A DNA stretch of 64,000 nucleotides, from contig NZ_FXAM01000001.1 in the NCBI RefSeq assembly GCF_900155475.1, positions 731,501 through 795,500 on the forward strand, read 5' to 3'. Source of the DNA: Methylomagnum ishizawai (GTDB lineage Bacteria > Pseudomonadota > Gammaproteobacteria > Methylococcales > Methylococcaceae). The position numbers and the translations under genes were made by a program. Below the pieces are notes generated by a model. That model was not told the origin of the DNA and did not search any database. It worked only from the letters and a program-made list of their open reading frames with translations. Positions 1 to 64,000 of the stretch are shown one piece after another (within the stretch, counting starts at the first letter, position 1; each line of letters opens with the position of its first letter).

Positions 1-186
1 ATCGAAGCCTCGGGCGGTCGCAACGCTCGGGGCTTCATTCTTTTGTGCGTCCATGCACTGCTTCAACCGAAACACGATCTCTGAGTTCAGGGAACGGTAG
101 TTTCGGCTGGCACCATCTGCGATCCATTCCTTAATATCGCTCGGCAATCGTACCGGCAATGGCATCACTTGCTTCTTTTTAGCCAT
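1..186 (-). CDS. Arc-type RHH regulator A (partial, runs off left edge)
   Basis: Small ribbon-helix-helix DNA-binding protein. It starts at the ATG at 186 behind a good GGAGGA ribosome site and is still open at base 1. After a short basic tail it reads VRLPSDIKEWIADGASRNYR then SLNSEIVFRLKQ, the strand-helix-helix pattern of Arc. It is a close paralogue of the + strand gene at 32130-32306, which ends about four codons before the point reached at this window edge. It is divergent from the Arc gene at 290, with operator-like palindromes between them. Likely an autoregulated phage regulator. Confidence 0.8.
   Translation of the reverse strand, partial: MAKKKQVMPLPVRLPSDIKEWIADGASRNYRSLNSEIVFRLKQCMDAQKNEAPSVATARGFD
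4..36 (-). ncRNA. Stem-loop at the end of Arc gene A, conserved with 32281-32311
   Basis: Read on the - strand, GAAGCC-c-CG-a-GCG pairs with CGC-c-CG-a-GGCTTC around the loop TTGCGAC. The paralogous gene at 32281-32311 forms the same helix from different bases (compensating changes) with loop TTGCAAC. Conserved pairing suggests a working RNA structure. No U-run follows, so it is not a standard terminator. Confidence 0.5.
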
Positions 187-210
187 AGAGTCCTCCTGAT
201 TGGTTGCGGA

Positions 211-276
211 CTGTGAGCGCTCACAGTGAGCTTATGATGCTCACATTGAGCTATTGCCGTCAAGCTCAATGTGAGC
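211..276. promoter_or_regulatory. Operator region between divergent Arc genes
   Basis: Contains a perfect 16-bp palindrome CTGTGAGCGCTCACAG (211-226) and a perfect 14-bp inverted repeat, GCTCACATTGAGCT (239-252) and AGCTCAATGTGAGC (263-276). All are built from the TGAGC half-site and lie between the starts at 186 (-) and 290 (+). This is the usual arrangement for RHH repressor binding, so shared autoregulation of both genes is inferred. Confidence 0.75.
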
Positions 277-289
277 CATCATTTCTCAC

Positions 290-601
290 ATGAGCAAAGA
301 AGACCCACAAATGAGATTTAGGGCCCCGCCTGCCCTGAAAAAACAGATTGAGGATTCAGCCTGGAAAAACAGGCGGTCAGCTAGCGCTGAAATCATTGCC
401 CGCCTTGAGGCGTCCTTTTCCAAGGATTGGGGCGACGATGAAGAAGTGGAGCGCCTCATGAAAGGTGCCGTACTGACGCTCAGCCCTGAAATGGTGGAGA
501 TATTCAAACGCCTTGAGGAGGAAATACGGAAAAATCCCGTCGATCTCTCCAAGTTACCGCTGGGACCACCGATCAACTCCGACACTTTAGATGACGAATA
601 A
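290..601 (+). CDS. Arc-type RHH regulator B
   Basis: 103-residue DNA-binding protein. The N-terminal RHH domain (about residues 8-43: MRFRAPPALKKQIEDSAW then NRRSASAEIIARLE) is followed by a charged helix with the conserved tail RLEEEIRKNPVDLSKL. The same tail ends the - strand protein at 31732-32040, so B genes and A genes form two paralogous divergent pairs in this window. The start at 290 abuts the operator palindromes. Probably a transcriptional repressor of the pair. Confidence 0.8.
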   Translation: MSKEDPQMRFRAPPALKKQIEDSAWKNRRSASAEIIARLEASFSKDWGDDEEVERLMKGAVLTLSPEMVEIFKRLEEEIRKNPVDLSKLPLGPPINSDTLDDE

Positions 602-627
602 AAAACCCGGCGCGGAAAGCATGGCTC

Positions 628-680
628 AATTTAACTCATGAGTCAAATTAAATCATTGCTCTGAGTCAGAAAGAGTCAGA
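628..680. promoter_or_regulatory. Operator-like palindrome and TGAGTCA repeats
   Basis: A 22-bp near-perfect palindrome centred on ACTCATGAGT (628-649, arms AATTT and AAATT) is followed by two direct GAGTCAGA repeats (663-670, 673-680) just before the Arc gene at 691. Its half-site differs from that of the operator at 211-276, so this regulator probably has its own binding specificity. Confidence 0.6.
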
Positions 681-690
681 AAATTCCGGC

Positions 691-966
691 ATGACAACGA
701 AACCAACACAACCCTACCCGATTCGGATGCCGCAAGAGATGCGGTCCCAGTTTGAGCGGGCCGCCAAAGAAAGTGGCAGGTCTTTACATGCCGAGATCAT
801 GATCCGGCTTGAAAGGTCACTTGAATACGATAGGGAAAAAGCAATACTCAGCCCCTTAGCGTCCAACTCGATAGGGAACGAACTCCTTGAAAAGCTTGCT
901 GCGGTACTGAGTGAAATCTATGGGCAGGCCAACAAAATGGCGGAAGATACAAAAAAAACCAGCTAG
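691..966 (+). CDS. Arc-type RHH regulator C
   Basis: 91-residue protein with an N-terminal Arc-like RHH domain (PIRMPQEMRSQFERAAKESG then SLHAEIMIRLERS, about residues 10-46) and a C-terminal helical tail. It is the third Arc-like gene within 1 kb, preceded by its own palindrome. Function as an autoregulated DNA-binding protein is inferred from the family; the target is unknown. Confidence 0.75.
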   Translation: MTTKPTQPYPIRMPQEMRSQFERAAKESGRSLHAEIMIRLERSLEYDREKAILSPLASNSIGNELLEKLAAVLSEIYGQANKMAEDTKKTS

Positions 967-1024
967 GCTGACCCTTTGAACTAGACTAGATCAAATCAAT
1001 TTAGGTCAACATTGGAGAACTGTC

Positions 1025-1216
1025 ATGGATAAAGCTTTTCTCGATGGAATGGTGAAAATATTGGAATCCAATAAAAGCCAAGATATTCAAGAAGGATTTT
1101 CCAAGATGGTGAAAGCTATAGAAAAGCAAACAATCGCTTTCGGTACCAAGAAGAAACATATACAAGAGGATATCAAAAGTGGGTCAAGACTTACCAAGCA
1201 TCGATTATCTTTATGA
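1025..1216 (+). CDS. Small helical protein, unknown
   Basis: 63 residues, charged and predicted helical, no recognised family. ATG at 1025 has a GGAG site upstream. The last 38 nt overlap the next gene, suggesting coupling. Composition is AT-richer than the phage body. It could be a partner of the DUF6414-like protein or a decayed remnant. Confidence 0.5.
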   Translation: MDKAFLDGMVKILESNKSQDIQEGFSKMVKAIEKQTIAFGTKKKHIQEDIKSGSRLTKHRLSL

Positions 1217-2006
1217 CTTCCTATATTTGGATCGGTCACGCATGGGTTCCTATTGCGCCCAACTATTCGATGGCGGCATCCTGACCGGCACTAAGAGCAT
1301 TAAAAAGAACACCGAAAGCAAAAGCGCCACTTTTAATGGAGACGCTTTGGTTGCCAAGGCTGGGTTTGGAGGCCAAGAAGCATTGGAGGAATCTTTAGAA
1401 CACCAATTCGACGCGGGATGGTCCTTGCCGCTCAATGTATTAGATCGATTGGACGAGCTTGATTTCCTTCATCGAGACTTAGATTCAATACAGATTGGTC
1501 AATTACTATTAACGAAAGGTAGTATCACGGTCATTGATATAAAAATGCTGAAAAGCTTGTGGCGTCCTATTAGCCTTGCGATTACAAGCGAAGGAAAAGC
1601 CACCCATGCTAATAAAAAAGATAAGGAGCAGGCAAAAAAGCGGATGGAGTTGGTGGGAAGCGTATTGGACCAGCTTCCGCCAACAGTTCAGATGTTTTTT
1701 GAGGCTGGCAGGAACATTATTTGGTCGTCTCTAAGTGCAGATCAAATGATCATCAACCCCGACGACTTGGCCCTGAAATACGGCGGCAAAGTTGATGGAG
1801 AATGGCATATGCTTTCCGTTTTAGATGCTAAACCAGATCAAGCCGTTTTCTCTAGTTTGCCCACCTTCGTGCTGGAACATCAGTTCCTATGCGGGATAGC
1901 GGAAATAATAGAAAATATGCGTAAGTGGGTTGGAAGGCCGGGCTATGCATATGGCGCAACACCTATAGCGATATTCCGGGCATTGAAACCTGCTAACCAA
2001 TCTTGA
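1179..2006 (+). CDS. DUF6414-like protein
   Basis: 275 residues from a GTG start (AGAGGA site 7 nt before). The N-terminus has the pattern YDFLYLDRSRMGSYCAQLFDGG (split here: YDFLYLD, then RMGSYCAQLF), which I associate with DUF6414, a family of unknown function found in accessory and defence-like loci. There is no signal peptide or clear membrane segment. It ends 20 nt before a strong terminator and appears to form a two-gene unit with the small upstream gene. Assignment is from pattern memory only. Confidence 0.6.
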   Translation: MGQDLPSIDYLYDFLYLDRSRMGSYCAQLFDGGILTGTKSIKKNTESKSATFNGDALVAKAGFGGQEALEESLEHQFDAGWSLPLNVLDRLDELDFLHRDLDSIQIGQLLLTKGSITVIDIKMLKSLWRPISLAITSEGKATHANKKDKEQAKKRMELVGSVLDQLPPTVQMFFEAGRNIIWSSLSADQMIINPDDLALKYGGKVDGEWHMLSVLDAKPDQAVFSSLPTFVLEHQFLCGIAEIIENMRKWVGRPGYAYGATPIAIFRALKPANQS

Positions 2007-2024
2007 TTCAATTTGATTACGCAC

Positions 2025-2050
2025 AAAAACCCGGCCTAGCCGGGTTTTTT
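2025..2050 (+). terminator. Rho-independent terminator
   Basis: AAAAACCCGGC and GCCGGGTTTTTT pair around a CTA loop just after the DUF6414-like gene. The A and T runs make it usable on both strands. Confidence 0.85.
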
Positions 2051-2052
2051 AT

Positions 2053-2227
2053 GCGCGATGGTTTGGGCGGTAGCACAAACCGGGTGGATTGCAATGGTGA
2101 ATATTTACATTGAATCCGGTCGATAATTGGGTGGATTGGCTTTTCATTTTACTTGAATGGCATTTGACACGGGCATTTTGTTGGCTAACTTGTGGTTAGG
2201 CATAGACTTCGCGTGAATTTCATAGCT
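2053..2227. other. Non-coding gap with a quasi-palindrome
   Basis: No gene is seen. It contains CAAT-g-GTGAATATTTAC-ATTG (2092-2112). The GTGAATATTTAC core recurs exactly at 23569-23580 upstream of the Bro antirepressor, so it may be a binding site for one of the phage regulators. Confidence 0.4.
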
Positions 2228-3613
2228 TTACTTTTCAAGTAATTGTCTGCAGATATAACCAATCACATTGGTCAATTCGTTTTCAAATGGTCTAGTAACG
2301 TCGTCATGTCCTGTTTTGGCATGAACCAATTCATGGATCAATGTGCCGGCATAATCTGAAATTGTTTTCAGATTTTTTCGATCAATGACAATTGAATATG
2401 AATTTTCATCCCAGCATCCAAGCGTTTCAACCCCAGAAAATAAATCTCTTCTCATCGTAGATGAGATTTTTATCTCCCTGACTTTTTTAGGCTTTCCACC
2501 GAAAATGTCAATTATTTTTTGAGTGTGTTGGTAGACAATTTTTTCTTTTTCGCTAAGATTTTCGAAATCGATAAAGTTGAATGTAAAGCTGTCGTTGTAA
2601 TTTGAAATAAATTGCCCAATATCGACTATGGGATTCCCTGATAAATCTCTTGAGTCTTGAATTTTTAGCTTTAGATTTTCTGGTATCGTAATAATTTCAT
2701 GACCACTATTTCTTGCTTGGTCAATCATGTCGGGATGCTGCATCGCCTCAAAAGAGGTTATAAAAAGATATTTCCCTTCTTGATTTAAGATTTTTACAGA
2801 ATGTTCTTGAACATCAATCCAACTCAACTCATCGTGGGCCGTTCCTGCGCTGATATTTGTCAAATCATTTGCGAGTATCTCAACAACTTCCTTTTTTGTG
2901 GATGACAATAATATTTTTTTAATTGAATCCGTATATGCGGTGCGTCCAACATTTGTCCGCTCTCTGTTCAGGGCTTTTTTAATTGAAGCATTTAATGTTG
3001 TAATGTTGTAGCTAAATAAAAAATTTTCCTCTTCGGCAACTTTTACGCCATTTATATAAATATTTCCATGGCCTTTGCTGTGCTTAACGATCTGTCCTTG
3101 CTTTGTTGTTTCAATTATTTCTTCACCTGAGAACTTTAAAAAAAGCTTTTTTGCGTCATCAATATCTTTGTCAGTAACTCCATTTAATTCAATTTCTGTA
3201 CCCACAAGGTCGGGATCGACCGCATCCTCAATTATTGCATGTAAAGTAACAATATCTTGGAATCCTTGTTTTTGTGATTTTGCAATTGTGATTCTACCAT
3301 ATTTTGATTTAGCGCTTACTATAATCTCCCTTCTATCAAAAGTTGCTAAAGCATCTTTTAAACCGATTCCAAACTTTCCAATTACGTTCGTACTAGCTAA
3401 TTTCTCTTCGTTTTCATTCTGAGTAAGGTGAGTATATTTTATGCCGCGCCCGAAGTCACGAATTATCCAAGAGTTTCCGCGCTTAAATATTTCTACATCC
3501 TTTGTTTTTGTCAAAATCTGCTCATCAAGCGCATTAGCAATTATTTCTCTAATTGCATGATACGTTTCCCAATTTTCAAGAATTCTTTCAATATTCAAAT
3601 CAAATTTTTTCAT
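2228..3613 (-). CDS. GHKL ATPase fused to a zinc metallopeptidase
   Basis: 461 residues. The N-terminal half carries the Bergerat (GHKL) ATP-binding motifs: REIIANALDE (about 22-31, the Glu/Asn helix), DFGRGI (about 53-58) and GKFGIGLKDALA (about 79-90). The C-terminus has HELVHAKTGH (427-436), a zinc-peptidase HExxH with a possible third His ligand. The ATPase half resembles Hsp90/MutL/MORC-type proteins; an ATP-driven switch controlling a protease is inferred. The gene is strongly AT-rich beside a GC-rich phage. AGGAG lies 7 nt before the ATG, and a cassette-like element lies just upstream. A defence or abortive-infection role is plausible but unproven. Confidence 0.75.
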   Translation of the reverse strand: MKKFDLNIERILENWETYHAIREIIANALDEQILTKTKDVEIFKRGNSWIIRDFGRGIKYTHLTQNENEEKLASTNVIGKFGIGLKDALATFDRREIIVSAKSKYGRITIAKSQKQGFQDIVTLHAIIEDAVDPDLVGTEIELNGVTDKDIDDAKKLFLKFSGEEIIETTKQGQIVKHSKGHGNIYINGVKVAEEENFLFSYNITTLNASIKKALNRERTNVGRTAYTDSIKKILLSSTKKEVVEILANDLTNISAGTAHDELSWIDVQEHSVKILNQEGKYLFITSFEAMQHPDMIDQARNSGHEIITIPENLKLKIQDSRDLSGNPIVDIGQFISNYNDSFTFNFIDFENLSEKEKIVYQHTQKIIDIFGGKPKKVREIKISSTMRRDLFSGVETLGCWDENSYSIVIDRKNLKTISDYAGTLIHELVHAKTGHDDVTRPFENELTNVIGYICRQLLEK

Positions 3614-3663
3614 GTGTCTGCTCCTTGTTTTTGACGCATATTCTTGGAAACAGGGTATTACAT

Positions 3664-3746
3664 GCCATCGTCCGCCCCATGTGGATAACTGGTGTTATGG
3701 CAAACCCAGCACTGGGTGCTGGACATCCTACACCCGTTCAACAATC
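3664..3746 (-). repeat. Cassette-boundary-like element (copy 1)
   Basis: Read on the - strand: GTTGAACGGGTGTAGGAT, then about 25 nt, then CATAAC-ACCA-GTTATCC and GGGGCGG. The same order and spacing recur at 41100-41182, also just upstream of a lone AT-rich - strand gene. Core GTTRRRY/RYYYAAC-like hexamers and the ATAAC-N4-GTTAT palindrome recall integron attC sites, but the full attC fold is not demonstrated. Confidence 0.5.
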
Positions 3747-3882
3747 CCAACAACTGTCGTCCATCGTATGGCGCACCCAAAACACAACCACCGTCACGAA
3801 TCCAGGGCCGAAGCCCCGTTCCTGACCTCCAGGACAGGCGAGATCGCCGACACTGGAACCTCCACTGCCCGGATGAAGCCAT

Positions 3883-4281
3883 TCAGTTCAAAGCCCTATT
3901 CCCTACGCTGAGTAGCGTGTAAAACACGAAATAACCAAGCATTGAGAGAATGAAGAAGGCCGGGATCGTGGCAATCGCCCACTTCACCATCAGGAAAACC
4001 ATGTCCCAAAATGGAATGTCCACGCCAACAAGCACCACATCATTGGCGTTTAGCGGCCTTAGTTGAGTGTTGATTTTGATTGTAGATGATCCCCTTTCTT
4101 GGGTGGTTTCCGTATCCGGCGATTTGCCGCCTTTTGCAAGGGTGACCAATAGCGCCAGAATAACCAAAACTATAAAAATGACCAAGCCGAGCAATGGATT
4201 TGCGTGGGATTCGCCTGTATAGCCATACGAATAAGCCGGGGCTAGCAAAGACGCGATTATAAAAGCGGGATATGTTTTCAC
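3883..4281 (-). CDS. Small membrane protein with signal-like N-terminus
   Basis: 132 residues from a GTG at 4281, chosen because AGGAAGG lies 6 nt before it; an upstream extension to 4479 has no such site. A hydrophobic N-terminus (about 5-20), a strong membrane segment (GLVIFIVLVILALLVTLA, about 31-49), a polar domain, then another membrane stretch near the C-terminus (AIATIPAFFILSMLGYFVFY). No family recognised. It is lone cargo between the GHKL gene and the phage late genes. Confidence 0.6.
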   Translation of the reverse strand: MKTYPAFIIASLLAPAYSYGYTGESHANPLLGLVIFIVLVILALLVTLAKGGKSPDTETTQERGSSTIKINTQLRPLNANDVVLVGVDIPFWDMVFLMVKWAIATIPAFFILSMLGYFVFYTLLSVGNRALN

Positions 4282-4453
4282 GGCGAGCCTTCCTATGTTC
4301 GATGTGTCTTTGAATCCTAGTCGATACAGCGGACTGGTCAAGCCATAGGGACCACTTCCAGGAATAGTCACCAGCCCAACCGCGCCCTGGCGACTATTTG
4401 GACGAATAATCACCAGCCAGTGGTAGGTTCCCGCCGCATGATGCGCCGGCCCC

Positions 4454-4462
4454 GGTCGTGAC
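4454..4462 (+). promoter_or_regulatory. GGTCGTGAC late-gene element 1
   Basis: Nine-base motif ending exactly 38 nt before the ATG at 4501. The same motif sits at fixed spacing before seven other virion-gene units. Candidate phage late promoter or activator site. Confidence 0.6.
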
Positions 4463-4500
4463 TTCAAAATCCCGGCCATCTATCCAGCCGCGCCACGCCC

Positions 4501-7500
4501 ATGCTCTACCTGCTGTTCACGCCCGCCGACCTCCTGAAGGCCGAACAACTCGGCCTCTTCGACATGCCCACCCAGGTCCGCGCCCACACCCGCAAGGACG
4601 GCGCGGTCGTCGCGCCGCACATCCGCTTGCAGAAAAAGCGCCTGCATCCGCAAGGCGGACAGCACGACCTATTCGGCCACGCCGAGCCCAGGACCGAGGC
4701 CCACAAACTGGGGCGGCTGGGCCAGTTCGTCCACAAGCACGGCGGCTATCGGCGGCTGCTGTCGATCCTGGCGGGCCTGCCCGAGCCGCAGCGCGACAAG
4801 CTCCACGAGAGCATGGCCGAGGTGGCCCGCAAGCCGGTGGCGATGGTGCGGGAGTTTTTGGCGTTGGGGGCGAAGCATGAGGCACCGGCGAAGGGTGGGA
4901 CGGCGCTGACCGGCGAGGAGGTGGCGGGGGAGGTCAGCCCGCACGATGCGCCCAGCCGGGGCGAGGTTGGCCCAAGCGAAGGCGACACGAAGGAAGAAAA
5001 CGGCCATCGCTACGTCCTGCGCGATAGCCGGTGGCATCGAATCAATGAGGAATCTACGGATGAAAATACTGGACCTACCCAGGGTGATGAAGAACAAGGT
5101 GCATCGGCTGGTGCGGGCGGAACTGCGGACGAGGTCTCTGGCGTTCCATCGGAGGGTGGCGCGGGCGCAGAACCGGAAAGCACTGAACCAGCGCATGACC
5201 CAGTGGCCCACGCCGAGGCCAAGCAAGACCTTGCCGACGAACTCCTGACCAACCCCGACAGCGAACGGGCGGCGGAGTTGGCGCGGAAGGTGGCGGACGG
5301 CTTCAAGGCCGGCCAACTGGAAAAGTTGCGGACCAAGATCGAGGAGATGGGCGGCAAGGCCAAGGTGGCCGAAGCCATCAAGCACGAAATCGGCAAGTCC
5401 GGCGGGTTGGATGCAGGCGGCGTCAAAAGCCGCGCGGTCGCCCTGGTCGATGGGCTGGCAACCTCCCTCAACCTGTCGCGCGATGAGGTGTTGGCCGAAC
5501 TCGGCCTGAAGGAGGTCCGGCGCAAGGCCCGCGCCACCCCCCAGAAGCCCAAGAACACCTTGGAAACCGGCGGCGACTTTTCCGACGACGATCCCAATTC
5601 GCCCAACTATCGTTTCCGCGATACCGGCTACATCGGCGGCAGCCGCAAAGAACTGGCCGCCCAGATGATCCGGCAGGCGGGTCGCGAGGGACGGCAACTC
5701 CGCGCCACCGATATTGATTGGCAGGAGATCGAACAAAACCCCCGCGAGGCCAAGGAACTCATCACCAAGAGCAACCTGTTCGGCGCCGTCGATTGGGATG
5801 CGCTCAAGGCGGGTGGCATGGAACCGGGGGCCGGGTTCCTTGTGGACCGCGTTTATGCCAGCCTTGCGCCCGAACCCCCCGAAGACAGCGCCCAGGCCCG
5901 GCGGGATTATGCCGTCGGCCTGGAAAGCCTCCGTACCCGCCTTGAAGCCTGCAAAACCCCCGACGAGGTGACGGATGCCCTCAACACCCTGCGCGACGAA
6001 TACGAGGGTGCGATCCTGAATGCCCAGGAAGCGGCGGACTACCAGAAGGCGCAGGGGATTTACCGGGGGATCGCCGACCGGCGATGGGCGCTTTCCAAAG
6101 AGCGCGATGCGCTGGTGCAGGCCATGATCAACCCCGGCCACGAGGCCAGCGCCCTGGGGTATAAGCAACAACGCCGATTGGATAAGGGATGGAAGGCCGA
6201 CCCGGCCTTGGAGGGGCAAATCCGCCAACTCAAGGCCGCTGCCGAGCAAGCGCGGGCCGACCTGGAAGAGTGGGATGCCCGGCACCCCGAGGTGGCGAAG
6301 GGCCGCACCGACAGCCCGATGGCGCAGGCCGTGGGCCAAGCCTACGGTGTGATGCGCTCCATCGTCGAAAAGGCCAAGGCCCGCAACCAAGAGGAGAACC
6401 CGGTCCATCGCGCTTGGAAACTCATGGGGCCGCGATTCCTGGGCATCCTCAACTACCGGCGGCGCGAGGGGTCGGACGCTTTCCGCGAACACCTGGCCGC
6501 AGCCAAAATCGGCAAGATCGAGGATTGGTCCTGGGCCGAAAAGGAGCGCAAGACGGTCGATGCGCCCAAAGCCACGAAGGGCCAAGTCCGGTTTCAATTG
6601 CAAGTCGCCGAAACCTTCGAGCGCAAGGGCGGCCAGCCGGTCAAGGTGGCTTCCACGGCGGCGCTCAAGGCGATGTTCGGCCTGCGTGACGTGCAGTCCG
6701 GCAACTGGGTGCTGTCCGACCCGGCTGCGGCGGCATTCCACGTCCAGAAATCGGCGGAGGCATTGTCCGACTTGGCCGACCTGTTGGACGTGGAACCCGG
6801 CCAGATCGCGATGAATGGTCGCGTGGCCCTGGCCTTCGGGGCGCGTGGGCGCGGCGCGGCTGGCGGCATGGCGGCCAGGGCGCATTATGAGCCTGTCCAC
6901 CGCACCATCAACCTCACGAAGCTGGGGGGCGGCGGCTCGCTGGGGCATGAGCTTTTCCATGCCATCGACAACCTCATCGGTGAAGTTGAAACCGGGCAAG
7001 CCAGCAGCAAGGACGTATATGCCAGCGAAGACCCCGCGCTACTGCCAGAGGGGGAGTTGCGCGATGCCATGATCGCATTCCGCCGCGCCATGCTGGACGG
7101 CCCCCACCGGCTGGGCGAGAAGATCAGGTACACCGACAAGGACGTGAAGACGGCACGCTACAACATCGACCGATCCATCACGCGGGGCGTGGCCGGGATC
7201 ATCAAGGCCGCGGGCGATATCCATGCCGCCGTGCGGGCGGTGGATGCCCATTTCGCCGGACGCACGGACAAGATGTCCGAGAAGAACCGCAAGGACTGGC
7301 GCAAGATGGCCGCCGCCTATTACGACGCCAAGCCCGCCGGAGGGGAAGCCCTGGTCGAGTCCGGGCCGACCCTGTCCGCGTTCGCCTTCGAGGCCTCCAA
7401 ACTCGACAGCGACGACCACGGCAAATATTGGAGCAAGCCCCGCGAAATGGCGGCCAGGGCGTTCCAAGCGTGGTGCGAAGACCGGTTGGCGGGGCAAGGG

Positions 7501-7680
7501 CGGCGCAACGATTACTTGTCTTCGATGGCCGACAACCGCTACTACCGTCTATTGGATCAAAAACCCTTCCCCGAAGGCGAGGAACGCGACCGTATCAACA
7601 TGGCGCTGGATGGCTTGGTGGTGGCGCTGCGGAAGGCCGGGACGCTGGCGAAGGCGTTTGGGCTGCTGAAAGCCGCCTAG
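4501..7680 (+). CDS. Large polyvalent protein with LPD1-type peptidase-like domain
   Basis: 1059 residues, multi-domain. The C-terminal third contains GGSLGHELFHAIDN (HExxH at 816-820), the hallmark of the LPD1 domain described in phage and plasmid polyvalent proteins; zinc protease activity is possible. The N-terminus has a short header (VRAHTRKDGAVVAPH, about 26-40) resembling headers in two other phage proteins here, then a low-complexity acidic region (about 125-230) and long helical segments. Such proteins are packaged in the virion and injected with the DNA to act on the host, which is known for the class and inferred here. It has its own late element 38 nt upstream and no clear Shine-Dalgarno. 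Confidence 0.75.
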   Translation: MLYLLFTPADLLKAEQLGLFDMPTQVRAHTRKDGAVVAPHIRLQKKRLHPQGGQHDLFGHAEPRTEAHKLGRLGQFVHKHGGYRRLLSILAGLPEPQRDKLHESMAEVARKPVAMVREFLALGAKHEAPAKGGTALTGEEVAGEVSPHDAPSRGEVGPSEGDTKEENGHRYVLRDSRWHRINEESTDENTGPTQGDEEQGASAGAGGTADEVSGVPSEGGAGAEPESTEPAHDPVAHAEAKQDLADELLTNPDSERAAELARKVADGFKAGQLEKLRTKIEEMGGKAKVAEAIKHEIGKSGGLDAGGVKSRAVALVDGLATSLNLSRDEVLAELGLKEVRRKARATPQKPKNTLETGGDFSDDDPNSPNYRFRDTGYIGGSRKELAAQMIRQAGREGRQLRATDIDWQEIEQNPREAKELITKSNLFGAVDWDALKAGGMEPGAGFLVDRVYASLAPEPPEDSAQARRDYAVGLESLRTRLEACKTPDEVTDALNTLRDEYEGAILNAQEAADYQKAQGIYRGIADRRWALSKERDALVQAMINPGHEASALGYKQQRRLDKGWKADPALEGQIRQLKAAAEQARADLEEWDARHPEVAKGRTDSPMAQAVGQAYGVMRSIVEKAKARNQEENPVHRAWKLMGPRFLGILNYRRREGSDAFREHLAAAKIGKIEDWSWAEKERKTVDAPKATKGQVRFQLQVAETFERKGGQPVKVASTAALKAMFGLRDVQSGNWVLSDPAAAAFHVQKSAEALSDLADLLDVEPGQIAMNGRVALAFGARGRGAAGGMAARAHYEPVHRTINLTKLGGGGSLGHELFHAIDNLIGEVETGQASSKDVYASEDPALLPEGELRDAMIAFRRAMLDGPHRLGEKIRYTDKDVKTARYNIDRSITRGVAGIIKAAGDIHAAVRAVDAHFAGRTDKMSEKNRKDWRKMAAAYYDAKPAGGEALVESGPTLSAFAFEASKLDSDDHGKYWSKPREMAARAFQAWCEDRLAGQGRRNDYLSSMADNRYYRLLDQKPFPEGEERDRINMALDGLVVALRKAGTLAKAFGLLKAA

Positions 7681-7682
7681 CG

Positions 7683-7691
7683 GGTCGTGAC
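7683..7691 (+). promoter_or_regulatory. GGTCGTGAC late-gene element 2
   Basis: Lies 2 nt after the preceding stop codon and ends 38 nt before the ATG at 7730, the same spacing as at 4454 and 9199. Confidence 0.6.
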
Positions 7692-7729
7692 ATTACGCTG
7701 GCTCCAATTTCGCACGGGAGACCCTTCCA

Positions 7730-8188
7730 ATGTCCGACTCGCCACGGGATAACGCTCCGCTGACCGGGGGGCTCAAGTTCGCCGCCAAGTTCGTGGCCGG
7801 TGTGATGCACCTACGGGCCCTCTGCCAATTCGAGGGCGTGGACGGCATGGCCGACGTGTCGGCTGATAATCCGTTGCCGGTGGCGCTGATGGGCGGCGGC
7901 AGTATTGCCGTTTCGGGCACGTCTGCCTCCATGCCCGCCGTGGTCGATGTGTCCGGCTCGCCCGGCCCGGTCACAGTCACGGTGATTCCCGGCGCGGGCA
8001 ACACCAGCAAGGCCGAATATTCGACCACGCCGGGCGCGGCCACCCACCCCGGTGCCGCGAACTGGCAGGCGTGGCCCCCCGGCACCGTCTCCGTCATCGC
8101 CACCGATGTCTTCCTGGGGCGGCTGGCGGCGCTGCGCTTCACCCGCGTCACCGGGTCCGCCACCGACACCTACGAGGTGCTGGCATGA
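7730..8188 (+). CDS. Virion-associated hypothetical protein
   Basis: 152 residues. After a polar N-terminus it is rich in short beta-prone V/T/G segments (about 45-95), as in phage fibre or decoration proteins. Its TGA overlaps the ATG of the next gene, so the three genes 7730-9185 form an operon. Function unknown; a virion surface or tail-fibre role is inferred from context. Confidence 0.65.
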   Translation: MSDSPRDNAPLTGGLKFAAKFVAGVMHLRALCQFEGVDGMADVSADNPLPVALMGGGSIAVSGTSASMPAVVDVSGSPGPVTVTVIPGAGNTSKAEYSTTPGAATHPGAANWQAWPPGTVSVIATDVFLGRLAALRFTRVTGSATDTYEVLA

Positions 8189-8826
8189 ACGGGTGGGCTT
8201 CCAGGATGGCGGCGCTACCCGCCTTCGCGTGGGCCGCCCGGCCATCGGCCCAGTCCTACGCGGGCCGGATGATCCGCGTCACCGATTACGGCGTGGGCCA
8301 CGGCTCACTGTGGTTCTCCGATGGCTCCGCTTGGCGATTGGTCGGCCCCACGGAGGTCTACAACACCACGACCGATTTCGTCGGCACCTACGCCGGGGCC
8401 ACGCTGGTGGCCCAGGCCATGTTCCCGGCGGGTCTGTTGCGGGTGGGCGATGTGCTGGCGTTGGTCATCCGCACGCTGAAATCGGGGACCGCCGATGCGT
8501 TCGCCCGGAATATCCGGTTCGGCGGCACCGGGGATATAGGCGTCGATAGCAGCGTGTTCTCGTTGGGGTATGGGTCCACCAATACCCACACCGCCGAGAA
8601 TCCACGCCTCAAGATCGTTTCGGCCACGTCGATCCGGGTCACGACCATCGGCTCGACCACTTCGTTCAGCGGCGGCACGTCCGCCGTCGGCGCGACCGAT
8701 ACCACGATCCCGGACATCGCCGCGAACAATAGCTACCTCAGTATCACCTTCAACAAGAACGCCGGGTCGGCGGGGGAAACCCTCACCACCAAGGAATTGA
8801 CGATCATCCACCATCCCGGACCCTAG
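8185..8826 (+). CDS. Beta-rich virion protein (fibre-like)
   Basis: 213 residues from the ATG at 8185, which overlaps the upstream stop (ATGA), indicating translational coupling. The sequence alternates short hydrophobic and Thr/Ser/Gly stretches typical of phage beta-structured surface proteins (RIRVTDYGVGHGSLWFSDG-like block near 30-45, tandem TTIGSTTSFSGG near 150). No catalytic motif. A tail fibre or capsid decoration role is likely but not proven. Confidence 0.65.
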   Translation: MNGWASRMAALPAFAWAARPSAQSYAGRMIRVTDYGVGHGSLWFSDGSAWRLVGPTEVYNTTTDFVGTYAGATLVAQAMFPAGLLRVGDVLALVIRTLKSGTADAFARNIRFGGTGDIGVDSSVFSLGYGSTNTHTAENPRLKIVSATSIRVTTIGSTTSFSGGTSAVGATDTTIPDIAANNSYLSITFNKNAGSAGETLTTKELTIIHHPGP

Positions 8827-8831
8827 TCGCC

Positions 8832-9185
8832 ATGCAAAACGTCAAGACCCTCCAAGCCCGCGACGCCCTCAAGCCGGTCCTGGCCGTCCACGTGGAGGCC
8901 GATGATTCCTGGGATTGCTACTTGCATGGGGATGAATTGCCACCGGTGGCCGCGCCGATCCCTATCGCGGCCTGCTCGTCTTGGCAGTTGCGCCGGTATC
9001 TCAACCAGAGTGGGTTGAGGAACGCGGTGGATGCCTATATGGCGTCGGCGGACCAAGACACCCAGGATGGCTGGGCGACCGCTTCGGTGTTCCTCAGCAC
9101 CGATCCTTTTGTCGCGGCGGCGGCTGGCGCCCTCGGTCTCGACCCCTACGCCATCATCGGCGCCGCCTCGGAAATGGTGGGTTGA
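8832..9185 (+). CDS. Small tail-fibre-associated-type protein
   Basis: 117 residues. The C-terminal half (SSWQLRRYLNQSGLRNAVDAY, then QDGWATASVFLSTDPFVAA, with AAALGLD-like end) matches a pattern I know from small proteins encoded beside phage tail-fibre genes (RQARLALL...LLDAV...DSPLVAALAAALGL). It ends the 7730-9185 operon. Exact role unknown; probably an assembly helper or accessory. Confidence 0.6.
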   Translation: MQNVKTLQARDALKPVLAVHVEADDSWDCYLHGDELPPVAAPIPIAACSSWQLRRYLNQSGLRNAVDAYMASADQDTQDGWATASVFLSTDPFVAAAAGALGLDPYAIIGAASEMVG

Positions 9186-9198
9186 GCATCGCGTCCCC

Positions 9199-9207
9199 GG
9201 TCGTGAC
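9199..9207 (+). promoter_or_regulatory. GGTCGTGAC late-gene element 3
   Basis: Ends exactly 38 nt before the ATG at 9246; third + strand copy with this spacing. Confidence 0.6.
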
Positions 9208-9245
9208 TTGAAAATGCGGGCGGTTTCCCACGGACTGCCCGCGCC

Positions 9246-12200
9246 ATGCCTTCTATCATCCTGGTCTTCCCCTCCGGCAACCGCTATCCCATCCCGCCCG
9301 GGCATTACCGCTTCGATGACGCCCTGGCCAAGAGCCACGGGGCGGCCCCTGCCGGAAGCCGCTGGATCACGGTCCATCCCAACGGCCACGAAGAAAAGGG
9401 CGTCCCGGTCCTGGTCCAGGAACACAAACCCGGCTCCGGCGTGTACCACGTCATCGGCGGCGCGGGCGGCAAGCTCAACCACCTGCGCTTGCGCGGCCTG
9501 AAGCCCCAATCCGATTACAAGCAGCACGCCCGCGAACGCCTGAAGGAAAAGCAACTCGTCGCCAAGCAACAGCGCAAACGCGACCAGGAAAGCGGCATGG
9601 CCGAGGCCAAGAAAGCGGCCAAGGCCGGTGTCCTGGACCGCAAGCGACAGAAGCAGGGCGAGTTCATCAATACCGTGGCCCAGGCCATGGGCTGGAAGGA
9701 CCACGAGTTCAACGAAGCCGACCATGCCGACCTACCCGAGGCCGCGCAGAAGCAGGCCCGCGAACAGCATCACCGGGAAATGCTCAAGCGCGCCCACGAA
9801 GCCGTGAACCTGCAACGCGACCGGCTGGTATCGGATCAGGAGGCCCGCGCCGAGGCCGGTCTGGGCGGTGTGCCGCTGACCACCGAGGACCCCGACAAAC
9901 TATCCGTCGCCGACATCGACCCGGTGAAGCCCGAGGGCGCGGGGGGACTGGGTTATTCCACCGATTTCAAGGCCCGCGCCGAGACCATGGGGGCGACCGA
10001 CGAAGCCGTAAAGACCGAGGCCGCCCAGGTCAAGGCCGAACGGGAAGCCGGGAAGCCCAGGAAGGCGGAAGGGGAGGGTGGTGGTAAGAAAACCGCCGCC
10101 GGTGAAGGTGGGGGTACCGCCAAACCCAAGGGGACCGCCGGGAAGATCGCCCAGGCGTTGGAAACCCTCCGCGAGGAACCCGCCACGGCGCCCTTGAAGA
10201 AACTGGTGGACGCCAAGACCGCCGTGAAGCTGATGAAGGCGCAGAAGGCGCTCAAACTCACGGAAAAAGCCGCGGTCGACGCCAACAAGGACATTGATAA
10301 ATCCGACCGCATCAAGGCGTACAACCTTGAAGTGTCCGCCGATGATCCCGACCTGGATACCAAGGTCGCCGAAGACTTGGAAAACAACCTGCGCACCGCC
10401 GCCACCCGTTCATTCTTGGCGGAAGTCGCCGACAAGGACGAACAACAACTCCGGCGGCATATCGGTGTCGGCGCGTTCAACTCGATCAATTCCCTGGCCT
10501 TGGCCGCCGGGGGCGATGCGCTGGTGGACCGCTCCGTGGTGGATGTGCTGGGCATCGCGGGCGCGGCGCAAGTCCTGGCCCGGCGGCTGCACGCCGATAT
10601 GTCCAAGGCGGAAATCGAACAACTACAACAAGGCTTTGAGGATTGGCACGTAAACCATTACATGGAGACCTCCCAGGCCGTGCTGGACCAAGCCAAGGAA
10701 CTACAAAAGCGGGCGGCGGAAATGGCGCTGGACGAGGCCCACGACGGCCACGACCTCGCCGCCGGGAAGGAAGTTATGCGGCGCAAGCTGGCCGCCCTGG
10801 CGGAATCCGACAAAATCCTCGGCACCGCCCTGGGCGAGATGGAGGCCAACGCCGCGTTGGTCATGGCGCTGCGGCAGGGCAGGACCGATAAACCAGTCGA
10901 GGTGCCCCTGGGCGGCATCGGTGACGAGGACGCCATCCGGCAGGTCCGCGCCATCGGCTTGAAGCCCGGCGACTACAGCCTCGACCGGATCGGCACCAAC
11001 ACGGTGTTGACGGTGACGCCGGCGGGGCTGGACCGGCTGGCGAAGCCCATGGCCCGCGACGAGTTGACCCGCGTGCGCCGGAACCTGGACATCATCGAGG
11101 GCAAGCACGACGAGGACGACTGGCTCCCGATGGGCGTGGCGAACCGGCCCGACCTCGGGATGCCGGATTTGAAACCGGGCATCGCGCCCACCCTGGCGGA
11201 ACCCTTCCGGCCCGGCCCGGACCTTGCGCGGTCCATGCGCGACTATATCGGCGGGCGGATCGCGGATGGCGACAGCCCGGCGGACATCCTGGCGGACCTG
11301 CAATCGCAACCGATGATCGACAAGGCCGGGGCCGACCGTTACCGCGACTACATGGCGGCGCTGGATGCGGTGATGCCGCTCAAAGACCCGAAGACCGGCA
11401 AACTCCGGCCCGTGGAAGCACTCAAGCCGGAACTCGAAAAGATGGCCGACGAGTTCACGGCGTCGCGCCATGGCGGCACCCTGGCCCCACTGCACCGGCA
11501 ACGGTTCGAGGTGGACCAGAAGGCGGTGGATGCACTGCATCGGGCATTGGCCGCGCACCCCGAAGGCGTGGCCGCCTACAAGTCCATCGGGGAACTGACG
11601 AACCAAGATCAGCGGGCGCTACGGGAATTCTTCCATGCCAACATCGCCAAGGAGGACGTGGACGCGGCGGACCTGCGGCACCGGTTGGAGCGAGTCCAGG
11701 GCGAGGAACCCGAGAAGGAAGTCGAGGATATGTTCGGGGAGGTTTCCGAGAACCCCGATTGGCGGGAATGGAAAGCGCACCGGGACCAACTCGCCGAAAA
11801 GGTCAACGCCGCTTCGTTGACTTGGGACAAGTACGCCAAGATGATGCGCGGCCACACCCACGCCTACGCCTCGATCCAGGATTTGATCCGGTCGAACGTC
11901 GCGCAGAAGTTCGCCGAGGAACACAACCGCCTGCGCCCCGACGCGCCGCTCAAACTGGGTCGGGAGGTGATCCGCGGCAACCTGAACCACCTGGACGCCG
12001 TGGACCCCAAGGCCCGCGACGAACGGCTGGCGAAGGAACGCGCCCTGGTGGATTCCCTGCGGAACCGCGAGGGCGGCAAATACGCGGCGGGGTCGGTGGC
12101 CGACAAGCTGGATGCGGCGCGGGAACGGCAGGAGGCGTTCGGACAGGCGCAAATCGGCCTGTTCGGCGGGGAGGACGACCTGTTCGGCGATACTTCGCCC

Positions 12201-13913
12201 GCGATGAAGGCGAAACCACTCGGGGCCGATGAGCGCCATACCCTCGGCCATGCCGCCGAATCGCAAATCGCCCGGATGATGTCGATTGTGGGGCCGAATT
12301 TTCGGCCAGGGAAGCCCACCAAGATTTGGCGGCCCGTGATGGGGAGCCGCGATGCGGAAGGTGGGAAGAACAAGGATTTCGTGCGGCAACGGGCCATCAA
12401 GCACATCGTCGCGAACGAGCGGACGGTGCTGGCCGCCGGGGTGGGCACCGGCAAGACGCTCGTGGGCCTGGGTGCCTTCACCCACCTGCACGGCCAGGGC
12501 AAGGCCAAGCGCGGCCTATTCTTGGTGCCGTCGGCGGTGCAGTCGCAGTTTTCCGGGGAAGCCCTGCGCTACCTCGAACCCGGCAAGTTCAATTGGCACA
12601 TCGAACCCGGTGCCAGCCAGGCCGAACGCATCGCGGCCTACAAAGACCCGTCCAGGCACTTCGCGGTGATGACCCACGCGGGATTCCGCGACGACATGAT
12701 CCACCTGGGCGCGAAACACGCCGGCATCGACGAAAAGGCCATGTCCGAGCGCTTGGGCGCGATGAAACCGGCGGAGCGGCGGGCCTGGGCCAAGGGCGTG
12801 ATGGACAAGGAAGGGATCGATTTCGATTACCTGAACGTGGACGAGGGCGACAACCTCCTCAACCGGCGCGGGAAAGAGAATTCCACCCTGGCGAACGTGG
12901 TGGACTCGGTGTCGGCCCATACGCCCTATTACGTGTCGGCCTCGGCGGACCCGGTGAAGAACGACGTGTCGGAGTCGTTCGACGTGTTGGCGAAGATGGA
13001 CCCCGAGCGCTACAACGACCGCGCCGCGTTCCTGCGCCGCTACGGCCCGAACACGGAAGCCGCGCAGGAGGGCTTGAGGCGCGAAATGGCCCGCTACTGG
13101 TTCCCGGCCAGCGTGGAATCCGGCGTGAAGGCCGATAAGCGCGAGGAGCCAGTCGAGTTGACCCCGGACCAGCACGCCGCGCTCAAGGAGGTGTCGAAGC
13201 TGGCGGCGCGGGCCAGGATCGCCCGCATGGAAGGCAAGGTGGACGTGGACGCGCTCAGGCGGCTGTCGCCGACCTCGTTCCATGGCGTGCCGGAGGAGCG
13301 GCACGAGGCGCTTGCCAAGCAACTACAGGCCGGGCTGGGCATGGTGAAGGCGGCGGCCACGCGGCGGATCATCGACGCGCATCCCCAGGGGGCGAAGGTC
13401 GGGCGCATCGCCCAACTGGCGAAGGAGCGCAAGGGCAAGCCGGGCGTGGTGTTCGCGCACAGCCTGGACGCCGTGAACGCCATCGCCGACCGGCTCAAGC
13501 GGGAAGGGCATCGCGTGGTGACGCTGACCGGGGTGGATTCCGGCAAGGACAAGGACGCCAAGCGGCTGGCGTTCCAACCGGAGGCCGGGGAGGCGAAGGC
13601 CGATATTATGGTGGCTTCGGACGCGGCGGCGGCAGGGATCAACTTGCAGCGGGGACAATGGCTCGTGCATAGCGACGTGCCCGACACGGCCCGGACCCAC
13701 GCGCAGAGGTCGGGTCGGATCGACCGGGTGGGCCAAAGGAACGATGTGGAGTTGATCGACCTCGTTGCGAACCATCCAGCGGAACGGGCAGCGCGGGAAC
13801 GGCTCAAGACCAAGTATGGTTTGCGGGAGTTGATGACTTCGCCGATGGAGGGGCTGGATGATAGCGGTCTGGGTTATTTTCTCAGGCGGAGACAGGCGGA
13901 GCAGGGCGGGTAA
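9246..13913 (+). CDS. Giant polyvalent protein with SNF2-type helicase domain (DarB-like)
   Basis: 1555 residues. The N-terminal two thirds are helical, Ala/Lys/Glu-rich. The C-terminal third is a superfamily-2 helicase: GVGTGKT (Walker A, 1065-1071), DEGD in place of DEAH (1199-1202), VVFAHSLDAVNAIADRL, the SDAAAAGINLQ block, and QRSGRIDRVGQ (motif VI, about 1485). Phage proteins of this plan, such as P1 DarB, are packaged in the head and enter the host with the DNA to protect it; that role is inferred. Preceded by its own late element; neighbours are virion genes. Confidence 0.8.
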   Translation: MPSIILVFPSGNRYPIPPGHYRFDDALAKSHGAAPAGSRWITVHPNGHEEKGVPVLVQEHKPGSGVYHVIGGAGGKLNHLRLRGLKPQSDYKQHARERLKEKQLVAKQQRKRDQESGMAEAKKAAKAGVLDRKRQKQGEFINTVAQAMGWKDHEFNEADHADLPEAAQKQAREQHHREMLKRAHEAVNLQRDRLVSDQEARAEAGLGGVPLTTEDPDKLSVADIDPVKPEGAGGLGYSTDFKARAETMGATDEAVKTEAAQVKAEREAGKPRKAEGEGGGKKTAAGEGGGTAKPKGTAGKIAQALETLREEPATAPLKKLVDAKTAVKLMKAQKALKLTEKAAVDANKDIDKSDRIKAYNLEVSADDPDLDTKVAEDLENNLRTAATRSFLAEVADKDEQQLRRHIGVGAFNSINSLALAAGGDALVDRSVVDVLGIAGAAQVLARRLHADMSKAEIEQLQQGFEDWHVNHYMETSQAVLDQAKELQKRAAEMALDEAHDGHDLAAGKEVMRRKLAALAESDKILGTALGEMEANAALVMALRQGRTDKPVEVPLGGIGDEDAIRQVRAIGLKPGDYSLDRIGTNTVLTVTPAGLDRLAKPMARDELTRVRRNLDIIEGKHDEDDWLPMGVANRPDLGMPDLKPGIAPTLAEPFRPGPDLARSMRDYIGGRIADGDSPADILADLQSQPMIDKAGADRYRDYMAALDAVMPLKDPKTGKLRPVEALKPELEKMADEFTASRHGGTLAPLHRQRFEVDQKAVDALHRALAAHPEGVAAYKSIGELTNQDQRALREFFHANIAKEDVDAADLRHRLERVQGEEPEKEVEDMFGEVSENPDWREWKAHRDQLAEKVNAASLTWDKYAKMMRGHTHAYASIQDLIRSNVAQKFAEEHNRLRPDAPLKLGREVIRGNLNHLDAVDPKARDERLAKERALVDSLRNREGGKYAAGSVADKLDAARERQEAFGQAQIGLFGGEDDLFGDTSPAMKAKPLGADERHTLGHAAESQIARMMSIVGPNFRPGKPTKIWRPVMGSRDAEGGKNKDFVRQRAIKHIVANERTVLAAGVGTGKTLVGLGAFTHLHGQGKAKRGLFLVPSAVQSQFSGEALRYLEPGKFNWHIEPGASQAERIAAYKDPSRHFAVMTHAGFRDDMIHLGAKHAGIDEKAMSERLGAMKPAERRAWAKGVMDKEGIDFDYLNVDEGDNLLNRRGKENSTLANVVDSVSAHTPYYVSASADPVKNDVSESFDVLAKMDPERYNDRAAFLRRYGPNTEAAQEGLRREMARYWFPASVESGVKADKREEPVELTPDQHAALKEVSKLAARARIARMEGKVDVDALRRLSPTSFHGVPEERHEALAKQLQAGLGMVKAAATRRIIDAHPQGAKVGRIAQLAKERKGKPGVVFAHSLDAVNAIADRLKREGHRVVTLTGVDSGKDKDAKRLAFQPEAGEAKADIMVASDAAAAGINLQRGQWLVHSDVPDTARTHAQRSGRIDRVGQRNDVELIDLVANHPAERAARERLKTKYGLRELMTSPMEGLDDSGLGYFLRRRQAEQGG

Positions 13914-13942
13914 GTCCCATCCCGATAGTTCCCCACCCCCCA

Positions 13943-13951
13943 GGTCGTGAC
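13943..13951 (+). promoter_or_regulatory. GGTCGTGAC late-gene element 4
   Basis: Ends 39 nt before the ATG at 13991, close to the 38-nt class. Confidence 0.55.
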
Positions 13952-13990
13952 ATCACCTTACCCGGAAACCAACCGCCATAGCTTCCGGCC

Positions 13991-14209
13991 ATGACCCCCG
14001 ACGCCCTCCGCCAAGCCCTCGCCCAAAACGCCCGACACCGCGCCCACGCCTCCGCCAGCCTGGCGAAGATCGACCGCGCCGGACGGGACCGCCTCGCCGC
14101 CATCAACCAGCGCTTGGATGTCCTGCGTCCCATCGCCCTGACCGACCCCGAAGCCGCCGACGAGTACCAAGCCCTGGTCTTCGAGCGTGGCCGCATCCTC
14201 GCGATGTAG
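13991..14209 (+). CDS. Small helical phage protein, unknown
   Basis: 72 residues, nearly all helical and Ala/Arg-rich, no recognised family. It has a late element upstream and another directly after its stop, so it is its own small unit between the helicase gene and the prohead protease. Possibly a head-assembly accessory. Confidence 0.6.
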   Translation: MTPDALRQALAQNARHRAHASASLAKIDRAGRDRLAAINQRLDVLRPIALTDPEAADEYQALVFERGRILAM

Positions 14210-14220
14210 TGCCGCCGCCC

Positions 14221-14229
14221 GGTCGTGAC
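14221..14229 (+). promoter_or_regulatory. GGTCGTGAC late-gene element 5
   Basis: Ends 14 nt before the ATG at 14244, the same 14-nt spacing as at 36484 and 39922 on the other strand. It heads the capsid operon. Confidence 0.6.
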
Positions 14230-14243
14230 GCCACCATGGGCTC

Positions 14244-15134
14244 ATGCCAACCGCTCAACAACTCCTATCCGCCTGCCCCGACTTCCTGAGCATCGACCTG
14301 ATGCTCAAGGCCGAACTCGCGACCGAAGGCGGGAAGCGCTTCATCTATATCGAGGCCAGCAACGAAGCCATGGATCAGCAAGGCGAAGTGGTCTTGCAAA
14401 AAGCCTTGCGCGATTCATCGGACTGGTATTCCCGGTTCGGCAACCTCGATATCGACCACTACACCTTGATCGGCGCTAAAGCCGGTATCCCCGATTACAT
14501 GCTGTTCGAGATCGGCCAGCCCCGCGAGGTTTCGTTCCATGGTGTGAAAACCTTCGTCAAGGGCGAGATTTATTCCGGCCAGGGGCCGGCGGCGGAACGC
14601 GCCAATTATTTCTGGTCCAGCCTGACCGATATCAATCCCCCGGCCCGCTGGAAGCCCTCGGTCGGTGGCGCGGTACTGGAAAAATCCATCGCGGTGGACC
14701 CGGAAACCGGCATGAAGAAGGCGATGATCGGGAAAGTGCGCTGGACCAATATCGGGTTCTCCAAGAACCCCGTCAACCAGGATGTCCCCATGGTGTCCAC
14801 GGTGCCCTTCGACACCCTGGCGAAAAGCTGGGTGCCGGGCCTGGGCTACGACCTATCGAAGGCCCTGGATTCCACGGGCGCAACCACGAATACAGCCAGC
14901 CTGACCGGCGGCGCGGCCCTTGGGCGGCAGTCCTTGGACCGGAAGGCGCGCGGCTATTGGGACTTCCGGGACGCCTTCGCGGGCGACCTCGGCGAGGACC
15001 ACCGCAGATTCAAGACCCACGCCGATATGGTGCGCCATGCGGCCCACAAGTACGGCCTCGACGACGACCTGGCTTCCGAGTTCGTTGAGCGCTTCATGCA
15101 CGACTGGAAGACAGCAAGAGAGAAACGGCAATGA
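14244..15134 (+). CDS. Prohead maturation protease (predicted)
   Basis: 296 residues. The N-terminal pattern IEASNEAMDQQGEVV (about 36-50) followed by NLDIDHYT (His72) matches phage prohead serine proteases of the S78/XkdF kind; position just before scaffold and capsid supports this. Residues 206-233 (KALDST...LTGGAALGRQSLDR) are 21/28 identical to residues 38-65 of the major capsid protein, an unusual shared peptide. ATG overlaps no upstream gene; TGA overlaps the start of the scaffold gene. The catalytic Ser was not pinned down. Confidence 0.7.
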   Translation: MPTAQQLLSACPDFLSIDLMLKAELATEGGKRFIYIEASNEAMDQQGEVVLQKALRDSSDWYSRFGNLDIDHYTLIGAKAGIPDYMLFEIGQPREVSFHGVKTFVKGEIYSGQGPAAERANYFWSSLTDINPPARWKPSVGGAVLEKSIAVDPETGMKKAMIGKVRWTNIGFSKNPVNQDVPMVSTVPFDTLAKSWVPGLGYDLSKALDSTGATTNTASLTGGAALGRQSLDRKARGYWDFRDAFAGDLGEDHRRFKTHADMVRHAAHKYGLDDDLASEFVERFMHDWKTAREKRQ

Positions 15135-15754
15135 ACTTCGATTTCAACGCGATGATGGAAGAACTGGACCTGCTCAAGTCCCAGCGCGGCGACGGCGACG
15201 GCAAGATCAAGAAAGCCGCCGAAGAAGGCCACGAGGAACTGGATGGCGACGAGGACGGCAGCTACGGCGATGGCGGCGAGGACGACGGCTACATGGGCAA
15301 GTCCTTCGAGTTCGAGGTGGACGGCGAAAAGGTCCGCGGCTTCGACGCCACCGCGCTCGTCAAGTCCTTGCAGGACCGGCAGGCGGGCATCGCCGACGAA
15401 ATGCAGAAAGGCTTCGGCCAGGTCGCGGCCCTGCTCCAGGCGCAGACCGACCTCCTGAAGAGCCAGGGCGTGGAGATGGCGTCCCTCCGGGCGAAGGTCG
15501 CCGACCTGTCGGGCCAGGGCAAGGGGCGCAAGTCCGCCGTGGCCGTGCATGGGCGCGAGTCCCTGGACCCGCTCGCCAAGAGCCTGGGCGACGATGGCGG
15601 ATGGACCGTCGATACCCTGTTGGCGAAGGCCGACGCGCTGTTCGAGGCGGGCAAGCTGGGCACCACGGAATATCGCCAACTGGATGTCTGCGTCCGCAAT
15701 GGCATCCAGCCCGACGCCAAATTGCTCCGCAAGGTCGTGGCCACCCAGCTTTAA
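15131..15754 (+). CDS. Scaffold-like capsid assembly protein
   Basis: 207 residues; ATG overlaps the protease stop (ATGA). A very acidic Gly/Asp/Glu stretch (about 30-55), then a coiled-coil segment (about 75-135) and a helical C-terminus. This composition and the place between protease and major capsid protein are typical of phage scaffolds. No direct family match. Confidence 0.65.
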   Translation: MNFDFNAMMEELDLLKSQRGDGDGKIKKAAEEGHEELDGDEDGSYGDGGEDDGYMGKSFEFEVDGEKVRGFDATALVKSLQDRQAGIADEMQKGFGQVAALLQAQTDLLKSQGVEMASLRAKVADLSGQGKGRKSAVAVHGRESLDPLAKSLGDDGGWTVDTLLAKADALFEAGKLGTTEYRQLDVCVRNGIQPDAKLLRKVVATQL

Positions 15755-15787
15755 CCAGAACCGATCCCACAGAGAGGAACGACACTT

Positions 15788-17296
15788 ATGAATCCCACCA
15801 TCATCGCCCAATTACAGGGCTTGGCCGCCGGTTCGCTCGGCGGTATGGGAGGGCACGGATCGGCTTCCGGTTCGCTGTCCGATTTCGGCGACCTGTTCAA
15901 GGCGCTGGACTCCACCTCGGCGCAATCGGATGTGGCGCAGTTGACCGGCGGCGCGGCCTTGGGTATCCAATCGCTCGACCGCATCATGAAGTCCACGGTG
16001 TTCGACCAGAAACATATCGTGTTCTTCAAGGATTTGATGGCCACCAACGCCACCAACATCGTGGACGAATATACCCGCATGAATTCGGTGGGCGGGTTCC
16101 CCGGTGGTAGTTTCAACGCGCAAATGGGTACGGTCCGCTCGGCGACCGGCGACTACCAGCGCGAGGTCGGCATGGTGAAGTTCATCATGCAGCTCCGCCA
16201 GGTCGGGTTCGTGACCAACATCACGAACAACATCGCCGACGCCATGTCGGTCGAGGAAAACAACGGCGCCCTGTCCATCTTGCAGGACTTGGAATACGCC
16301 CTGTTCTACGGTCATTCCGCCGCCTGTCCGGTGCAGTTCGACGGCATCTTCAAACAGATCGACGATAGCATCGCCAGCGGCTACATCTCCGGCGAGCATA
16401 TCTACGACATGCAGGGCACCAGCCTGACCGATGTGGAGGCGTTCAACGCCATCAACTCGGCCATCATCGGCTATGGCTCCTGGGGTACGCCCACCGACGT
16501 GTACCTGCCGTCCAGTGTCCAGGGCGACCTCAACAGTGGGTTGGACCCCTCCTACCGCTGGAACCCGGACAACCAGAACCAGCCGATGATCGGCGGCCAT
16601 GTGCCGGGCATCCGCTTGACCCATGGCGTGTTGAAAACCCACATCGACACGTTCCTGCATGACGCGAACATGCCGATGATCAAGCCGTTCGAGGTGACGT
16701 ATTCGGCCTTCGCGAGCGCGTTGTCCACGATCACCCCGCAAGGCGTGGCCGCCGCCTGTGCATCCGATGCGTCCTCGCAGTTCACCGCTGGCCGCGCCGG
16801 TAATTATTACTACGCGGTCGAGGCCATCGACGCGCAGGGCCAGGGGTATAGCCCGGTGGTGAAGACCACGCAAACCGCCATCTCCGCCGGGCAGAAATGC
16901 ACGCTGACCATCACGGCCAGCAGCGCCGGGACCGAAACCGGCTACCGCGTTTTCCGGTCCCGCCAGGATGCGGCCAACACCACCGGCGACATGCGCCTCG
17001 TCGCCGTGGTTCCGAAGGCGGGTTCCACCACGACCTATGTGGACCTGAACCGCAATATTCCCGGCACCTTCTCCGCGCCCATCGTGGACTTGGAGCGGGC
17101 CTCCGATGCCATCGGTTGGCGGCAATTCCAGCCGATGATCAAGATTCCGCTGCCGTTCGGTATCGGGCTGATGCCGGTCTATTCCTGGTTCCAATTCTTG
17201 TTCGGCTATCTGCGGATCACCAATCCGAAGCGGCACGGGTATATCAAGAACATACTCCCGGCCAACGCGGCTTGGCGCCCGCACACGGACGAGTAA
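15788..17296 (+). CDS. Major capsid protein with Ig/Fn3-like insertion
   Basis: 502 residues, the largest structural protein after protease and scaffold. The Gly/Ser-rich N-terminus (about 14-30) is followed by the peptide shared with the protease (38-65). A Thr/Ser/Gly/Tyr-rich block about residues 328-425 (GNYYYAVEAIDAQGQGYSP, GTETGYRVFRS) has the look of an Fn3 or Ig-like domain inserted near the C-terminal part of the capsid fold. Aromatic C-terminus. RBS AGAGGAACGAC before the ATG. Identification rests on size, order and composition. Confidence 0.75.
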   Translation: MNPTIIAQLQGLAAGSLGGMGGHGSASGSLSDFGDLFKALDSTSAQSDVAQLTGGAALGIQSLDRIMKSTVFDQKHIVFFKDLMATNATNIVDEYTRMNSVGGFPGGSFNAQMGTVRSATGDYQREVGMVKFIMQLRQVGFVTNITNNIADAMSVEENNGALSILQDLEYALFYGHSAACPVQFDGIFKQIDDSIASGYISGEHIYDMQGTSLTDVEAFNAINSAIIGYGSWGTPTDVYLPSSVQGDLNSGLDPSYRWNPDNQNQPMIGGHVPGIRLTHGVLKTHIDTFLHDANMPMIKPFEVTYSAFASALSTITPQGVAAACASDASSQFTAGRAGNYYYAVEAIDAQGQGYSPVVKTTQTAISAGQKCTLTITASSAGTETGYRVFRSRQDAANTTGDMRLVAVVPKAGSTTTYVDLNRNIPGTFSAPIVDLERASDAIGWRQFQPMIKIPLPFGIGLMPVYSWFQFLFGYLRITNPKRHGYIKNILPANAAWRPHTDE

Positions 17297-17372
17297 CCGG
17301 TTCTGGCCACCGTCGGACCTTGCGGGCGGGGCTTGCCCCCGCCCCCTCTTTAACCACCGGAAGGATCGCGCG

Positions 17373-17597
17373 ATGCCCTACGTGCTTTGTACCCGCCCGA
17401 ACGCCTCGGGCAACATCAACGGATTCCCATTTGTCCCCCATCCGGGTGGCGGCATGGTCAGCGCCGACGATCTGCCGGAGGACGTGGTCGCCAATTTCCT
17501 GGCCATCCCAGGCTATTCGCGGGTGGCCCCGGCGGGTGGATCGGCCCCCGAGCCCGTGGCCGCCCCGTCGCCCCAGAAACCCGCCAAATCCAAGTAA
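17373..17597 (+). CDS. Small phage head protein, unknown
   Basis: 74 residues with GGAAGG upstream. The N-terminal YVLCTRPNASGNINGFPF block is like short proteins found after capsid genes in phages; the tail is Pro/Ala-rich. Function unknown, perhaps decoration or head completion. Confidence 0.6.
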   Translation: MPYVLCTRPNASGNINGFPFVPHPGGGMVSADDLPEDVVANFLAIPGYSRVAPAGGSAPEPVAAPSPQKPAKSK

Positions 17598-17608
17598 GGT
17601 AAGCCAGC

Positions 17609-18214
17609 ATGGGAAGCACCACCAAGCGGATTCCGCTCCTCATCCAGCAATTGAACCGCGCCATACTCGCCGCCCGCGACGTGCAACTCGGTACCCTGCT
17701 CAACGACATCATCACCCAGTTCAATGCGCTCCGGGCCGATGTGGCCGCGCTCCGCACGCGCATGAACACGGCTTCCCTGGCATCCGCCGGGCTGGCGATC
17801 AAGACATCCAGTTCCGCCGTGGTCAAGTACACCGGCACCATTTCCGCCATTGTCGCGGGCGTGCCGATCCGCAAGACCGCGGGCGACATGCCCGCCCTGG
17901 CCGGTACGCTGGCGACCGCCAAGAGCGCGGCCTGGGCGTTCTATATCGACGAGTCCGGCACGCTGTCGGTGTCCGCCAAGACCGCCGACAAGACCACCCA
18001 CGATCTGGCGTTGGCCGCGTTGCCCGCCAATCCCGACAACAAGGCGCTGGTGGGCTTCGTGGTCATCGACAACGCCACCGGCTCCAATTTCGTGGGCGGC
18101 ACCACGGCGCTGGACACCGCCAGCCTGACCGTGACCTATTACAACGCCATCGGCATGACGGCTTTCGTCGCCGTGCTGGCTTCGGCGGATTTGGCGGCAT
18201 TGAACGAGCGTTGA
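17609..18214 (+). CDS. Virion structural protein, unknown
   Basis: 201 residues: N-terminal helix with heptad character (about 5-50), then a Thr/Ala/Val-rich beta domain. Sits 11 nt after the previous gene and 19 nt before the connector gene, so it is co-transcribed with the head genes. Could be a head fibre or decoration protein; no family recognised. Confidence 0.6.
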   Translation: MGSTTKRIPLLIQQLNRAILAARDVQLGTLLNDIITQFNALRADVAALRTRMNTASLASAGLAIKTSSSAVVKYTGTISAIVAGVPIRKTAGDMPALAGTLATAKSAAWAFYIDESGTLSVSAKTADKTTHDLALAALPANPDNKALVGFVVIDNATGSNFVGGTTALDTASLTVTYYNAIGMTAFVAVLASADLAALNER

Positions 18215-18233
18215 TCGCCGATCCCACCGGGCC

Positions 18234-19001
18234 ATGAGCATCTTCACCAACCCCGACGACGTGGCCAGCCTCCTGGCGATGTCGGTGTTCAAGACGCACC
18301 CGGCCTTTTCGGGCGTGTTGCCCTCCGAAGATGAAGCGTGGGCCGCGCTGCTGGCCGCCGAGGCCGACGCGCAGCGCCGTCTGCGCGTGTTTCTGGAGCC
18401 CACGGTCATGGTGCCCTCGCAGGCGCCGCCGCCGGAAATCGACGCCTTGGAAAACGCCGGGACCAAGTACGCCTTGGAGGCCCCGAGCGAGTACGAGGCG
18501 GAAACCTTCTCCAACACGTTCTTCGGCTGCGTCGAAACCAAACAGCGGCCCATCGTCCGGGGCTCCATCACCTCGATCCGTTTCGTCTATCCCGGCCCCG
18601 GAACGGCGGTGTTCGAGGTGCCTGCCGAGTGGATCAGGCCGGAACTCAAGTACGGCTTGATCCACCTGATTCCCACGGGGCTGGCGTCCTACGGCCCCAT
18701 GAACGCCTTCGTGCTGCAAGCCCTGACCGGGCGGAAGACCGTGCCCATGATGATCGAGGTCCGCTACACGGCGGGCCTCACAGACGCGCACGGCCTCTGG
18801 CCGGACGTGGTGGACACCGTGAAGAAGATGGCGGTGCTAAGGCTGATTGAGGGAGCCTTCCCGGCGCAATCGGCTTCGATCTCGGCGGATGGCCTGTCGC
18901 AATCGGCCTCGGTGGATACTTCGAAGTATTCGGACATGATCGACAAGAAAATCTCGACTTTGAAGGATGCCCTGTGGGGCGTCCGAGTGGGTGTTTTGTG
19001 A
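18234..19001 (+). CDS. Head-tail connector-like protein
   Basis: 255 residues. Begins with SIFTNPDDVASLLAMSVF and ends with a helical region (VVDTVKKMAVLRLIEGAFP, KISTLKDALWG), a pattern of phage adaptor/connector proteins that index DNA-proximal neck assembly. Order after the capsid supports this. Its TGA overlaps the ATG at 19001. Confidence 0.55.
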   Translation: MSIFTNPDDVASLLAMSVFKTHPAFSGVLPSEDEAWAALLAAEADAQRRLRVFLEPTVMVPSQAPPPEIDALENAGTKYALEAPSEYEAETFSNTFFGCVETKQRPIVRGSITSIRFVYPGPGTAVFEVPAEWIRPELKYGLIHLIPTGLASYGPMNAFVLQALTGRKTVPMMIEVRYTAGLTDAHGLWPDVVDTVKKMAVLRLIEGAFPAQSASISADGLSQSASVDTSKYSDMIDKKISTLKDALWGVRVGVL

Positions 19002-19186
19002 TGTGCTGGTGTACCCCGGACCTCCGAACCCCATCCTGCGGCAAGCCAGGATGCCACCCACCGGGCAAGCCGCAAAACAAAAAGGCGGCGAAACCCATGG
19101 AAACCCCGCTCATCAAGCGCTTCGGGAATGATGAGGGGCTGGGTGTGTTGCATCAATCGCCGCTTCCCGAAGGTCGCATTCCATGA
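19001..19186 (+). CDS. Small Cys-rich protein
   Basis: 61 residues, start overlapping the upstream stop (TGATG) and end overlapping the endolysin start (ATGA), so coupled on both sides. Starts MCWCTPDLRTPSCGKPGCHPP: four Cys in the first 20 residues, a possible metal site. Its place just before the endolysin suggests a lysis-module accessory, but no function is known to me. Confidence 0.6.
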   Translation: MCWCTPDLRTPSCGKPGCHPPGKPQNKKAAKPMETPLIKRFGNDEGLGVLHQSPLPEGRIP

Positions 19187-19911
19187 ATATCTCTCCCGAA
19201 CAACTCGCCGCCGCCTGCGGTTGCCGCCTATCGGCCGCCCGGCGCTGGCTCGGCCCCCTCGTCCAGGCCATGGCCCGCTATGGCATCGACACGCCCGCCC
19301 GGCAAGCCGACTTCCTGGCCCAGGTCGGGCACGAGTCCGGCTCGCTGGCCCACGTGGAGGAGATCGCCAGCGGCGCGGACTACGAGGGGCGCAAGGACTT
19401 GGGCAACACCCGGCCCGGCGACGGCAAGCGCTTCAAGGGACGCGGCCTGATCCAGATCACGGGCCGGGCCAATTACGCCGCCGCCGGATCGGCGCTGGGG
19501 ATCGACCTGTTGGCGAATCCCGAGCGCCTGGAGGAACCCGAGTTCGCGGCCCTGTCCGCCGCGTGGTTCTGGCGCTCCAAGGGGTTGAACGAGCTGTCCG
19601 ACCTGGGCGAGTTCGATCAGATCACGCGCCGGATCAACGGCGGCACGAACGGCGCGGCGGACCGCCGGGAACGGCGCAAGCGGGCGCGGGCGGCGCTCGG
19701 GCTGGATCCGTCCCCGGCGTTGCGGCGCGGGGATTCCGGCCCGGAGGTGCTGGCCCTGCAAAAGGCGCTGGCGGCACGGGGCGTGCGGGTCGGCGCGGAT
19801 GGGGTTTTCGGCCCCGCCACCGAGTCGGCGTTGCGGGGGTTCCAGGCATCGCACGGGCTGGTGGCGGATGGTATCGCCGGGCCGCAGACCATGCGGGCCT
19901 TGGGGCTATGA
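19183..19911 (+). CDS. Endolysin: GH19-type domain plus peptidoglycan-binding domain
   Basis: 242 residues. Residues about 1-165 match phage GH19 (chitinase-like) muramidase domains: FLAQVGHESG with the catalytic-type Glu, YEGRKDLGNTRPGDGKRFKG, GRGLIQITGRANY. Residues about 175-242 are a peptidoglycan-binding repeat (LRRGDSGPEVLALQKAL, DGVFGPATESALRGFQ, DGIAGPQTM). It cleaves the cell-wall glycan at lysis. No signal peptide, so a holin is needed; a candidate follows. Confidence 0.9.
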   Translation: MNISPEQLAAACGCRLSAARRWLGPLVQAMARYGIDTPARQADFLAQVGHESGSLAHVEEIASGADYEGRKDLGNTRPGDGKRFKGRGLIQITGRANYAAAGSALGIDLLANPERLEEPEFAALSAAWFWRSKGLNELSDLGEFDQITRRINGGTNGAADRRERRKRARAALGLDPSPALRRGDSGPEVLALQKALAARGVRVGADGVFGPATESALRGFQASHGLVADGIAGPQTMRALGL

Positions 19912-19939
19912 TTTTTTGTTCAACGAACGGAGATCGACC

Positions 19940-20140
19940 ATGAAAAGCGCTACTTCATTCTTACAGAACGCGGTCGCTTTCCTTTGGGAACGCCTGAAAG
20001 AACCCAGCACTTGGGCCGGGCTGGCCGCCGCGTGCGCGGCGATTCCTGGATTGCAGACGGGGGCGCTCATTTGCGGAGCCGTGGCGGCGGGCCTGAAGGA
20101 AAAGAGCGTTGCCGACCAGGGGGCTGCCCATCCAGCTTAG
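19940..20140 (+). CDS. Holin candidate
   Basis: 66 residues with a hydrophobic central stretch (WAGLAAACAAIPGLQTGALICGAVAAGL, about 25-52, given here in part) that could span the membrane once or twice. Directly follows the endolysin gene, the usual place of a holin. ATG at 19940 is chosen because GGAG lies 7 nt upstream. Very short, so call is contextual. Confidence 0.55.
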   Translation: MKSATSFLQNAVAFLWERLKEPSTWAGLAAACAAIPGLQTGALICGAVAAGLKEKSVADQGAAHPA

Positions 20141-20143
20141 GCC

Positions 20144-20773
20144 ATGCTCCTCAATCCACTCCAATTCAACGCTTTCCTCGCCCATTTGGGCCAGAACTTC
20201 GGCTGGCAGAAATCCTACGCCTGCCCCTGCCTGAATCCCAATAGCGGCGCGGCCCTGCCGACCTGTCCGCTGTGCGGCGGCAAGGGGCATGCCTGGGATG
20301 ATCCGGTCGAGGGCGTGGCGGGCATCTCCGGCCAACAACTCCAACTCCGGTGGGCCAAGATGGACCTCTACGAACCGGGCGACGTGGTGCTGACCCTGCC
20401 GTCCGATTCGCCGATCTATGACATGGGCCAGTTCGACCGGGTGGCGATGCTGGATTCGTCCGCGCCGTTCTCGGACAAGTTCATCCGGGGGCGGGACGAT
20501 GTGCTGCGCTACCCGAATGTCAGCATCGAACGGGTGTTCTGGCTGGTGGACGGGGAAGTGGTCGAGGGCGGTATCCCGGATGTGGGCGACGATGGCGTGC
20601 TGACGTGGCTGTCCGGCGGCGAACCCCCGGCGGGCATGGTCTACAGCATCACCGGGCGGCGCAGGCCGGAATATTTCTGCTGGGGACCGCTGCCGCAGGA
20701 CCGGGCGCATCATGGGGGGCGGGATTTGCCGAGGAAGGTCGTGCTGCGGGCTTTCGATTTGTTCGGGCGGTGA
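20144..20773 (+). CDS. Phage neck/tail protein with zinc-knuckle
   Basis: 209 residues. N-terminus has CPCLNP then CPLCGGKGHAW (about 24-48), a zinc-ribbon or knuckle, followed by a beta-rich domain and a C-terminal FCWGPLPQDRAHHGG segment. Similar small zinc-containing proteins occur in phage neck regions near tail-completion genes. Starts 4 nt after the holin candidate. Specific role unknown. Confidence 0.6.
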   Translation: MLLNPLQFNAFLAHLGQNFGWQKSYACPCLNPNSGAALPTCPLCGGKGHAWDDPVEGVAGISGQQLQLRWAKMDLYEPGDVVLTLPSDSPIYDMGQFDRVAMLDSSAPFSDKFIRGRDDVLRYPNVSIERVFWLVDGEVVEGGIPDVGDDGVLTWLSGGEPPAGMVYSITGRRRPEYFCWGPLPQDRAHHGGRDLPRKVVLRAFDLFGR

Positions 20774-20777
20774 CGCG

Positions 20778-21620
20778 ATGCCAACCTACGCTATCCGGGT
20801 GGACCTGTCCGCCCTAATCGAAGCCATCCCCTGCGTCATCGACGAAAGCGTGCTGCCGCGCCTGGCCCTAGCCGTCCGTAAATTTGCCGAGCAAGCTGAA
20901 CTGGACTGGAAAGAGGATGTTCTGCGAGCCCACGGCGTCTGGATCGACCATAAGAAGCAGTATGCCGCCTCCATCCAAACCCGCCAACTCGGGCCATTCT
21001 CCTACGAGGTGTTCAGCGACCTCAAACTGGCCGAGGCAATCGAAACCGGACGCCCGGCCTACGACCTCAAGCGGATGCTGGATTCGTCGCTCAAGGTCCG
21101 CCGGACCAAGGACGGGCGGCGCTACCTCATCATCCCGTTCCGCCACAACACGCCGGGTAACGACGCCCTGGCCCGCCCGATGCCCCAGGACATCTACAAA
21201 ATCGTGGGGAAGAAGGGTTTTGGGAAGTCGCTTATCACGGGCGTCGGCTGGCGCAATTCCGGCACGGGGGCGTTATCCACCCAAACGCGGCGCGGCCACA
21301 ACCAAACCAAGGGCGAAGCGGTGCGCGTGGCGACCCGGAAATATGTGTGGGGCGACCGCCTGCCCGCCGGATTGGCCGGAAAACTCAAGCCGCATCATGC
21401 CACGGACATCTACGCCGGCATGGTCCGCATGAACACCAGCAGCGGCAAGCAAAAGTCCTCGAAGTACCTGACGTTCCGCGTGATGCGGGAGGGCGTTCCG
21501 AAGTGGATCATCCCGGCCCGGCCCGGCCTCAACATCGCCCAGGGCGTGGCGGATCGGCTGCGGCCCTTGGCGGAGGAGGCGTTCAGGGAGGCGGTGGTTC
21601 GGTCGGTGGAGGAGGCGTAA
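20778..21620 (+). CDS. Neck/tail-completion-type virion protein
   Basis: 280 residues from the ATG at 20778 (5 nt after the previous stop). Features: AEAIETGRPAYDLKRML, RRYLIIPFRHNTPG, a Gly/Lys-rich loop and LTFRVMREGVPKWIIPARPG near the end, a pattern of HK97 gp10-like or other tail-completion virion proteins. It is the last gene of the + strand capsid block; the expected next gene in order (tail terminator/sheath) is at 31635 on the other strand across the inverted repeat. Confidence 0.6.
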   Translation: MPTYAIRVDLSALIEAIPCVIDESVLPRLALAVRKFAEQAELDWKEDVLRAHGVWIDHKKQYAASIQTRQLGPFSYEVFSDLKLAEAIETGRPAYDLKRMLDSSLKVRRTKDGRRYLIIPFRHNTPGNDALARPMPQDIYKIVGKKGFGKSLITGVGWRNSGTGALSTQTRRGHNQTKGEAVRVATRKYVWGDRLPAGLAGKLKPHHATDIYAGMVRMNTSSGKQKSSKYLTFRVMREGVPKWIIPARPGLNIAQGVADRLRPLAEEAFREAVVRSVEEA

Positions 21621-21625
21621 AGCGT

Positions 21626-21641
21626 GGCCGCGTCCTTGCGG
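21626..21641. repeat. 3'-end 16-mer, copy 1
   Basis: CCGCAAGGACGCGGCC (here as its complement) 12 nt after the hicB stop and 5 nt after the gp10-like stop. CCGC/GCGG can pair around GTCCTT. Identical copies follow both Bro genes and one lies near 39941. Confidence 0.6.
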
Positions 21642-21652
21642 CTGGCGGCGGA

Positions 21653-22078
21653 TCAAGCCACATGCAGTTCCAGCCGCTTGCCCACGGCGGAAAAAGCCTT
21701 AGCCAAGGTGTCGATCTTGGTGGCGTGGTGCAAATCCATGATCCGGGTCATTTCCTGAGGCTTGACGCCAATCGCCCTTGCCAAATCGGCTGGACGGATT
21801 TGCTTTTCGATCATTTCGTTAAGCAACATTACCTTGGCGCTCATGGAAAGCGGTAGTTCGACCCATTCCTCACCCGCTTCCGCCGGGCTGGGTTCGGGAA
21901 CGCGGCGGCTGTCCTCGATATAGAAATCCATCGCCGAGATGAGTACATCCAAAGCCATTCCACGCGCCTCTTCCAGGGTAAGCCCTTGGGTGACGGCTTC
22001 GGGAATATCCCGGAAGCTTACAAAATAAATCCCTTTCTCGTCGGGTTCAAAATGTGCCGGAAATTTAAGCATGGTCAT
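21653..22078 (-). CDS. hicB: HicB-type antitoxin
   Basis: 141 residues. N-terminal HicB fold (YFVSFRDIPEAVTQGLTLEEA with DVLISAMDFYIE, about 18-57) and a C-terminal helix-turn-helix (PADLARAIGVKPQEMTRIMD, about 96-116). Neutralises the HicA RNase and represses the operon by binding DNA; family knowledge. Located 98 nt downstream of hicA on the same strand. Confidence 0.85.
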   Translation of the reverse strand: MTMLKFPAHFEPDEKGIYFVSFRDIPEAVTQGLTLEEARGMALDVLISAMDFYIEDSRRVPEPSPAEAGEEWVELPLSMSAKVMLLNEMIEKQIRPADLARAIGVKPQEMTRIMDLHHATKIDTLAKAFSAVGKRLELHVA

Positions 22079-22176
22079 TATATCCTGGTGTTTTTAAGTC
22101 GTATCTCTAAATGCCGGTTATGGTGCCCGGCGGCCTTTGCAAGTAACTCCTCCCCCCTGACGGAGGGAGCATTTGT

Positions 22177-22350
22177 TTAAATACCTAGCTGGCTTAGAAT
22201 CGCTTTTCGTAGTTTTTCGTTCAGTTCCTGGCTGGGGTGTCTCGGTAGAAAGGAGACTTGCCCTTTATAGGTTAGTTTCCAGTGGTTGGTGGCGTTTGTC
22301 ACCACCACACCTTTCGACTCAAGCCACCGTTTGAACTCGCTTACTTTCAC
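22177..22350 (-). CDS. hicA: HicA-type mRNA interferase toxin
   Basis: 57 residues from a GTG at 22350 with GGGGG 4-8 nt upstream. Reads KVSEFKRWLESKGVVVTN, WKLTYKGQVSFLPRHPSQEL, ending KAILSQLGI; the HPxxE His is the family's catalytic residue. Cleaves mRNA when free of HicB. Toxin-first order with hicB downstream is the common arrangement. Confidence 0.85.
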   Translation of the reverse strand: MKVSEFKRWLESKGVVVTNATNHWKLTYKGQVSFLPRHPSQELNEKLRKAILSQLGI

Positions 22351-22382
22351 ATTACCCCCTTCGTTATTATGTTGGAATAAAT

Positions 22383-22402
22383 TATAAACTAAAAAGTTTA
22401 TA
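22383..22402. promoter_or_regulatory. hicAB operator palindrome
   Basis: TATAAACT and AGTTTATA around AAAA, 33 nt upstream of the hicA start: the expected place for HicB autorepression. AT-rich in a GC-rich context. Confidence 0.7.
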
Positions 22403-22461
22403 GCGTGAATGGCTTTGTTTAAAGCTGGGCGGGTGGGATTTTAAGCGGGGATTGGGGGGTT

Positions 22462-23100
22462 GGGGCCGCGTCCTTGCGGCGGGGGTTCCTCAGTGGAGCG
22501 GGAGGGATTCCTGGCGCGGGATGCGCGCCGCCAGTTGGTGGAAGGCCTTGTCGCGGATGGCGAGCGCGGCGCTGCCTTCGCCCAGCTTGGGTTCGGCCAC
22601 GGCGGCCATGGCTTGCAGGATGGCGGCGGGCAGCTCCCGCCGTGTCTCGTGGACCGGGACGTGCAGGGTTTGCAGCAGGGCCAATTCCAGGTTGAGGCAG
22701 GTCCACCACAGGCGGTAGGCCTGTCCGTGGAAGGCTTCCAGCAGGTTCAGCAATTCGTCGAGGCGGTCGGCGGGGATGTCGCGGACGTTGCCGACGCCGA
22801 ACTTGGCCCGGAGGTGGGTGTGGATGCGGGGGCTGATCTGCTGGTTGGAGCGGTTGAGGTAGCGCCCCAGGCTGCGGGTGTATTCGCCCACCACCCATTG
22901 CGCGATCTCGCCCAGGGGCGCGGGGGCGGGCTGGGCCGCTTCGGGGTGGACATAGCGCCCGGTCTTGCGGATGGCCGGGAGGACTTCCGCAGTCACCCAC
23001 TTCTTGAACTTCTTGGCCTCGGGCTTGCGACTGGTGAGGATCAGGGAGTAGAGGCCGGATTCGTTGATGAGGGTCATTTCCTGGGGGCCGCCAGGGGTGT
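22462..23100 (-). repeat. 639-bp inverted repeat, left arm
   Basis: Identical by eye, with one mismatch found, to the complement of 32526-33164. Covers Bro-1 residues about 64 to the end, its stop and the 16-mer. Outside it the two copies diverge abruptly. Arms 9.4 kb apart in inverted orientation are a substrate for homologous inversion. Confidence 0.9.
22464..22479. repeat. 3'-end 16-mer, copy 2
   Basis: CCGCAAGGACGCGGCC on the - strand, 10 nt after the Bro-1 stop. Confidence 0.6.
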
Positions 23101-23290
23101 GCATAGTATGCACTCCCTTTTCGTCATCATCTAAACGGCGCAGGTTGCTGGCTGGGTGGGCGAATTCGAGGACGGCGCAGACATCGTTTGCGACGAACCA
23201 AGGTTCGCCCTCAATGACAAAAACGCGGATTTCGGTAGTGGTGTAGGGAAAAACGGTGGGTGCGGACGCACCTTGGGCGTGGTTGCTCAT
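22490..23290 (-). CDS. Bro-N family antirepressor 1
   Basis: 266 residues. N-terminal Bro-N domain (IRVFVIEGEPWFVANDVCAVLE, given in part: GEPWFVANDVCAVLE at about 28-42; RLDDDEKGV; INESGLYSLILTSRKPEAKKFKKWV; VLPAIRKTGRY), then a helical C-terminal domain. Such proteins relieve prophage repression. C-terminal 200 residues are encoded in the 639-bp inverted repeat and are the same as in Bro-2; the first 60 differ. A C4-like antisense RNA lies in its leader. hicAB is downstream on the same strand. Confidence 0.85.
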   Translation of the reverse strand: MSNHAQGASAPTVFPYTTTEIRVFVIEGEPWFVANDVCAVLEFAHPASNLRRLDDDEKGVHTMHTPGGPQEMTLINESGLYSLILTSRKPEAKKFKKWVTAEVLPAIRKTGRYVHPEAAQPAPAPLGEIAQWVVGEYTRSLGRYLNRSNQQISPRIHTHLRAKFGVGNVRDIPADRLDELLNLLEAFHGQAYRLWWTCLNLELALLQTLHVPVHETRRELPAAILQAMAAVAEPKLGEGSAALAIRDKAFHQLAARIPRQESLPLH

Positions 23291-23309
23291 GACAAGCTCC
23301 GATTGATTG

Positions 23310-23430
23310 CTACTTGGAGCCGCCGCGTCTCGCTGCTAAACGAGATGGCGACGGGATGCACTGGGTTAGCAGACCGGCTCAATCGGACACCGGCAGACCT
23401 CGCGATCTCCCAGCGCATCCCGCCATAGAA
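23310..23430 (-). ncRNA. C4-like antisense RNA in the Bro-1 leader
   Basis: On the - strand, GGGATGCGCTGGG (23421-23409) pairs over 13 bp with CCCAGTGCATCCC (23365-23353), one G-U pair, enclosing two hairpins (AGATC-gcga-GGTCT and GCCGG...CCGG). The segment GGTCTGCTAACCC is complementary to GTTTAGCAG copies upstream (near 23500) and just before the Bro start (near 23333). This matches phage C4 RNAs, which silence antirepressor translation in P1/P7. Confidence 0.6.
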
Positions 23431-23445
23431 TGGGACCATAGGCAC

Positions 23446-23476
23446 AAAAAAAGCGCCCATGGCAAAGAAGGCGCTT
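23446..23476 (-). terminator. Terminator upstream of the C4-like RNA
   Basis: On the - strand AAGCGCC pairs with GGCGCTT and is followed by a run of Ts. It would stop transcription before the C4/Bro region unless antiterminated, a layout suited to leader control of the antirepressor. Confidence 0.7.
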
Positions 23477-23690
23477 GCGCACCGATTGAAATCTCAGGCT
23501 GCTAAACCCGGCCAGCGAAATTTACCGTGGCTGGGGTAGCGTAAGCGGATTTTTGGATTGGTGTCAATGTGAATATTTACGTTGACGGGGAGGTGGGGGT
23601 GTTGCAGCCTTTTAACTGACACATTCGTATAGCACTCCAAATCCGGGTGTTAGACGGCTAGCTAGCTATTATAGTAAGGCGCATTGGAAT

Positions 23691-24152
23691 ATGCCGGAAA
23701 ACGAAGCTCTGAAATATCTTGAAGATGAACTTGCTAAACAGGCTTTAAGCTTTGATGATAGCCGGAAATTCTATAGACGGAACTACTTCTACTATACATT
23801 AGCAACCGCCTCCCTATCTGCGCTTACAACTATTCTTATTGGAATTGGGCAAAGTTATGAATCTAAATTACTCTCAGTAATTTCTCTTATAACTAGTGCA
23901 AGTATTACAGTTGTGGCGGCTTGGGACGGGTTTTTACGTTCACGAGAGCTATGGGTTCAAAAAACAGATACTTGGATGGCATTGCAGAATCTTGATGCGA
24001 ATATTAAATACGCCAAAGCAAAATCTGGAGGGGTTCTCGCTGAGAGTCAAATCGATGATTTTTATCAACGCTTTGATAAAATCCTTATGGGAGAACATGA
24101 GCTTTGGAAGAAAGTTCGCAGCACACAAACTGAAAGCACGAAGAAATCATGA
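23691..24152 (+). CDS. SLATT/DUF4231-like two-TM protein
   Basis: 153 residues: N-terminal helix, two membrane segments (ATASLSALTTILIGIG about 38-54; LSVISLITSASITVVAA about 61-78), then the conserved-looking WDGFLRSRELWVQKTDTW and a helical tail. This is the SLATT/DUF4231 plan, a pore-like effector class usually linked to nucleotide-second-messenger defence systems. No sensor or cyclase gene is adjacent. AT-rich; GTTAGAC lies 36 nt upstream as in captured cassettes. Confidence 0.7.
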   Translation: MPENEALKYLEDELAKQALSFDDSRKFYRRNYFYYTLATASLSALTTILIGIGQSYESKLLSVISLITSASITVVAAWDGFLRSRELWVQKTDTWMALQNLDANIKYAKAKSGGVLAESQIDDFYQRFDKILMGEHELWKKVRSTQTESTKKS

Positions 24153-24241
24153 TGCATCGTAAGTTCGATAGGGTGTACATGTATATATACCCGCCGCATT
24201 CTAGCAGGTTAAACCAGCCTAAAACCCAACCCATACCCACC

Positions 24242-24322
24242 ATGAAAACCGCAGACCTCAAGCGCTTGATGGGCGAGGTGCTGGCCTCCCTTCCGGCCCC
24301 CTATTCCGAACACATCACATAA
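24242..24322 (+). pseudogene. 26-codon N-terminal gene remnant
   Basis: Reads MKTADLKRLMGEVLASLPAP then YSEHIT and stops 3 nt before the GIY-YIG gene start. It looks like the beginning of a larger conserved protein cut off at the inserted gene, but could be a true short peptide. Confidence 0.35.
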
Positions 24323-24325
24323 CCC

Positions 24326-24964
24326 ATGCCAAATATAATCTATGTGCTTACCAATGAAGCCATGCCTAACATGGTTAAAATCGGGCTAACCAACGACAGC
24401 GTGGAAACACGGATTGCCCAACTCAGTTCGCATTCAGGTGTTCCGTTGCCGTTTGAGTGTTATTTCGCCGCTGAAGTCAATGACTGCGTCAAACTGGAAA
24501 AAACCCTCCATCAGCTTTTCTCGGAAAACCGCGTCAATCCAAAAAGGGAGTTTTTTAAAATCGACCCGGAAAAAGTGGTGCTTGCCATAAGCATCGGGGA
24601 TTTTACGGAAGTCACCCCCGGAGTGGCCGAATTCGATAAGGAAGAACAAGCCGCCCTTGAGAAGGCAAAGGCGCGTCGTCCCAGGCTCAAGCTCGACGCT
24701 TTGGGCATCAAGCCTGGGGATGTCCTTACCTGCTCGCGGGATGAAACGCTTACCGCCACGGTAGTCGATGGCGGAAAAGTAGACTTCCAAGGGGAAACCC
24801 TTAGCCTTTCAGCGGCGGCCCTTAAGGCGCTCCATAGTCTGGGTTACAAAACACCTTCCGCAAGTGGTTCGGATTATTGGATATTCGATGGCGAATTGCT
24901 TGACGAAAGACGCCGCCGTATGGAAGCGGAGCAATTCGACGAAACTTTGCCCGTCAATGCCTGA
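24326..24964 (+). CDS. GIY-YIG-type nuclease with C-terminal RAMA-like domain
   Basis: 212 residues. N-terminus IIYVLTNEAMPNMVKIGLTN (4-23) is the GIY-YIG variant of the T5orf172/Mug113 type, with RIAQLSSHSGVP and LEKTLHQLFSENR completing the fold. Residues about 125-200 (GIKPGDVLTCSRDETLTATV, VDFQGETLSLSAAALKAL, SDYWIFDGELL) resemble RAMA domains found with modification/restriction proteins. A DNA nuclease that senses sequence or modification is inferred. It directly follows a truncated gene. Confidence 0.7.
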   Translation: MPNIIYVLTNEAMPNMVKIGLTNDSVETRIAQLSSHSGVPLPFECYFAAEVNDCVKLEKTLHQLFSENRVNPKREFFKIDPEKVVLAISIGDFTEVTPGVAEFDKEEQAALEKAKARRPRLKLDALGIKPGDVLTCSRDETLTATVVDGGKVDFQGETLSLSAAALKALHSLGYKTPSASGSDYWIFDGELLDERRRRMEAEQFDETLPVNA

Positions 24965-25143
24965 CTTGATATAGGCGTATATGGGGGACGCATTTTTCCC
25001 GTGCGTCGTTATCGCCGGTCCGCTGCTATTGCGCCGATACCCCTTGGCGGGCTTGATTATGCGGCATTGGAGGCGGGGCTAGATGGCTTTTAGTTTTTTA
25101 GCCTTCCCTGTCATGAGTAAGGTTCCGCCACCCGTCAGCGGTT
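24965..25143. other. Short non-coding stretch
   Basis: About 180 bp between the nuclease and membrane-protein genes. No gene seen; contains GGGGACGCATTTTTCCCGTGCGTC, a weak stem (GACGCA/TGCGTC). Confidence 0.4.
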
Positions 25144-25176
25144 TTGAAGACTTGTTTTCACATTAAAGGGATCAAC

Positions 25177-25638
25177 ATGCAGGATGGAAAACATGCCGGA
25201 AATGTCGTATTGCTCCGGGGCGCTACATTATGGATATTGATGGCTTTATTGCTGGCGTGGTGCATGGTGGGGCTATATCACAAAACACCCTACCTTGACG
25301 TGATATTCGCTGGTAAATTCATGAGGCTATTGCAGGCGCACATCGATTTTCTGCTGATGAGCGCTCTAATTCTGGGGTTTTATGCCGCTAAAGTGCCACT
25401 GCCCTGGCATGTGTGCTGGGCCATGGTGGTAGGTGGATTCACCAATTCCAGCCTGTTTCTGTTGCAAGCCATTTTCCCCGCACTTGATCCTACAATGGCC
25501 GCTCAAGTGCCTTCGATCGGCATCTGGTCGCAGGTGTTCGAAGTCTACCTCTTTGCCAGTCTCATCACGACCAGCTATGGCTTTGGCAAAGGGGCTGTGG
25601 TTATTTTTCGATCCACGCTCAAGAGCAATACCCATTAA
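25177..25638 (+). CDS. Four-TM membrane protein, unknown
   Basis: 153 residues from the ATG at 25177 (AAAGGG 6 nt upstream; an in-frame ATG at 25144 lacks a site). Four hydrophobic segments: TLWILMALLLAWCMVGLY, FLLMSALILGFYAA, WHVCWAMVVGGFTNSSLFLL, VYLFASLITTSYGFG. QAHIDFLLM before TM2 recalls small isomerase/HAB-type membrane proteins, but the match is weak. Followed by another membrane gene at 25660. Confidence 0.6.
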   Translation: MQDGKHAGNVVLLRGATLWILMALLLAWCMVGLYHKTPYLDVIFAGKFMRLLQAHIDFLLMSALILGFYAAKVPLPWHVCWAMVVGGFTNSSLFLLQAIFPALDPTMAAQVPSIGIWSQVFEVYLFASLITTSYGFGKGAVVIFRSTLKSNTH

Positions 25639-25659
25639 AAATTACCGAAAGGAAAAAAT

Positions 25660-26052
25660 ATGATAGGTATTTTTGGAGACCATTCTGGCCAATTTTTATC
25701 AATCGTGGGCTGGTTGATTATGGTGGCTTTTGCCATACCTATCACCCTCTGGCCATTTCAGTGGGCAAAAGCGGTGGGATGGGAGATTCCGAATCAAACC
25801 GATTTAGCCCTATACTTCGGGCGATGTTTGGGTTGCGTGGGGGGCGCCGTTGCGTTATTTAGCATTTTGGCTGCGAACAGCCCGTTGGTGCAACCGTTCT
25901 ATTTTAAACTCTTACTTACGATCTGGGCTTTAATGGTCATACTTCATATTTATGGAGCCATTAAGCAAATCCAGCCAGCTCTTGAAACCTATGAGATTGG
26001 TTTTTGGTTTGGATTGTTTTTACTCACGTTATGCTTTTTCCCAATCGGGTAA
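25660..26052 (+). CDS. Four-TM membrane protein, unknown
   Basis: 130 residues with GAAAGGAAAA upstream. Four membrane stretches (FLSIVGWLIMVAFAIPITL, CLGCVGGAVALFSILAA, FKLLLTIWALMVILHIYG, FWFGLFLLTLCFFPIG). 22 nt after the previous gene, so probably one operon with it. No family recognised. Confidence 0.6.
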   Translation: MIGIFGDHSGQFLSIVGWLIMVAFAIPITLWPFQWAKAVGWEIPNQTDLALYFGRCLGCVGGAVALFSILAANSPLVQPFYFKLLLTIWALMVILHIYGAIKQIQPALETYEIGFWFGLFLLTLCFFPIG

Positions 26053-26178
26053 TCAACAGGATGCCGGTGGATGGCAGGCCTGGAGCCTGGATTTTCCTCA
26101 TGGGGTATCGGCCTCGCCTCACAGGCCGTTCCAGGGGACCCCGCTATCGCTCCCCCCCTGAACTCGGTCGTTAGGCAC

Positions 26179-26505
26179 ATGGAAACATCCCTCGTCCAAG
26201 CCGCCAAGCTTGCCATTGTTAGCGCAACCGGGCTCTCGAAAGACGCGCTCCATATCTACGTCGGCCTGACAGTGTATTGGGTCACTACACTGGCGATTGG
26301 CAAACATACACGCGCGTTCCACCCTCTTCTGATCGTCGTGTTCATCGCCTGTCTCGGTGAAATGCTGGACATGCGCGACGACATTAGCAGCCTGGGGTAT
26401 TGGCGGTGGAGCGCGAGCCTACATGACGTCGTCAACACTTCATTTTGGCCCTTCGTTCTATACCTCATCGGGCGCAGAGCTTCGGCTTTTTCTCGCCACG
26501 ATTAG
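26179..26505 (+). CDS. Small membrane protein in a cassette-like unit
   Basis: 108 residues: helical N-terminus, TM segments LTVYWVTTLAIGK and AFHPLLIVVFIACLGEMLDM, and FWPFVLYLIGRRA near the end. The ATG is 2 nt after GTTAGGC, an integron-core-like heptamer (26170-26176). The longer in-frame start at 26071 reads through an unlikely Pro-rich stretch. Family unknown; cargo gene. Confidence 0.55.
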   Translation: METSLVQAAKLAIVSATGLSKDALHIYVGLTVYWVTTLAIGKHTRAFHPLLIVVFIACLGEMLDMRDDISSLGYWRWSASLHDVVNTSFWPFVLYLIGRRASAFSRHD

Positions 26506-26720
26506 AGCGGCTCTCATATCACTGTAGGGAATAGCCGCAATGCGCGACCAATAGCGGGCGTCGGCTAGGACGCTGGCGCACCGGGCCAGCGATGCCAAGC
26601 CGCCGGGGTTCCACCATGCCTCAAGCACCTATCCGGCGGTGGTGCCCAGGATACTGATTTGCTCCCTGGGATACCGCCGGTCCGGGGGTATCCGATACCT
26701 GCGGACCGGCCAACACATAC
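26506..26720. other. Non-coding junction with two large hairpins
   Basis: Between cargo genes (+) and the tail operon (-). CCGGCGGT/CCCAGG (26633-26650) pairs with CCTGGG/ACCGCCGG (26665-26680). Overlapping it, CCGGTCCG (26677-26684) pairs with CGGACCGG (26702-26709) around GGTATC-c-GATACC. The shared CCGG makes the two alternative. May end tail transcription or mark a recombination point. Confidence 0.6.
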
Positions 26721-27042
26721 TCAAACCTCCTCGAAATCATCCGGCATATCCTCCTCCCCACCGGATGATCCCCCTTCCTCGCGGTCCAATTCCGCGAATT
26801 CCGCCTCTAGCGCATCCGCATCGAAATCCTCGTCCTCGTGAATCTCGATACCCTGCCCGGCATTGAGCCTTTCGGTGAATTGGTGGGCGTAGAACTCGGT
26901 GAGGATTTCTTCCGGCGTAAGGGCCAGAAAACGCGGATCATTGGGCGGGACGCGGTAGAACGCCCGGAACCAAACCTCAGCCGTCCCCGCCAGTCTCAGG
27001 GCTTTCCGCTTCGCCTGGGCATCCTGCCTCCGGCGGAAAAAA
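26721..27042 (-). CDS. Frameshift extension of tail assembly chaperone
   Basis: Open frame without its own good start, overlapping the end of the chaperone gene in the +1 (or -2) frame. From the T6 run at 27037-27042 it reads FRRRQDAQAKRKALRLAGTA, EVWFRAFYRVPPNDPRFLAL, EILTEFYAHQFTERLNAG and a long acidic tail. Tail assembly chaperones are commonly made as a short form and a frameshifted long form that binds the tape measure. Phe codons TTT TTT C allow slippage either +1 or -2. Confidence 0.6.
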
Positions 27043-27351
27043 GGCTTCCTGCGCCTCGATCAACGCCCAAAGCTCCAACACCTTGGCGTTGAACCGGCTG
27101 TCCCGGCGCGGGAACCGCTCATGGCCCTCCCAGCCCTTCGGCGTCTTCACCGCGCACACCTCGATCCAGGCCGCGACCTGGGCCATGCGGCCATGCCCGA
27201 CCGAGGGCACCCTGTAGCCCACGAGGTTGTTGACGAATGTTTCCATCTGGGCCTGATCTCCCCACCCCGGTCGCCGGAAGATGAAATCGCCCACGCCGGG
27301 CAGGGCGACTAGGAATTGGCTGTCGGAGAATTGCGCTTGTGGTTGGGCCAT
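26977..27351 (-). CDS. Tail assembly chaperone-like protein (short form)
   Basis: 124 residues from the ATG at 27351. Middle block RRPGWGDQAQMETFVNNLVG, RMAQVAAWIEVCAVKTPKGW and RFNAKVLELWALIEAQEAFF fits the small phage proteins encoded after the tail tube. Its end overlaps the frameshift ORF. Normally the tape measure gene follows; here cargo DNA follows instead. Confidence 0.65.
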   Translation of the reverse strand: MAQPQAQFSDSQFLVALPGVGDFIFRRPGWGDQAQMETFVNNLVGYRVPSVGHGRMAQVAAWIEVCAVKTPKGWEGHERFPRRDSRFNAKVLELWALIEAQEAFFPPEAGCPGEAESPETGGDG

Positions 27352-27635
27352 GCGAGGTATGAATTTGAAGGGTGGAAGTCGGCCCGGCGGCGGTCCACGA
27401 GGCCGTGGATCAACGCGCCGAGCAGGAGCGGATAGACGTGCCAGGGAATCCGGGCGAAACCGTCGAAACAGGGCGATGCGGCCATGATGAACGCGCCCAC
27501 GGCCATCAGGAGGCAAGCCATGCGGATCATGGGACTGGTTCCCCCATCGGCCCGGTTGAGTTGGGCCAAGGCCCGGACCATCAGCGGCAGGCCGACGACC
27601 TCGGCCAGGACGATGTGCAGCCAATCAGCGCCCAC
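27309..27635 (-). CDS. Phage membrane protein (holin-like)
   Basis: 108 residues from a GTG at 27635 behind AGGGGGAGG. Membrane stretches WLHIVLAEVVGLPLMVRAL, MIRMACLLMAVGAFIMAA and VYPLLLGALIHGLV. Overlaps the next upstream gene by 11 nt and the chaperone by 43 nt, so tightly packed. With the preceding membrane gene it could form a lysis pair, although a holin candidate also follows the endolysin. Confidence 0.55.
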   Translation of the reverse strand: MGADWLHIVLAEVVGLPLMVRALAQLNRADGGTSPMIRMACLLMAVGAFIMAASPCFDGFARIPWHVYPLLLGALIHGLVDRRRADFHPSNSYLAWPNHKRNSPTANS

Positions 27636-27969
27636 GGTGCCCCTCCCCCTTGGACGGCAGTCTCCAGACTGCCGAACCGGCCACGATGCGCCGGGCAAGG
27701 TTGTGCCCGACCAAGCCGATCAAGAAGGCCACGCCCAGGTCCGAATGCGGCGGGACGACGATATGGGTACCCACCAGCCTTTCCAGGTTGGCCGTCACCA
27801 GCGGCGTGAAATAGCAGGCGCTGAGGTAGCCGGACGAGATGCTGGGCACCCAGCCCCACCGGCCCTGGAACGGCGATAGCGTGAGGGCCACCGCCGCGCC
27901 CAAGAAGGCGGCGATGGCAACCCCATACTTGACGCCCAGGACGCTGTTGACGCCTTCCATATCCATCAT
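27625..27969 (-). CDS. Phage membrane protein (holin-like)
   Basis: 114 residues. Hydrophobic N-terminal segment (YGVAIAAFLGAAVALTLSPF), a conserved-looking WVPSISSGYLSACYFTPLVT loop, and FLIGLVGHNLARRIV near the C-terminus. Three possible starts within four codons (27969, 27966, 27960). Starts 3 nt after the tube gene. Role unknown; the membrane topology suggests holin or antiholin. Confidence 0.55.
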   Translation of the reverse strand: MMDMEGVNSVLGVKYGVAIAAFLGAAVALTLSPFQGRWGWVPSISSGYLSACYFTPLVTANLERLVGTHIVVPPHSDLGVAFLIGLVGHNLARRIVAGSAVWRLPSKGEGHRGR

Positions 27970-27972
27970 GGG

Positions 27973-28398
27973 CTAGAGGCCGGTGCCCGCGGTCGTGAGG
28001 CAGCGGAAACTGGCCCGGCTCGATATGACGCTGCTCGCCCGGACATCGACGCTGCCGGATTCGAAAGTGGCACCGCGATGGACAAGCAACGGTTCCCCGG
28101 TCTCCTTATCCAAGACCACGATGTCGAACACCACCCCTTGCAGCGCCGCCGCCCCGTTCTCGGGTTGCAGCCCCTGGTCCTTCAAGCTGGTCCGGCGCAG
28201 GACCATCTGTTCGACGCTGACCCGGTATTCGGCGCGGTTCGGGATGTTTTCCACGGGATCGATGTCGCCGATCTGGTATTGCCCCTCGACGCCGAAATTG
28301 GTGTCCAGCGTGACGGAGCGGAAGCCGCCCACGAGTTTGCCGTCCAGCAAAATCTGGTGGGTATTGGCGTGGCGGAAAATGCGGTTGGTCTGTGCCAT
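27973..28398 (-). CDS. Tail tube protein (predicted)
   Basis: 141 residues, beta-rich, immediately downstream of the sheath gene, the invariant place of the myovirus tail tube. Motif-like features: LLDGKLVGGFRSVTLDTNFG near the N-terminus and VDVRASSVISSRASFRCLT near the C-terminus. AGGGGG upstream. Forms the inner tube through which DNA passes. Confidence 0.65.
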   Translation of the reverse strand: MAQTNRIFRHANTHQILLDGKLVGGFRSVTLDTNFGVEGQYQIGDIDPVENIPNRAEYRVSVEQMVLRRTSLKDQGLQPENGAAALQGVVFDIVVLDKETGEPLLVHRGATFESGSVDVRASSVISSRASFRCLTTAGTGL

Positions 28399-28415
28399 GG
28401 TGATGATTGCCCCCT

Positions 28416-30407
28416 TCAGGCGGCCAGCGTGCCGCTATAGGCCCGTGCGTGGACGACGATGGTGATGTAATTGATCGGGATGCCCACCGCCGCATCGACC
28501 TGGATCGCCAGCACATCGCCGGAAAGGTCCAGCCGCAGGTTTTTCCAGGGCGGGTTTTCCGCATCGCCCACCAGGAGGCCGATACCGTTCGGCTCGGGCT
28601 TCGAGAGTTCGTCCAGCACCGCCGCGCAGCGCGTGCGGGCGTCGGCCATGCGGAACGGGCTCCCGGTGCGGCCGACGATGGGCTGCAAGGCTTCGCGCAG
28701 GTTGCGGGCCAGGAAGTCGTAGCCCGCGCCGACCGAGATTTCCACCTTGTCGTAGTTGTCGTTGATGAGCCAAGCGCTGATCGACTTGCAGACAAAGTAG
28801 CCGGTGGGGCGGTTTTCCAGCGGGATGACGCCGCCCCGGATGAGCGGGTCGGTATCGGTGGGCACGCGCAGCTTGCGTTCCACGCCCTCGACATTCAGGG
28901 CGCGGTTGGTCATGGCCTGGCCGGGGTTCTGCCCGGCGAAGCCGGCGGCGATCATCGCGGCGGCGACATAGGCCGGGTACAGCGTCAGCGCGCCGTTGGC
29001 GTTGTAGAGGTAGGCCCCGAGGTGGACGAGCGCGGTGCGGTCGGAGTTCAGCGCCTTGGCGGCGGCGATGGCGGCGGCATCCGTGGTGCCCGTGGCGGTG
29101 CCCACGAAATTCCGGCGCTCGCTGCGCGCCACCTTGCTCATGTAGGCGCAATGCGCGTCGGCCATATCCCAGACCGCGGGGTTGGACGACAGCGGCGCGA
29201 CCCACTGCACATCCTCCGCTTGCAGGGCGGTGAAGGCCGCCGTCCAATCCTGCACGGTGGTCGATCCGTCCGAGCCGCCGGCCAGGTAGGTCCAATCCTG
29301 GTTGGCGGGGGGTAACGCGCCGGCGCGGCGGGCGTTGACGAATCCCTCGCTGCCCGAGTTGAACCAATCCACGCACGCCTGTAGGTCGCCGGTCACGGTC
29401 ACCGGGGTGAAACCGACGATCGCATAGGCCGAGGTTTTCACATCATGCTGGAGGGTTGTCCTGAGTTGGTACGCGGCCGTGAACGCCCCGAGCGATCCCG
29501 ATACGGAAGCGGTCCAGCCCCCCAGTCCGTCGATGGCCGCCACCACATCGGCGATGGTCGGGTTGTCGGTCACGAGGTCCAGCGTGGCGACCGCGGTGCC
29601 CGTCGGGGCTTCCAGCACGATTTGCGTGGCCGTGATCGTAATCGCCGCCGATGCCGCCCCTCCCGTGAATTGGACGTTGGCGACAGTGGCGGAGGCCAGG
29701 GCTTGGTTGGCCAGGGCATCCAAACCATTGAGGGCGGGCTTGTCCTCGTTGCCGTCCAATACGGTGGCGAGCCAGCCCGGGGTCACGCTGATGCGGTCGG
29801 CCAGCGCCTGTACGGTGCCGAAATCGTTCAGGCCGATGGTCGCCACCGCCGTGCCCACGGGGGCTTCCAACGTGACCTGGGTATTCGTCACCGACAGCCG
29901 GGCGTCGGCCATCACGCCGTGGTACTGCACCGACAGCGCATCCCGGTGGATGTCGTCCTGGGTGTAGTAGCGGGTCCCGACCTGGGTGGTGATCTTCTTG
30001 CCCTTGTGGGTGCCGGACTCGACCTTCACCTTGTCGGCGTTGCCGCCCAACCCGTACCGGGTCGCGGTCAGGGCGATGGCGTTGCCCGAACCGGCGTCCA
30101 ACAGCGTCAGCGCCGCCTGGGTGGACGGGGCCGGGCTCACGAACACGATGGTCGCGGGAGCGCCGGTTTCGGGGCTGGGGTCGAAACAGGCCGTGACCGC
30201 CACCAGGGCCTCGCCGTCCACGCCCGCGTCGATGGCGTCCTGTGGACCGCCGAAGCGATAGGCGGTCTTGGGTTCGAGGGCCGGGGCCGATCCCAGGATG
30301 GCAAGCACATTGCCGACGGTCAAATTGCGGTTTGCCAGCGCCGTATCGTCGATCCTGGAAACGACGGCAGGGGTTATGTATAGCTGGCCGTCAAAAAAAA
30401 ACGCCAT
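28416..30407 (-). CDS. Contractile tail sheath protein
   Basis: 663 residues with GAGAGG upstream. The C-terminal half carries sheath-family features: WTYLAGGSDG..., YPAYVAAAMIAAGFAGQNPG, AMTNRALNVEGVERKL, LIRGGVIPLE, YDFLARNLREALQPIVGRTG. Residues about 130-330 hold a two-fold repeated Thr/Val/Ala block (TQVTLEAPVGTAVATIGLND and TQIVLEAPTGTAVATLDLVT), an internal duplicated beta domain likely exposed on the sheath. Shows the phage is a myovirus. Confidence 0.85.
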   Translation of the reverse strand: MAFFFDGQLYITPAVVSRIDDTALANRNLTVGNVLAILGSAPALEPKTAYRFGGPQDAIDAGVDGEALVAVTACFDPSPETGAPATIVFVSPAPSTQAALTLLDAGSGNAIALTATRYGLGGNADKVKVESGTHKGKKITTQVGTRYYTQDDIHRDALSVQYHGVMADARLSVTNTQVTLEAPVGTAVATIGLNDFGTVQALADRISVTPGWLATVLDGNEDKPALNGLDALANQALASATVANVQFTGGAASAAITITATQIVLEAPTGTAVATLDLVTDNPTIADVVAAIDGLGGWTASVSGSLGAFTAAYQLRTTLQHDVKTSAYAIVGFTPVTVTGDLQACVDWFNSGSEGFVNARRAGALPPANQDWTYLAGGSDGSTTVQDWTAAFTALQAEDVQWVAPLSSNPAVWDMADAHCAYMSKVARSERRNFVGTATGTTDAAAIAAAKALNSDRTALVHLGAYLYNANGALTLYPAYVAAAMIAAGFAGQNPGQAMTNRALNVEGVERKLRVPTDTDPLIRGGVIPLENRPTGYFVCKSISAWLINDNYDKVEISVGAGYDFLARNLREALQPIVGRTGSPFRMADARTRCAAVLDELSKPEPNGIGLLVGDAENPPWKNLRLDLSGDVLAIQVDAAVGIPINYITIVVHARAYSGTLAA

Positions 30408-30424
30408 GTCGGCTTACCTCTCGC

Positions 30425-30718
30425 TCAGGCCGGGGTTTGCATGAAGGCATCGAAGCGGGCGCCATACGCCGCTTCGGTATCGCGCAGCCGTCCCGCGCGT
30501 TTTTCCGCGCCATAGAAGGCCGATACCGCCTCCGGGGCGTGCTGGCGGGATAGCGCCCGGCACGCCTCGTCCAGCGACGTGGCGAACCGCTCCGGGGCCA
30601 TCGCCGTGGACGGCGGCGGCGCGGGCACGGGGGGCGATGCCACCAGCCCGGCGGCGGTGGCGGAGGGTTCTTCGGGGGATGGAGGAAGAGTCTTTGCCAT
30701 GTCTGCGTCGTCGCTCAT
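30425..30718 (-). CDS. Small phage tail-region protein
   Basis: 97 residues from the ATG at 30718, which overlaps the stop of the upstream gene (ATGA). Pro/Ala-rich N-terminal half, helical C-terminal half (FATSLDEACRALSRQHAPEA, TEAAYGARFDAFMQ). Unknown function, between tail terminator-like and sheath genes. Confidence 0.6.
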   Translation of the reverse strand: MSDDADMAKTLPPSPEEPSATAAGLVASPPVPAPPPSTAMAPERFATSLDEACRALSRQHAPEAVSAFYGAEKRAGRLRDTEAAYGARFDAFMQTPA

Positions 30719-31635
30719 GATGTGTAAACGTGGTTGATGGCGGTGCCGGTGCGGTCGTCGTCGATGCCCGAGAACACGAGGCCGGCCAGGGTTCCGGCGA
30801 CGGTATAGACCGGGGCGTCGAACTCGCCTTCCAGGTATTCCACGGCGGCGGGGTTCCATGCCGCGCCCTGTAGCCCGGCGGTCTCGAAGACCGGCACATT
30901 GCCGGCCATCAGCGCCCGCAAGGCCCGGTGCAAGGTCACGCGCTCATCCGGGTTGAGGCTCCATGCCCCCACCTCGATGGTGACGTTCGCCAGCCAGCCG
31001 GTGCGTTCGGTGAATTCGTCCTCGCCGGACGCCACGTACCACACGGCGCCCATATCCAGGCCGACGGCGTGTTCGGCGGGCGTCTCCGACCGGAGTTGTA
31101 CCGTCACGACCGGCCAGCGCGTGTGCGCGGCCTGCGGGGGGCCGGTCAATACGTCGATGCGGGTGGATTGCAGCGTGCCGGCCTGCGGCAGGAGTTCCCC
31201 ACGGGCCACGTAGACGGCCAGCCCCTCGTCCAACCGGTCGCGGACCAGGAGGACGGGATTCAGGGTTGCATCGCGGAAGGTGGCACGGGGCGTGGCAACG
31301 GTGGTTTCGGCGTCCAGGGTCCACAAGACGCCGTTCCAGTAGTAGGCCCGGTAGTAATAGGTGACGCCGTTCAGCAGGGCTTGGTAGTCCAGCGCGGCCC
31401 GCTCGTCGCCGTCGTAGACGACCGAGGCGGCGGGGTCCACGGGCAGCGGGTCGCCGACATAGAAGGCGTTCGGGGCATAGGTGTTGGACGCGCCCCAATC
31501 GCCGGTTTCGGGCGGGGCCAGCCAGTCGTCGGTGGTCTTGCGGAGGACGATCCAGCGCCACGCGCCCACCGGGGGCGCGATGTATAGGCGGATGGCGTTG
31601 CCTATGGCGAGGGGTTCGGCGCGGGTGATGCTCAT
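30715..31635 (-). CDS. Tail terminator/neck-type virion protein with Fn3-like N-terminus
   Basis: 306 residues from the ATG at 31635; an upstream in-frame GTG at 31656 lies inside the GGTCGTGAC element. About 5-110: beta-rich region (AIRLYIAPPVGAWRWIVLRK, YYYRAYYWNGVLWTL) like a fibronectin fold. About 120-300: LLVRDRLDEGLAVYVARGEL, WLANVTIEVGAWSLNPDERV, HRALRALMAG, resembling tail-terminator/neck proteins. First gene of the tail module. Confidence 0.6.
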   Translation of the reverse strand: MSITRAEPLAIGNAIRLYIAPPVGAWRWIVLRKTTDDWLAPPETGDWGASNTYAPNAFYVGDPLPVDPAASVVYDGDERAALDYQALLNGVTYYYRAYYWNGVLWTLDAETTVATPRATFRDATLNPVLLVRDRLDEGLAVYVARGELLPQAGTLQSTRIDVLTGPPQAAHTRWPVVTVQLRSETPAEHAVGLDMGAVWYVASGEDEFTERTGWLANVTIEVGAWSLNPDERVTLHRALRALMAGNVPVFETAGLQGAAWNPAAVEYLEGEFDAPVYTVAGTLAGLVFSGIDDDRTGTAINHVYTS

Positions 31636-31651
31636 GGGCGGGTAGGATGGC

Positions 31652-31660
31652 GTCACGACC
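31652..31660 (-). promoter_or_regulatory. GGTCGTGAC late-gene element 6
   Basis: On the - strand, 16 nt before the ATG at 31635; heads the tail module. Confidence 0.55.
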
Positions 31661-31705
31661 CGACGCTGGGTTTGCGGGCATTGACGCCGCGCCGGTTCGG
31701 ATATG

Positions 31706-31734
31706 AAAAAGCCCGGTCTAGCCGGGCTTTTTTA
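31706..31734 (-). terminator. Terminator of Arc regulator B2
   Basis: AAAAAGCCCGG and CCGGGCTTTTTT pair around a TCTAG loop; it overlaps the stop codon of the Arc gene and lies upstream of the tail module. Usable on both strands. Confidence 0.8.
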
Positions 31735-32040
31735 TTCGCGGTCATCAATGACCAGTGGCGTTCCGGGCTTAAGCTTGGATAGATCAACTGGATTCTTCCG
31801 TATCTCTTCCTCAAGGCGCTTGAAGTCTGCCCTCAGTTTTTCAGCAAGCATGGAGGCCAGGCGCTCCTCCTGATCCTTTGCGTATTCTTTCAACTCGCTC
31901 GCGGCGGGGGCATACGAAGCCTCAAGCCGAGCAACGATCTCGGCGTTCATGCTGCGCCGGTTTTGGTAGGCGGACTCCTCAATTCTTGCCTTCAAGTCTT
32001 CGGGCAAGCGGATTTTCATTTGGGGTGCTTCTCTACTCAT
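31732..32040 (-). CDS. Arc-type RHH regulator B2
   Basis: 102 residues from the ATG at 32040. RHH domain (MKIRLPEDLKARIEESAYQN, RRSMNAEIVARLEASY, about 8-43), then a helix and the tail RLEEEIRKNPVDLSKLKPG shared with regulator B at 290-601. Divergent from Arc A2 at 32130, repeating the arrangement at the left end of the window. Likely a repressor acting at 32053-32117. Confidence 0.8.
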   Translation of the reverse strand: MSREAPQMKIRLPEDLKARIEESAYQNRRSMNAEIVARLEASYAPAASELKEYAKDQEERLASMLAEKLRADFKRLEEEIRKNPVDLSKLKPGTPLVIDDRE

Positions 32041-32052
32041 GCCCGAATAATA

Positions 32053-32117
32053 CACCACGATGGTTCTTGCATGAATGAACCGTCGTGGTTTACGATAAAC
32101 CACTCTGGTTCACTATA
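32053..32117. promoter_or_regulatory. Operator region of the second Arc pair
   Basis: CCACGATGGTTC (32056-32067) and GAACCGTCGTGG (32078-32089) form a 12-bp inverted repeat with one mismatch. AAACCACTCTGGTTCAC follows. Half-sites differ wholly from the TGAGC sites of the first pair, so the two pairs should not cross-regulate. Confidence 0.65.
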
Positions 32118-32129
32118 AAGGAGCGAATC

Positions 32130-32306
32130 ATGACCACCGCAAAGTCGGCACCGTCAATGTCAGTGCGATTACCAAACGACCTAAAGGAATGGATTGCAGC
32201 GGAAGCTGGCCGGAACTACCGATCTCTGAATGCGGAGATCGTGGTCCGACTAAAGCAGTGCATGGACGCCGAAAAGAGAAAAGCCCCAAGTGTTGCAACC
32301 ACTTGA
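32130..32306 (+). CDS. Arc-type RHH regulator A2
   Basis: 58 residues, AAGGAG 8 nt before the ATG. RHH core MSVRLPNDLKEWIAAEAG, NYRSLNAEIVVRLKQCMD nearly the same as regulator A at 1-186. Its stop codon lies in a conserved stem-loop. Bro-2 starts 48 nt downstream on the same strand, so it probably controls or is co-transcribed with the antirepressor. Confidence 0.85.
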   Translation: MTTAKSAPSMSVRLPNDLKEWIAAEAGRNYRSLNAEIVVRLKQCMDAEKRKAPSVATT

Positions 32307-32311
32307 GGCTT
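32281..32311 (+). ncRNA. Stem-loop at the end of Arc gene A2
   Basis: AAGCC-c-CA-a-GTG pairs with CAC-t-TG-a-GGCTT around TTGCAAC. Same helix as at 4-36 with compensating base changes. It spans the stop codon between arc A2 and Bro-2. Confidence 0.5.
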
Positions 32312-32353
32312 CGATGTGATGAACACTACCACTTCAAAAGTAGGTAACACCCT

Positions 32354-33136
32354 ATGAATCCTACCACAGCCTTCCAATTCCAAGAATCCCGCGAACTCCG
32401 CGTCATCATCGTTGACGGTGAACCCTGGTTCGTCGCCAACGACGTTTGTGCTGTGCTGGAGCATGGCAACCCACGCCAAGTTATCAGCCGCCTGGATGAC
32501 GATGAAAAGGGGGTCCACAATGTGGACACCCCTGGCGGCCCCCAGGAAATGACCCTCATCAACGAATCCGGCCTCTACTCCCTGATCCTCACCAGCCGCA
32601 AGCCCGAGGCCAAGAAGTTCAAGAAGTGGGTGACTGCGGAAGTCCTCCCGGCCATCCGCAAGACCGGGCGCTATGTCCACCCCGAAGCGGCCCAGCCCGC
32701 CCCCGCGCCCCTGGGCGAGATCGCGCAATGGGTGGTGGGCGAATACACCCGCAGCCTGGGGCGCTACCTCAACCGCTCCAACCAGCAGATCAGCCCCCGC
32801 ATCCACACCCACCTCCGGGCCAAGTTCGGCGTCGGCAACGTCCGCGACATCCCCGCCGACCGCCTCGACGAATTGCTGAACCTGCTGGAAGCCTTCCACG
32901 GACAGGCCTACCGCCTGTGGTGGACCTGCCTCAACCTGGAATTGGCCCTGCTGCAAACCCTGCACGTCCCGGTCCACGAGACACGGCGGGAGCTGCCCGC
33001 CGCCATCCTGCAAGCCATGGCCGCCGTGGCCGAACCCAAGCTGGGCGAAGGCAGCGCCGCGCTCGCCATCCGCGACAAGGCCTTCCACCAACTGGCGGCG
33101 CGCATCCCGCGCCAGGAATCCCTCCCGCTCCACTGA
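32354..33136 (+). CDS. Bro-N family antirepressor 2
   Basis: 260 residues. Bro-N domain (LRVIIVDGEPWFVANDVCAV, RLDDDEKGV, INESGLYSLILTSRKPEAKK) and the same helical C-terminal domain as Bro-1. From residue about 58 on, DNA is the right arm of the inverted repeat; the first 57 residues differ from Bro-1, so operator or partner choice may differ while the C-terminus is shared. No C4-like leader: it follows an Arc regulator instead. Confidence 0.85.
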   Translation: MNPTTAFQFQESRELRVIIVDGEPWFVANDVCAVLEHGNPRQVISRLDDDEKGVHNVDTPGGPQEMTLINESGLYSLILTSRKPEAKKFKKWVTAEVLPAIRKTGRYVHPEAAQPAPAPLGEIAQWVVGEYTRSLGRYLNRSNQQISPRIHTHLRAKFGVGNVRDIPADRLDELLNLLEAFHGQAYRLWWTCLNLELALLQTLHVPVHETRRELPAAILQAMAAVAEPKLGEGSAALAIRDKAFHQLAARIPRQESLPLH

Positions 33137-33164
33137 GGAACCCCCGCCGCAAGGACGCGGCCCC
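32526..33164 (+). repeat. 639-bp inverted repeat, right arm
   Basis: Complement of 22462-23100 with one mismatch seen. Ends in the 16-mer plus CC, after which sequences diverge. Confidence 0.9.
33147..33162. repeat. 3'-end 16-mer, copy 3
   Basis: CCGCAAGGACGCGGCC, 10 nt after the Bro-2 stop and 20 nt from the convergent gpV stop. Confidence 0.6.
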
Positions 33165-33182
33165 TTGCCCAGGCCGCCCACA

Positions 33183-33908
33183 TCAGAGTCCCGCCCCCGG
33201 CTTGGGCCCGCCAGAATCGCTGCTTCCAATCTGGACACCCTCGTGCTTGTGGTGGCGAAGGCCGATCTCGGCTCCACCATCAACGCCCCCGAGGACGACA
33301 TCCCCATCCACCACCAGCGTCTTCGTGATATGCACATCGGCGGCGATGGTCAGGGCGTTGGATAGCGTCATCGTGGCCGTGCCGTCCGGATTCACCACAA
33401 GGTCGAAGGCGGGCGTCTGGATGCGGAAGTAGGTCGGCGTGCCGGAGGCCGGGACATGCCAATTCTTGTCGAAACCCTGGCCCTGGAACTCCCGGAACTC
33501 GGTGGACGCGCCCACCAGCACCTTGATCCCCGCCGGGTGTTGCCACTGGTAGTTCCCGGCGGCATCCACGGCGCTGAACACGCCCGAGGCGTGGCGCTGG
33601 ATGCGCAGGTTCTTTTCCTTGAACGCCATCTGCGAAACCGGCGGGAACCGGAAGCCCAGGCAATGGGGCATCCCGTGTTGGTCGGTGGCGATGAGCGCCA
33701 CCCGCTCCCGCTGGCCGAGCGGGGCCGTGGCCGGGTCTTGGCCGTGGCCCAAGACCGGGGCGGGCAGATCGATGGTGCCGCCGTCGGACGCGGCGTCCAG
33801 GCTGTAGACCGGCACCCCGACCAGGCGGCGGCCATCGCGCAGCGACACGCAGTCGATGGACGGGCCTTCGGGGTGGACGGCGATGACGCGGGCGTGTTCG
33901 AGCTTCAT
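33183..33908 (-). CDS. Baseplate spike protein (gpV/Mu gp45-like)
   Basis: 241 residues. Beta-rich: OB-like N-terminal part, a middle region (LRIQRHASGVFSAVDAAGNY, QHPAGIKVLVGAST), then short beta repeats (TMTLSNALTIAADVHITKTL, VVDGDVVLGG) and the end LRHHKHEGVQIGSSDSGGPK with His cluster, typical of the iron-binding tip of gpV-type central spikes. The start overlaps the stop of the upstream gene. Normally a baseplate gene, here beside head genes. Confidence 0.75.
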   Translation of the reverse strand: MKLEHARVIAVHPEGPSIDCVSLRDGRRLVGVPVYSLDAASDGGTIDLPAPVLGHGQDPATAPLGQRERVALIATDQHGMPHCLGFRFPPVSQMAFKEKNLRIQRHASGVFSAVDAAGNYQWQHPAGIKVLVGASTEFREFQGQGFDKNWHVPASGTPTYFRIQTPAFDLVVNPDGTATMTLSNALTIAADVHITKTLVVDGDVVLGGVDGGAEIGLRHHKHEGVQIGSSDSGGPKPGAGL

Positions 33909-35305
33909 GCGGCGGCGCGGACGAACAGGAGGGGAATCGACTTTATCATCTTGGGCCTCCCGGAATGGTCGAGCACCTTATCCTTGAATTCGGCAAAAGG
34001 CATCGTGGTCACGGGGCCGAGGAAGCGCGGATCGTCGTAGTGGCCCAGATAGGCGGCGACGGCGCTTTCCTTGTCGGGAAAGCCGATCATGCACTTATCC
34101 TCGTCCCAGTCCTTCCAATTCCCGGCCTTGCGCTGGTGGACGATATAGACGCTCTCGGCGTCCTCGTCCGGGCCGACGTAGACATCGACAGGGTCGCCGT
34201 CCGGGGCCACGCCGAGGCTTCCCCGGATATATCCATAATCGTGTTTCATCTTGATCGACCACGCGTGGCCGTCCGGGTCCGTGCCGGAGCGGGTGGAACC
34301 GGCGGGATTCTCGATGCTGATGTCTAGACCACGGAAGCGGCGATGCCCTTTTTTGTAATTCCCGGCCTGGATTTGGGCTGCGGTGGGTTGGGCCTTGTGC
34401 AGGCTCATGTATTCCAAAATGGCCTTTGGCATGGGTTCGCCGTTGGCGTCCACGCCGCCTGAAAGCTTTGGCACATGCTTTAGGTTAACCCCATTGAATA
34501 CGGACAAAAGGCGATGTATAGTTACGGTAGACCCGGAATGAGAGGGATGTACGACTTCGGCTGGATTAGCTGAAGTATCGAGTCCCGGTCCTACCGGGTC
34601 TTCCACCTTGCTTTTCAGCACAGCCACATCATAAAGCTTCAATCTAGCCATTTCTGGCGGTCCAGCTAACGATTCCCGCACCGTCAGCTTCACAGCATAA
34701 AGGTTCCCATTAACCTTTAATGGTGCCACGAAAGTATGGAATGCCTCCGTATCAGATACCCGTCTAGCATCTGGCGGATTCTTATCCAGCCAAACGGCGC
34801 GACGAACCAAGTGAGCCAATTTTTCCACCACTTGGGCATCCATTGGCGCTTTGATCCCAGAAAAAGATTCTCCCTTGCCCTCCGCAGTAAATCGGATTTT
34901 CCGATTCATGTCCAAGTTTAGAATCTCGTGGCCCTGCAAACGTTCGGCATATACGCGCCGGGCCATATTTTGCAATATCTTTAAATCGCCCTGCCACCCA
35001 GGTATAGACAAAGAAGTAATATAAGCTGATTTTACCGGAATTTCCCAATCCCCGAACCAAACCTTGAACTCGGGCGTCCGAACGAGATTCCACTGCGACT
35101 CATTCAAATTCGACGGCTTGCCATTCGGGGCCAACCGCGCGTGGGGCGGCGGATGACCGAAACCGCCCCTATCGTTGCGCTCGTGCGACGACCAATAGCC
35201 GCCATTATTGCGGTAATACCCGCGCACATGGGTTTTGAGGAATAAAACGGGTATCACCATCGATTTCCGCAGGGGTAGGGATCGGTCGGGGAAAGGCATC
35301 TTCAT
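33905..35305 (-). CDS. Polyvalent protein: LPD-type domain plus InPase-like domain
   Basis: 466 residues. Header VIPVLFLKTHVRGYYRNNGG (17-36); LPD-type segment with QWNLVRTPEFKVWFGDWE (about 71-88) and ILNLDMNRKIRFTAEGKGES (about 128-147); C-terminal domain about 305-440 (QIQAGNYKKGHRRFRGLDIS, HDYGYIRGSLG, DGDPVDVYVGPDED, EDKCMIGFPDKESAVAAYLG) matching the phage inorganic-pyrophosphatase-like (InPase) domain of polyvalent proteins. Ends with SIPLLFVRAAA, echoing the header. Sits between MuF and spike genes; delivery with DNA is inferred. Confidence 0.7.
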   Translation of the reverse strand: MKMPFPDRSLPLRKSMVIPVLFLKTHVRGYYRNNGGYWSSHERNDRGGFGHPPPHARLAPNGKPSNLNESQWNLVRTPEFKVWFGDWEIPVKSAYITSLSIPGWQGDLKILQNMARRVYAERLQGHEILNLDMNRKIRFTAEGKGESFSGIKAPMDAQVVEKLAHLVRRAVWLDKNPPDARRVSDTEAFHTFVAPLKVNGNLYAVKLTVRESLAGPPEMARLKLYDVAVLKSKVEDPVGPGLDTSANPAEVVHPSHSGSTVTIHRLLSVFNGVNLKHVPKLSGGVDANGEPMPKAILEYMSLHKAQPTAAQIQAGNYKKGHRRFRGLDISIENPAGSTRSGTDPDGHAWSIKMKHDYGYIRGSLGVAPDGDPVDVYVGPDEDAESVYIVHQRKAGNWKDWDEDKCMIGFPDKESAVAAYLGHYDDPRFLGPVTTMPFAEFKDKVLDHSGRPKMIKSIPLLFVRAAA

Positions 35306-35317
35306 GGCCTGGATTCC

Positions 35318-36469
35318 TTATTTCCGTTTCAACAGGTTATCGAGATAGGCCGCGAACTGTGGATCGTCGTTGGGCTTGGCGTCCGGCAACTTGAGCCAAG
35401 TGCCGCGGCAATGGGGGTGCATGACGCCAGAAGCAAGCCACCAAAGCTCGTCCGGTTCTCGCGCTATCAGCACACCACCCACCCGCTTGCGGGGCGAGGC
35501 CGAGCGCCCGATGTTGGTTTTTCCGGCCCATATCATGGTCTCGCCGTCCAGCGGAACGGTATCGGGCGATACCACCTTCATGATCCGACCATCCACGCGG
35601 CGGCAGGCGCTACAAGCCCCCCGGTACATCTCCACCCGTTTGAGCCGGGCACTGGGCGGGAATCCCGCAACCATGCCCTGGTTCTGCATCTCCGCCGTTT
35701 CGGTCACGGCGATCCGCCGCCAATCGCGGTTCCACCGCCCGAATTGGTCCAGCAGTTCTCCCCGCAGGTCGTCCGCCTTGTTGCCCAGGCTGACCGCCTC
35801 CTGGTGCCCGACCAGCGTTTTGCGGATGGCGCTCCGCATGTTGTTGGTCAACTGGACGATGTTTTCCGCCGCCCTGGCCCGGCCATAGTCCAGCACGGCC
35901 CGCTGGACCTTCGTGGCTTCCAACTGTCGGGCCTGCCGCACCGCGTCGGCATCGAGGAGACGTTGCGCTTGCCGTTCGGTGATGTTCGCCATATTGGCCT
36001 GGACCCGCCCCATGAGCGTGGCCCGCGTCGCCAGCCAGTCGGCCTCGGCCACGAGTTGATCGTGCGGGAGGTAGCGCTGAAAGAGGTAATCCACCACCAG
36101 CATCCAGTCATCTAGGGCGAAGCGCTGGGGTGGGAGGGTTTCGAGGTAAAGCTTGGCGATGGATAGTTCGGCCCGGCTCCAGCGCCCCATCAGGCCGGGC
36201 CGTTCGACCGGGGCGCGGGTACCAGGCCGGTGCGGCTCGAACTTGAGCCAGCGGTCGAGTTCGGCCTGTAGCCCGGCGATTTGCATCAGGCCGCGCCGGG
36301 TGAAGCGCTCGATGAGATCGCGCAGGAACGGCGAGTGGTGCGGCTCCCAGATGTCGCCGCCGGGCGGTTCATCGGAGATAGCCTTGTAGATGTGTTCAAG
36401 CGCCGCGTCGGTTTGCGCGGGCGTGAGTGTGGAAATGTCGAGAAGCGTGGCGGTGTCGGGGTCGATCAT
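35318..36469 (-). CDS. MuF/SPP1 gp7-like head morphogenesis protein
   Basis: 383 residues, largely helical N-terminal part, then the MuF core in the C-terminal third: AVTETAEMQNQG, YRGACSACRRVDGRI with CxxC, and GVMHPHCRGTWLKL. Minor head protein near the portal that helps DNA entry. Late element 14 nt upstream of the ATG. Confidence 0.8.
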   Translation of the reverse strand: MIDPDTATLLDISTLTPAQTDAALEHIYKAISDEPPGGDIWEPHHSPFLRDLIERFTRRGLMQIAGLQAELDRWLKFEPHRPGTRAPVERPGLMGRWSRAELSIAKLYLETLPPQRFALDDWMLVVDYLFQRYLPHDQLVAEADWLATRATLMGRVQANMANITERQAQRLLDADAVRQARQLEATKVQRAVLDYGRARAAENIVQLTNNMRSAIRKTLVGHQEAVSLGNKADDLRGELLDQFGRWNRDWRRIAVTETAEMQNQGMVAGFPPSARLKRVEMYRGACSACRRVDGRIMKVVSPDTVPLDGETMIWAGKTNIGRSASPRKRVGGVLIAREPDELWWLASGVMHPHCRGTWLKLPDAKPNDDPQFAAYLDNLLKRK

Positions 36470-36483
36470 GGCCCAAGGGTACG

Positions 36484-36492
36484 GTCACGACC
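36484..36492 (-). promoter_or_regulatory. GGTCGTGAC late-gene element 7
   Basis: On the - strand, 14 nt before the ATG at 36469 of the MuF-like gene. Confidence 0.6.
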
Positions 36493-36507
36493 TAAGCACC
36501 AGGATTT

Positions 36508-36708
36508 CTAATCGCGCTCTGCGTCGATTTTTTCCATCATCTTCCTAACTTCCGGTCCATCGATAATATACCCCCAGCTAATCGGTTTTTCCTTCCCGGC
36601 ATCCGCATAGGGAATCCAACCTTTCCCGCCACCCACATAAACCTCAGTGGGGTTGCTACGGGATGGACCACGGAATAATGCACCTTCGTTTTCTATGAAA
36701 ACCATTTT
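36508..36708 (-). CDS. Small protein downstream of RelA/SpoT-like gene (immunity candidate)
   Basis: 66 residues from the ATG at 36708 (AAAAAGGC upstream; another ATG at 36732 is possible). Reads VFIENEGALFRGPSRSNPTE, VYVGGGKGWIPYADAGK, IIDGPEVRKMMEKI. It overlaps the 3' end of the RelA/SpoT-like polyvalent gene. Its position right after a toxin-like domain makes it a candidate for cognate immunity protein, but it may be a virion accessory. Confidence 0.5.
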   Translation of the reverse strand, partial: KMVFIENEGALFRGPSRSNPTEVYVGGGKGWIPYADAGKEKPISWGYIIDGPEVRKMMEKIDAERD

Positions 36709-38087
36709 CGTTTGCCTTTTTTCAGAATACACAACAACATTATAGACTTTTGAAGGTTTTGCTTCAAACCTTTCGCCCTATCCCAGGCTTCCGCATATAG
36801 CCTCTTTGATTCGCTTTGAGCATGTCTATACCTAGACTTATCCTCTTCATGCCAATGATCTTCTAGCCCAGTATCCGTCCCATACTTGGCGTGAATATCG
36901 CGAATCACATTATAATGTTCATGTCCTGCGCTTTTCGCCGCCAATATATGTGACAGATGCAGCTGGATTTCCGCCAACATATCCGAACCTGGAACTTTTA
37001 CGATCAACAGGGCGTCCCGATAACCTTCCGGCGTTGGATGCTGGAATCTATCCTTCGGGGCTTTGGCTAATTGGATGCCTGAGGCTTTCAAGCCTTCCAC
37101 AACCTTATGAAGTTCTTCCACCGTGTCACATTTGATTGAAGCCCTAAGAACATCGCGGAGTTTTTTCCACTTCCCGGCGTAATCGGCTCGGACCTTTTGC
37201 CTAGCCCGCTCCTTACCCTTTAATGGAGCAACCACTATCGCTGGCCCTTTAGCGCCCAATGCCTCCTCGACGCTTCCAGAAACTTTGCCCCCTATAATTT
37301 CCGCCACGTTTGCCAATGCCTTTTTGAATTTTGGAAGAGCTTTTTCTGCCGAGGCATACAACTCGTTTTCGGTGTTATGTGGTTGGAATGCGTCTTCCGG
37401 TAAATCACTCACATCCCCGAACAGCGACTTATCTCTGCCCCCATTACCGGGATCAGCGGGGGGCTTCGATCCGCCACCACCACCATTCCCGGCCTTAAAC
37501 CCTTTAACATCGTGCCACTCGACCTTGTGAATGCCTCCGCGCTCGTCGTGGACCGTGGCGCCCTGTTCACCCACCGAATGCACCCGCCCCGACATGCCGC
37601 CATCGCCAAAATGCAGGGTATCGCCGGGCTCGATGTTGTGCGTGCCGTAGCCGAGTTTGGACCCGCGAGGCGGCTCAAGCTTTTTCTGCCGCTTGTCGTC
37701 GTACTCGTGGACATAGGTGCCATCGCCACGGATATAGCCCTTGACGTGGGATTTCAGGAACAGGATCGGGATAGCCTTCATCATCGCCTTTCCCCCATTG
37801 TCGCCGCCCTCTTTCTCGGCATGCCGCACGAACACCCGCCGCCCGCGCTTATCCTCGGCCAGGAAACCATCCTCACCCCGGTCCACCACCTTGAGGGCGT
37901 GTTCGGCCCGTTTGCGGTGGCCCTGGACATCCTCCCACGGCACCCGGCGCTTGCCCTTGGCGTGGTGGACTACACAGCCAGCGGTCCCGGCGGACAACAC
38001 CTTGCCGGGCATGACGCCATGTTCGGGGTGGCGGAAGTAGAGTTCGTCGCCGGGGAGGGCTGTGGGGGTGGATTGCGCTGTCTTCAT
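36693..38087 (-). CDS. Polyvalent protein with RelA/SpoT-like synthetase domain
   Basis: 464 residues. Two copies of an SH3-like block: PGDELYFRH...GKVLSAGTAG...VPWEDVQGH (13-56) and PGDTLHFGD...GRVHSVGEQG...VEWHDVKGF (154-197). Between them the header AIPILFLKSHVKGYIRGDGT (105-124). Residues about 285-395 look like a RelA/SpoT nucleotidyltransferase: KKLRDVLRASIKCDTVEELH, KDRFQHPTPEGYRDALLIVK, AEIQLHLSHILAAKSAGHEH. Alarmone synthesis on injection is inferred. Located between portal and MuF genes; its ATG overlaps the portal stop. Confidence 0.7.
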   Translation of the reverse strand: MKTAQSTPTALPGDELYFRHPEHGVMPGKVLSAGTAGCVVHHAKGKRRVPWEDVQGHRKRAEHALKVVDRGEDGFLAEDKRGRRVFVRHAEKEGGDNGGKAMMKAIPILFLKSHVKGYIRGDGTYVHEYDDKRQKKLEPPRGSKLGYGTHNIEPGDTLHFGDGGMSGRVHSVGEQGATVHDERGGIHKVEWHDVKGFKAGNGGGGGSKPPADPGNGGRDKSLFGDVSDLPEDAFQPHNTENELYASAEKALPKFKKALANVAEIIGGKVSGSVEEALGAKGPAIVVAPLKGKERARQKVRADYAGKWKKLRDVLRASIKCDTVEELHKVVEGLKASGIQLAKAPKDRFQHPTPEGYRDALLIVKVPGSDMLAEIQLHLSHILAAKSAGHEHYNVIRDIHAKYGTDTGLEDHWHEEDKSRYRHAQSESKRLYAEAWDRAKGLKQNLQKSIMLLCILKKGKRKWFS

Positions 38088-39907
38088 ACTTCGATCCGAT
38101 AAACCGTCATGCCAAAACTCTTGCCCATGGGTTCGCCCGACGGTTGTTGGGCACCACCCTTTTTGCCAGCAAATCCGGGCTTTCCGGCGGAATTCCCACC
38201 CGGTTGCCCCCCTCCCTCATCCTCCCCTTGATCGCCCGCCACGGGCCGCCTGGGCGGCTGTTTGCCACCGTCCGCACCACCGTCCGCGCCCTCGTCCGGC
38301 TCGCCCTCCCCATCCTCATCGAACCCTTCCCCGAAGTCCTGGGAGTCCTGCTGCTGCCGGGCCTGCTGCATCTGCACATACAGCCCCATCAAATTGGGAT
38401 TCACCGGGGCCGCGCCCATCGTCGGGTCGGGGTGCTTATCCTGACCGTCCTGGGCCCGCATCTCGTCCACGGTCAGGTAGAGCTTCTGCCGCTCCTGCTT
38501 GGCCTGCCGATCCTCCTCGTCCAGGCCGGTCCAGCGGAACACATACTTCTCATCGAAGGTCGGCAGGATGAAATCGGAAAAGGTGTCCTCGTAGAACCGC
38601 AGGAGCGGGATCAGCCCTTTGTCCCGGCTGTTGGCCAGTTTTTCCCCGGTATCGTTGCCGTTGCCGATACCACCATTGCGGGAGCTGAACGACTCGAAGT
38701 TGATTTCGTCCGGCGACATGCCGAAGATCGCGCACGAGATGGCCGTGAGGAAGGTCATCCATTTCGAGAAGTACATCTCGTTGAAATCGGCATTCAGCGG
38801 CGTATAGGTCGCGCCGGATTCCTTATCCTTGGCGGCCAGCACTGGCAGGGTCCATTTCTGGTTGATCCCCTTGACCATGGCGTTCCAATAGGTTTTGAAC
38901 GCCAGCATGTCCTGCTTATCGAAATCCCCGTAGATTTGCAGCAATCCCTTCGGAATCGCGTTGTCCGTGAACCCGGTGATATTGAGGTTCATCGCGTTCA
39001 AGAACCCCGTCACCACCCGGATCAACAAATCCACCTCCGACAGGCCGTAGCCACCCGAGGCCACGTTCGATACCGGGTTCCGGCACTGGTAGATCAAATC
39101 ATCATGGGTGTAGGCGCAGCGGATGCGGGATTGGATGACTTGGAGGGCGAAGATTTCGTCGTGGCCTTGGTAGCCCGCCTCCGTGCAGAGCCGGATCGTG
39201 GCCCCGTCGATGGCATAGAACCCATCCATCCCCAGGCGGGCATCGCGCTTCATTTCGGTTTCGATGGGCGCGGAATCCAGGGTCAGGCTATCCCGGACGC
39301 TCACCGCCATGAAGTCGCCCAGCGACGTGCGGCCCATGCGCTGGCGGGCGCGGGGATCGAATTCCCAGCCACAATTCGCCATGAACCGGGATAGGAGTCC
39401 GATGCCCTGCTTTTCGGGGCCGGTGAGCTTGTGGTCCTTGTCGCGGTGGCGGATGGCGAAACCCGGCCCCTCCCCGCTGTCGTTCTGGCGGGCGAAGCGG
39501 CGGACGTGGTTCAACCGGGTTTGGATGATGAGGCTGATCGGGGGCTGGGCAGCCATGGCCCGCAGGGTGTCGAAGCCGAGTTGCGAGGGCCGGTCGTAAT
39601 ACTCGCCCTGGATGCCGATTTGCCAGTCGTCGAGGCGGACGGACTTCATCCGCACGCCCTGGGCGTTCTCGCTCGGGAACGGCACGCGGACGGGGGCGGC
39701 GGCTTTCAGCAATTCTTGCCGGACCGCCTGTTCGCGCAGGTAATCCACCAGGATTTGCATGCTGTCGGGGCTGGAAAGCCCTTTGGCGAGGTCGCCGGCG
39801 GTGGGCGCGTAGGTTCGATGGAGTTCGCCGAGGGCGTCACGTCGCTCGCCGGGCGGGGCGCGGTCGTCGAAGGCTACGGATTGGGGGGGGTCGGGTGGGC
39901 GCGTCAT
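38084..39907 (-). CDS. Portal protein
   Basis: 607 residues. Helical portal core with GYGLSEVDLLIRVVTGFLNA, FTDNAIPKGLLQIYGDFDKQ, ISCAIFGMSPDEINFES; C-terminal 90 residues are Gly/Asp/Pro-rich and disordered. Forms the ring through which DNA is packaged. Downstream partners are the RelA/SpoT-like and MuF genes. Own late element 14 nt before the ATG, which lets it be expressed despite the cargo gene inserted between terminase and portal. Confidence 0.85.
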   Translation of the reverse strand: MTRPPDPPQSVAFDDRAPPGERRDALGELHRTYAPTAGDLAKGLSSPDSMQILVDYLREQAVRQELLKAAAPVRVPFPSENAQGVRMKSVRLDDWQIGIQGEYYDRPSQLGFDTLRAMAAQPPISLIIQTRLNHVRRFARQNDSGEGPGFAIRHRDKDHKLTGPEKQGIGLLSRFMANCGWEFDPRARQRMGRTSLGDFMAVSVRDSLTLDSAPIETEMKRDARLGMDGFYAIDGATIRLCTEAGYQGHDEIFALQVIQSRIRCAYTHDDLIYQCRNPVSNVASGGYGLSEVDLLIRVVTGFLNAMNLNITGFTDNAIPKGLLQIYGDFDKQDMLAFKTYWNAMVKGINQKWTLPVLAAKDKESGATYTPLNADFNEMYFSKWMTFLTAISCAIFGMSPDEINFESFSSRNGGIGNGNDTGEKLANSRDKGLIPLLRFYEDTFSDFILPTFDEKYVFRWTGLDEEDRQAKQERQKLYLTVDEMRAQDGQDKHPDPTMGAAPVNPNLMGLYVQMQQARQQQDSQDFGEGFDEDGEGEPDEGADGGADGGKQPPRRPVAGDQGEDEGGGQPGGNSAGKPGFAGKKGGAQQPSGEPMGKSFGMTVYRIEV

Positions 39908-39921
39908 GCGCCCAGTGTCAT

Positions 39922-39930
39922 GTCACGACC
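39922..39930 (-). promoter_or_regulatory. GGTCGTGAC late-gene element 8
   Basis: On the - strand, 14 nt before the portal ATG; 10 nt from a copy of the 3'-end 16-mer. Confidence 0.6.
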
Positions 39931-40253
39931 TGGCGGGCGGGGCCGCGTCCTTGCGGTGGGAATCCCTCAGTGGAACAACCGCTCCTGGACATCGGCTCTC
40001 GGATGCTTCTACGGTCTACCGGGGGTCGTCGCGCATCCGTGCGCTCCTTCTCGGATAAAAATAAACAAAAGGGCGCGGAATGCGCCCTGGGTTTTGTCCC
40101 TGGGTTATGGCACGGCCAAGCCCTTGAATTATCTGGCTTGCCCGGTTGTGCCAAAATTCCTGAGTTTTGACATGAATCATTTTTTATGTAACGTCTAGTT
40201 AGACTGGGGTCGAACTATTAATTCAAATTGCACTTCTATACAATTTACTACGA
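39931..40253. other. Non-coding gap with Bro 3' remnant and hairpin
   Basis: About 320 bp without a gene. Begins with the 16-mer (39941-39956) and a degenerate last-codons match to the Bro 3' end (reads QERLFH-stop where Bro reads QESLPLH-stop; an in-frame stop follows upstream). GGGCGC-ggaat-GCGCCC near 40072 followed by T-rich DNA is a possible terminator of upstream units. Remainder is AT-rich spacer after the cargo gene. Confidence 0.55.
39941..39956. repeat. 3'-end 16-mer, copy 4
   Basis: CCGCAAGGACGCGGCC on the - strand, next to a short degenerate Bro 3' end. Confidence 0.6.
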
Positions 40254-41063
40254 TTAGTTATCGGTATTATGTTCTTCATTGAAGATGGCTTTTTTATTTT
40301 TGTTATCTAAATCTGAGATCGTTTTTTGATTGTGCAAATAACGTTTTAAAAGCTTAATAAAAAAGTCATCGCCAAACATTCGGTCAAATTCTGTGAAATT
40401 CGCCATTCGATTGAGGATAAATTTTGCTTCCGCTTCGGATGTTGATTTATATAACCTTGCTAGGTCTTTGCGGATTTGAAACTTAACTTCAAAATTAATT
40501 TTGTTTGTATAAGATGAAAGCGTATAGTCGAAATCATGGTCTCTATATGATAATGAATTAGCTTCATTGTCAATCGGCACTATGATAGCATCTACCCAGT
40601 CACTACCATCCAATAAAATACTATAAGGGTCATTTGTCTTCAATTGATGGCTTTGCGTTAAAGATAAAGGTTCTGATAATAAAGGTCTAGCTGCAATTTT
40701 AATAAATTCTCCAATATAATTATTTTTTATATTAAACTCGCTAAACTTATTTGAATTCGTCCTTGAACACATGGCAGATAGCCCAAAAAAATATAAGTCA
40801 ACTTGGCTGATTTTTGGATTTGGAAGAAAAAAGCTTTGAACTATTTCAACACGCATCCCATAAGATTTATAGCATTTATTATCAAAACCACATACTGCAT
40901 TATCAATACTTGTGTACCCAACAACCTTTCCAATGAAAATATACTCTTCTGGATCAACTTCTTTATGACTTCTGAGTTCGCCTATTTTACATCCATACGC
41001 AAGGCAAGGGAGCATTGCCATTATGGATAATAAAGTTATTATTAACTTAACCATATTTATCAA
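40254..41063 (-). CDS. AT-rich exported protein, unknown
   Basis: 269 residues with a signal peptide (LIITLLSIMAMLPCLAYG, cleavage likely about residue 24; four Cys in the next 85 residues). Strikingly AT-rich inside the GC-rich late region, between terminase and portal genes. A cassette-like element (41100-41182) lies directly upstream, as for the GHKL gene. ATG at 41063 or 41054; neither has a strong site. Function unknown; clear cargo. Confidence 0.65.
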   Translation of the reverse strand: MINMVKLIITLLSIMAMLPCLAYGCKIGELRSHKEVDPEEYIFIGKVVGYTSIDNAVCGFDNKCYKSYGMRVEIVQSFFLPNPKISQVDLYFFGLSAMCSRTNSNKFSEFNIKNNYIGEFIKIAARPLLSEPLSLTQSHQLKTNDPYSILLDGSDWVDAIIVPIDNEANSLSYRDHDFDYTLSSYTNKINFEVKFQIRKDLARLYKSTSEAEAKFILNRMANFTEFDRMFGDDFFIKLLKRYLHNQKTISDLDNKNKKAIFNEEHNTDN

Positions 41064-41099
41064 AGTATCTTATCATCCCAAATAGCATGGTTTTAAGCC

Positions 41100-41182
41100 A
41101 GCGTCTAACACCGCCCCTGCGGATAACGGGCGTTATGTCCAAAAGCGGCGCAGGCTGCCCAATAATCCCACACCCGCCCAAC
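41100..41182 (-). repeat. Cassette-boundary-like element (copy 2)
   Basis: On the - strand: GTTGGGCGGGTGTGGGAT, about 27 nt, CATAAC-GCCC-GTTATCC, GGGGCGG, then GTTAGAC (41103-41109). Homologous to 3664-3746 in sequence, order and orientation, each 40-50 nt before a lone AT-rich gene. GTTAGAC is an integron-core-type heptamer also found before the SLATT gene. Confidence 0.5.
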
Positions 41183-41226
41183 GGTCAAGCTCCGGCCAAA
41201 CCGCCTAGCCCCGAACCAGCCCAGCG

Positions 41227-41457
41227 TCATCCCGCATACCGTATTGCCTCCTCCCGATCCAACCCCAACCGCTCGGCAATCCGTCCATGGTCGTACCCGA
41301 TGCGGCGCAGGCTCCGCACCTGGGCGGCGATCTGGACGTGGACGGGAGTTTCGGGCGCGGGGTCCACGGGAATCCCCGTAGCCCCCTTGGAGATTGGTTT
41401 GGGCCGGGCCAAGCCGGATTCGGACGGGGGACGGTGTCTTGGGCGGTTATGGCTCAT
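41227..41457 (-). CDS. Small HTH-like phage protein
   Basis: 76 residues, AGGAG 6 nt before the ATG. Basic, disordered N-terminus, then a helix-turn-helix-like C-terminus (IAAQVRSLRRIGYDHGRIAE, RLGLDREEAIRYAG) as in resolvase-type HTHs. Follows the terminase large subunit by 18 nt. Could be a packaging accessory or regulator. Confidence 0.6.
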   Translation of the reverse strand: MSHNRPRHRPPSESGLARPKPISKGATGIPVDPAPETPVHVQIAAQVRSLRRIGYDHGRIAERLGLDREEAIRYAG

Positions 41458-41475
41458 GCTTGCTCCTTCGGTGCA

Positions 41476-43557
41476 TTATTCATCTCTCACAAAAAACCCA
41501 CATCCCCGGTCCCGCGCCCGGACCTGGAATCCCCGCCAGCCACAGGCCGCGCTTTCCCGCGCCTTGTCGCCATAGTGCCCGCAGCGCCCGCAGAGATCGC
41601 CCGCCGGAAGGTCCAGTTGGCTCAACATGGCCTGGACGGTCGGTGGCAGGGTATTCGACATCGCGTCCATGGCCTCCCGGACTTGGCCCTTCGGTTGCTC
41701 GCCCATCGGTTCCGCCTCCGGCAGGATGAACATGCCGGTCCCGTGGCTCCTGGCCCAGGCCACGTCGCAGAGCATGTTGGCGTAGCTGAAATGGGGGTCG
41801 ATGCCGACCTTCTTGACTACCCGCCGGTACTTGTTCGTTTCCCCGTCCTTCTCGGCCACCAAGGCGGTCTTGGTGAAGTGGTGGAACGCCCGCGGCAATA
41901 CCGCCACGGTCTGGCGGACGCCCTTCTCGACCACCTCTTGGACCAGCCCTTGCGGGTCCGGGAACAGGCATAGCGGGGTCTTGGCCGTCAACCGCGCCAT
42001 GGAAACCTGCATGCACTTGTACTGGTCCATCCGCAGGGTATAGCGGTCGCGCTCCGATTCGTCCGTACGCCGGTCGGACGAATCCAGGCCGGCCGCGTCG
42101 CCCCAGGCGATCATCCCTTCCGCGATCTGCCCGAACGAATCGCAGATGAACACCCGGCGCGGCCAGCGGTTGGCGAAGCGCTTGGCGTCGTTGTAGTTGG
42201 GGTTGATCTCGACCACCGCCACGGCTACGCCGTAGGCCTCCATCAACTCGTCGCAGCGCCCGAACGGGTCGGCGGAGTAGATTTCCTCGACATGGACCAC
42301 CGCTTGGCGACCATCGGGCATCCGCTCCTTGACGACCACCACATTGAAGTTGCCCATTTGGTCGATACCCATGAAGGTATCCCGCGCCCGCGTCTTCCAG
42401 ACCACCCCGGCGGCGCGGCCCGCTGCGACACACCGCTCCAGGTGTTCCAGCGTGACCGGTACTTGGGTCGGGTCCAGGTAGGGCTTCCCCAGTTTGCGGT
42501 TGAAGAAATTCTTCAGGTCCGTCGCCGTGTTGTAGGCGAACATGATGTCGCCCGGCGAAATCGTGGGGCTCAGGAATTGCGGGAAATGGATGGAGCGGAT
42601 TCGGAGCGGCCTATCCGCTTTCGGCACCGACAAATCGACCGTCGGATCGGCCAGGGGATTTTCCGCGATCCACTCGCCACGTTGGCTGTCCGCGATGACC
42701 GTCCCGCAGGCTGGGTTGCCGCACACGTAGCGCCATGCGTCCAAGGCTTCCACCCACCGGATGCAGGCCGGGAAATAGTCGTCCAGCGGTCGCGCCGCGC
42801 CGCAATGCGGACATGCGGTATGGAACCGGTATTGCGCCCCCCGCTTGTACCAATGGTGGATATCGGCATCCGGCCAGTTCGCCGTGGAGCCCATCAGCAC
42901 GAAGCGCACATCGGAGGCGGACAGGCGCTCCAGGGTCTTCTCCATTTGCTCCAAGGTCATTTCCTGCACCTCGTCGAAGGCCAGGACATCCATGGGGATG
43001 GATTCCGTGGTGGCCTTGCCCGAGGTCCACGAGAACACGAACATGGCCTCGCCGATGCGGCGGGTGTAGACGTTGCCTTCGCCGGTTTTGCGCCCGGAGC
43101 CGTCCGGGGCGTCCATCGTCATCAGCTTGTGGATGCCGGGGGCCGAGCGTACCAGGGGCATGAACCGCTCGGACGACTTCAAGCCGGCCAGTTTCATGTC
43201 GGGAAGGAACAGGCCCACCGTGGCCGGGCCGAAACGCAGTCCGAGGTAGATCGTCGCCAGCATCTCCATGACCGTGAACCCGACCTGGGCGCACTTCATC
43301 AGGACCAGGACCAGCCGGTAGGCCTCGTCTTCGGTGCTGGGTATCTGGTCGTAAATCCAGGCCATCGCCGGGCGGTCGTCCAGGCGGAAGGGATGGCCGT
43401 CCACTTTCAAGCCTTGGGCGGCGAGGCTTTCGCACCATTGGCGGAAGGTTGTGCCTTCGGGGATGGGCTTGGCGAGGTCCGCGCCCTCGATCCTCGCCCG
43501 CCTGCGCCGCCTCAGCTCCAATTCGGCCTGGGCGCGGACGGAAAGGGGAATCCTCAT
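41476..43557 (-). CDS. Terminase large subunit (GpA family)
   Basis: 693 residues. ATPase half: RLVLVLMKCAQVGFTVMEML, MDVLAFDEVQEMTLEQME (Walker B DE near 195), VRFVLMGSTANWPDADIHHW; nuclease half after about residue 390 (DTFMGIDQMGNFNVVVVKER, VAVVEINPNYNDAKRFANRW). Zinc-like HTACPHCGAARPL near 245 and a Cys-rich end (CGRCGHYG, ACGWRGF). Typical GpA-type packaging motor. ATGA overlap with the small subunit gene. Confidence 0.85.
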   Translation of the reverse strand: MRIPLSVRAQAELELRRRRRARIEGADLAKPIPEGTTFRQWCESLAAQGLKVDGHPFRLDDRPAMAWIYDQIPSTEDEAYRLVLVLMKCAQVGFTVMEMLATIYLGLRFGPATVGLFLPDMKLAGLKSSERFMPLVRSAPGIHKLMTMDAPDGSGRKTGEGNVYTRRIGEAMFVFSWTSGKATTESIPMDVLAFDEVQEMTLEQMEKTLERLSASDVRFVLMGSTANWPDADIHHWYKRGAQYRFHTACPHCGAARPLDDYFPACIRWVEALDAWRYVCGNPACGTVIADSQRGEWIAENPLADPTVDLSVPKADRPLRIRSIHFPQFLSPTISPGDIMFAYNTATDLKNFFNRKLGKPYLDPTQVPVTLEHLERCVAAGRAAGVVWKTRARDTFMGIDQMGNFNVVVVKERMPDGRQAVVHVEEIYSADPFGRCDELMEAYGVAVAVVEINPNYNDAKRFANRWPRRVFICDSFGQIAEGMIAWGDAAGLDSSDRRTDESERDRYTLRMDQYKCMQVSMARLTAKTPLCLFPDPQGLVQEVVEKGVRQTVAVLPRAFHHFTKTALVAEKDGETNKYRRVVKKVGIDPHFSYANMLCDVAWARSHGTGMFILPEAEPMGEQPKGQVREAMDAMSNTLPPTVQAMLSQLDLPAGDLCGRCGHYGDKARESAACGWRGFQVRARDRGCGFFVRDE

Positions 43558-44045
43558 GCCGGGGCTTTGCCCTTCGCCAGGGCCGCGAGTTGTTCGTCGG
43601 TCATCGCGCCCAGGTCCATCGGGGCATCCAAGCCGCGAATCCGGCGGATATTCTCAATCGCGGTCTTACTGGCTTCGGCGGCGGCTTTATAGGTTTTGAA
43701 TCCCTTGGCCTTCGGCAAATCCTCCTCGATCTTTTCCAAGATCAAGCGATTCACCCGGACACCCCGTTCCATATCCTCCACATCGGCCTGGACTTCGCGA
43801 TCCACTTCGCACGCGACCCTTTGCGAAGTTTCTTGCGAAGCCTCCTGCGAACCAGCGGCAAGCTGCGCATTAACCCGTTCCCGCTTGAGCGAGGCCGGAT
43901 TCCTCACCCATCCATGTTTTTTAGCCCGCTGACGGATAGCGGCTTCGGTAATATCAAAGTCCCCGGCAATCGCCCGCAGCGGGCGCACCCCCGCCCTAAA
44001 CTGAACCTCCACCGAATCCCAGTCAACGTCCTTGGCCACGATCAA
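43554..44045 (-). CDS. Terminase small subunit
   Basis: 163 residues. N-terminal HTH (FRAGVRPLRAIAGDFDITEA, AIRQRAKKHGW about 16-46) for recognition of the packaging site and a helical oligomerisation region; the conserved end RIRGLDAPMDLGAMTDEQLA fits small terminases. Directly upstream of the large subunit. Confidence 0.8.
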   Translation of the reverse strand: MIVAKDVDWDSVEVQFRAGVRPLRAIAGDFDITEAAIRQRAKKHGWVRNPASLKRERVNAQLAAGSQEASQETSQRVACEVDREVQADVEDMERGVRVNRLILEKIEEDLPKAKGFKTYKAAAEASKTAIENIRRIRGLDAPMDLGAMTDEQLAALAKGKAPA

Positions 44046-44553
44046 CCCTTACCCCCGCCGCCCCCACAAACTCCCTCAACTCATCATTCCAAGCCCCATA
44101 CCGCCGCACCACCGAGGTGAATTCTTCGACGCTATGGCCGGTAAGCTTCCAGATGGGCCGCCCGGTCTCGTCGTCATACCGGGGCTCCCCGTCGCCATCG
44201 GTCGCATGGACGCAATGGCTCAACTCGTGGAATATCAGGATTTCCCTGTGCCGGTCATCCGCCGCCGTCCAATATTCCCCGTCCAGGACGACGAGGAAGT
44301 CCGGCATCGCGCCGAACATGCGCTCCACCATCCAGAGGAACACCCGATTCAATTTGCCCTGGACGCGGGGCAAGTGGACCGCGCCAAGGATGCGCCGGTC
44401 GGACTCGAACAGGGGATCGGTCCGCAGCAGGAAAGCCATGTGCGGCTCGCCGTCCTTCAAGTGGACATGCTCGGGGTATTCCAGGCAGCGGCGATACCAA
44501 TTCGCGGGATGATCCGGGCCGGGTTCGGGGATGATGAAGGGGGAATCCATCAT
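44023..44553 (-). CDS. Putative phage metallopeptidase
   Basis: 176 residues. HELSHCVHATDG (HExxH about residues 108-112) followed by WKLTGHSVEEFTSVVRRYG is the pattern of a phage putative-metallopeptidase family of unknown target. The start overlaps none; the 3' end overlaps the terminase small subunit by 23 nt. Possibly acts on host or virion proteins. Confidence 0.7.
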   Translation of the reverse strand: MMDSPFIIPEPGPDHPANWYRRCLEYPEHVHLKDGEPHMAFLLRTDPLFESDRRILGAVHLPRVQGKLNRVFLWMVERMFGAMPDFLVVLDGEYWTAADDRHREILIFHELSHCVHATDGDGEPRYDDETGRPIWKLTGHSVEEFTSVVRRYGAWNDELREFVGAAGVRVDRGQGR

Positions 44554-44568
44554 GGAAGCGCGATCCCA

Positions 44569-44925
44569 TCATTCATCGTCGGGCTCTCCAACATACCTAG
44601 TCACAACCCCCTTCCTCTCCACCACCATATCCACCTCCTCGACCGGCACGACAATAACCTCGTTCGGATTCTGCGGGGTCCGCTCGGGGTTTCGCACACA
44701 GCGCAACCCCGCGTTCTTGCCCGTCGCCGTCTTCGCGCCACACCAGCACAGGTTCCGGGGCTCGCCCACCGCCTTGGTCCCGCACTCGGCACACCGGGCC
44801 TGTCCGCCGCCATTCGGCCCGGGACGCCACAGGAGCCGCCCAGAACATATCCGGCAGGCATGCTCGATCAGGAACCATCCGGCGTCCTCGTGGTTGATCC
44901 TACGCGGCTTGGCCGAGTTCAACAT
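44569..44925 (-). CDS. Zinc-ribbon phage protein
   Basis: 118 residues from the ATG at 44925, which overlaps the upstream stop region. Three Cys pairs: CRICSGRL, CAECGTKA, CWCG, then an acidic tail with VEEVDMVVERKG. Probably a zinc-binding DNA- or RNA-associated protein; function unknown. Confidence 0.65.
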   Translation of the reverse strand: MLNSAKPRRINHEDAGWFLIEHACRICSGRLLWRPGPNGGGQARCAECGTKAVGEPRNLCWCGAKTATGKNAGLRCVRNPERTPQNPNEVIVVPVEEVDMVVERKGVVTRYVGEPDDE

Positions 44926-45518
44926 ACGGCGGCGAACAAATCCGGTTCGGGCGGTTGGGCTGGATGGGCGGGAGCCCAACGGAACGCCACCTTGCGCGGC
45001 TCCTTGTGCATCACCATCCGCACCGCTTCGAGGGGCGTTGCCGCGGCGATGTCATGCCGGACCACACTGCGGCCTTCAACCACAATGCCCAGGCTCAGGC
45101 CACTGTGAACCCGGAGCAGTTTGCTCTTGACCGCCTCCCGGTCCAGCGACCAGAAAATATCCAGGGGGTGGGGTGGATGGCCGCGCCCGTCGCGACCTTT
45201 GGCGATCTCGTACTGGCGGTTGACGCAGGACTGGCAATAAAGCCCGTGGACATGCCGGGCCACGGCGGGGCCATCGCAGCGCACACACACCCGGCGGTGG
45301 TATTCGGAGTTGTCGCACGCCTGTCCGGCGTGGACGGCACCGATGGGGCAGTTCCGGCAGGACAGATACGAGGCGGCGGTTTCACCACCCTTTGTCGCGG
45401 CGACCCAGCGCGTGGCGCAAGATTCCACCGACCAGAATCCCGCCAGCCGGTCGCAGCGGAAATAATCGCCGGACAGGCCAGGGGGCGTGCTGTAGTTGAT
45501 CGATGGATGGCGCGGCAT
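44919..45518 (-). CDS. Cys-rich phage regulator-like protein
   Basis: 199 residues. SCRNCPIGAVHAGQACDNSE and RVCVRCDGPA...YCQSCVNRQYE give two zinc modules (about 52-110). This CxxCPIGxxHAG pattern is common in prophage proteins just upstream of late genes and is suspected to be transcriptional. Located at the head of the packaging operon, it is one candidate for the factor acting at GGTCGTGAC sites; this is inference. Confidence 0.6.
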   Translation of the reverse strand: MPRHPSINYSTPPGLSGDYFRCDRLAGFWSVESCATRWVAATKGGETAASYLSCRNCPIGAVHAGQACDNSEYHRRVCVRCDGPAVARHVHGLYCQSCVNRQYEIAKGRDGRGHPPHPLDIFWSLDREAVKSKLLRVHSGLSLGIVVEGRSVVRHDIAAATPLEAVRMVMHKEPRKVAFRWAPAHPAQPPEPDLFAAVC

Positions 45519-45787
45519 CAGGCGTTGAGCGAATCCAACAGGGTTTTGGAAGGCTTGAACTTCACCTTGCGGCTGGCGGGCACGGTAATCACCGCACCCG
45601 TGCTGGGATTGCGGCCTTGCCGCTCCGGCTTGTCCTCGACCTTGAGCTTACCCAGGAACGGTATTTCTCCATCCTGCTGTAAGCCGGTTTCAATGGCCCG
45701 TTCCAAATCTTCCAAGACCACTTTGGCCTTGGTTTTGGATAGGTCGGATTCCGCCGCAAAGGCGGCGATGAGTTCAGCCCTGGTCAT
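45518..45787 (-). CDS. HU/IHF-family DNA-binding protein
   Basis: 89 residues with the family pattern: MTRAELIAAFAAESDLSKTK, DLERAIETGL, GKLKVEDKPERQGRNPSTGA, VPASRKVKFKPSKTLLDSL. Bends DNA as a dimer. Overlaps both neighbours by a few nt; directly after the H-NS-like gene. Confidence 0.9.
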   Translation of the reverse strand: MTRAELIAAFAAESDLSKTKAKVVLEDLERAIETGLQQDGEIPFLGKLKVEDKPERQGRNPSTGAVITVPASRKVKFKPSKTLLDSLNA

Positions 45788-46140
45788 GCGGCGGCCTGCT
45801 GCGGCTTGAACTCCGGCAACAGGAAATCATCCGCGCCGGCCCCGGCATTGATCTTCTCCTGCAACCACTTGGGCTTCATGCCGCGCCCGGACCACTGGTT
45901 TTTTGGATTCGCGGGGTCGCGGTATTTAACCGGCACCTTGGTACCCGTCCGGCCCATCGGGACAACCTTCCGACCCTTCTCGGTCAATTCCACATCCATA
46001 TTGATGGACGCCGCTAGTTCCTTGATCTTGGCGATAGTTTCAGCTCGGCTTTCACGGCGCTTGGTTTCCAGCGCTTTTTGGGCATTGGCGATAGTCTCGG
46101 CCAGTTCTTCCTCGTTCATACCTTCCAATGCTTCTGACAT
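45784..46140 (-). CDS. H-NS-family nucleoid protein
   Basis: 118 residues: N-terminal coiled-coil (ELAETIANAQKALETKRRES), linker, and C-terminal H-NS DNA-binding motif (KYRDPANPKNQWSGRGMKPK, WLQEKINAG). Phage-borne H-NS homologues can silence or unsilence AT-rich DNA; the AT-rich cargo genes here are obvious targets. Overlaps the HU gene by 4 nt. Confidence 0.85.
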   Translation of the reverse strand: MSEALEGMNEEELAETIANAQKALETKRRESRAETIAKIKELAASINMDVELTEKGRKVVPMGRTGTKVPVKYRDPANPKNQWSGRGMKPKWLQEKINAGAGADDFLLPEFKPQQAAA

Positions 46141-46213
46141 AACTTACCCACTTGTTTGTGAAAACCAAATAATACACCAACTCGATTGGCACATAAACCT
46201 GAACAAAGCGCAT

Positions 46214-46372
46214 TTAAAAAATTTCAGGCGGATGCTTGAAAAGCGGCCGCAAATCCTTTTCTAGATGGACCGGATGCCCCGGCTGGCCGCTCCCGGCAAT
46301 CTTGAAGCATTTGGGGCCGATGCCTTTCGATACCGGCATCGACAAAACCGCCGCGCCCCGGCCTAGCTGCAT
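46214..46372 (-). CDS. Small phage protein, unknown
   Basis: 52 residues from the ATG at 46372 with GAGGGAA upstream. Reads LSMPVSKGIGPKCFKIAGSG, HPVHLEKDLRPLFKHPPEIF. No family known. Same strand and operon as the nuclease (upstream) and H-NS (downstream). Confidence 0.55.
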   Translation of the reverse strand: MQLGRGAAVLSMPVSKGIGPKCFKIAGSGQPGHPVHLEKDLRPLFKHPPEIF

Positions 46373-46404
46373 GCCGTCATTCCCTCAGCCCGCTTCGTTT
46401 CCAC

Positions 46405-46737
46405 TCATGGCCTTGCCTTGTATGATTTATCGAAAAACCTCGCGACGACGCCTATCGCACGGCCATCCCGGACCATTTCCCCGGTGGCCCGCAATACCAC
46501 CCAGCCGCCCAGCGCCGCCTCGTTGTATTTTTCGACATCGTTGGCGAAACCCTGGGCGCGGGTATGCCTTCCCCTGGAATGAATGCCCCCTTCTATTTCC
46601 AGGATCAGGCGGTATTCGGGCCAAGCGAAATCGGCCCGCCAATTCCTGCCGACACGGAACTCCCATTCGCGCACCGGAACCGGCAATTTGAGTGTCAAAC
46701 ACTGGCTTTCAAAAAGCCGTTCCAATGGGCTGGTCAT
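46405..46737 (-). CDS. DUF559/Vsr-like endonuclease
   Basis: 110 residues. PD-(D/E)XK core of the DUF559/very-short-patch type: WRADFAWPEYRLILEIEGG (D and ExE pair, about 33-51), HTRAQGFANDVEKYNEAALG, GWVVLRATGEMV. Likely a nicking or repair nuclease. 8 nt after the helicase gene. Confidence 0.75.
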   Translation of the reverse strand: MTSPLERLFESQCLTLKLPVPVREWEFRVGRNWRADFAWPEYRLILEIEGGIHSRGRHTRAQGFANDVEKYNEAALGGWVVLRATGEMVRDGRAIGVVARFFDKSYKARP

Positions 46738-46744
46738 TGGTTCC

Positions 46745-48337
46745 TCACGCGCAGATGGCCAGGAATTGGGAAGCGCGGGTGCAGGCCACGTACAGCGCCC
46801 GGTTGAACTGGTACGCCTCCACCATCCGGTTCAGGTCGCGGTAGTCCACCAGGGCGGTATCGAACGTGCTGCCCTGGCTCTTGTGGACGGTGATGGCGTA
46901 GGCGTGGCGGATGGGGGCGAAGGCGTTCTTCATGGCCCAGGCCCGTCCCGACGCGCCCTTGGAGTCCGTCAGCAGGCCTTCCTTCAGCTTCGGGTTCATT
47001 TCATCGTTGGCCCGGCGCTTGAGGTCGTTCGCCTGCGTGAACAGTTCGGACACCAGGCGCGCGACCAGGTCGGGATCGTGGGCCACGTGGACCATGATCT
47101 CGTTGTCGTCGCCGTCGTCCAGGTACAGGAGGTCGGCGCGGAGGCTCGGACGCTCGGGCACGTCCGGGTAGTAGCGGTGCCTGACGTCGCGCTCGATGCG
47201 CTTGATCGTGAGTTCCTGGCTGGTGTGGAGTTGGGTGGGGTCCGTGACCGGCGTGGACACCTCCACGCCGTCGATCAAGCGCACCATGTTCTCGGCCACC
47301 TTGTCGGCGTCGCAGGCGCTGTGGACGATGACGGGCTCGCCCACGTCGAACGGGGTGCGCCCGTCCGGCACCGGGCCGTACAGGGCTTCGTGGACGGCCC
47401 GGTTGAAGAACTCGACGGTGGCGTTGCGGAAGGCCAGCACCCGGCAATCCCGGCCCTCGCGGATTTCCGACACGGCCCATCCGGCGATTTCCTCGGGCCG
47501 CATCGAGAACGCCCCGATGGCCGTGGCATCCCGGGGGATGGCGGCCATGATGTCGGCCATGGTCATCCGCTGTTCGGCCTCGATGAAGCGGCGGATCACC
47601 ATGGACAGCGCGATCATGGGATTGCCCTGGGCCTGCCGGACGACCTCCGTCAGCCGGGCCTGGCGCTCGACGTGGGAGAACACCGGGGACATGCCCACGC
47701 CGGCCTTCTCGACGGGCGGCAACTGGGCCGGGTCGCCGACGAACAGGATCAGGCAGTCGCGGCGCACGCGCAGCAGCAGCTTGAACATGTCGGTGCCGAC
47801 CATCGAGGCCTCGTCCACCACCAGCACGTCCAGGTCGTGGATGGTGCTGTCGCGCTTCTGGGTGATCTGCTGGGTGCCGTCGTCGCGCTCCTGCATTTGC
47901 AGGCCCAGGAAGCTGTGGAGGGTGCCGACGCACACCTTGCCGCCCTGGCCGTCCCATTCGTCCCGGTCGAACCGCGAACCCCGCGGCCGCTTGTTGCCGA
48001 ACCGGACCACGCCGAACTTGCGGAGGTTGGACGCCAGCACCTTCACCGCCTTGTTGGTGGGCGCCGCGACGCCGATCACGCGCTCCGCTTGCAGGTCGGC
48101 CACCAGCTTGCCGACGACGTGGCTCTTGCCCACCCCGGCGAAGCCTTCCAGCACCATCAGGGCCGCGTCCGTCTGGCCCCGGCAGAATTCCAGCATCCCG
48201 GCGTAGGCGTGCGCCTGCTGGGCCGTCAGGCCGTCCGGGGCGGGTTCCTGGCGCGGGGGTTCGAGGGCGGCGGCGATGGCGGCTAAGAATGGGTGCTCGT
48301 TCACCGCTAGGGCTTTCATTTGTTGCATATCAATCAC
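46745..48337 (-). CDS. SF1B helicase (RecD/Dda-like)
   Basis: 530 residues. Walker A GFAGVGKSH (about 64-72), VIGVAAPTNKAVKVL, Walker B LVVDEASMV (about 170-178), LFVGDPAQLPPVEK, then ITVHKSQGSTFDTALVDYRD and NRALYVACTRASQFL near the C-terminus. 5'-3' DNA helicase for phage replication or repair. Start at 48337 has ATG and a second MQQM shortly after; RBS AGGTGATT. Confidence 0.85.
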   Translation of the reverse strand: MIDMQQMKALAVNEHPFLAAIAAALEPPRQEPAPDGLTAQQAHAYAGMLEFCRGQTDAALMVLEGFAGVGKSHVVGKLVADLQAERVIGVAAPTNKAVKVLASNLRKFGVVRFGNKRPRGSRFDRDEWDGQGGKVCVGTLHSFLGLQMQERDDGTQQITQKRDSTIHDLDVLVVDEASMVGTDMFKLLLRVRRDCLILFVGDPAQLPPVEKAGVGMSPVFSHVERQARLTEVVRQAQGNPMIALSMVIRRFIEAEQRMTMADIMAAIPRDATAIGAFSMRPEEIAGWAVSEIREGRDCRVLAFRNATVEFFNRAVHEALYGPVPDGRTPFDVGEPVIVHSACDADKVAENMVRLIDGVEVSTPVTDPTQLHTSQELTIKRIERDVRHRYYPDVPERPSLRADLLYLDDGDDNEIMVHVAHDPDLVARLVSELFTQANDLKRRANDEMNPKLKEGLLTDSKGASGRAWAMKNAFAPIRHAYAITVHKSQGSTFDTALVDYRDLNRMVEAYQFNRALYVACTRASQFLAICA

Positions 48338-48546
48338 CTGTCGTTGATCCGCCTGATTAAGATGCCGGGCCGCGCGATTCAGGCTTATCGCCTTTCGGGA
48401 GCGACCCTAGGCCCGGCAATTCGGTTGTTTTCGGTTCCGGGAGAGGGGTAGACGCGAAGTGGATGAGCCTTCCTCTCCCACTCAATCCCTTGCTACGTAA
48501 GGCTTCCAGCGTTCGGGTAGCGGGGTAGATGCTTATATAAAGAGGT

Positions 48547-49107
48547 CTAATCCTTTATATAGGGGGGGCATAAGCCCCAAGGGGATTCGCCTCTCCCATC
48601 TACCCGGAGGCCGGAAGCCAAGCCGGGCGCGGCTTTGGCGGGAGAGCGGCCAGCATCCACCACGCATCCCCCTTCTACCCGAGTTTTCCCGCCCAATAGG
48701 CTGGACCCCGCATGGATCAAGAACCCCCAGGTCCATTGGTCGGGATCACCGGCAAGGCCGGTACGGTCGGGGTGCGGGTCGAACTCGATCCGTCCGTTCT
48801 TGCCGACCACGGCGTGCAGGACGCCCTGGTGTCGTGGCGATGGGCCGTAGATCAAGTGGTAAACGTCGGTGCCGTCGCGCATAACCCAATCGAAACCGAA
48901 CGGGTTGGCTTCGAGATGGGCGAGGCCACGGCGTCCCAACCATGCGTTGATGGCCCGGTCGAATTTCCGGGTGTCGGGGTGAAGTTGTGCGAAGTGGGGA
49001 ACCTCGCCCAGGGGCAAATCCAACAGCGTGGCAAGGCAAGCCCTCACGCAATCGCCCGTCTGTCCCTGGGAAGGATCGTGCAAGAATTCTTGGGTGGTCG
49101 GAGTCAT
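48547..49107 (-). CDS. Papain-like cysteine protease-type protein
   Basis: 186 residues from the ATG at 49107, overlapping the upstream stop (ATGA). QTGDCVRACLATLLDLPLGE (Cys near residue 19) and GVLHAVVGKNGRIEFDPHPD (His near 95) fit a papain/NlpC-type fold seen in many phage proteins. The C-terminal 45 residues are Gly/Arg-rich. Target unknown. Confidence 0.6.
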   Translation of the reverse strand: MTPTTQEFLHDPSQGQTGDCVRACLATLLDLPLGEVPHFAQLHPDTRKFDRAINAWLGRRGLAHLEANPFGFDWVMRDGTDVYHLIYGPSPRHQGVLHAVVGKNGRIEFDPHPDRTGLAGDPDQWTWGFLIHAGSSLLGGKTRVEGGCVVDAGRSPAKAAPGLASGLRVDGRGESPWGLCPPYIKD

Positions 49108-49856
49108 AGTGTTGCACCACCTATTGATCCAACATGGCTCCGCTTGAATTCTTCCCAAACCCTAATTCCTTCAACCACCCCATGGGTTGTCGGACCGCAT
49201 TCCTCTACGAACTCCGCGATCAACCGGTCCAGGCGGACGGAATCGCGATGTTCTATCGCGGCATCGGTATCCTCGAATAACTGCCCATCCTCCGTCCGCG
49301 CCGCCCAAACCCAGTCGATCCCCTCGATCCGGGGCGGGCGCGGCCCCAGGACAAACCGCTCGGCCGGAATCGCCGTCTCCCGGAACTCGACCGCCGGGCC
49401 GTCGTGTTTCAATTCGGCTTCCAGCGCCAGGGCGGCGAATTTGGCGACGGCCCCGAGCGGGACGGGTGGAAGGCTTTCCTCCACCGTTGGGATGGAATCG
49501 TCCACCCCATTTTCCGGGGCGGACGTGTCCGCCCCGGCTCCGGCATCAGCGGTCCCCTCCGCTGCGCCGACCATCACCGCGTCCGTGCCAATATCACCCG
49601 GCCCATCCGGGGCTTCGTGGGGGTTCGAGGCCGGGGCGCTATCGACCTTGAACCAATTGAAAACGCCCGAGTTCTCGATTTCACGGGATTCAATCAACCC
49701 TTCGCGCCGCAATACCTGTAGGCAATTAGCGACTTCCTTTTTAGGATCGCTGGTGGTGAACCAGGATTTGGGCAGCTTTTCGAGGGCGGTTTTCACCGAC
49801 ACTCCGTCGTAATACCGCCCTACCAACGCCAACAACTCGTCTTTCTTACTGGCCAT
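49104..49856 (-). CDS. Winged-helix phage protein
   Basis: 250 residues from the ATG at 49856 (GAGGT upstream). Residues about 1-75 (KKDELLALVGRYYDGVSVKT, DPKKEVANCLQVLRREGLIE) form a winged-helix DNA-binding domain; a Pro/Gly/Asp-rich linker follows, then a helical C-terminal part (RLDRLIAEFVEECG). Likely a regulator or replication accessory, downstream of the helicase-methylase gene. Confidence 0.6.
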   Translation of the reverse strand: MASKKDELLALVGRYYDGVSVKTALEKLPKSWFTTSDPKKEVANCLQVLRREGLIESREIENSGVFNWFKVDSAPASNPHEAPDGPGDIGTDAVMVGAAEGTADAGAGADTSAPENGVDDSIPTVEESLPPVPLGAVAKFAALALEAELKHDGPAVEFRETAIPAERFVLGPRPPRIEGIDWVWAARTEDGQLFEDTDAAIEHRDSVRLDRLIAEFVEECGPTTHGVVEGIRVWEEFKRSHVGSIGGATL

Positions 49857-49896
49857 GGAATACCTCAATTCCAATCTTGATATACAGACACCCGCG

Positions 49897-52434
49897 TCAA
49901 GCGGCGGCTTTTTCCAACCCACCTTCCGCTTCCAGCAGGTCGAATAGCGTGGGCATGGCGTGGTCCCGTTCCGCCGCTTGCAGGTATTGCAGGCCGTCCA
50001 GGAAATAGGCCGGGTTGAGTTCCGACCCCCCGCCCCGCCTGCCCATCTTCACGGCGCAGTAGGGCACGGTCATCAGCCCGCCGAACGGGTCGTAGACCCG
50101 TTCGTCCCGGTTGCTGTAGCGCTCGATTAGGCGCTCCACGATGTCGAATTGCAGGGGACAGACATGGTTCTGCAAGCCCTTCGCCGACTGGTTGCCGTTG
50201 AGGGTCCGCATCCGGTTGATGTCGTGCCAGACGGCGGGATGGCCGGAACCGGGGGCGAGGCTCATGAAGCTGGACGGCAACGCGCCGCGGGCTTCGAGTT
50301 CCTCGCCGACCCTGACGTGGAACTCGTAGTCGTAGACGTGTTCCAGGCTGAACCGGGTGAAGGCCTTCGCCAGCTTGTCCGGCCCCATGCCCGCCAGATC
50401 ATCGGCGGTCAAAGGCCGGTCGCCACGGGACCGCCACAGCGCATGGGCGTCCACCTGCCAGCGGGCGCGGGTGTAGGCGTCTTTGGATTTCTGCACCGGC
50501 ACATCGGCGTAGCCTTTGGAGCGGTCGGTCTGGGGCTTGCGGAACAGCAGGATGTACTCGGGGGAACCCACGCCCATCTTGGTGCCGTCCTTGCACTGCT
50601 CCGACCAGCCCAGGCGGTAGGTCTGGTTGTTCTCGCGCACCACGTCGGTGACGACGGTGATCATGCCCAGGTATTGGAACCCGTGCCGGATGCCATGGAA
50701 TATCGCCTCGGCATGGAACGGCGACACCGTGGGCACGCCCTGGCCGGTGACGTTGCCGAACAGGATGCGGTCCTTCACATGGCAGCAGTACAGCCGCCCC
50801 GGTTGCAGGATGCGCAGCAGCTCCGGCGTGAGGAAATCCATTTGCTCCCAGAAATGGGCGTTGTCCTCGGTGTGCCCGAAATCCTCGTAGGTCGGGGTGT
50901 ATTCGTAGTGGTTGGCGAAGGGGATGCTGGTGACGATCAGGCCCACGGAGTTTTCCTCCACGCGCCGGGCCTCGTCCACGCAATCGTTGTTCGCCACCCG
51001 GAAACGCCCGTGCTTGCCGGAAACCTCCACCCGCTCCACGCCGATGGTCCGGGCCAGGGTGTCCGCGATGGATAGGGTGTTCAATCCGTGTTCTTGGATG
51101 ATGTCGCTCATATTCGCCGCCAATTCGTTGTGCTGGGTCCACTTCTCCTGCAACGACCGCAGGATTTCCCGTTCCGCCTCGGTGTGGATGATGTGGATTT
51201 CACATTCTTCCGTCTGGAGGAACCGGTATATCCGGTGGATGGCCTGGATGAAGTCGTTGAACCGGTACCCGATGCTGGTGAATATCGCCTTGTGGCAATG
51301 CCGTTGGAAATTGCACCCGGAACCGGATATTTCCTCCTTGGTGGCGAGATACTTGGCGCGGCCCTCCGAGAACGCCACCACCCGCCGCTCCCGCTCGTCC
51401 AGGTCCAGCGTGCCGTAGACCTCGGTGGCTTCCGGCCATGCCGCCTTGATGGCGTGCCGCTCGGCCTCCAGATGGTGCCAGAGGATGTAGTGGGAACCGG
51501 GGTCGGCCTTGAGGATGTCCACCATCTTGCGGATGCGGGCCTGGATGGAATCCCGTTTTTCGCCGGCGGCTTCCTTGAGGCCCATGGCCGCGTCGGGGAA
51601 CAGCAAGCCCTGGCCGTCGCGCCCGTGGCCCACCAATTCCCCGGCGGGCACCTCGTGGTAGACCACCTTGAGCGGCGGCAGGTCGTAGCCTTCGTCGCTG
51701 TAGCCCAGGTCGGAAGGGCGTTGCAGGAACACGGCCCAGGAGTTGAGCCAGAGCCAAAATTCCCGTTCCTTGTGCGGATAGAGCGTGAGGTTGTTCGCCT
51801 GGGTGGAATCCCTTTTGAAGAACCTCGTGAGCGCCTGCCCGGTGTCCATGATCCCCAGGAACCCGCCGTAGTGGATCAGTTCCTTGTAGCGGTTGGGGCT
51901 GGGGGTGGCCGTCGCCACGAACTTGTAGCGGACGCGGGCGAACAGGGGCAGGAACTCCTGGTAGGTCTTGGAGCCGAAGCTACGCAGCACGGACGCCTCG
52001 TCCAGGCTGACGGCGGTGAACCGGTTCGGATCGAGCTTCCCGTCCCGGAGGCTCTCGTAGTTGGTCAGGTAGAACCCGCTATCCACGTCCGGCCAAATTT
52101 CTTCGGTACGGCGGATGAACTTGAATTCCACCCCCAACATCTGGCCATCGCGGCGGAACTCCTGGCGAACACCCAAGGGCAGGACCACCAGCACCGGCCC
52201 GCCCGCATATTTGAGGATCAGCCGTAGAATCTCGATCTGGATGACCGACTTGCCCAGGCCGAACGCGGCGAACACGGCCCGCTGCCCGCCCTTCACCGCC
52301 CACCGCACGATGTCGCGCTGGTGGGGTTTCAGGATGGGGTTGATTTCCGACGGGGCCACGTCGAAGCCGCCGAATCCGGCCAGCTTGATCTTGTCCCGCA
52401 GGAATTCCTGGTAGGTTTTTCCGTTTTGGTTCAT
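49897..52434 (-). CDS. Helicase-DNA methyltransferase fusion
   Basis: 845 residues from the ATG at 52434 (overlaps the primase stop, ATGA). N-terminal SF2 ATPase: PHQRDIVRWAVKGGQRAVFA, AFGLGKSV (Walker A, Lys62), VSLDEASVLRSFG, VATATPSPNRYKEL, HRIYRFLQTEECEIHIIHTE. C-terminal methyltransferase: LIVTSIPFANHYEYTPTYED (motif IV as SIPF rather than DPPY) and YDPFGGLMTVPYCAVKMGRR, GGGSELNPAYF (AdoMet site). Presumably modifies or remodels phage DNA during replication; the methylated base is unknown. Confidence 0.8.
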   Translation of the reverse strand: MNQNGKTYQEFLRDKIKLAGFGGFDVAPSEINPILKPHQRDIVRWAVKGGQRAVFAAFGLGKSVIQIEILRLILKYAGGPVLVVLPLGVRQEFRRDGQMLGVEFKFIRRTEEIWPDVDSGFYLTNYESLRDGKLDPNRFTAVSLDEASVLRSFGSKTYQEFLPLFARVRYKFVATATPSPNRYKELIHYGGFLGIMDTGQALTRFFKRDSTQANNLTLYPHKEREFWLWLNSWAVFLQRPSDLGYSDEGYDLPPLKVVYHEVPAGELVGHGRDGQGLLFPDAAMGLKEAAGEKRDSIQARIRKMVDILKADPGSHYILWHHLEAERHAIKAAWPEATEVYGTLDLDERERRVVAFSEGRAKYLATKEEISGSGCNFQRHCHKAIFTSIGYRFNDFIQAIHRIYRFLQTEECEIHIIHTEAEREILRSLQEKWTQHNELAANMSDIIQEHGLNTLSIADTLARTIGVERVEVSGKHGRFRVANNDCVDEARRVEENSVGLIVTSIPFANHYEYTPTYEDFGHTEDNAHFWEQMDFLTPELLRILQPGRLYCCHVKDRILFGNVTGQGVPTVSPFHAEAIFHGIRHGFQYLGMITVVTDVVRENNQTYRLGWSEQCKDGTKMGVGSPEYILLFRKPQTDRSKGYADVPVQKSKDAYTRARWQVDAHALWRSRGDRPLTADDLAGMGPDKLAKAFTRFSLEHVYDYEFHVRVGEELEARGALPSSFMSLAPGSGHPAVWHDINRMRTLNGNQSAKGLQNHVCPLQFDIVERLIERYSNRDERVYDPFGGLMTVPYCAVKMGRRGGGSELNPAYFLDGLQYLQAAERDHAMPTLFDLLEAEGGLEKAAA

Positions 52435-54809
52435 ACGCTTCCCCCCGGAGGCGTATCGCCGGATTCCTCCGCGAATACCTCCGCGGCCCCGGCCTCCTTG
52501 ACGAACCGCGCCGCGATGTAGACCTTGCCGCCGCGCCCCCTGGGCATCTGCACGACCTCCCCATCCTCCAGCAGCAAATCCATCGTCTCGGCCCGCTTTT
52601 CCTTGGAAAGCTTCTTGAAGGCCCAACAGCGCTGGCTCAGGTCTTTCGGGGTCCGGCCCTCCGCGCCGCCCTGGGCGATATGGTCGAGGATTTGCTGGTA
52701 CTGGGTCAGCTTCCCGTCGTCGGTGCTGAGGATGTTGAAGGCTTCCAGGAACGCCCGGACGTTGGCGGCCACGTAACCGGAAGTCCAGGCCAGGATTTCC
52801 CGCGACACCACCGGATGGGGCGGGTTGGCCCACACCGCCAGGACGGCGCACAGCCGCCGCAGGATGGCCCGCGCCGACAGCAGGATGGGCCGGGCCTCGC
52901 GCCGGTCGGAGATCGCCATGATCGCCGCGTAGGCCGCGTCGAGCTTGGCGTCGAACCGCACGGTCCTCAGGTCCGGCTCTTGCGCGGGGTTGTCCTTCAC
53001 CAGGTCGGTGTCGTCGCCTTGCTCGATCAGGCGGATGGCCTGGAGATGCGCGGCGATCCAGCCCGGCACGTCGCCGGGCTCGGGGTCGTTCATGGTGTAG
53101 GCGGCGGGGTCTTCCGGGGCCAGGACGAACAGGAATTGTTCGAGGGCGCCGCGCCCGAGTTCGGAGGCCCGGACCACGGTGGAGAGCTGGTCCGCCGAAA
53201 TCATGGCCAGGATGGACAGCGCGGGGTGGTGGATGACCACCCGCTCGCCCTGCTTGCCAATCCCGGCCTCCTGCCCGTTGTTGAGGTATATGGGCTTGGC
53301 GTTGTGGATATCGGCGAAGATCGACAGGGTCTGCTCATGCGCCCCTGACGGCTGGCGCTTGGCGAACGCGAGCTGGGAGCCATAGTCGTCCGAGACGTAG
53401 AGCAGGGCGGGCGAGCGGTGCAGCATGTTGTAGAGCACGCCCGGCGACGAGAACCGGCCATTGGCGATCATGCCCGCGTATCCGGCTTCGGCCAGGGCGC
53501 GGTGCAGGGCCGGTTTGTAGTGCCGCACCAGGCCGATGGAATGGGTGACGATGCCGGTGTAGAGGTTCAGCGGGTCGCCGAACTCCGTCCGGTACCGGCG
53601 GCTGGCGGCGGCGCTGGCCAGGGCGATGGCCGCTATCTGCCCGGTCTGCCAACAGATTTCCGGGGCCTCCGATTGCAGCCACGCCGCCACCTCGTTCAGC
53701 GTCTCGCAGGGGAACGGCCTGTGTTGGGCCGGGGCTTCCGGCACCACCTCGTACTTCTTCTGCCGGTTCATTTCCGCGATGTTCTCGGGATCGAAGAACT
53801 CGTCGACGCCCGGATTGTTGGCCGGGTCGGAGAGGTCCACGTCCAGCCGGTTTTCCAACCTCCAGCGTTCCGCCTGGGCGCGGGCACGGGGAATCTGCCG
53901 GGCCACCCATTGCATGGCCGAGGCGCGGATGCCCTTGCGGTTCCCCAGCGGCTTCCCGCTCATCGCGTAGGCCGGGCATGTCGCCACGCCGCACATCGTT
54001 TCGTCGTCCAGGCCGGCGGCGGCCAGGGCGCAGAGCATGGCGAAGAAATACTCGGAACGGCTGGGCCAGCGCCCCTCGTCCTCCGGGGCCGGGCCGGACC
54101 TGATCTTTTCCTTGATGCCTTCCGGCAACGGCAGGGCGTCGAGGTCCACGTCGGCGGCGCTGATGGGGATGACGACGGCGCGGTGGATATCGGTTTCCGG
54201 GACGGTCTCCAGCGCCTCGTAGAAGGCTTCCGGCACGTCGGGGATGCGGTCGAGGGGCACCGCCTCGGTGTAGACGCCCCCCGACGGGTGGACCGAACCG
54301 GGGGCCACGAACTGCCGCCCGGTGGAACCGATATCCACCTCCCAGGCCGGTACCCGCTTCTTCCGGGCCGGGTCGTACACCGTGTCCTTGGAGCGCCGGA
54401 AGTGGCAGGTGTGGGGTAGCCGCTCGATCTCGACGGCGGCGTAGTAGTGGCGGGAGCCGTTGCCGCGCCCGGACAGGACGGTCGGATATTGGCCGGGGTT
54501 CTCCAGCAGTTCCTCGACGGCGGCGTAGGCTTCCTGGAAGTGGCGGGCCTCGTCCGAGCGCACGTCCATGTCCACGCCCACGCAACACACGCCCTCCCGC
54601 AGCACCGACCGGACGCCCAGCCGGATGCCCAGGTTGTAGCCTTGCCGCCAGCTTTGCTTGAGTTCGGACAGGGTCTTGCGGTCCTGGGTGGTCCATTGGT
54701 TTTGGACGGGCGCCTTGTCGCGCTCCCGGAGCCAGATCAAATCCAGGTCGACCGGCCATAGCCGGTTGATGGCCTGGAACAGGTTGGGTTGTTGGGCCGG
54801 TGCCGTCAT
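52431..54809 (-). CDS. Bifunctional primase-polymerase (AEP family)
   Basis: 792 residues. N-terminal prim-pol domain: RQGYNLGIRLGV, VCCVGVDMDVRS (catalytic acids about 78-82), GRGNGSRHYY, WEVDIGSTGRQFVAPGSVHP. Central and C-terminal region is a DUF3987-type ATPase-like module (ALLYVSDDYGSQLAFAKRQP, LSIFADIHNAKPIYLNNGQE). Makes primers for phage replication. Start overlaps the 25-codon leader (ATGA). Confidence 0.8.
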   Translation of the reverse strand: MTAPAQQPNLFQAINRLWPVDLDLIWLRERDKAPVQNQWTTQDRKTLSELKQSWRQGYNLGIRLGVRSVLREGVCCVGVDMDVRSDEARHFQEAYAAVEELLENPGQYPTVLSGRGNGSRHYYAAVEIERLPHTCHFRRSKDTVYDPARKKRVPAWEVDIGSTGRQFVAPGSVHPSGGVYTEAVPLDRIPDVPEAFYEALETVPETDIHRAVVIPISAADVDLDALPLPEGIKEKIRSGPAPEDEGRWPSRSEYFFAMLCALAAAGLDDETMCGVATCPAYAMSGKPLGNRKGIRASAMQWVARQIPRARAQAERWRLENRLDVDLSDPANNPGVDEFFDPENIAEMNRQKKYEVVPEAPAQHRPFPCETLNEVAAWLQSEAPEICWQTGQIAAIALASAAASRRYRTEFGDPLNLYTGIVTHSIGLVRHYKPALHRALAEAGYAGMIANGRFSSPGVLYNMLHRSPALLYVSDDYGSQLAFAKRQPSGAHEQTLSIFADIHNAKPIYLNNGQEAGIGKQGERVVIHHPALSILAMISADQLSTVVRASELGRGALEQFLFVLAPEDPAAYTMNDPEPGDVPGWIAAHLQAIRLIEQGDDTDLVKDNPAQEPDLRTVRFDAKLDAAYAAIMAISDRREARPILLSARAILRRLCAVLAVWANPPHPVVSREILAWTSGYVAANVRAFLEAFNILSTDDGKLTQYQQILDHIAQGGAEGRTPKDLSQRCWAFKKLSKEKRAETMDLLLEDGEVVQMPRGRGGKVYIAARFVKEAGAAEVFAEESGDTPPGGSV

Positions 54810-54883
54810 TTCCGCGCCTCCGTTCCGTGGGAAGGGGCCATGAGCCCATCGAGGGTGCGTGGGTGCAGTGGTATACTGGGCAT
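54806..54883 (-). CDS. Leader peptide coupled to primase
   Basis: 25 codons (MPSIPLHPRTLDGLMAPSHG then TEARK) behind AGGAGGTGAT, the strongest ribosome site in the window, with the stop overlapping the primase ATG. The primase lacks its own site, so it is probably translated by coupling from this leader. Confidence 0.6.
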   Translation of the reverse strand: MPSIPLHPRTLDGLMAPSHGTEARK

Positions 54884-54916
54884 GTCGATCACCTCCTGTT
54901 TAGGTGGTTGAAGTGG

Positions 54917-54952
54917 AACCCGGCGCTGTGTCACCAGTGGCCGGGTTTTTTG
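54917..54952 (+). terminator. Hairpin with T-run (+ strand terminator)
   Basis: AACCCGGC and GCCGGGTTTTTTG pair across a 15-nt loop holding CTGTG/CAGTG-like bases. Works best for + strand transcripts; on the - strand it sits in the leader of the primase operon without a long U-run. Confidence 0.6.
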
Positions 54953-54995
54953 TTGCCTTGAGCCGCCTTCCGGCCGCCCTGGTTCCATCGGCGTT

Positions 54996-55028
54996 CATCA
55001 GCTATCCCGCGAAATCATTCAGCTATCC
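54996..55028. repeat. TCAGCTAT pair, left (inverted to 55882-55911)
   Basis: CATCAGCTAT (54996-55005) and TCAGCTAT (55019-55026). Inverted relative to ATAGCTGA (55882-55889) and ATAGCTGATG (55902-55911). Together they flank the XF1762-like and CII-like genes like terminal repeats or twin regulator sites. Confidence 0.55.
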
Positions 55029-55485
55029 TCACGACCCGGAACAGCGGCTTTTCCCACCGTTTCTTCGCGCAGGTCGGTGCCTTGGTTTCCCTGGGGCGGG
55101 AGGGGCACGACCATTCCCGGTGCCCTTGGGTCATGGCCGCGAAGGTCCAGCCCGCCGCTTCCAGGCTGGTCCCGGCCTCGGTGTCCAGGGTGTAGGTGAC
55201 GATCCGGCGGTAGCCCATTGCCCGGCAGATCCGGGCGGCGGTGCCGTACAGTTTCGAGCAGGCGTTGCGGGTGCCGTCGGTGCAGCAGCGCGTGACTTCC
55301 GCGGTGAAACCGTCGTCCAGGGCGCGGGCCACGGGCCGGCCCACCACGATGACGCCCACCAGGTCATCCCCCCGCGACACCCCGACGCCGAACTTCCACG
55401 AGCGGGTGGGGCCGTGGTGGCGGTGGTGGCGGGCGATGAACGCCTTGGCCGTATCGAACGTCACCGGGCGGATTTCCAGGCTCAT
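55015..55485 (-). CDS. XF1762-like (GNAT-like) protein
   Basis: 156 residues from the ATG at 55485, overlapping the CII-like stop (ATGA). Conserved-looking blocks AFIARHHRHHGPTRSWKFGV, GVIVVGRPVARALDDGFTAE, RCCTDGTRNACSKLYGTAAR, AMGYRRIVTYTLDTEAGTSL match the XF1762 family of phage and genome-island proteins with an acetyltransferase-like fold. Substrate unknown. Confidence 0.7.
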   Translation of the reverse strand: MSLEIRPVTFDTAKAFIARHHRHHGPTRSWKFGVGVSRGDDLVGVIVVGRPVARALDDGFTAEVTRCCTDGTRNACSKLYGTAARICRAMGYRRIVTYTLDTEAGTSLEAAGWTFAAMTQGHREWSCPSRPRETKAPTCAKKRWEKPLFRVVRIAE

Positions 55486-55862
55486 GGAGCCTTCTCCACC
55501 CGGTAGCCGACATCCCGCACGAGCTGGATCAGCGTCGGCATCATCCCTTGCAGGGTTTTGGCGGCCTGCTCGGCCTTCTGCTCCGGCTCCACCAGATGGG
55601 TCGCGTTCAACCAATACAGGATGGGCTTCCCTTCCTCCCCGAGCGCCGCGATGAGCAGCGAAAGCTTCTTGAGCGGGAAATTCACGTTGTCGGCACCGTT
55701 GGCCGAGAGCTTCCGGCTCAGCGCGTTCTCGTCACGTTCCCCGAGTTTGTCGGCCAGCACCTTGAGGGGGATGCCGGACGCCTTCACCGATGCCCGCACC
55801 ACGGACATGAGGTCGGGGTATTGGTAGGTGATATCCGGTGGTACGTCGAGTTTCAGTTCCAT
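55482..55862 (-). CDS. CII-like phage transcription regulator
   Basis: 126 residues from the ATG at 55862 (55883 is an alternative). Residues about 12-75 (YPDLMSVVRASVKASGIPLK, VLADKLGERDENALSRKLSA, NVNFPLKKLSLLIAALG) resemble CII-type HTH regulators of temperate phages. Direct ATAGCTGA repeats with about 20 bp centre spacing lie just upstream, a CII-like site layout. Probably controls the lysis-lysogeny switch. Confidence 0.6.
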   Translation of the reverse strand: MELKLDVPPDITYQYPDLMSVVRASVKASGIPLKVLADKLGERDENALSRKLSANGADNVNFPLKKLSLLIAALGEEGKPILYWLNATHLVEPEQKAEQAAKTLQGMMPTLIQLVRDVGYRVEKAP

Positions 55863-55881
55863 GATCCTGGGGCGGTACGGC

Positions 55882-55911
55882 ATAGCTGAACATTCCCTGT
55901 CATAGCTGATG
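55882..55911. repeat. ATAGCTGA pair, right
   Basis: Two direct copies 20 bp apart between the CII-like gene (-) and the zinc-ribbon gene (+); inverted partner of 54996-55028. Confidence 0.55.
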
Positions 55912-55982
55912 GTTGCTGGTAGAGACGCACGCCGATCCAGGCGTGCATCATTTCCCCACCGAATATCGGAGGGGCTTTCCAA

Positions 55983-56174
55983 ATGCGATACGAAATCATC
56001 AATTCCGGCCCGGATTCCTTGCTCCGGCTCCACTGCGCTTGCGGCCACGCCATCGATATACCTATGGCCTTGTTGGAAGCGGGCCACCTCATGCAATGCC
56101 CCGGATGCCAGGGCTATTTCCGGCTGCCCGGCGAGCGCGTCGCCGACGCGGACTACCAGGGGGCGGATGAATGA
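55983..56174 (+). CDS. Com-like zinc-ribbon protein
   Basis: 63 residues on the + strand with GGAGGGG 8 nt before the ATG. LHCACGHAIDIPMALLEAGH then LMQCPGCQGYFRLP gives a CxC...CxxC zinc finger, like Mu Com-type or other small phage zinc proteins. Sits in the immunity region against the - strand genes. A regulatory role is inferred. Confidence 0.55.
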   Translation: MRYEIINSGPDSLLRLHCACGHAIDIPMALLEAGHLMQCPGCQGYFRLPGERVADADYQGADE

Positions 56175-56185
56175 GCGCCCCACGC

Positions 56186-56455
56186 CTAGGCGGCTTGGTT
56201 CAAAGTTTCCGCATCCTCCGGCACGCGCTTGGCCGTGCCCCGGATGTAGGCCCAATGCTCGATCAGGTCGGGGCGCAGTTCCTCGACCGTAACCGCGCCG
56301 CCGGACTGGCGCTCGATGGCCATGGCGAGGGTTTCGGAAGCCTGCTTTGCCCGATACGCCACGAATTTGATGTGCTGCAAGGTGCAGCTACACCGGGTGG
56401 CGAAGTCTTCTTTCTGTTGTTGGCTCAAGGAGCGCAGATATGTCTTTAGGTCCAT
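56186..56455 (-). CDS. Cro/YdaS-like repressor
   Basis: 89 residues from the ATG at 56455. DLKTYLRSLSQQQKEDFATR, CSCTLQHIKFVAYRAKQASE, LAMAIERQSGG, LRPDLIEHWAYIRG: the YdaS/Cro-type antirepressor HTH with the typical DL..HW end. Divergent from the CI-like gene with operators between, the classic lambdoid switch. Confidence 0.8.
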   Translation of the reverse strand: MDLKTYLRSLSQQQKEDFATRCSCTLQHIKFVAYRAKQASETLAMAIERQSGGAVTVEELRPDLIEHWAYIRGTAKRVPEDAETLNQAA

Positions 56456-56466
56456 GCGGCAAAGAT

Positions 56467-56520
56467 TACCTACTTGGGTACCATCATGCAATACCTATCC
56501 AGAGAATACCCAAGCCGGTA
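56467..56520. promoter_or_regulatory. CI/Cro operators at the switch
   Basis: TACCTACTTGGGTA (56467-56480) and TACCCAAGCCGGTA (56507-56520) lie between cro and cI. The first is repeated exactly, in the other orientation, at 58621-58634. Confidence 0.75.
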
Positions 56521-56541
56521 GCGGTGGGGTGTAATTACGCG

Positions 56542-56928
56542 ATGAACATCAAATCGATCCGGCGCCAGAACCTACTCAAGCTCATCGAGGAGCGATTCGA
56601 GGGCAACAAAGCTGCATTTGCGCGGGCCATCGACCGTCCGGCCCCGAATGTTCATCGGATGCTGATCGACGTTGAGACCGTTCCTGTCGAGAAGGGGAAA
56701 AAAGACAATCGCGGGATTGGCGAAAAGCTAGCCCGCGACATTGAAGGCAAACTCGGCCTCGGCCCGCTTTGGCTGGACCAAGCAAACCCACACGAAACAA
56801 TGGCACTGTCTCAGGACGAGGCGGTGTTCATTGAAAAAATCAAGCAAGAGATTGAAACGCGCCAGGTTCCCGACCATATGCGTGAAACCATTTTGGCCAT
56901 CCTGGGCAGTTCTCCACAAAAAAAATGA
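56542..56928 (+). CDS. CI-like repressor without a peptidase domain
   Basis: 128 residues from the ATG at 56542. N-terminal HTH (LLKLIEERFEGNKAAFARAI, DRPAPNVHRMLIDVE, GEKLARDIEGKLGLGPLWLD). There is no LexA-like autoprotease Ser-Lys domain, so induction must work otherwise, for example through the Bro antirepressors. Divergent from cro. Confidence 0.75.
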   Translation: MNIKSIRRQNLLKLIEERFEGNKAAFARAIDRPAPNVHRMLIDVETVPVEKGKKDNRGIGEKLARDIEGKLGLGPLWLDQANPHETMALSQDEAVFIEKIKQEIETRQVPDHMRETILAILGSSPQKK

Positions 56929-56937
56929 ATTCAATCC

Positions 56938-57654
56938 ATGAAAATTCGTGTTGGCGTCCTTGTGTCCAAGGGCAAAAAAACTGGCGAGGGGCATACCAAG
57001 CCCTACAGGGCTGCGGTGAAAGTTGATGGTCAACAATATGCGGCTATTGTCAAGCATTTGCCTTTGGATACGGTGCTGGCGGAATGTGTTTGCGCCATGG
57101 TGATGCGCGGATGGGGGCTGCCCGTACCGGAACCGGTGCTGATCCGCGAGCATGGGGAGTGGTTATTCGCCAGCCTGGAGGTTGGGTATCCCAACCTTAA
57201 GCAGCGCTTGGGGTTGCACGACGGTTTACCACCAGACACCCAGGTGCTTTTAACGAAATATGCCGCCATGATTGTGTGTGGATGGGCTGACGCTCCACGC
57301 GCCCTGGCAGTGGACGAGCTTATCGCCAACGCCGACCGGAACTTGGGGAATTTCCTATGGGATGGCGTGGATCACGCTTATATTGACCACGAACGCACCC
57401 TCGGCTTAGCTCCCCATGAGCACAACATCATGGTTGTGCTGGCCGAACTCGCCGGAAAACTGGACGCGATGGAGTCCGGGGCTGTCGCTTCCGCTTTGGC
57501 ATTGGACCGCAGCATTCCTAGCGAGATTGAATCGCCCGAAGACGTGGATTTTTCAGGCTATGTTCACTACATTGAAAAAAGGCTGGGAGAGCTTCCGGCC
57601 AAGGTTTTGGAGCGATTTCCCCAACCGGACGACCTTTTCGCGGTGAAGCCATGA
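56938..57654 (+). CDS. HipA-like kinase
   Basis: 238 residues. Kinase-fold features: KPYRAAVKVDGQQYAAIVKH (ATP-site Lys), WGLPVPEPVLIREHGEWLFA, and the catalytic DELIANADRNLGNFLWDGVD (D.NxxN) with YIDHERTLGL. This is the HipA-like (HipA_2) type. Starts 10 nt after cI and overlaps the next gene, so it is expressed from the lysogen and may act as toxin or exclusion factor. Confidence 0.8.
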   Translation: MKIRVGVLVSKGKKTGEGHTKPYRAAVKVDGQQYAAIVKHLPLDTVLAECVCAMVMRGWGLPVPEPVLIREHGEWLFASLEVGYPNLKQRLGLHDGLPPDTQVLLTKYAAMIVCGWADAPRALAVDELIANADRNLGNFLWDGVDHAYIDHERTLGLAPHEHNIMVVLAELAGKLDAMESGAVASALALDRSIPSEIESPEDVDFSGYVHYIEKRLGELPAKVLERFPQPDDLFAVKP

Positions 57655-58475
57655 CCACTAATGCCTTATGGAGACCCGTCTTTTGGGAGCCTGTCGCGGA
57701 TACCGGCGAACGGCTGATGGTGGGCGTTTTGCTGGATTTCGCCGACCAAATCACCGCCCATCGCATCATCCGCGACGATGTACTCGATTCCCTTTATGGC
57801 AATAAAGCTGCCGTTGGCGCGCGCACCTTGATCGAAACAGGATTGAAAATGCTGGTCGATGTGACCAGGGTAGGCTCTATCCGTGAAGCGTCTCCCACGT
57901 TGTTGGGCTTGGAGGCCGGCCCATTGAAAGAATCCTATGCGGAATCCTTGGCGGAAGCCTTGAGGACTGCCGCGCTTTTGCATTCGAGCCTAGCCAACAT
58001 GGATAAACTTGAGGATATCGAGGAATCGGTGGAACCCGTGCCCGAGGAAGCCAACCGGTTGTTTGCTACCGAGGTCAGGATCCACGTACTTAACGAGCGC
58101 CCGGATCTGGAGAAGTGTTTCAACCGAGCTTTACCCTTAATTCCAAACGGCCAACCCATCAAGTTTGGTTTTTGCTCTCCGCGCTCGCTTATCCATTTCG
58201 GCATGATGTCCCCATCCCGGCAATCGGCGGGCTTGAGGGATGCCCATGCCCGTCTCTGGGAGCTTTACCGGGCCAAGGAATTCTCCGGCATTTCCATGGC
58301 GGCCTTGATTTTGGCCTCGCCCCGCCAGGATGATGCCATCCTGTCGCCGAAGCAGCGCGAATCGCTCGATAAAATCCTCCGCGAAATTGAGCGCGAAGCG
58401 GACAGCTACGAAATGCGCTTCATCCCCGTCACCACCGTGCGGGATGGAGCAAGCCGAGTGATTGAATTCGCCTGA
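57651..58475 (+). CDS. DUF3037-like partner of the HipA-like kinase
   Basis: 274 residues, ATGA overlap with the kinase. N-terminus WRPVFWEPVADTGERLMVGV resembles DUF3037 (GE.L.VGV), a family usually found next to HipA_2 kinases. The rest is helical. Likely regulates or is a substrate of the kinase. Ends just before three terminators. Confidence 0.6.
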   Translation: MTTNALWRPVFWEPVADTGERLMVGVLLDFADQITAHRIIRDDVLDSLYGNKAAVGARTLIETGLKMLVDVTRVGSIREASPTLLGLEAGPLKESYAESLAEALRTAALLHSSLANMDKLEDIEESVEPVPEEANRLFATEVRIHVLNERPDLEKCFNRALPLIPNGQPIKFGFCSPRSLIHFGMMSPSRQSAGLRDAHARLWELYRAKEFSGISMAALILASPRQDDAILSPKQRESLDKILREIEREADSYEMRFIPVTTVRDGASRVIEFA

Positions 58476-58487
58476 CGATTATCGAAC

Positions 58488-58580
58488 CCGCCCCGAGCGG
58501 GTTTTTTAGTGCCCATCCCAGCCCGCCCAGCGCGGGCTTTTTCATGCCCATTCCTAGCCCGGCCCGTCCGGGCTTTTTTG
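58488..58580 (+). terminator. Three tandem terminators
   Basis: ACCCGCcccgaGCGGGTTTTTT (58489-58510 region), AGCCCGCccaGCGCGGGCTTTTT and AGCCCGGcccgtCCGGGCTTTTTT follow one another within 95 bp. They insulate the lysogen operon from the early operon. Confidence 0.85.
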
Positions 58581-58595
58581 TGTCCGCGTAAAAAA

Positions 58596-58634
58596 TACCT
58601 ACTTAGGTATTGCACAACAATACCCAAGTAGGTA
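58596..58634. promoter_or_regulatory. CI/Cro operators before the early operon
   Basis: TACCTACTTAGGTA (58596-58609, one mismatch) and TACCCAAGTAGGTA (58621-58634, exact complement of the switch operator). They lie about 100 nt before the first + early gene. Confidence 0.75.
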
Positions 58635-58736
58635 GCATTTCTCCCAAGCCGCCCCGCCCACCACGCAAACCAACGGTCAGTCCCCCAAACCAGGCGCGGG
58701 CGGCTCCACAAGCGAACGAACAACGGGAAAAAGAAC

Positions 58737-59276
58737 ATGCCGACCCCAACCCGCCAAACCCTGATTGCCAGCATCCGCAAACACATTCTGGCCGCTCCCG
58801 ACGAACCCGTCACCGTCGTCGCCGCCGCCGAGTCCACCGAAAAAACCTACCGCATCCCGGCCCCGCCCGCCGATGTCGTGCCCGGCGTCCCGACCTCCGG
58901 GACCACCTATCCGGTGTTCGAGAGCAAGGCGGAAATCGCCGCGGCGATGGCCGAGCCGAAAGCGCCCGCCACCAAACCGGACCCCGCCTTGGCCCTGGCC
59001 TACGCCTCGTCCGACCTGGACGCGCCCCGGACGCCCAGCCCCTCCCGCGTCCTGTTCAAGCAGGCCCACGGCGCGGCCCGGCTGGGATGGGATTTATCCA
59101 GCCTCCCCGAAGCCATCCAACGGGCCGCGAGAACGGCCCGTCGCCCGGGCCACTTGGAACGCCGCGTCCACGACGCCTACCGGACGCTGAGGGCCACATT
59201 CCGGGGCCGGCCGGAAGCGTTCCGGGCATTCATCCGGGCCAAGGCGGGGGTGGACACCATTATCCCGCCCACCTGA
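58737..59276 (+). CDS. First early-operon protein, unknown
   Basis: 179 residues. Basic/Ala/Pro-rich first half, helical second half (PEAIQRAARTARRPGHLERR, VHDAYRTLRATFRG). No family recognised. First gene after the CI operators, so immediate-early. Confidence 0.6.
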   Translation: MPTPTRQTLIASIRKHILAAPDEPVTVVAAAESTEKTYRIPAPPADVVPGVPTSGTTYPVFESKAEIAAAMAEPKAPATKPDPALALAYASSDLDAPRTPSPSRVLFKQAHGAARLGWDLSSLPEAIQRAARTARRPGHLERRVHDAYRTLRATFRGRPEAFRAFIRAKAGVDTIIPPT

Positions 59277-59336
59277 AAACCTCCCTTCCCCGGCGGCGAC
59301 GTGGGTTCCGCCGGGATTTTTTAGGAGAACCCCAAC

Positions 59337-59519
59337 ATGCGAACCCTCAAGCACGCCAAGCTCCGCCAAATCCTGGCCCAAGGCCGCGCCCGCGCCCTGG
59401 TCGATGAACAGCATTTCGCGCAGCGCCGGGCCGAGAAGGCGCAAGCCGCCATCGCCGACCTGGAATGCGAGGCCAACGCCCCGCGCGGCCCGGTGCAACC
59501 GAAGGTATGGCCCCTGTGA
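59337..59519 (+). CDS. Small early protein, unknown
   Basis: 60 residues with TTAGGAG 9 nt before the ATG. Basic helical sequence (LKHAKLRQILAQGRARALVD). Unknown role in the early operon. Confidence 0.6.
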   Translation: MRTLKHAKLRQILAQGRARALVDEQHFAQRRAEKAQAAIADLECEANAPRGPVQPKVWPL

Positions 59520-59775
59520 TAGCGATGTCGGCCTTGGTCCTCTTTCTGGCCCAGCCGCCGCCCGGCACGGCTGCCCCCCCCGCAGGGGCACCGGATACCG
59601 CGTGGAACTGGACCACGTAGGCTCGGGTGATAACACGAAATCGATGAATTCCCCCGCCGGGAATGGCCATCGCGGAAGCGAAAAAGTGCCTGGCGGGGAA
59701 CCCCACGGGGTCATACGTCCCGGCCCTGGCCGGAACGGCAATATCAAACCATTTCATTCCATATTGGAGAAAACC
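59520..59775. other. Gap with a possible 31-codon reading frame
   Basis: No convincing gene. An ATG at 59525 opens a 31-codon frame (MSALVLFLAQPPPG...) to 59620; the rest extends in frame towards the next gene, whose start at 59776 has TTGGAGA and is preferred. Confidence 0.35.
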
Positions 59776-60066
59776 ATGTCCGAGAACGCCAACGAGATCG
59801 CCGAAACCACCTCCGCCGAAGCCGCCGAGGTGGCCACCGAGCGCTTGGACGAAGCGACGGAAGCCGACGACGAAACCGCCAGCGAATCCGATGGCCCCAG
59901 CGCGGCCTTCGTCGAGGGCCAGCAAGCCGCGCTGTCCGGCCTGACCGATGCCGACAATCCGCACCCCATCGGCAGCGGTGAAGCCGTGGATTGGAACGAC
60001 GGTTGGGTATCCATCGATGTCGGCATCAACCAAAGCGCCGACCCGAACGCCGCCGATTACGAATAA
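59776..60066 (+). CDS. Rmf/CrpP-fold small protein
   Basis: 96 residues: acidic N-terminus, then AFVEGQQAALSGLTDADNPH and AVDWNDGWVSIDVGI, the GxQA...G...NP...W..GW layout of ribosome modulation factor and CrpP-like phage proteins. May bind nucleic acid or ribosomes; exact role unknown. Confidence 0.55.
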   Translation: MSENANEIAETTSAEAAEVATERLDEATEADDETASESDGPSAAFVEGQQAALSGLTDADNPHPIGSGEAVDWNDGWVSIDVGINQSADPNAADYE

Positions 60067-60128
60067 CCGGTCCCGACAACCCCAAGGGGGCGGCGACGCC
60101 CCCGCTCGAACCCCTCAAGGTGGGGAAT

Positions 60129-60965
60129 ATGGCTGAACCACAACAAAAGAAGATGTCGCTGGCGAACGTCACCATCGGCAGGATCCAGAGGCCGTTCATG
60201 ATGGCGCTCTACGGCGTGGACGGGGTGGGCAAATCGACGCTCGCCGCCGGTGCCCCCAATCCCATTTTCATCAACGCCGAGGACGGCAGCAGCGAACTCG
60301 ACGTGGCGCGGTTCCCCGGCGCGGAAAACAAGGCCGAGCTTGAGGAGGCCATCAACGTCTTGCTGAGGGAGGAACACGGGTTCAATACCGTGGTGCTGGA
60401 CAGCATCGACTGGGCGGAAACCATGATCCGGCAGGACCTGTGCGACCAGTTCCGGGTGGAATCCCTGGAGGATGTGCGCGGGGGATTCGGCAAGGGCACG
60501 GTGGCCCTGCGCGAGCAATTCGTCCGTTTCCTGGATTTGCTTGCCTACCTCCGCACCTACCGGGACATGAACATCATCGTCATCGGGCACTGCGAGGTGA
60601 AGAAATTCGAGGACCCCACCACCGCCGCCGGTTACGACCGCTACCGGATCAAGCTCGACGAGGTGAACGCCGCCCGGCTGCGGGAAGCCTGCGACGTGGT
60701 GGCCTTCTACAACTACGACACCGCGCTCATGGCCAAGGAAAACCGCCAGGGCGAAATCCAGGGCAAGGCCCGCGGCAAATCCTTCGACAAGCACGAACTC
60801 CACTTCAGGCGCAGCGCGGCCTTCGACGCCAAGGCCCGCACCCTCAACGGCTATGCCCTGCCCGCCAAGATCGTCGTCCCGCCGGACGAACCGCCGGGAA
60901 ACAGCTTCCGGGCGTTCGGGTATGCCATCGGCATCACCGACCCCCCTATCCAACCGGGGCCATAA
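60129..60965 (+). CDS. RecA-like (Sak4/AAA_24) ATPase
   Basis: 278 residues from the ATG at 60129 (AAGGTGGGG upstream). Walker A GVDGVGKST (about 29-37), FINAEDGSSELDVARFPG, Walker B NTVVLDSIDW, and MNIIVIGHCEVKKF. Sak4-type single-strand annealing/recombination ATPase. Followed by the DUF669 gene, the usual partner order. Confidence 0.8.
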   Translation: MAEPQQKKMSLANVTIGRIQRPFMMALYGVDGVGKSTLAAGAPNPIFINAEDGSSELDVARFPGAENKAELEEAINVLLREEHGFNTVVLDSIDWAETMIRQDLCDQFRVESLEDVRGGFGKGTVALREQFVRFLDLLAYLRTYRDMNIIVIGHCEVKKFEDPTTAAGYDRYRIKLDEVNAARLREACDVVAFYNYDTALMAKENRQGEIQGKARGKSFDKHELHFRRSAAFDAKARTLNGYALPAKIVVPPDEPPGNSFRAFGYAIGITDPPIQPGP

Positions 60966-61057
60966 GGATCAACGGGGTGCGCCCGCCGCCCCTTGATTAT
61001 CCCAGCGGGAAACCAACGGTCATTCGGTCAAACGGTCACAACCAATAGGTCAACACT

Positions 61058-61732
61058 ATGAACTACCCAGAATATGAAGATGATTTCGCGTTCGACAACG
61101 ATATGGGTTCGGTCGATGAAAACGCGGGCAATTACGGCCCGATGCCCGCCGGGAAATATGGGATGCAGGCGGTGGAAATCGAGGTTAAAACCTGCAAGGA
61201 ACCGAGCAACGGCAAGATGGTGGCCGTCACCTTCCAAGTGGTGGACGGCTCCAACAACCGCAAGATTTTCGAGAACTACTGCTTGCAGCATACCAACGAC
61301 ACCACCAAGCGGATCGCCGAACAGGCGGTCAAGCAATGGATGAAGGCGTGCGGCTATACCGGCAACGAACGCCTCGCCGCCAGGCTGCTGAAGACCCTGG
61401 AAGGCCGCGAATTCACGGCCCACGTCATCGTCGAGAAGAGCAAGGACCCGCAGTACGGCGACCGCAACCGCATCCGCCAGTTCGAGGCGTCCGGCGGGTA
61501 TGCCCCCCAACAGCGCCCCACGCCGGCCCCCGCCCCCCAACAGCGTCCCGCGCCGGTCCCCCGCAGCAGCGGCCCGCCCCGGCTCCCCAGCAACAACGCC
61601 CGGCCCCGGCGCAATACCAGGACCCCAGCCAGGCCGCGCCCAGTCCACAGCCCCAGCCCGCCCAAGCCGCCATTCCGCCCCGCCCCACCGGCGGCAAGCC
61701 CTGGGAACGCCGCACATAACCTGACCGGATAA
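61058..61732 (+). CDS. DUF669 protein with a shifted C-terminus
   Basis: 224 residues as read. N-terminal part matches DUF669 (GPMPAGKYGMQAVEIEVKTC, VTFQVVDGSNNRKIFENYCL, AVKQWMKACGYTGNERLAAR), a likely ssDNA-binding partner of Sak4. After the run GTCCCCCGC (about 61555) the -1 frame gives the sensible tail PQQRPAPAPQQQRPAPAQYQ ... RPTGGKPWERRT ending at 61719, whereas the read frame gives basic junk. One missing C in the run, or programmed slippage, would explain it. Confidence 0.7.
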   Translation: MNYPEYEDDFAFDNDMGSVDENAGNYGPMPAGKYGMQAVEIEVKTCKEPSNGKMVAVTFQVVDGSNNRKIFENYCLQHTNDTTKRIAEQAVKQWMKACGYTGNERLAARLLKTLEGREFTAHVIVEKSKDPQYGDRNRIRQFEASGGYAPQQRPTPAPAPQQRPAPVPRSSGPPRLPSNNARPRRNTRTPARPRPVHSPSPPKPPFRPAPPAASPGNAAHNLTG

Positions 61733-61794
61733 ACCATCGGCCCGTGGCCCATGCCCCGGCGTGGGCCACGGGGGGCGGAGTATCGGAGGGAAAC

Positions 61795-63471
61795 ATGACC
61801 CAGAAAAAAATAACGCTACGCGACTACCAGCGCTGGGCGCTGGATAAGCTCTACGAATGGTTCGCCGAGAACCCGGAAGGAAACCCCATCGTTTCGGCCT
61901 GCGTGGGCGCGGGCAAATCGATCCTCATCGCCGCCCTGTGCCGGGAGGCCGTGGAATGGGATTCCCGCAATAAAAGCCGGATCCTGGTGATCGCCCCGTC
62001 CAAGGAATTGGCGGAGCAAAACCTGGAGAAGCTGGTGGAACTGTGCCCGGACCTGGGGATAGGCGTGCTGTCCGCCAGCCTGGGGCGCAAGCAATACAGC
62101 CACCGGGACGACGTGGTGATCGGCACGCCCGGCACCATCGTCAAGGTGGCGGAAAAGCTCGGGTTTTTCGATTTGGTTTTGTGTGATGAAAGCCACCTCA
62201 TCAACCCGAAGGATACCGGCATGTACCGGGAAATCATCCGCAAGCTGAAAACCAACAACCACTACCTGCGGGTGGTGGGCTGGACCGGGACGGCGTTCCG
62301 GGGCAATGGCATCTGGCTCACCGAGGGCGGCGAAGCCCTGTTCACCGACATCGCGGCCAGCGTGGGCATGAAGGAATTGCTCAAAAAGGGATTCCTGGCC
62401 CCCCTGGTGATCGGGGCCACCGCCACCCAGGTTTCCGGCGACGGCCTCCGCACGGCGAGCGGCGACTACGTGGTGTCGGAGCTGGCCCAGCGCCTGGACC
62501 GCGACGAACTCACGGAGAAGATCGTCGGCGAGATCATGGAGCAGGGCCGGGACCGCAAGAAATGGCTGGTGTTCTGCGTCACAGTGGCCCACGCCGAACA
62601 CATGGCCGCCGAGTTCAAGCGGCGCGGCATCGCGTCCGCCGTCGTCAGCGAGAAGACCCCCAAGTCGGAACGGGAGGCCATCGTCAAGGGCTTCAAGCTC
62701 GGGCGCGTCAAGGCGCTGTGCAACGTCGCCTGCCTCACCACCGGCTTCGACGTGCCCGACCTGGATTTGATCGCCCTGGTCCGCAACACCAAATCCCCCG
62801 TGCTGTATGTCCAGATCGCCGGGCGCGGGATGCGCATCGCGGGCAAGGACATCGAGGAATCCATCCGCAACGGCAAGGCCGACTGCCTGTGGCTCGACTT
62901 CACCGACACCACGGCCTTGCTCGGCCCCGTGGACGATATCCGCGGGCGTCCCGCGCCCCGCAAGAAAGACGGGGAAAACCACGGAACCCCGTTCAAGCCG
63001 TGCGCCGAATGCGGGGCCATCAACCCGGCGGGCGCCACCCGCTGCAAGACCTGCGGCACGGCCTTCCCGCCGCCCGCCCCCACCCTCAACACCGTGGCCT
63101 CCCAGGCCACCATCCTGACGGCGACCGGCCCGCGCCTGGAAACCTTCCCCGTCGATGGCATCGGCTACCAATCCCCGATATCCAACAAAACCGGAAAACC
63201 TTATCTACAAATCCTGTTCCAAAGCGACCTGTCGTATTTCCGCATCAATCTCTTTTTGGAACACGAGGGTTATGCGCGGGATAAATCGATCAGGCAATGG
63301 AAGGAATTGACCACGCCCCCCACGGAACCCCGCGACGTGGTGGATGCCGTTCAAAAAATCCAGCGCGGAGAGGTTCGGTTCAAGGACGTGGAATCGATAG
63401 CGGTGGATATGGTTTCCAAATGGAAGGACATAACCCAGGTGAATTATCGGCGGGAAGCGGAGGCGGCGTAA
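61795..63471 (+). CDS. SF2 DEAD/DEAH helicase
   Basis: 558 residues from the ATG at 61795 (GGAGGG 6 nt before). Walker A GAGKS (38-42), VLCDESHLINPKD, VVGWTGTAFRGNG, VARAEH-type motif V region (VACLTTGFDVPDLDLIALVR) and VQIAGRGMR. A zinc finger (CAECGAINPAGATRCKTCG, about 401-419) and a C-terminal helical domain follow. Early replication/recombination helicase. Confidence 0.85.
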   Translation: MTQKKITLRDYQRWALDKLYEWFAENPEGNPIVSACVGAGKSILIAALCREAVEWDSRNKSRILVIAPSKELAEQNLEKLVELCPDLGIGVLSASLGRKQYSHRDDVVIGTPGTIVKVAEKLGFFDLVLCDESHLINPKDTGMYREIIRKLKTNNHYLRVVGWTGTAFRGNGIWLTEGGEALFTDIAASVGMKELLKKGFLAPLVIGATATQVSGDGLRTASGDYVVSELAQRLDRDELTEKIVGEIMEQGRDRKKWLVFCVTVAHAEHMAAEFKRRGIASAVVSEKTPKSEREAIVKGFKLGRVKALCNVACLTTGFDVPDLDLIALVRNTKSPVLYVQIAGRGMRIAGKDIEESIRNGKADCLWLDFTDTTALLGPVDDIRGRPAPRKKDGENHGTPFKPCAECGAINPAGATRCKTCGTAFPPPAPTLNTVASQATILTATGPRLETFPVDGIGYQSPISNKTGKPYLQILFQSDLSYFRINLFLEHEGYARDKSIRQWKELTTPPTEPRDVVDAVQKIQRGEVRFKDVESIAVDMVSKWKDITQVNYRREAEAA

Positions 63472-63474
63472 TGG

Positions 63475-64000
63475 ATGAAACCCTCCCCCAAACCCATCGA
63501 CATCGAAATCCGCAACGGCAACGGCAAGGTATGCCTGCTGCATCCCGGCCCCTATCCCACCCCCGTAACCTTTTGCTTTTGGGATGAAAGACACCCTATG
63601 AACAATACCCCCGAAGATGAAGAAAGCCTGATCCTCGATACCACGGTCCACCGCATGGACGAGGTGCTGGAAAGCGAGCGGTTCATGGGCGGCGGCATCG
63701 GGTTCGGCGCCATCGGCGAAGCCGACGACAGGCTGCTGTGGCTGAATTTCCGCTGGTCGTTCGCCGATGCCCCGGTGCCGGACCGCCGCCGCACCATGAT
63801 GATGGGCAACGCCATCGAAAAGGACATCGCGGCAACCCTGGCCAAAATCCAGGGCCTGGAATTCCTGGACCGCGACCCGAACACCGGCAAGCAGTTCAAG
63901 CACCAGTTCCTGGGCGGGCATTTCGCCGGGAAGATGGACGGGGTGGGCCTGGGTTTCCCCGAAGCCCCCAAGACCTGGCATGTGGTGGAGATCAAGGGGG
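63475..64000 (+). CDS. YqaJ-type PD-(D/E)XK exonuclease (partial)
   Basis: At least 175 residues, open at the right edge. Frame starts at 63475 (GGAGGCG before) or at the internal ATG 63598, the more usual place for this family. GNAIEKDIAATLAKIQGLEF, GHFAGKMDGVGLGF and WHVVEIKG show the D...ExK catalytic core. Recombination exonuclease, partner of the annealing system upstream. Confidence 0.75.
   Translation, partial: MKPSPKPIDIEIRNGNGKVCLLHPGPYPTPVTFCFWDERHPMNNTPEDEESLILDTTVHRMDEVLESERFMGGGIGFGAIGEADDRLLWLNFRWSFADAPVPDRRRTMMMGNAIEKDIAATLAKIQGLEFLDRDPNTGKQFKHQFLGGHFAGKMDGVGLGFPEAPKTWHVVEIKG

Follow-up and report, generated by a model that had tools for sequence, protein, structure and literature searches.

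An Hsp90-like ATPase joined to a minigluzincin-like zinc protease, carried as prophage cargo in Methylomagnum ishizawai

The gene and its slot in the prophage

The window analysed here, a stretch of 64,000 nucleotides from Methylomagnum ishizawai, carries near its start an open reading frame (ORF) of 461 amino acids (aa) (Table 1), whose limits had been given exactly in an earlier note on this DNA and whose strand is minus. The gene is AT-rich, as had been noted, with 34.3% GC versus about 61-64% for the window, is present in one copy in the M. ishizawai genome and occurs in two of 151 relative genomes when its own genome is counted. It lies inside a prophage, in agreement with the earlier description of the region as phage-linked accessory DNA, with a tail/baseplate module on one side and a polyvalent/helicase/head module on the other. 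Upstream are genes that we take, from reading their sequences, to encode tail and baseplate proteins as well as a transposase (L113), and downstream follow genes for the polyvalent LPD1 protein, a 1555-aa helicase, a head protease and the major head protein, as assigned with Pfam and PHROGs. A 198-aa ORF located upstream of the gene gave no match in a Pfam search and possibly encodes a partner of the ATPase-protease; the closest relative (L012, 88% identical) is adjoined by a SLATT_2 (2TM) effector. More low-GC stretches (49-55%) are found at 22000-26000 and 40000-42000 of the window and possibly represent further cargo.

Table 1. Positions of the ATPase-protease gene, its predicted domains and motifs, and adjoining genes in the window
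Feature	Position	Strand	Basis
Whole gene, 461-aa Hsp90-like ATPase/minigluzincin-like protease	2228..3613	-	ORF list, conservation, AF2, GC and dN/dS
GHKL (Bergerat) N-domain, residues 1-165, boundary approximate	3119..3613	-	PF13589 above cut-off; AF2; hhalign to HtpG
ATPase motif I, REIIANALDE, residues 22-31	3521..3550	-	E23, N27, D30 in 64/64
ATPase motif II, DFGRGI, residues 53-58	3440..3457	-	D53, G57 in 64/64
ATPase motif III/lid, GKFGIGLKDALA, residues 79-90	3344..3379	-	G79, G84, K86 in 64/64
Hsp90 middle-like domain, residues 166-344, boundary approximate	2582..3118	-	hhalign to HtpG N+M
NVGR, residues 221-224, opposite HtpG NVSR	2942..2953	-	hhalign; R224 in 63/64
C-terminal zincin, residues 345-461	2231..2581	-	AF2 pLDDT 95.9; Wss1 Z 9.2, SPRTN Z 8.2
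HELVH zinc/catalytic motif, residues 427-431	2321..2335	-	H427, E428, H431 in 64/64
D438...E444, candidate third zinc ligands	2282..2302	-	both in 64/64
198-aa ORF with two hydrophobic stretches, candidate partner, upstream of the ATPase-protease gene	3883..4479	-	ORF list
DUF6414/phrog_9699 prophage accessory gene, convergent with the ATPase-protease gene	1179..2006	+	Pfam, PHROGs (4e-58)
Two Arc-family repressor genes, edge of cargo slot	290..966 (290-601, 691-966)	+	Pfam; Arc-like ORF at matching place in L123
Polyvalent LPD1 protein, opposite edge of cargo slot	4501..7680	+	Pfam; homologue in sibling prophage

Another species of the genus (G001) has a related prophage, which encodes an LPD1 homologue that is 95% identical over residues 341-1059; alignment of the DNA of this prophage with the window picks up again only at window position 4413. 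The matching slot, extending from Arc-like repressor ORFs to the LPD1 gene, is occupied there by a gene for a 1115-aa VPA1262-family protein with 38% GC (L123:7639-10986). In the sibling prophage, an unrelated AT-rich gene thus takes the place of the ATPase-protease, which marks the position as a swappable cargo slot and speaks against a structural function in the virion. VPA1262 is named in the open-access literature only in papers on Vibrio parahaemolyticus and is not counted here as a proven defence gene, and it constitutes the only close comparison for the cargo slot. The slot resembles a hotspot, in which further cargo is conceivable. The LPD1 polyvalent protein also varies, comprising 1059 aa in the window versus 1613 aa in the sibling prophage (L123:1945-6786), where the extra middle part bears an NPPF methylase-like motif, a segment gained or lost within the polyvalent protein.

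Domain architecture and conservation

The product is very probably a two-enzyme protein, composed of a GHKL N-domain, an Hsp90-like middle domain and a minigluzincin-like protease with HExxH...D...E. The presence of a GHKL ATPase and a C-terminal zinc protease in one polypeptide, as proposed in the earlier note, is borne out by the invariance of the motifs of both and by the AlphaFold model of a zincin. The proposed Bergerat motifs REIIANALDE, DFGRGI and GKFGIGLKDALA are all present, with their key residues invariant in 64 relatives. In Pfam, HATPase_c_3 (PF13589) passes its cut-off (28.1 vs 25 bits) and PF00183 gave no match, and a single-sequence search of the PDB also returned no match. Using hhalign, the HtpG alignment was found to extend over 321 columns and to take in both the N and the middle domain (Prob 91.9, E 7e-7), with the arginine of NVSR/NVGR conserved, whereas a MutL profile employed as control covers no more than 46 columns, all within the GHKL part (Prob 49). 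Because of this difference in extent, the ATPase is assigned from sequence profiles to the Hsp90 type in preference to a MutL/MORC type, with MORC structures also being among the fold hits for residues 4-258. The alignment with HtpG ends at residue 332, and the protease replaces the C-terminal dimerisation domain of Hsp90. The AlphaFold2 model of the whole protein (pLDDT 89) retrieves Hsp90/TRAP1/HtpG, MORC and GyrB folds, with RIIA proteins among viral models, and phrog_6077, whose function is not assigned, covers residues 3-310 (1e-20). In Hsp90, ATP binding closes the N-domains of the dimer and an arginine of the middle domain contacts the gamma-phosphate; R224 of NVGR is a candidate for this arginine, and by analogy E23 would be the general base and N27 the Mg ligand.

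Structure prediction, suggested earlier as a check, models the C-terminal part as a zincin, that is, as a peptidase-related fold. Its structural match to Wss1 extends over 104 residues (rmsd 2.9) and, with Z 9.2, is followed by SPRTN (Z 8.2) and minigluzincins (Z about 7), a Z near 9 being moderate for a small domain. Foldseek ranks 1-7 are all minigluzincins, with weak E-values (best 0.03). A core of about 100 residues with the HExxH helix, followed by a helix carrying the conserved glutamate E444, is found as in the minigluzincins jannalysin, abylysin and selecase, and projannalysin has HExxH and FENEL with spacing equal to that of the window protein; minigluzincins differ in being standalone proteins without an ATPase. 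The zincin assignment of the model is safe, since fold, HExxH and order of secondary structure agree, and by predicted fold the protease is Wss1/SPRTN/minigluzincin-like, the exact zincin family being not settled. At the C-terminus, the SprT-like Pfam profile PF10263 stays below threshold (12.3 vs 25.6 bits), SprT and WLM profiles reach Prob 49, which is weak, and 22 in hhalign, and PHROGs gave weaker matches, one of them to a metallo-protease family. As for the HELVH...H motif read earlier, HELVH stands and is invariant, but the third histidine (H436) is not conserved: among the 64 relatives no histidine is conserved as third zinc ligand, and the invariant acids D438 (+11) and E444 (+17) are found instead. 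Since minigluzincins use a third histidine (PMC6925264), it is left unasserted which acid completes the zinc site. Wss1 and SPRTN share the zincin fold and HExxH, but the SprT/WLM sequences fetched have a histidine as third ligand, in contrast to D438/E444 here, and no fused ATPase. Membership of the SprT/WLM family was rejected on the absence of this histidine and the profile scores below cut-off, and L118, with a HELQHW motif, was set aside as an unrelated zincin.

The conservation set of 64 relatives was collected nearly entirely by ATPase motifs alone, and hence conservation of the protease site is unbiased; its presence in 64/64 of a set fetched on other motifs rules out a chance HExxH. 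Invariant residues are E23, N27, D30, D53, G57, G79, G84, K86, G138, T139, N216 and R217 on the ATPase side and H427, E428, H431, D438 and E444 on the protease side. Values of dN/dS between close pairs (0.05-0.09 overall and at most 0.14 in any single part) indicate purifying selection on all three parts. A haloarchaeal copy (L009) has lost HExxH and kept the ATPase, so that the protease may be dispensable in this case, and on a Citrobacter plasmid the C-terminal piece alone remains, near insertion sequences. About 26 of the 91 scored members have a basic-aromatic C-terminal tail (KKPWYKFW, GFWxRLFG, SLFGRT) after a variable linker; this tail, present for instance in L010, L015, L018, L024, L025, L039, L041, L050, L060, L086, L090 and L093, recurs across phyla, is absent from the window protein and is possibly a docking or membrane motif. 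A copy from the same order (G102, L114:7589-9418), located between chromosomal housekeeping-type genes, has an acidic C-terminal extension of about 100 residues.

Distribution and gene neighbourhoods of the family

When 84,980 genomes, one for each species, were scanned with two ATPase patterns, 171 relatives were obtained; 80 of these were kept, which have 46-88% identity and come from lineages as far apart as Pseudomonadota, DPANN, Nitrosopumilus, Thorarchaeota and Lokiarchaeota. ATPase-protease relatives are thus present at at least 171 loci in about 85,000 species' genomes, sparsely but in many phyla and in archaea including Asgard, and are carried on plasmids, prophages and chromosomes. 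Many of them come from metagenome bins, and hence single taxon assignments may be wrong; isolates among the carriers belong to Sphingomonas, Janthinobacterium, Bacillus, Lysinibacillus, Exiguobacterium, Myroides and Saprospira. Full-length relatives with 40-50% identity are plasmid-borne in Priestia, Croceicoccus, Euzebya, Salinibacter and haloarchaea. The tree intermixes phyla, and the supported clade of the window protein contains 12 members from five named phyla (Pseudomonadota, Bacteroidota, Campylobacterota, Nitrospirota and Nitrospinota) with 71-88% identity. Among sequenced phages (50,697 records), the only match is a distant and partial one in Moorella phage MTATph1, whose translated gene carries HETLH...E and sits among replication genes, a setting compatible with counter-defence or with a housekeeping function of the virus. 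Several viral contigs contain relatives without the protease motif.

Clustering of neighbours gave no partner shared family-wide, so that a fixed operon partner was rejected, and most copies are without a recognisable defence neighbour. Some kinds of context nevertheless recur: copies are found flanked by hsdS and hsdR within a type I restriction-modification (RM) system in Salinibacter, directly after a RAMP gene where four bases are shared with a type III methylase-restriction operon (L026), adjoining a PrrC-like PDC-S06 ATPase, near RmuC in two loci and with UvrD-like neighbours. In an Aenigmatarchaeote the gene directly follows an Mre11-like/Rad50-like pair with a four-base overlap, and the same set is present in a second Aenigmatarchaeote, a Nanoarchaeote and Nitrosopumilus. 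Altogether 10 loci in at least two distant clades have Mre11-Rad50 neighbours, a label that needs at least four changes on supported tree branches, which implies a recurrent link and not one inherited neighbourhood; L045 and L072 were dropped from this count, as they have lone phosphoesterases. One Nitrosopumilus bin contains two copies (L035, L038) about 220 kb apart on the same contig, one of which adjoins an Mre11-Rad50-like pair. A five-gene set of Sphingomonadales, comprising a WYL regulator, a CoiA-like DUF7830/DUF6035 protein, SbcD, SbcC and the ATPase-protease, is a candidate defence system, whose gene content is conserved in three gene orders (L046/L055/L056, L050/L051 and L004). Haloarchaeal plasmids L007 and L008 share a block of a 310-aa WD40-like gene, a 666-aa gene without assigned function and the ATPase-protease; Piwi, phospholipase D or HNH genes lie close to it. 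Raw PADLOC and Pfam tallies of 124 neighbours, made without a background set, include GajA/PtuA/LmuB/mad-type and SMC/AAA matches, which are not used as proof because there is no control set and ATPase models cross-match. Read as raw contexts without a background statistic, the neighbourhoods of the family are suggestive of a conflict role.

Relation to known systems and possible roles

No PADLOC-DB model matches the protein, NCBIfam gave matches below cut-off only, and no account of a metalloprotease fused with an Hsp90 or GHKL ATPase was found in the open-access literature; within these sources, the earlier statement that no named defence system has this pair is upheld. The nearest functional analogue is VcSduA, a Shedu protein with a GHKL N-terminal domain from Vibrio cholerae with demonstrated anti-phage activity, for which control of the effector by the ATPase was proposed (PMC12137116). 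Both are single proteins with an N-terminal GHKL ATPase, a middle domain and an effector enzyme at the C-terminus. However, the effector of VcSduA is a PD-(D/E)xK nuclease (DUF4263), to which the window protein has no Pfam or PADLOC match, its C-terminus being modelled as a zinc protease of zincin fold. Nearest in idea are the MORC/paraMORC1-5 proteins, in which GHKL and S5 (MutL-like) modules are combined with C-terminal nuclease, TIR or HxH parts (PMC2292703). The paraMORC proteins share the GHKL module with a C-terminal extension, lateral mobility and RM genes adjoining some loci, but from the HtpG and MutL profiles the middle domain of the window protein is Hsp90-type, and its C-terminus is modelled as a zincin. 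Phage rIIA, a GHKL protein with a variable C-terminal domain and counter-defence roles (PMC7824862), resembles it in the ATPase, the divergent C-terminal part and fold matches, but is larger, and a protease domain is not established in rIIA here. Fusion of an Hsp90-type clamp with a zincin would make the protein a GHKL-gated effector with a protease instead of the described nucleases.

The best overall explanation, put forward tentatively, is a mobile protein of genome conflict, whose zinc protease is driven by the Hsp90-type ATP clamp to which it is attached. As in the Hsp90 family, ATP binding would dimerise the N-domains and shut the clamp on a client, and closure would hand this client to the attached protease, rendering proteolysis nucleotide- and client-gated. 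By this analogy, ATP-gated proteolysis appears fairly probable. On the grounds that Wss1/SPRTN are nearest in fold to the protease and that Mre11-Rad50 accompanies some copies, the client may be a protein bound to DNA that is damaged or comes from an invader; this part of the scheme is doubtful. As cargo of prophages and plasmids, the protein would shield the host cell, and hence the element itself, from competing phages or plasmids. Mobility and a patchy, cargo-like occurrence speak for genome conflict, with defence of the element's host as the most likely function and with DNA maintenance and counter-defence as rivals still in contention. Gene context favours a conflict or defence role, towards which the balance leans slightly. 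Counting against this explanation are the lack of a family-wide operon partner, the many copies without defence neighbours, the loss of HExxH in L009, the setting of the MTATph1 homologue and the single close comparison for the cargo slot.

The fold nearest to Wss1 and SPRTN, the Mre11-Rad50 operons in DPANN archaea, Nitrosopumilus and Sphingomonadales, and RmuC and UvrD-like neighbours would also fit a DNA-maintenance enzyme, an ATP-clamp protease that strips crosslinked or tightly bound protein off DNA with Mre11-Rad50-type nucleases, like eukaryotic Wss1/SPRTN, and that mobile elements carry for their own replication and not for immunity. This is considered unlikely, as the distribution is very patchy when compared with core repair, SprT/WLM proteins have another third zinc ligand, the SprT profile match is weak, and RM and SLATT neighbours occur. 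A rIIA-like protease of phages and plasmids disabling host defence or restriction proteins is rather improbable, since many copies in bacterial and archaeal genomes are placed beside RM genes, as on the defending side, and the single partial phage match amounts to near-absence from sequenced phages; in its favour are copies in prophages, plasmids and the Moorella phage, fold hits to RIIA proteins with their described counter-defence roles, and the adjoining LPD1 polyvalent protein of early-effector type (PMC5512222).

If the protein acted on its own host, ATP-triggered proteolysis of host proteins would lead to abortive infection and would be regulated by a partner or DNA. Single-gene effectors of about this size are usual in abortive infection, and the SLATT_2 neighbour agrees with such a toxin, but no antitoxin-like partner is conserved and the family is without a fixed operon, making this role distinctly improbable. 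The position between tail and head modules and the Hsp90-like folding module would suit a morphogenesis or processing factor, that is, a chaperone-protease for virion assembly. However, this role is highly improbable: the sibling prophage, with an unrelated gene in the slot, largely refutes it, and it is further opposed by a GC content unlike that of the prophage (34% vs 61%) and by the family being common outside phages.

In its widest form, the preferred reading of a mobile conflict protein would make the family a widespread, previously undescribed immune/conflict enzyme of bacteria and archaea, whose Hsp90-type clamp serves as ATP-driven sensor feeding a built-in Wss1/SPRTN-like protease, with clients that are perhaps invader-DNA-bound proteins, and which in some lineages forms a multi-gene system with Mre11-Rad50, joined in Sphingomonadales by a WYL regulator and a CoiA-like nuclease; taken as a whole, this wider proposal is speculative and open to considerable doubt. 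Hsp90-type chaperones are known to need separate proteases, and here both are united in one mobile protein, found in bacteria and in archaea including Asgard. If clamp closure gates proteolysis, the protein would provide a simple single-chain model of chaperone-coupled proteolysis, and proteases would be added as a class to GHKL-gated effectors, of which those with nucleases are known so far. The recurrent pairing with Mre11-Rad50 mirrors that of eukaryotic MRN and Wss1/SPRTN-type proteases on protein-blocked DNA, a shared logic that is testable.
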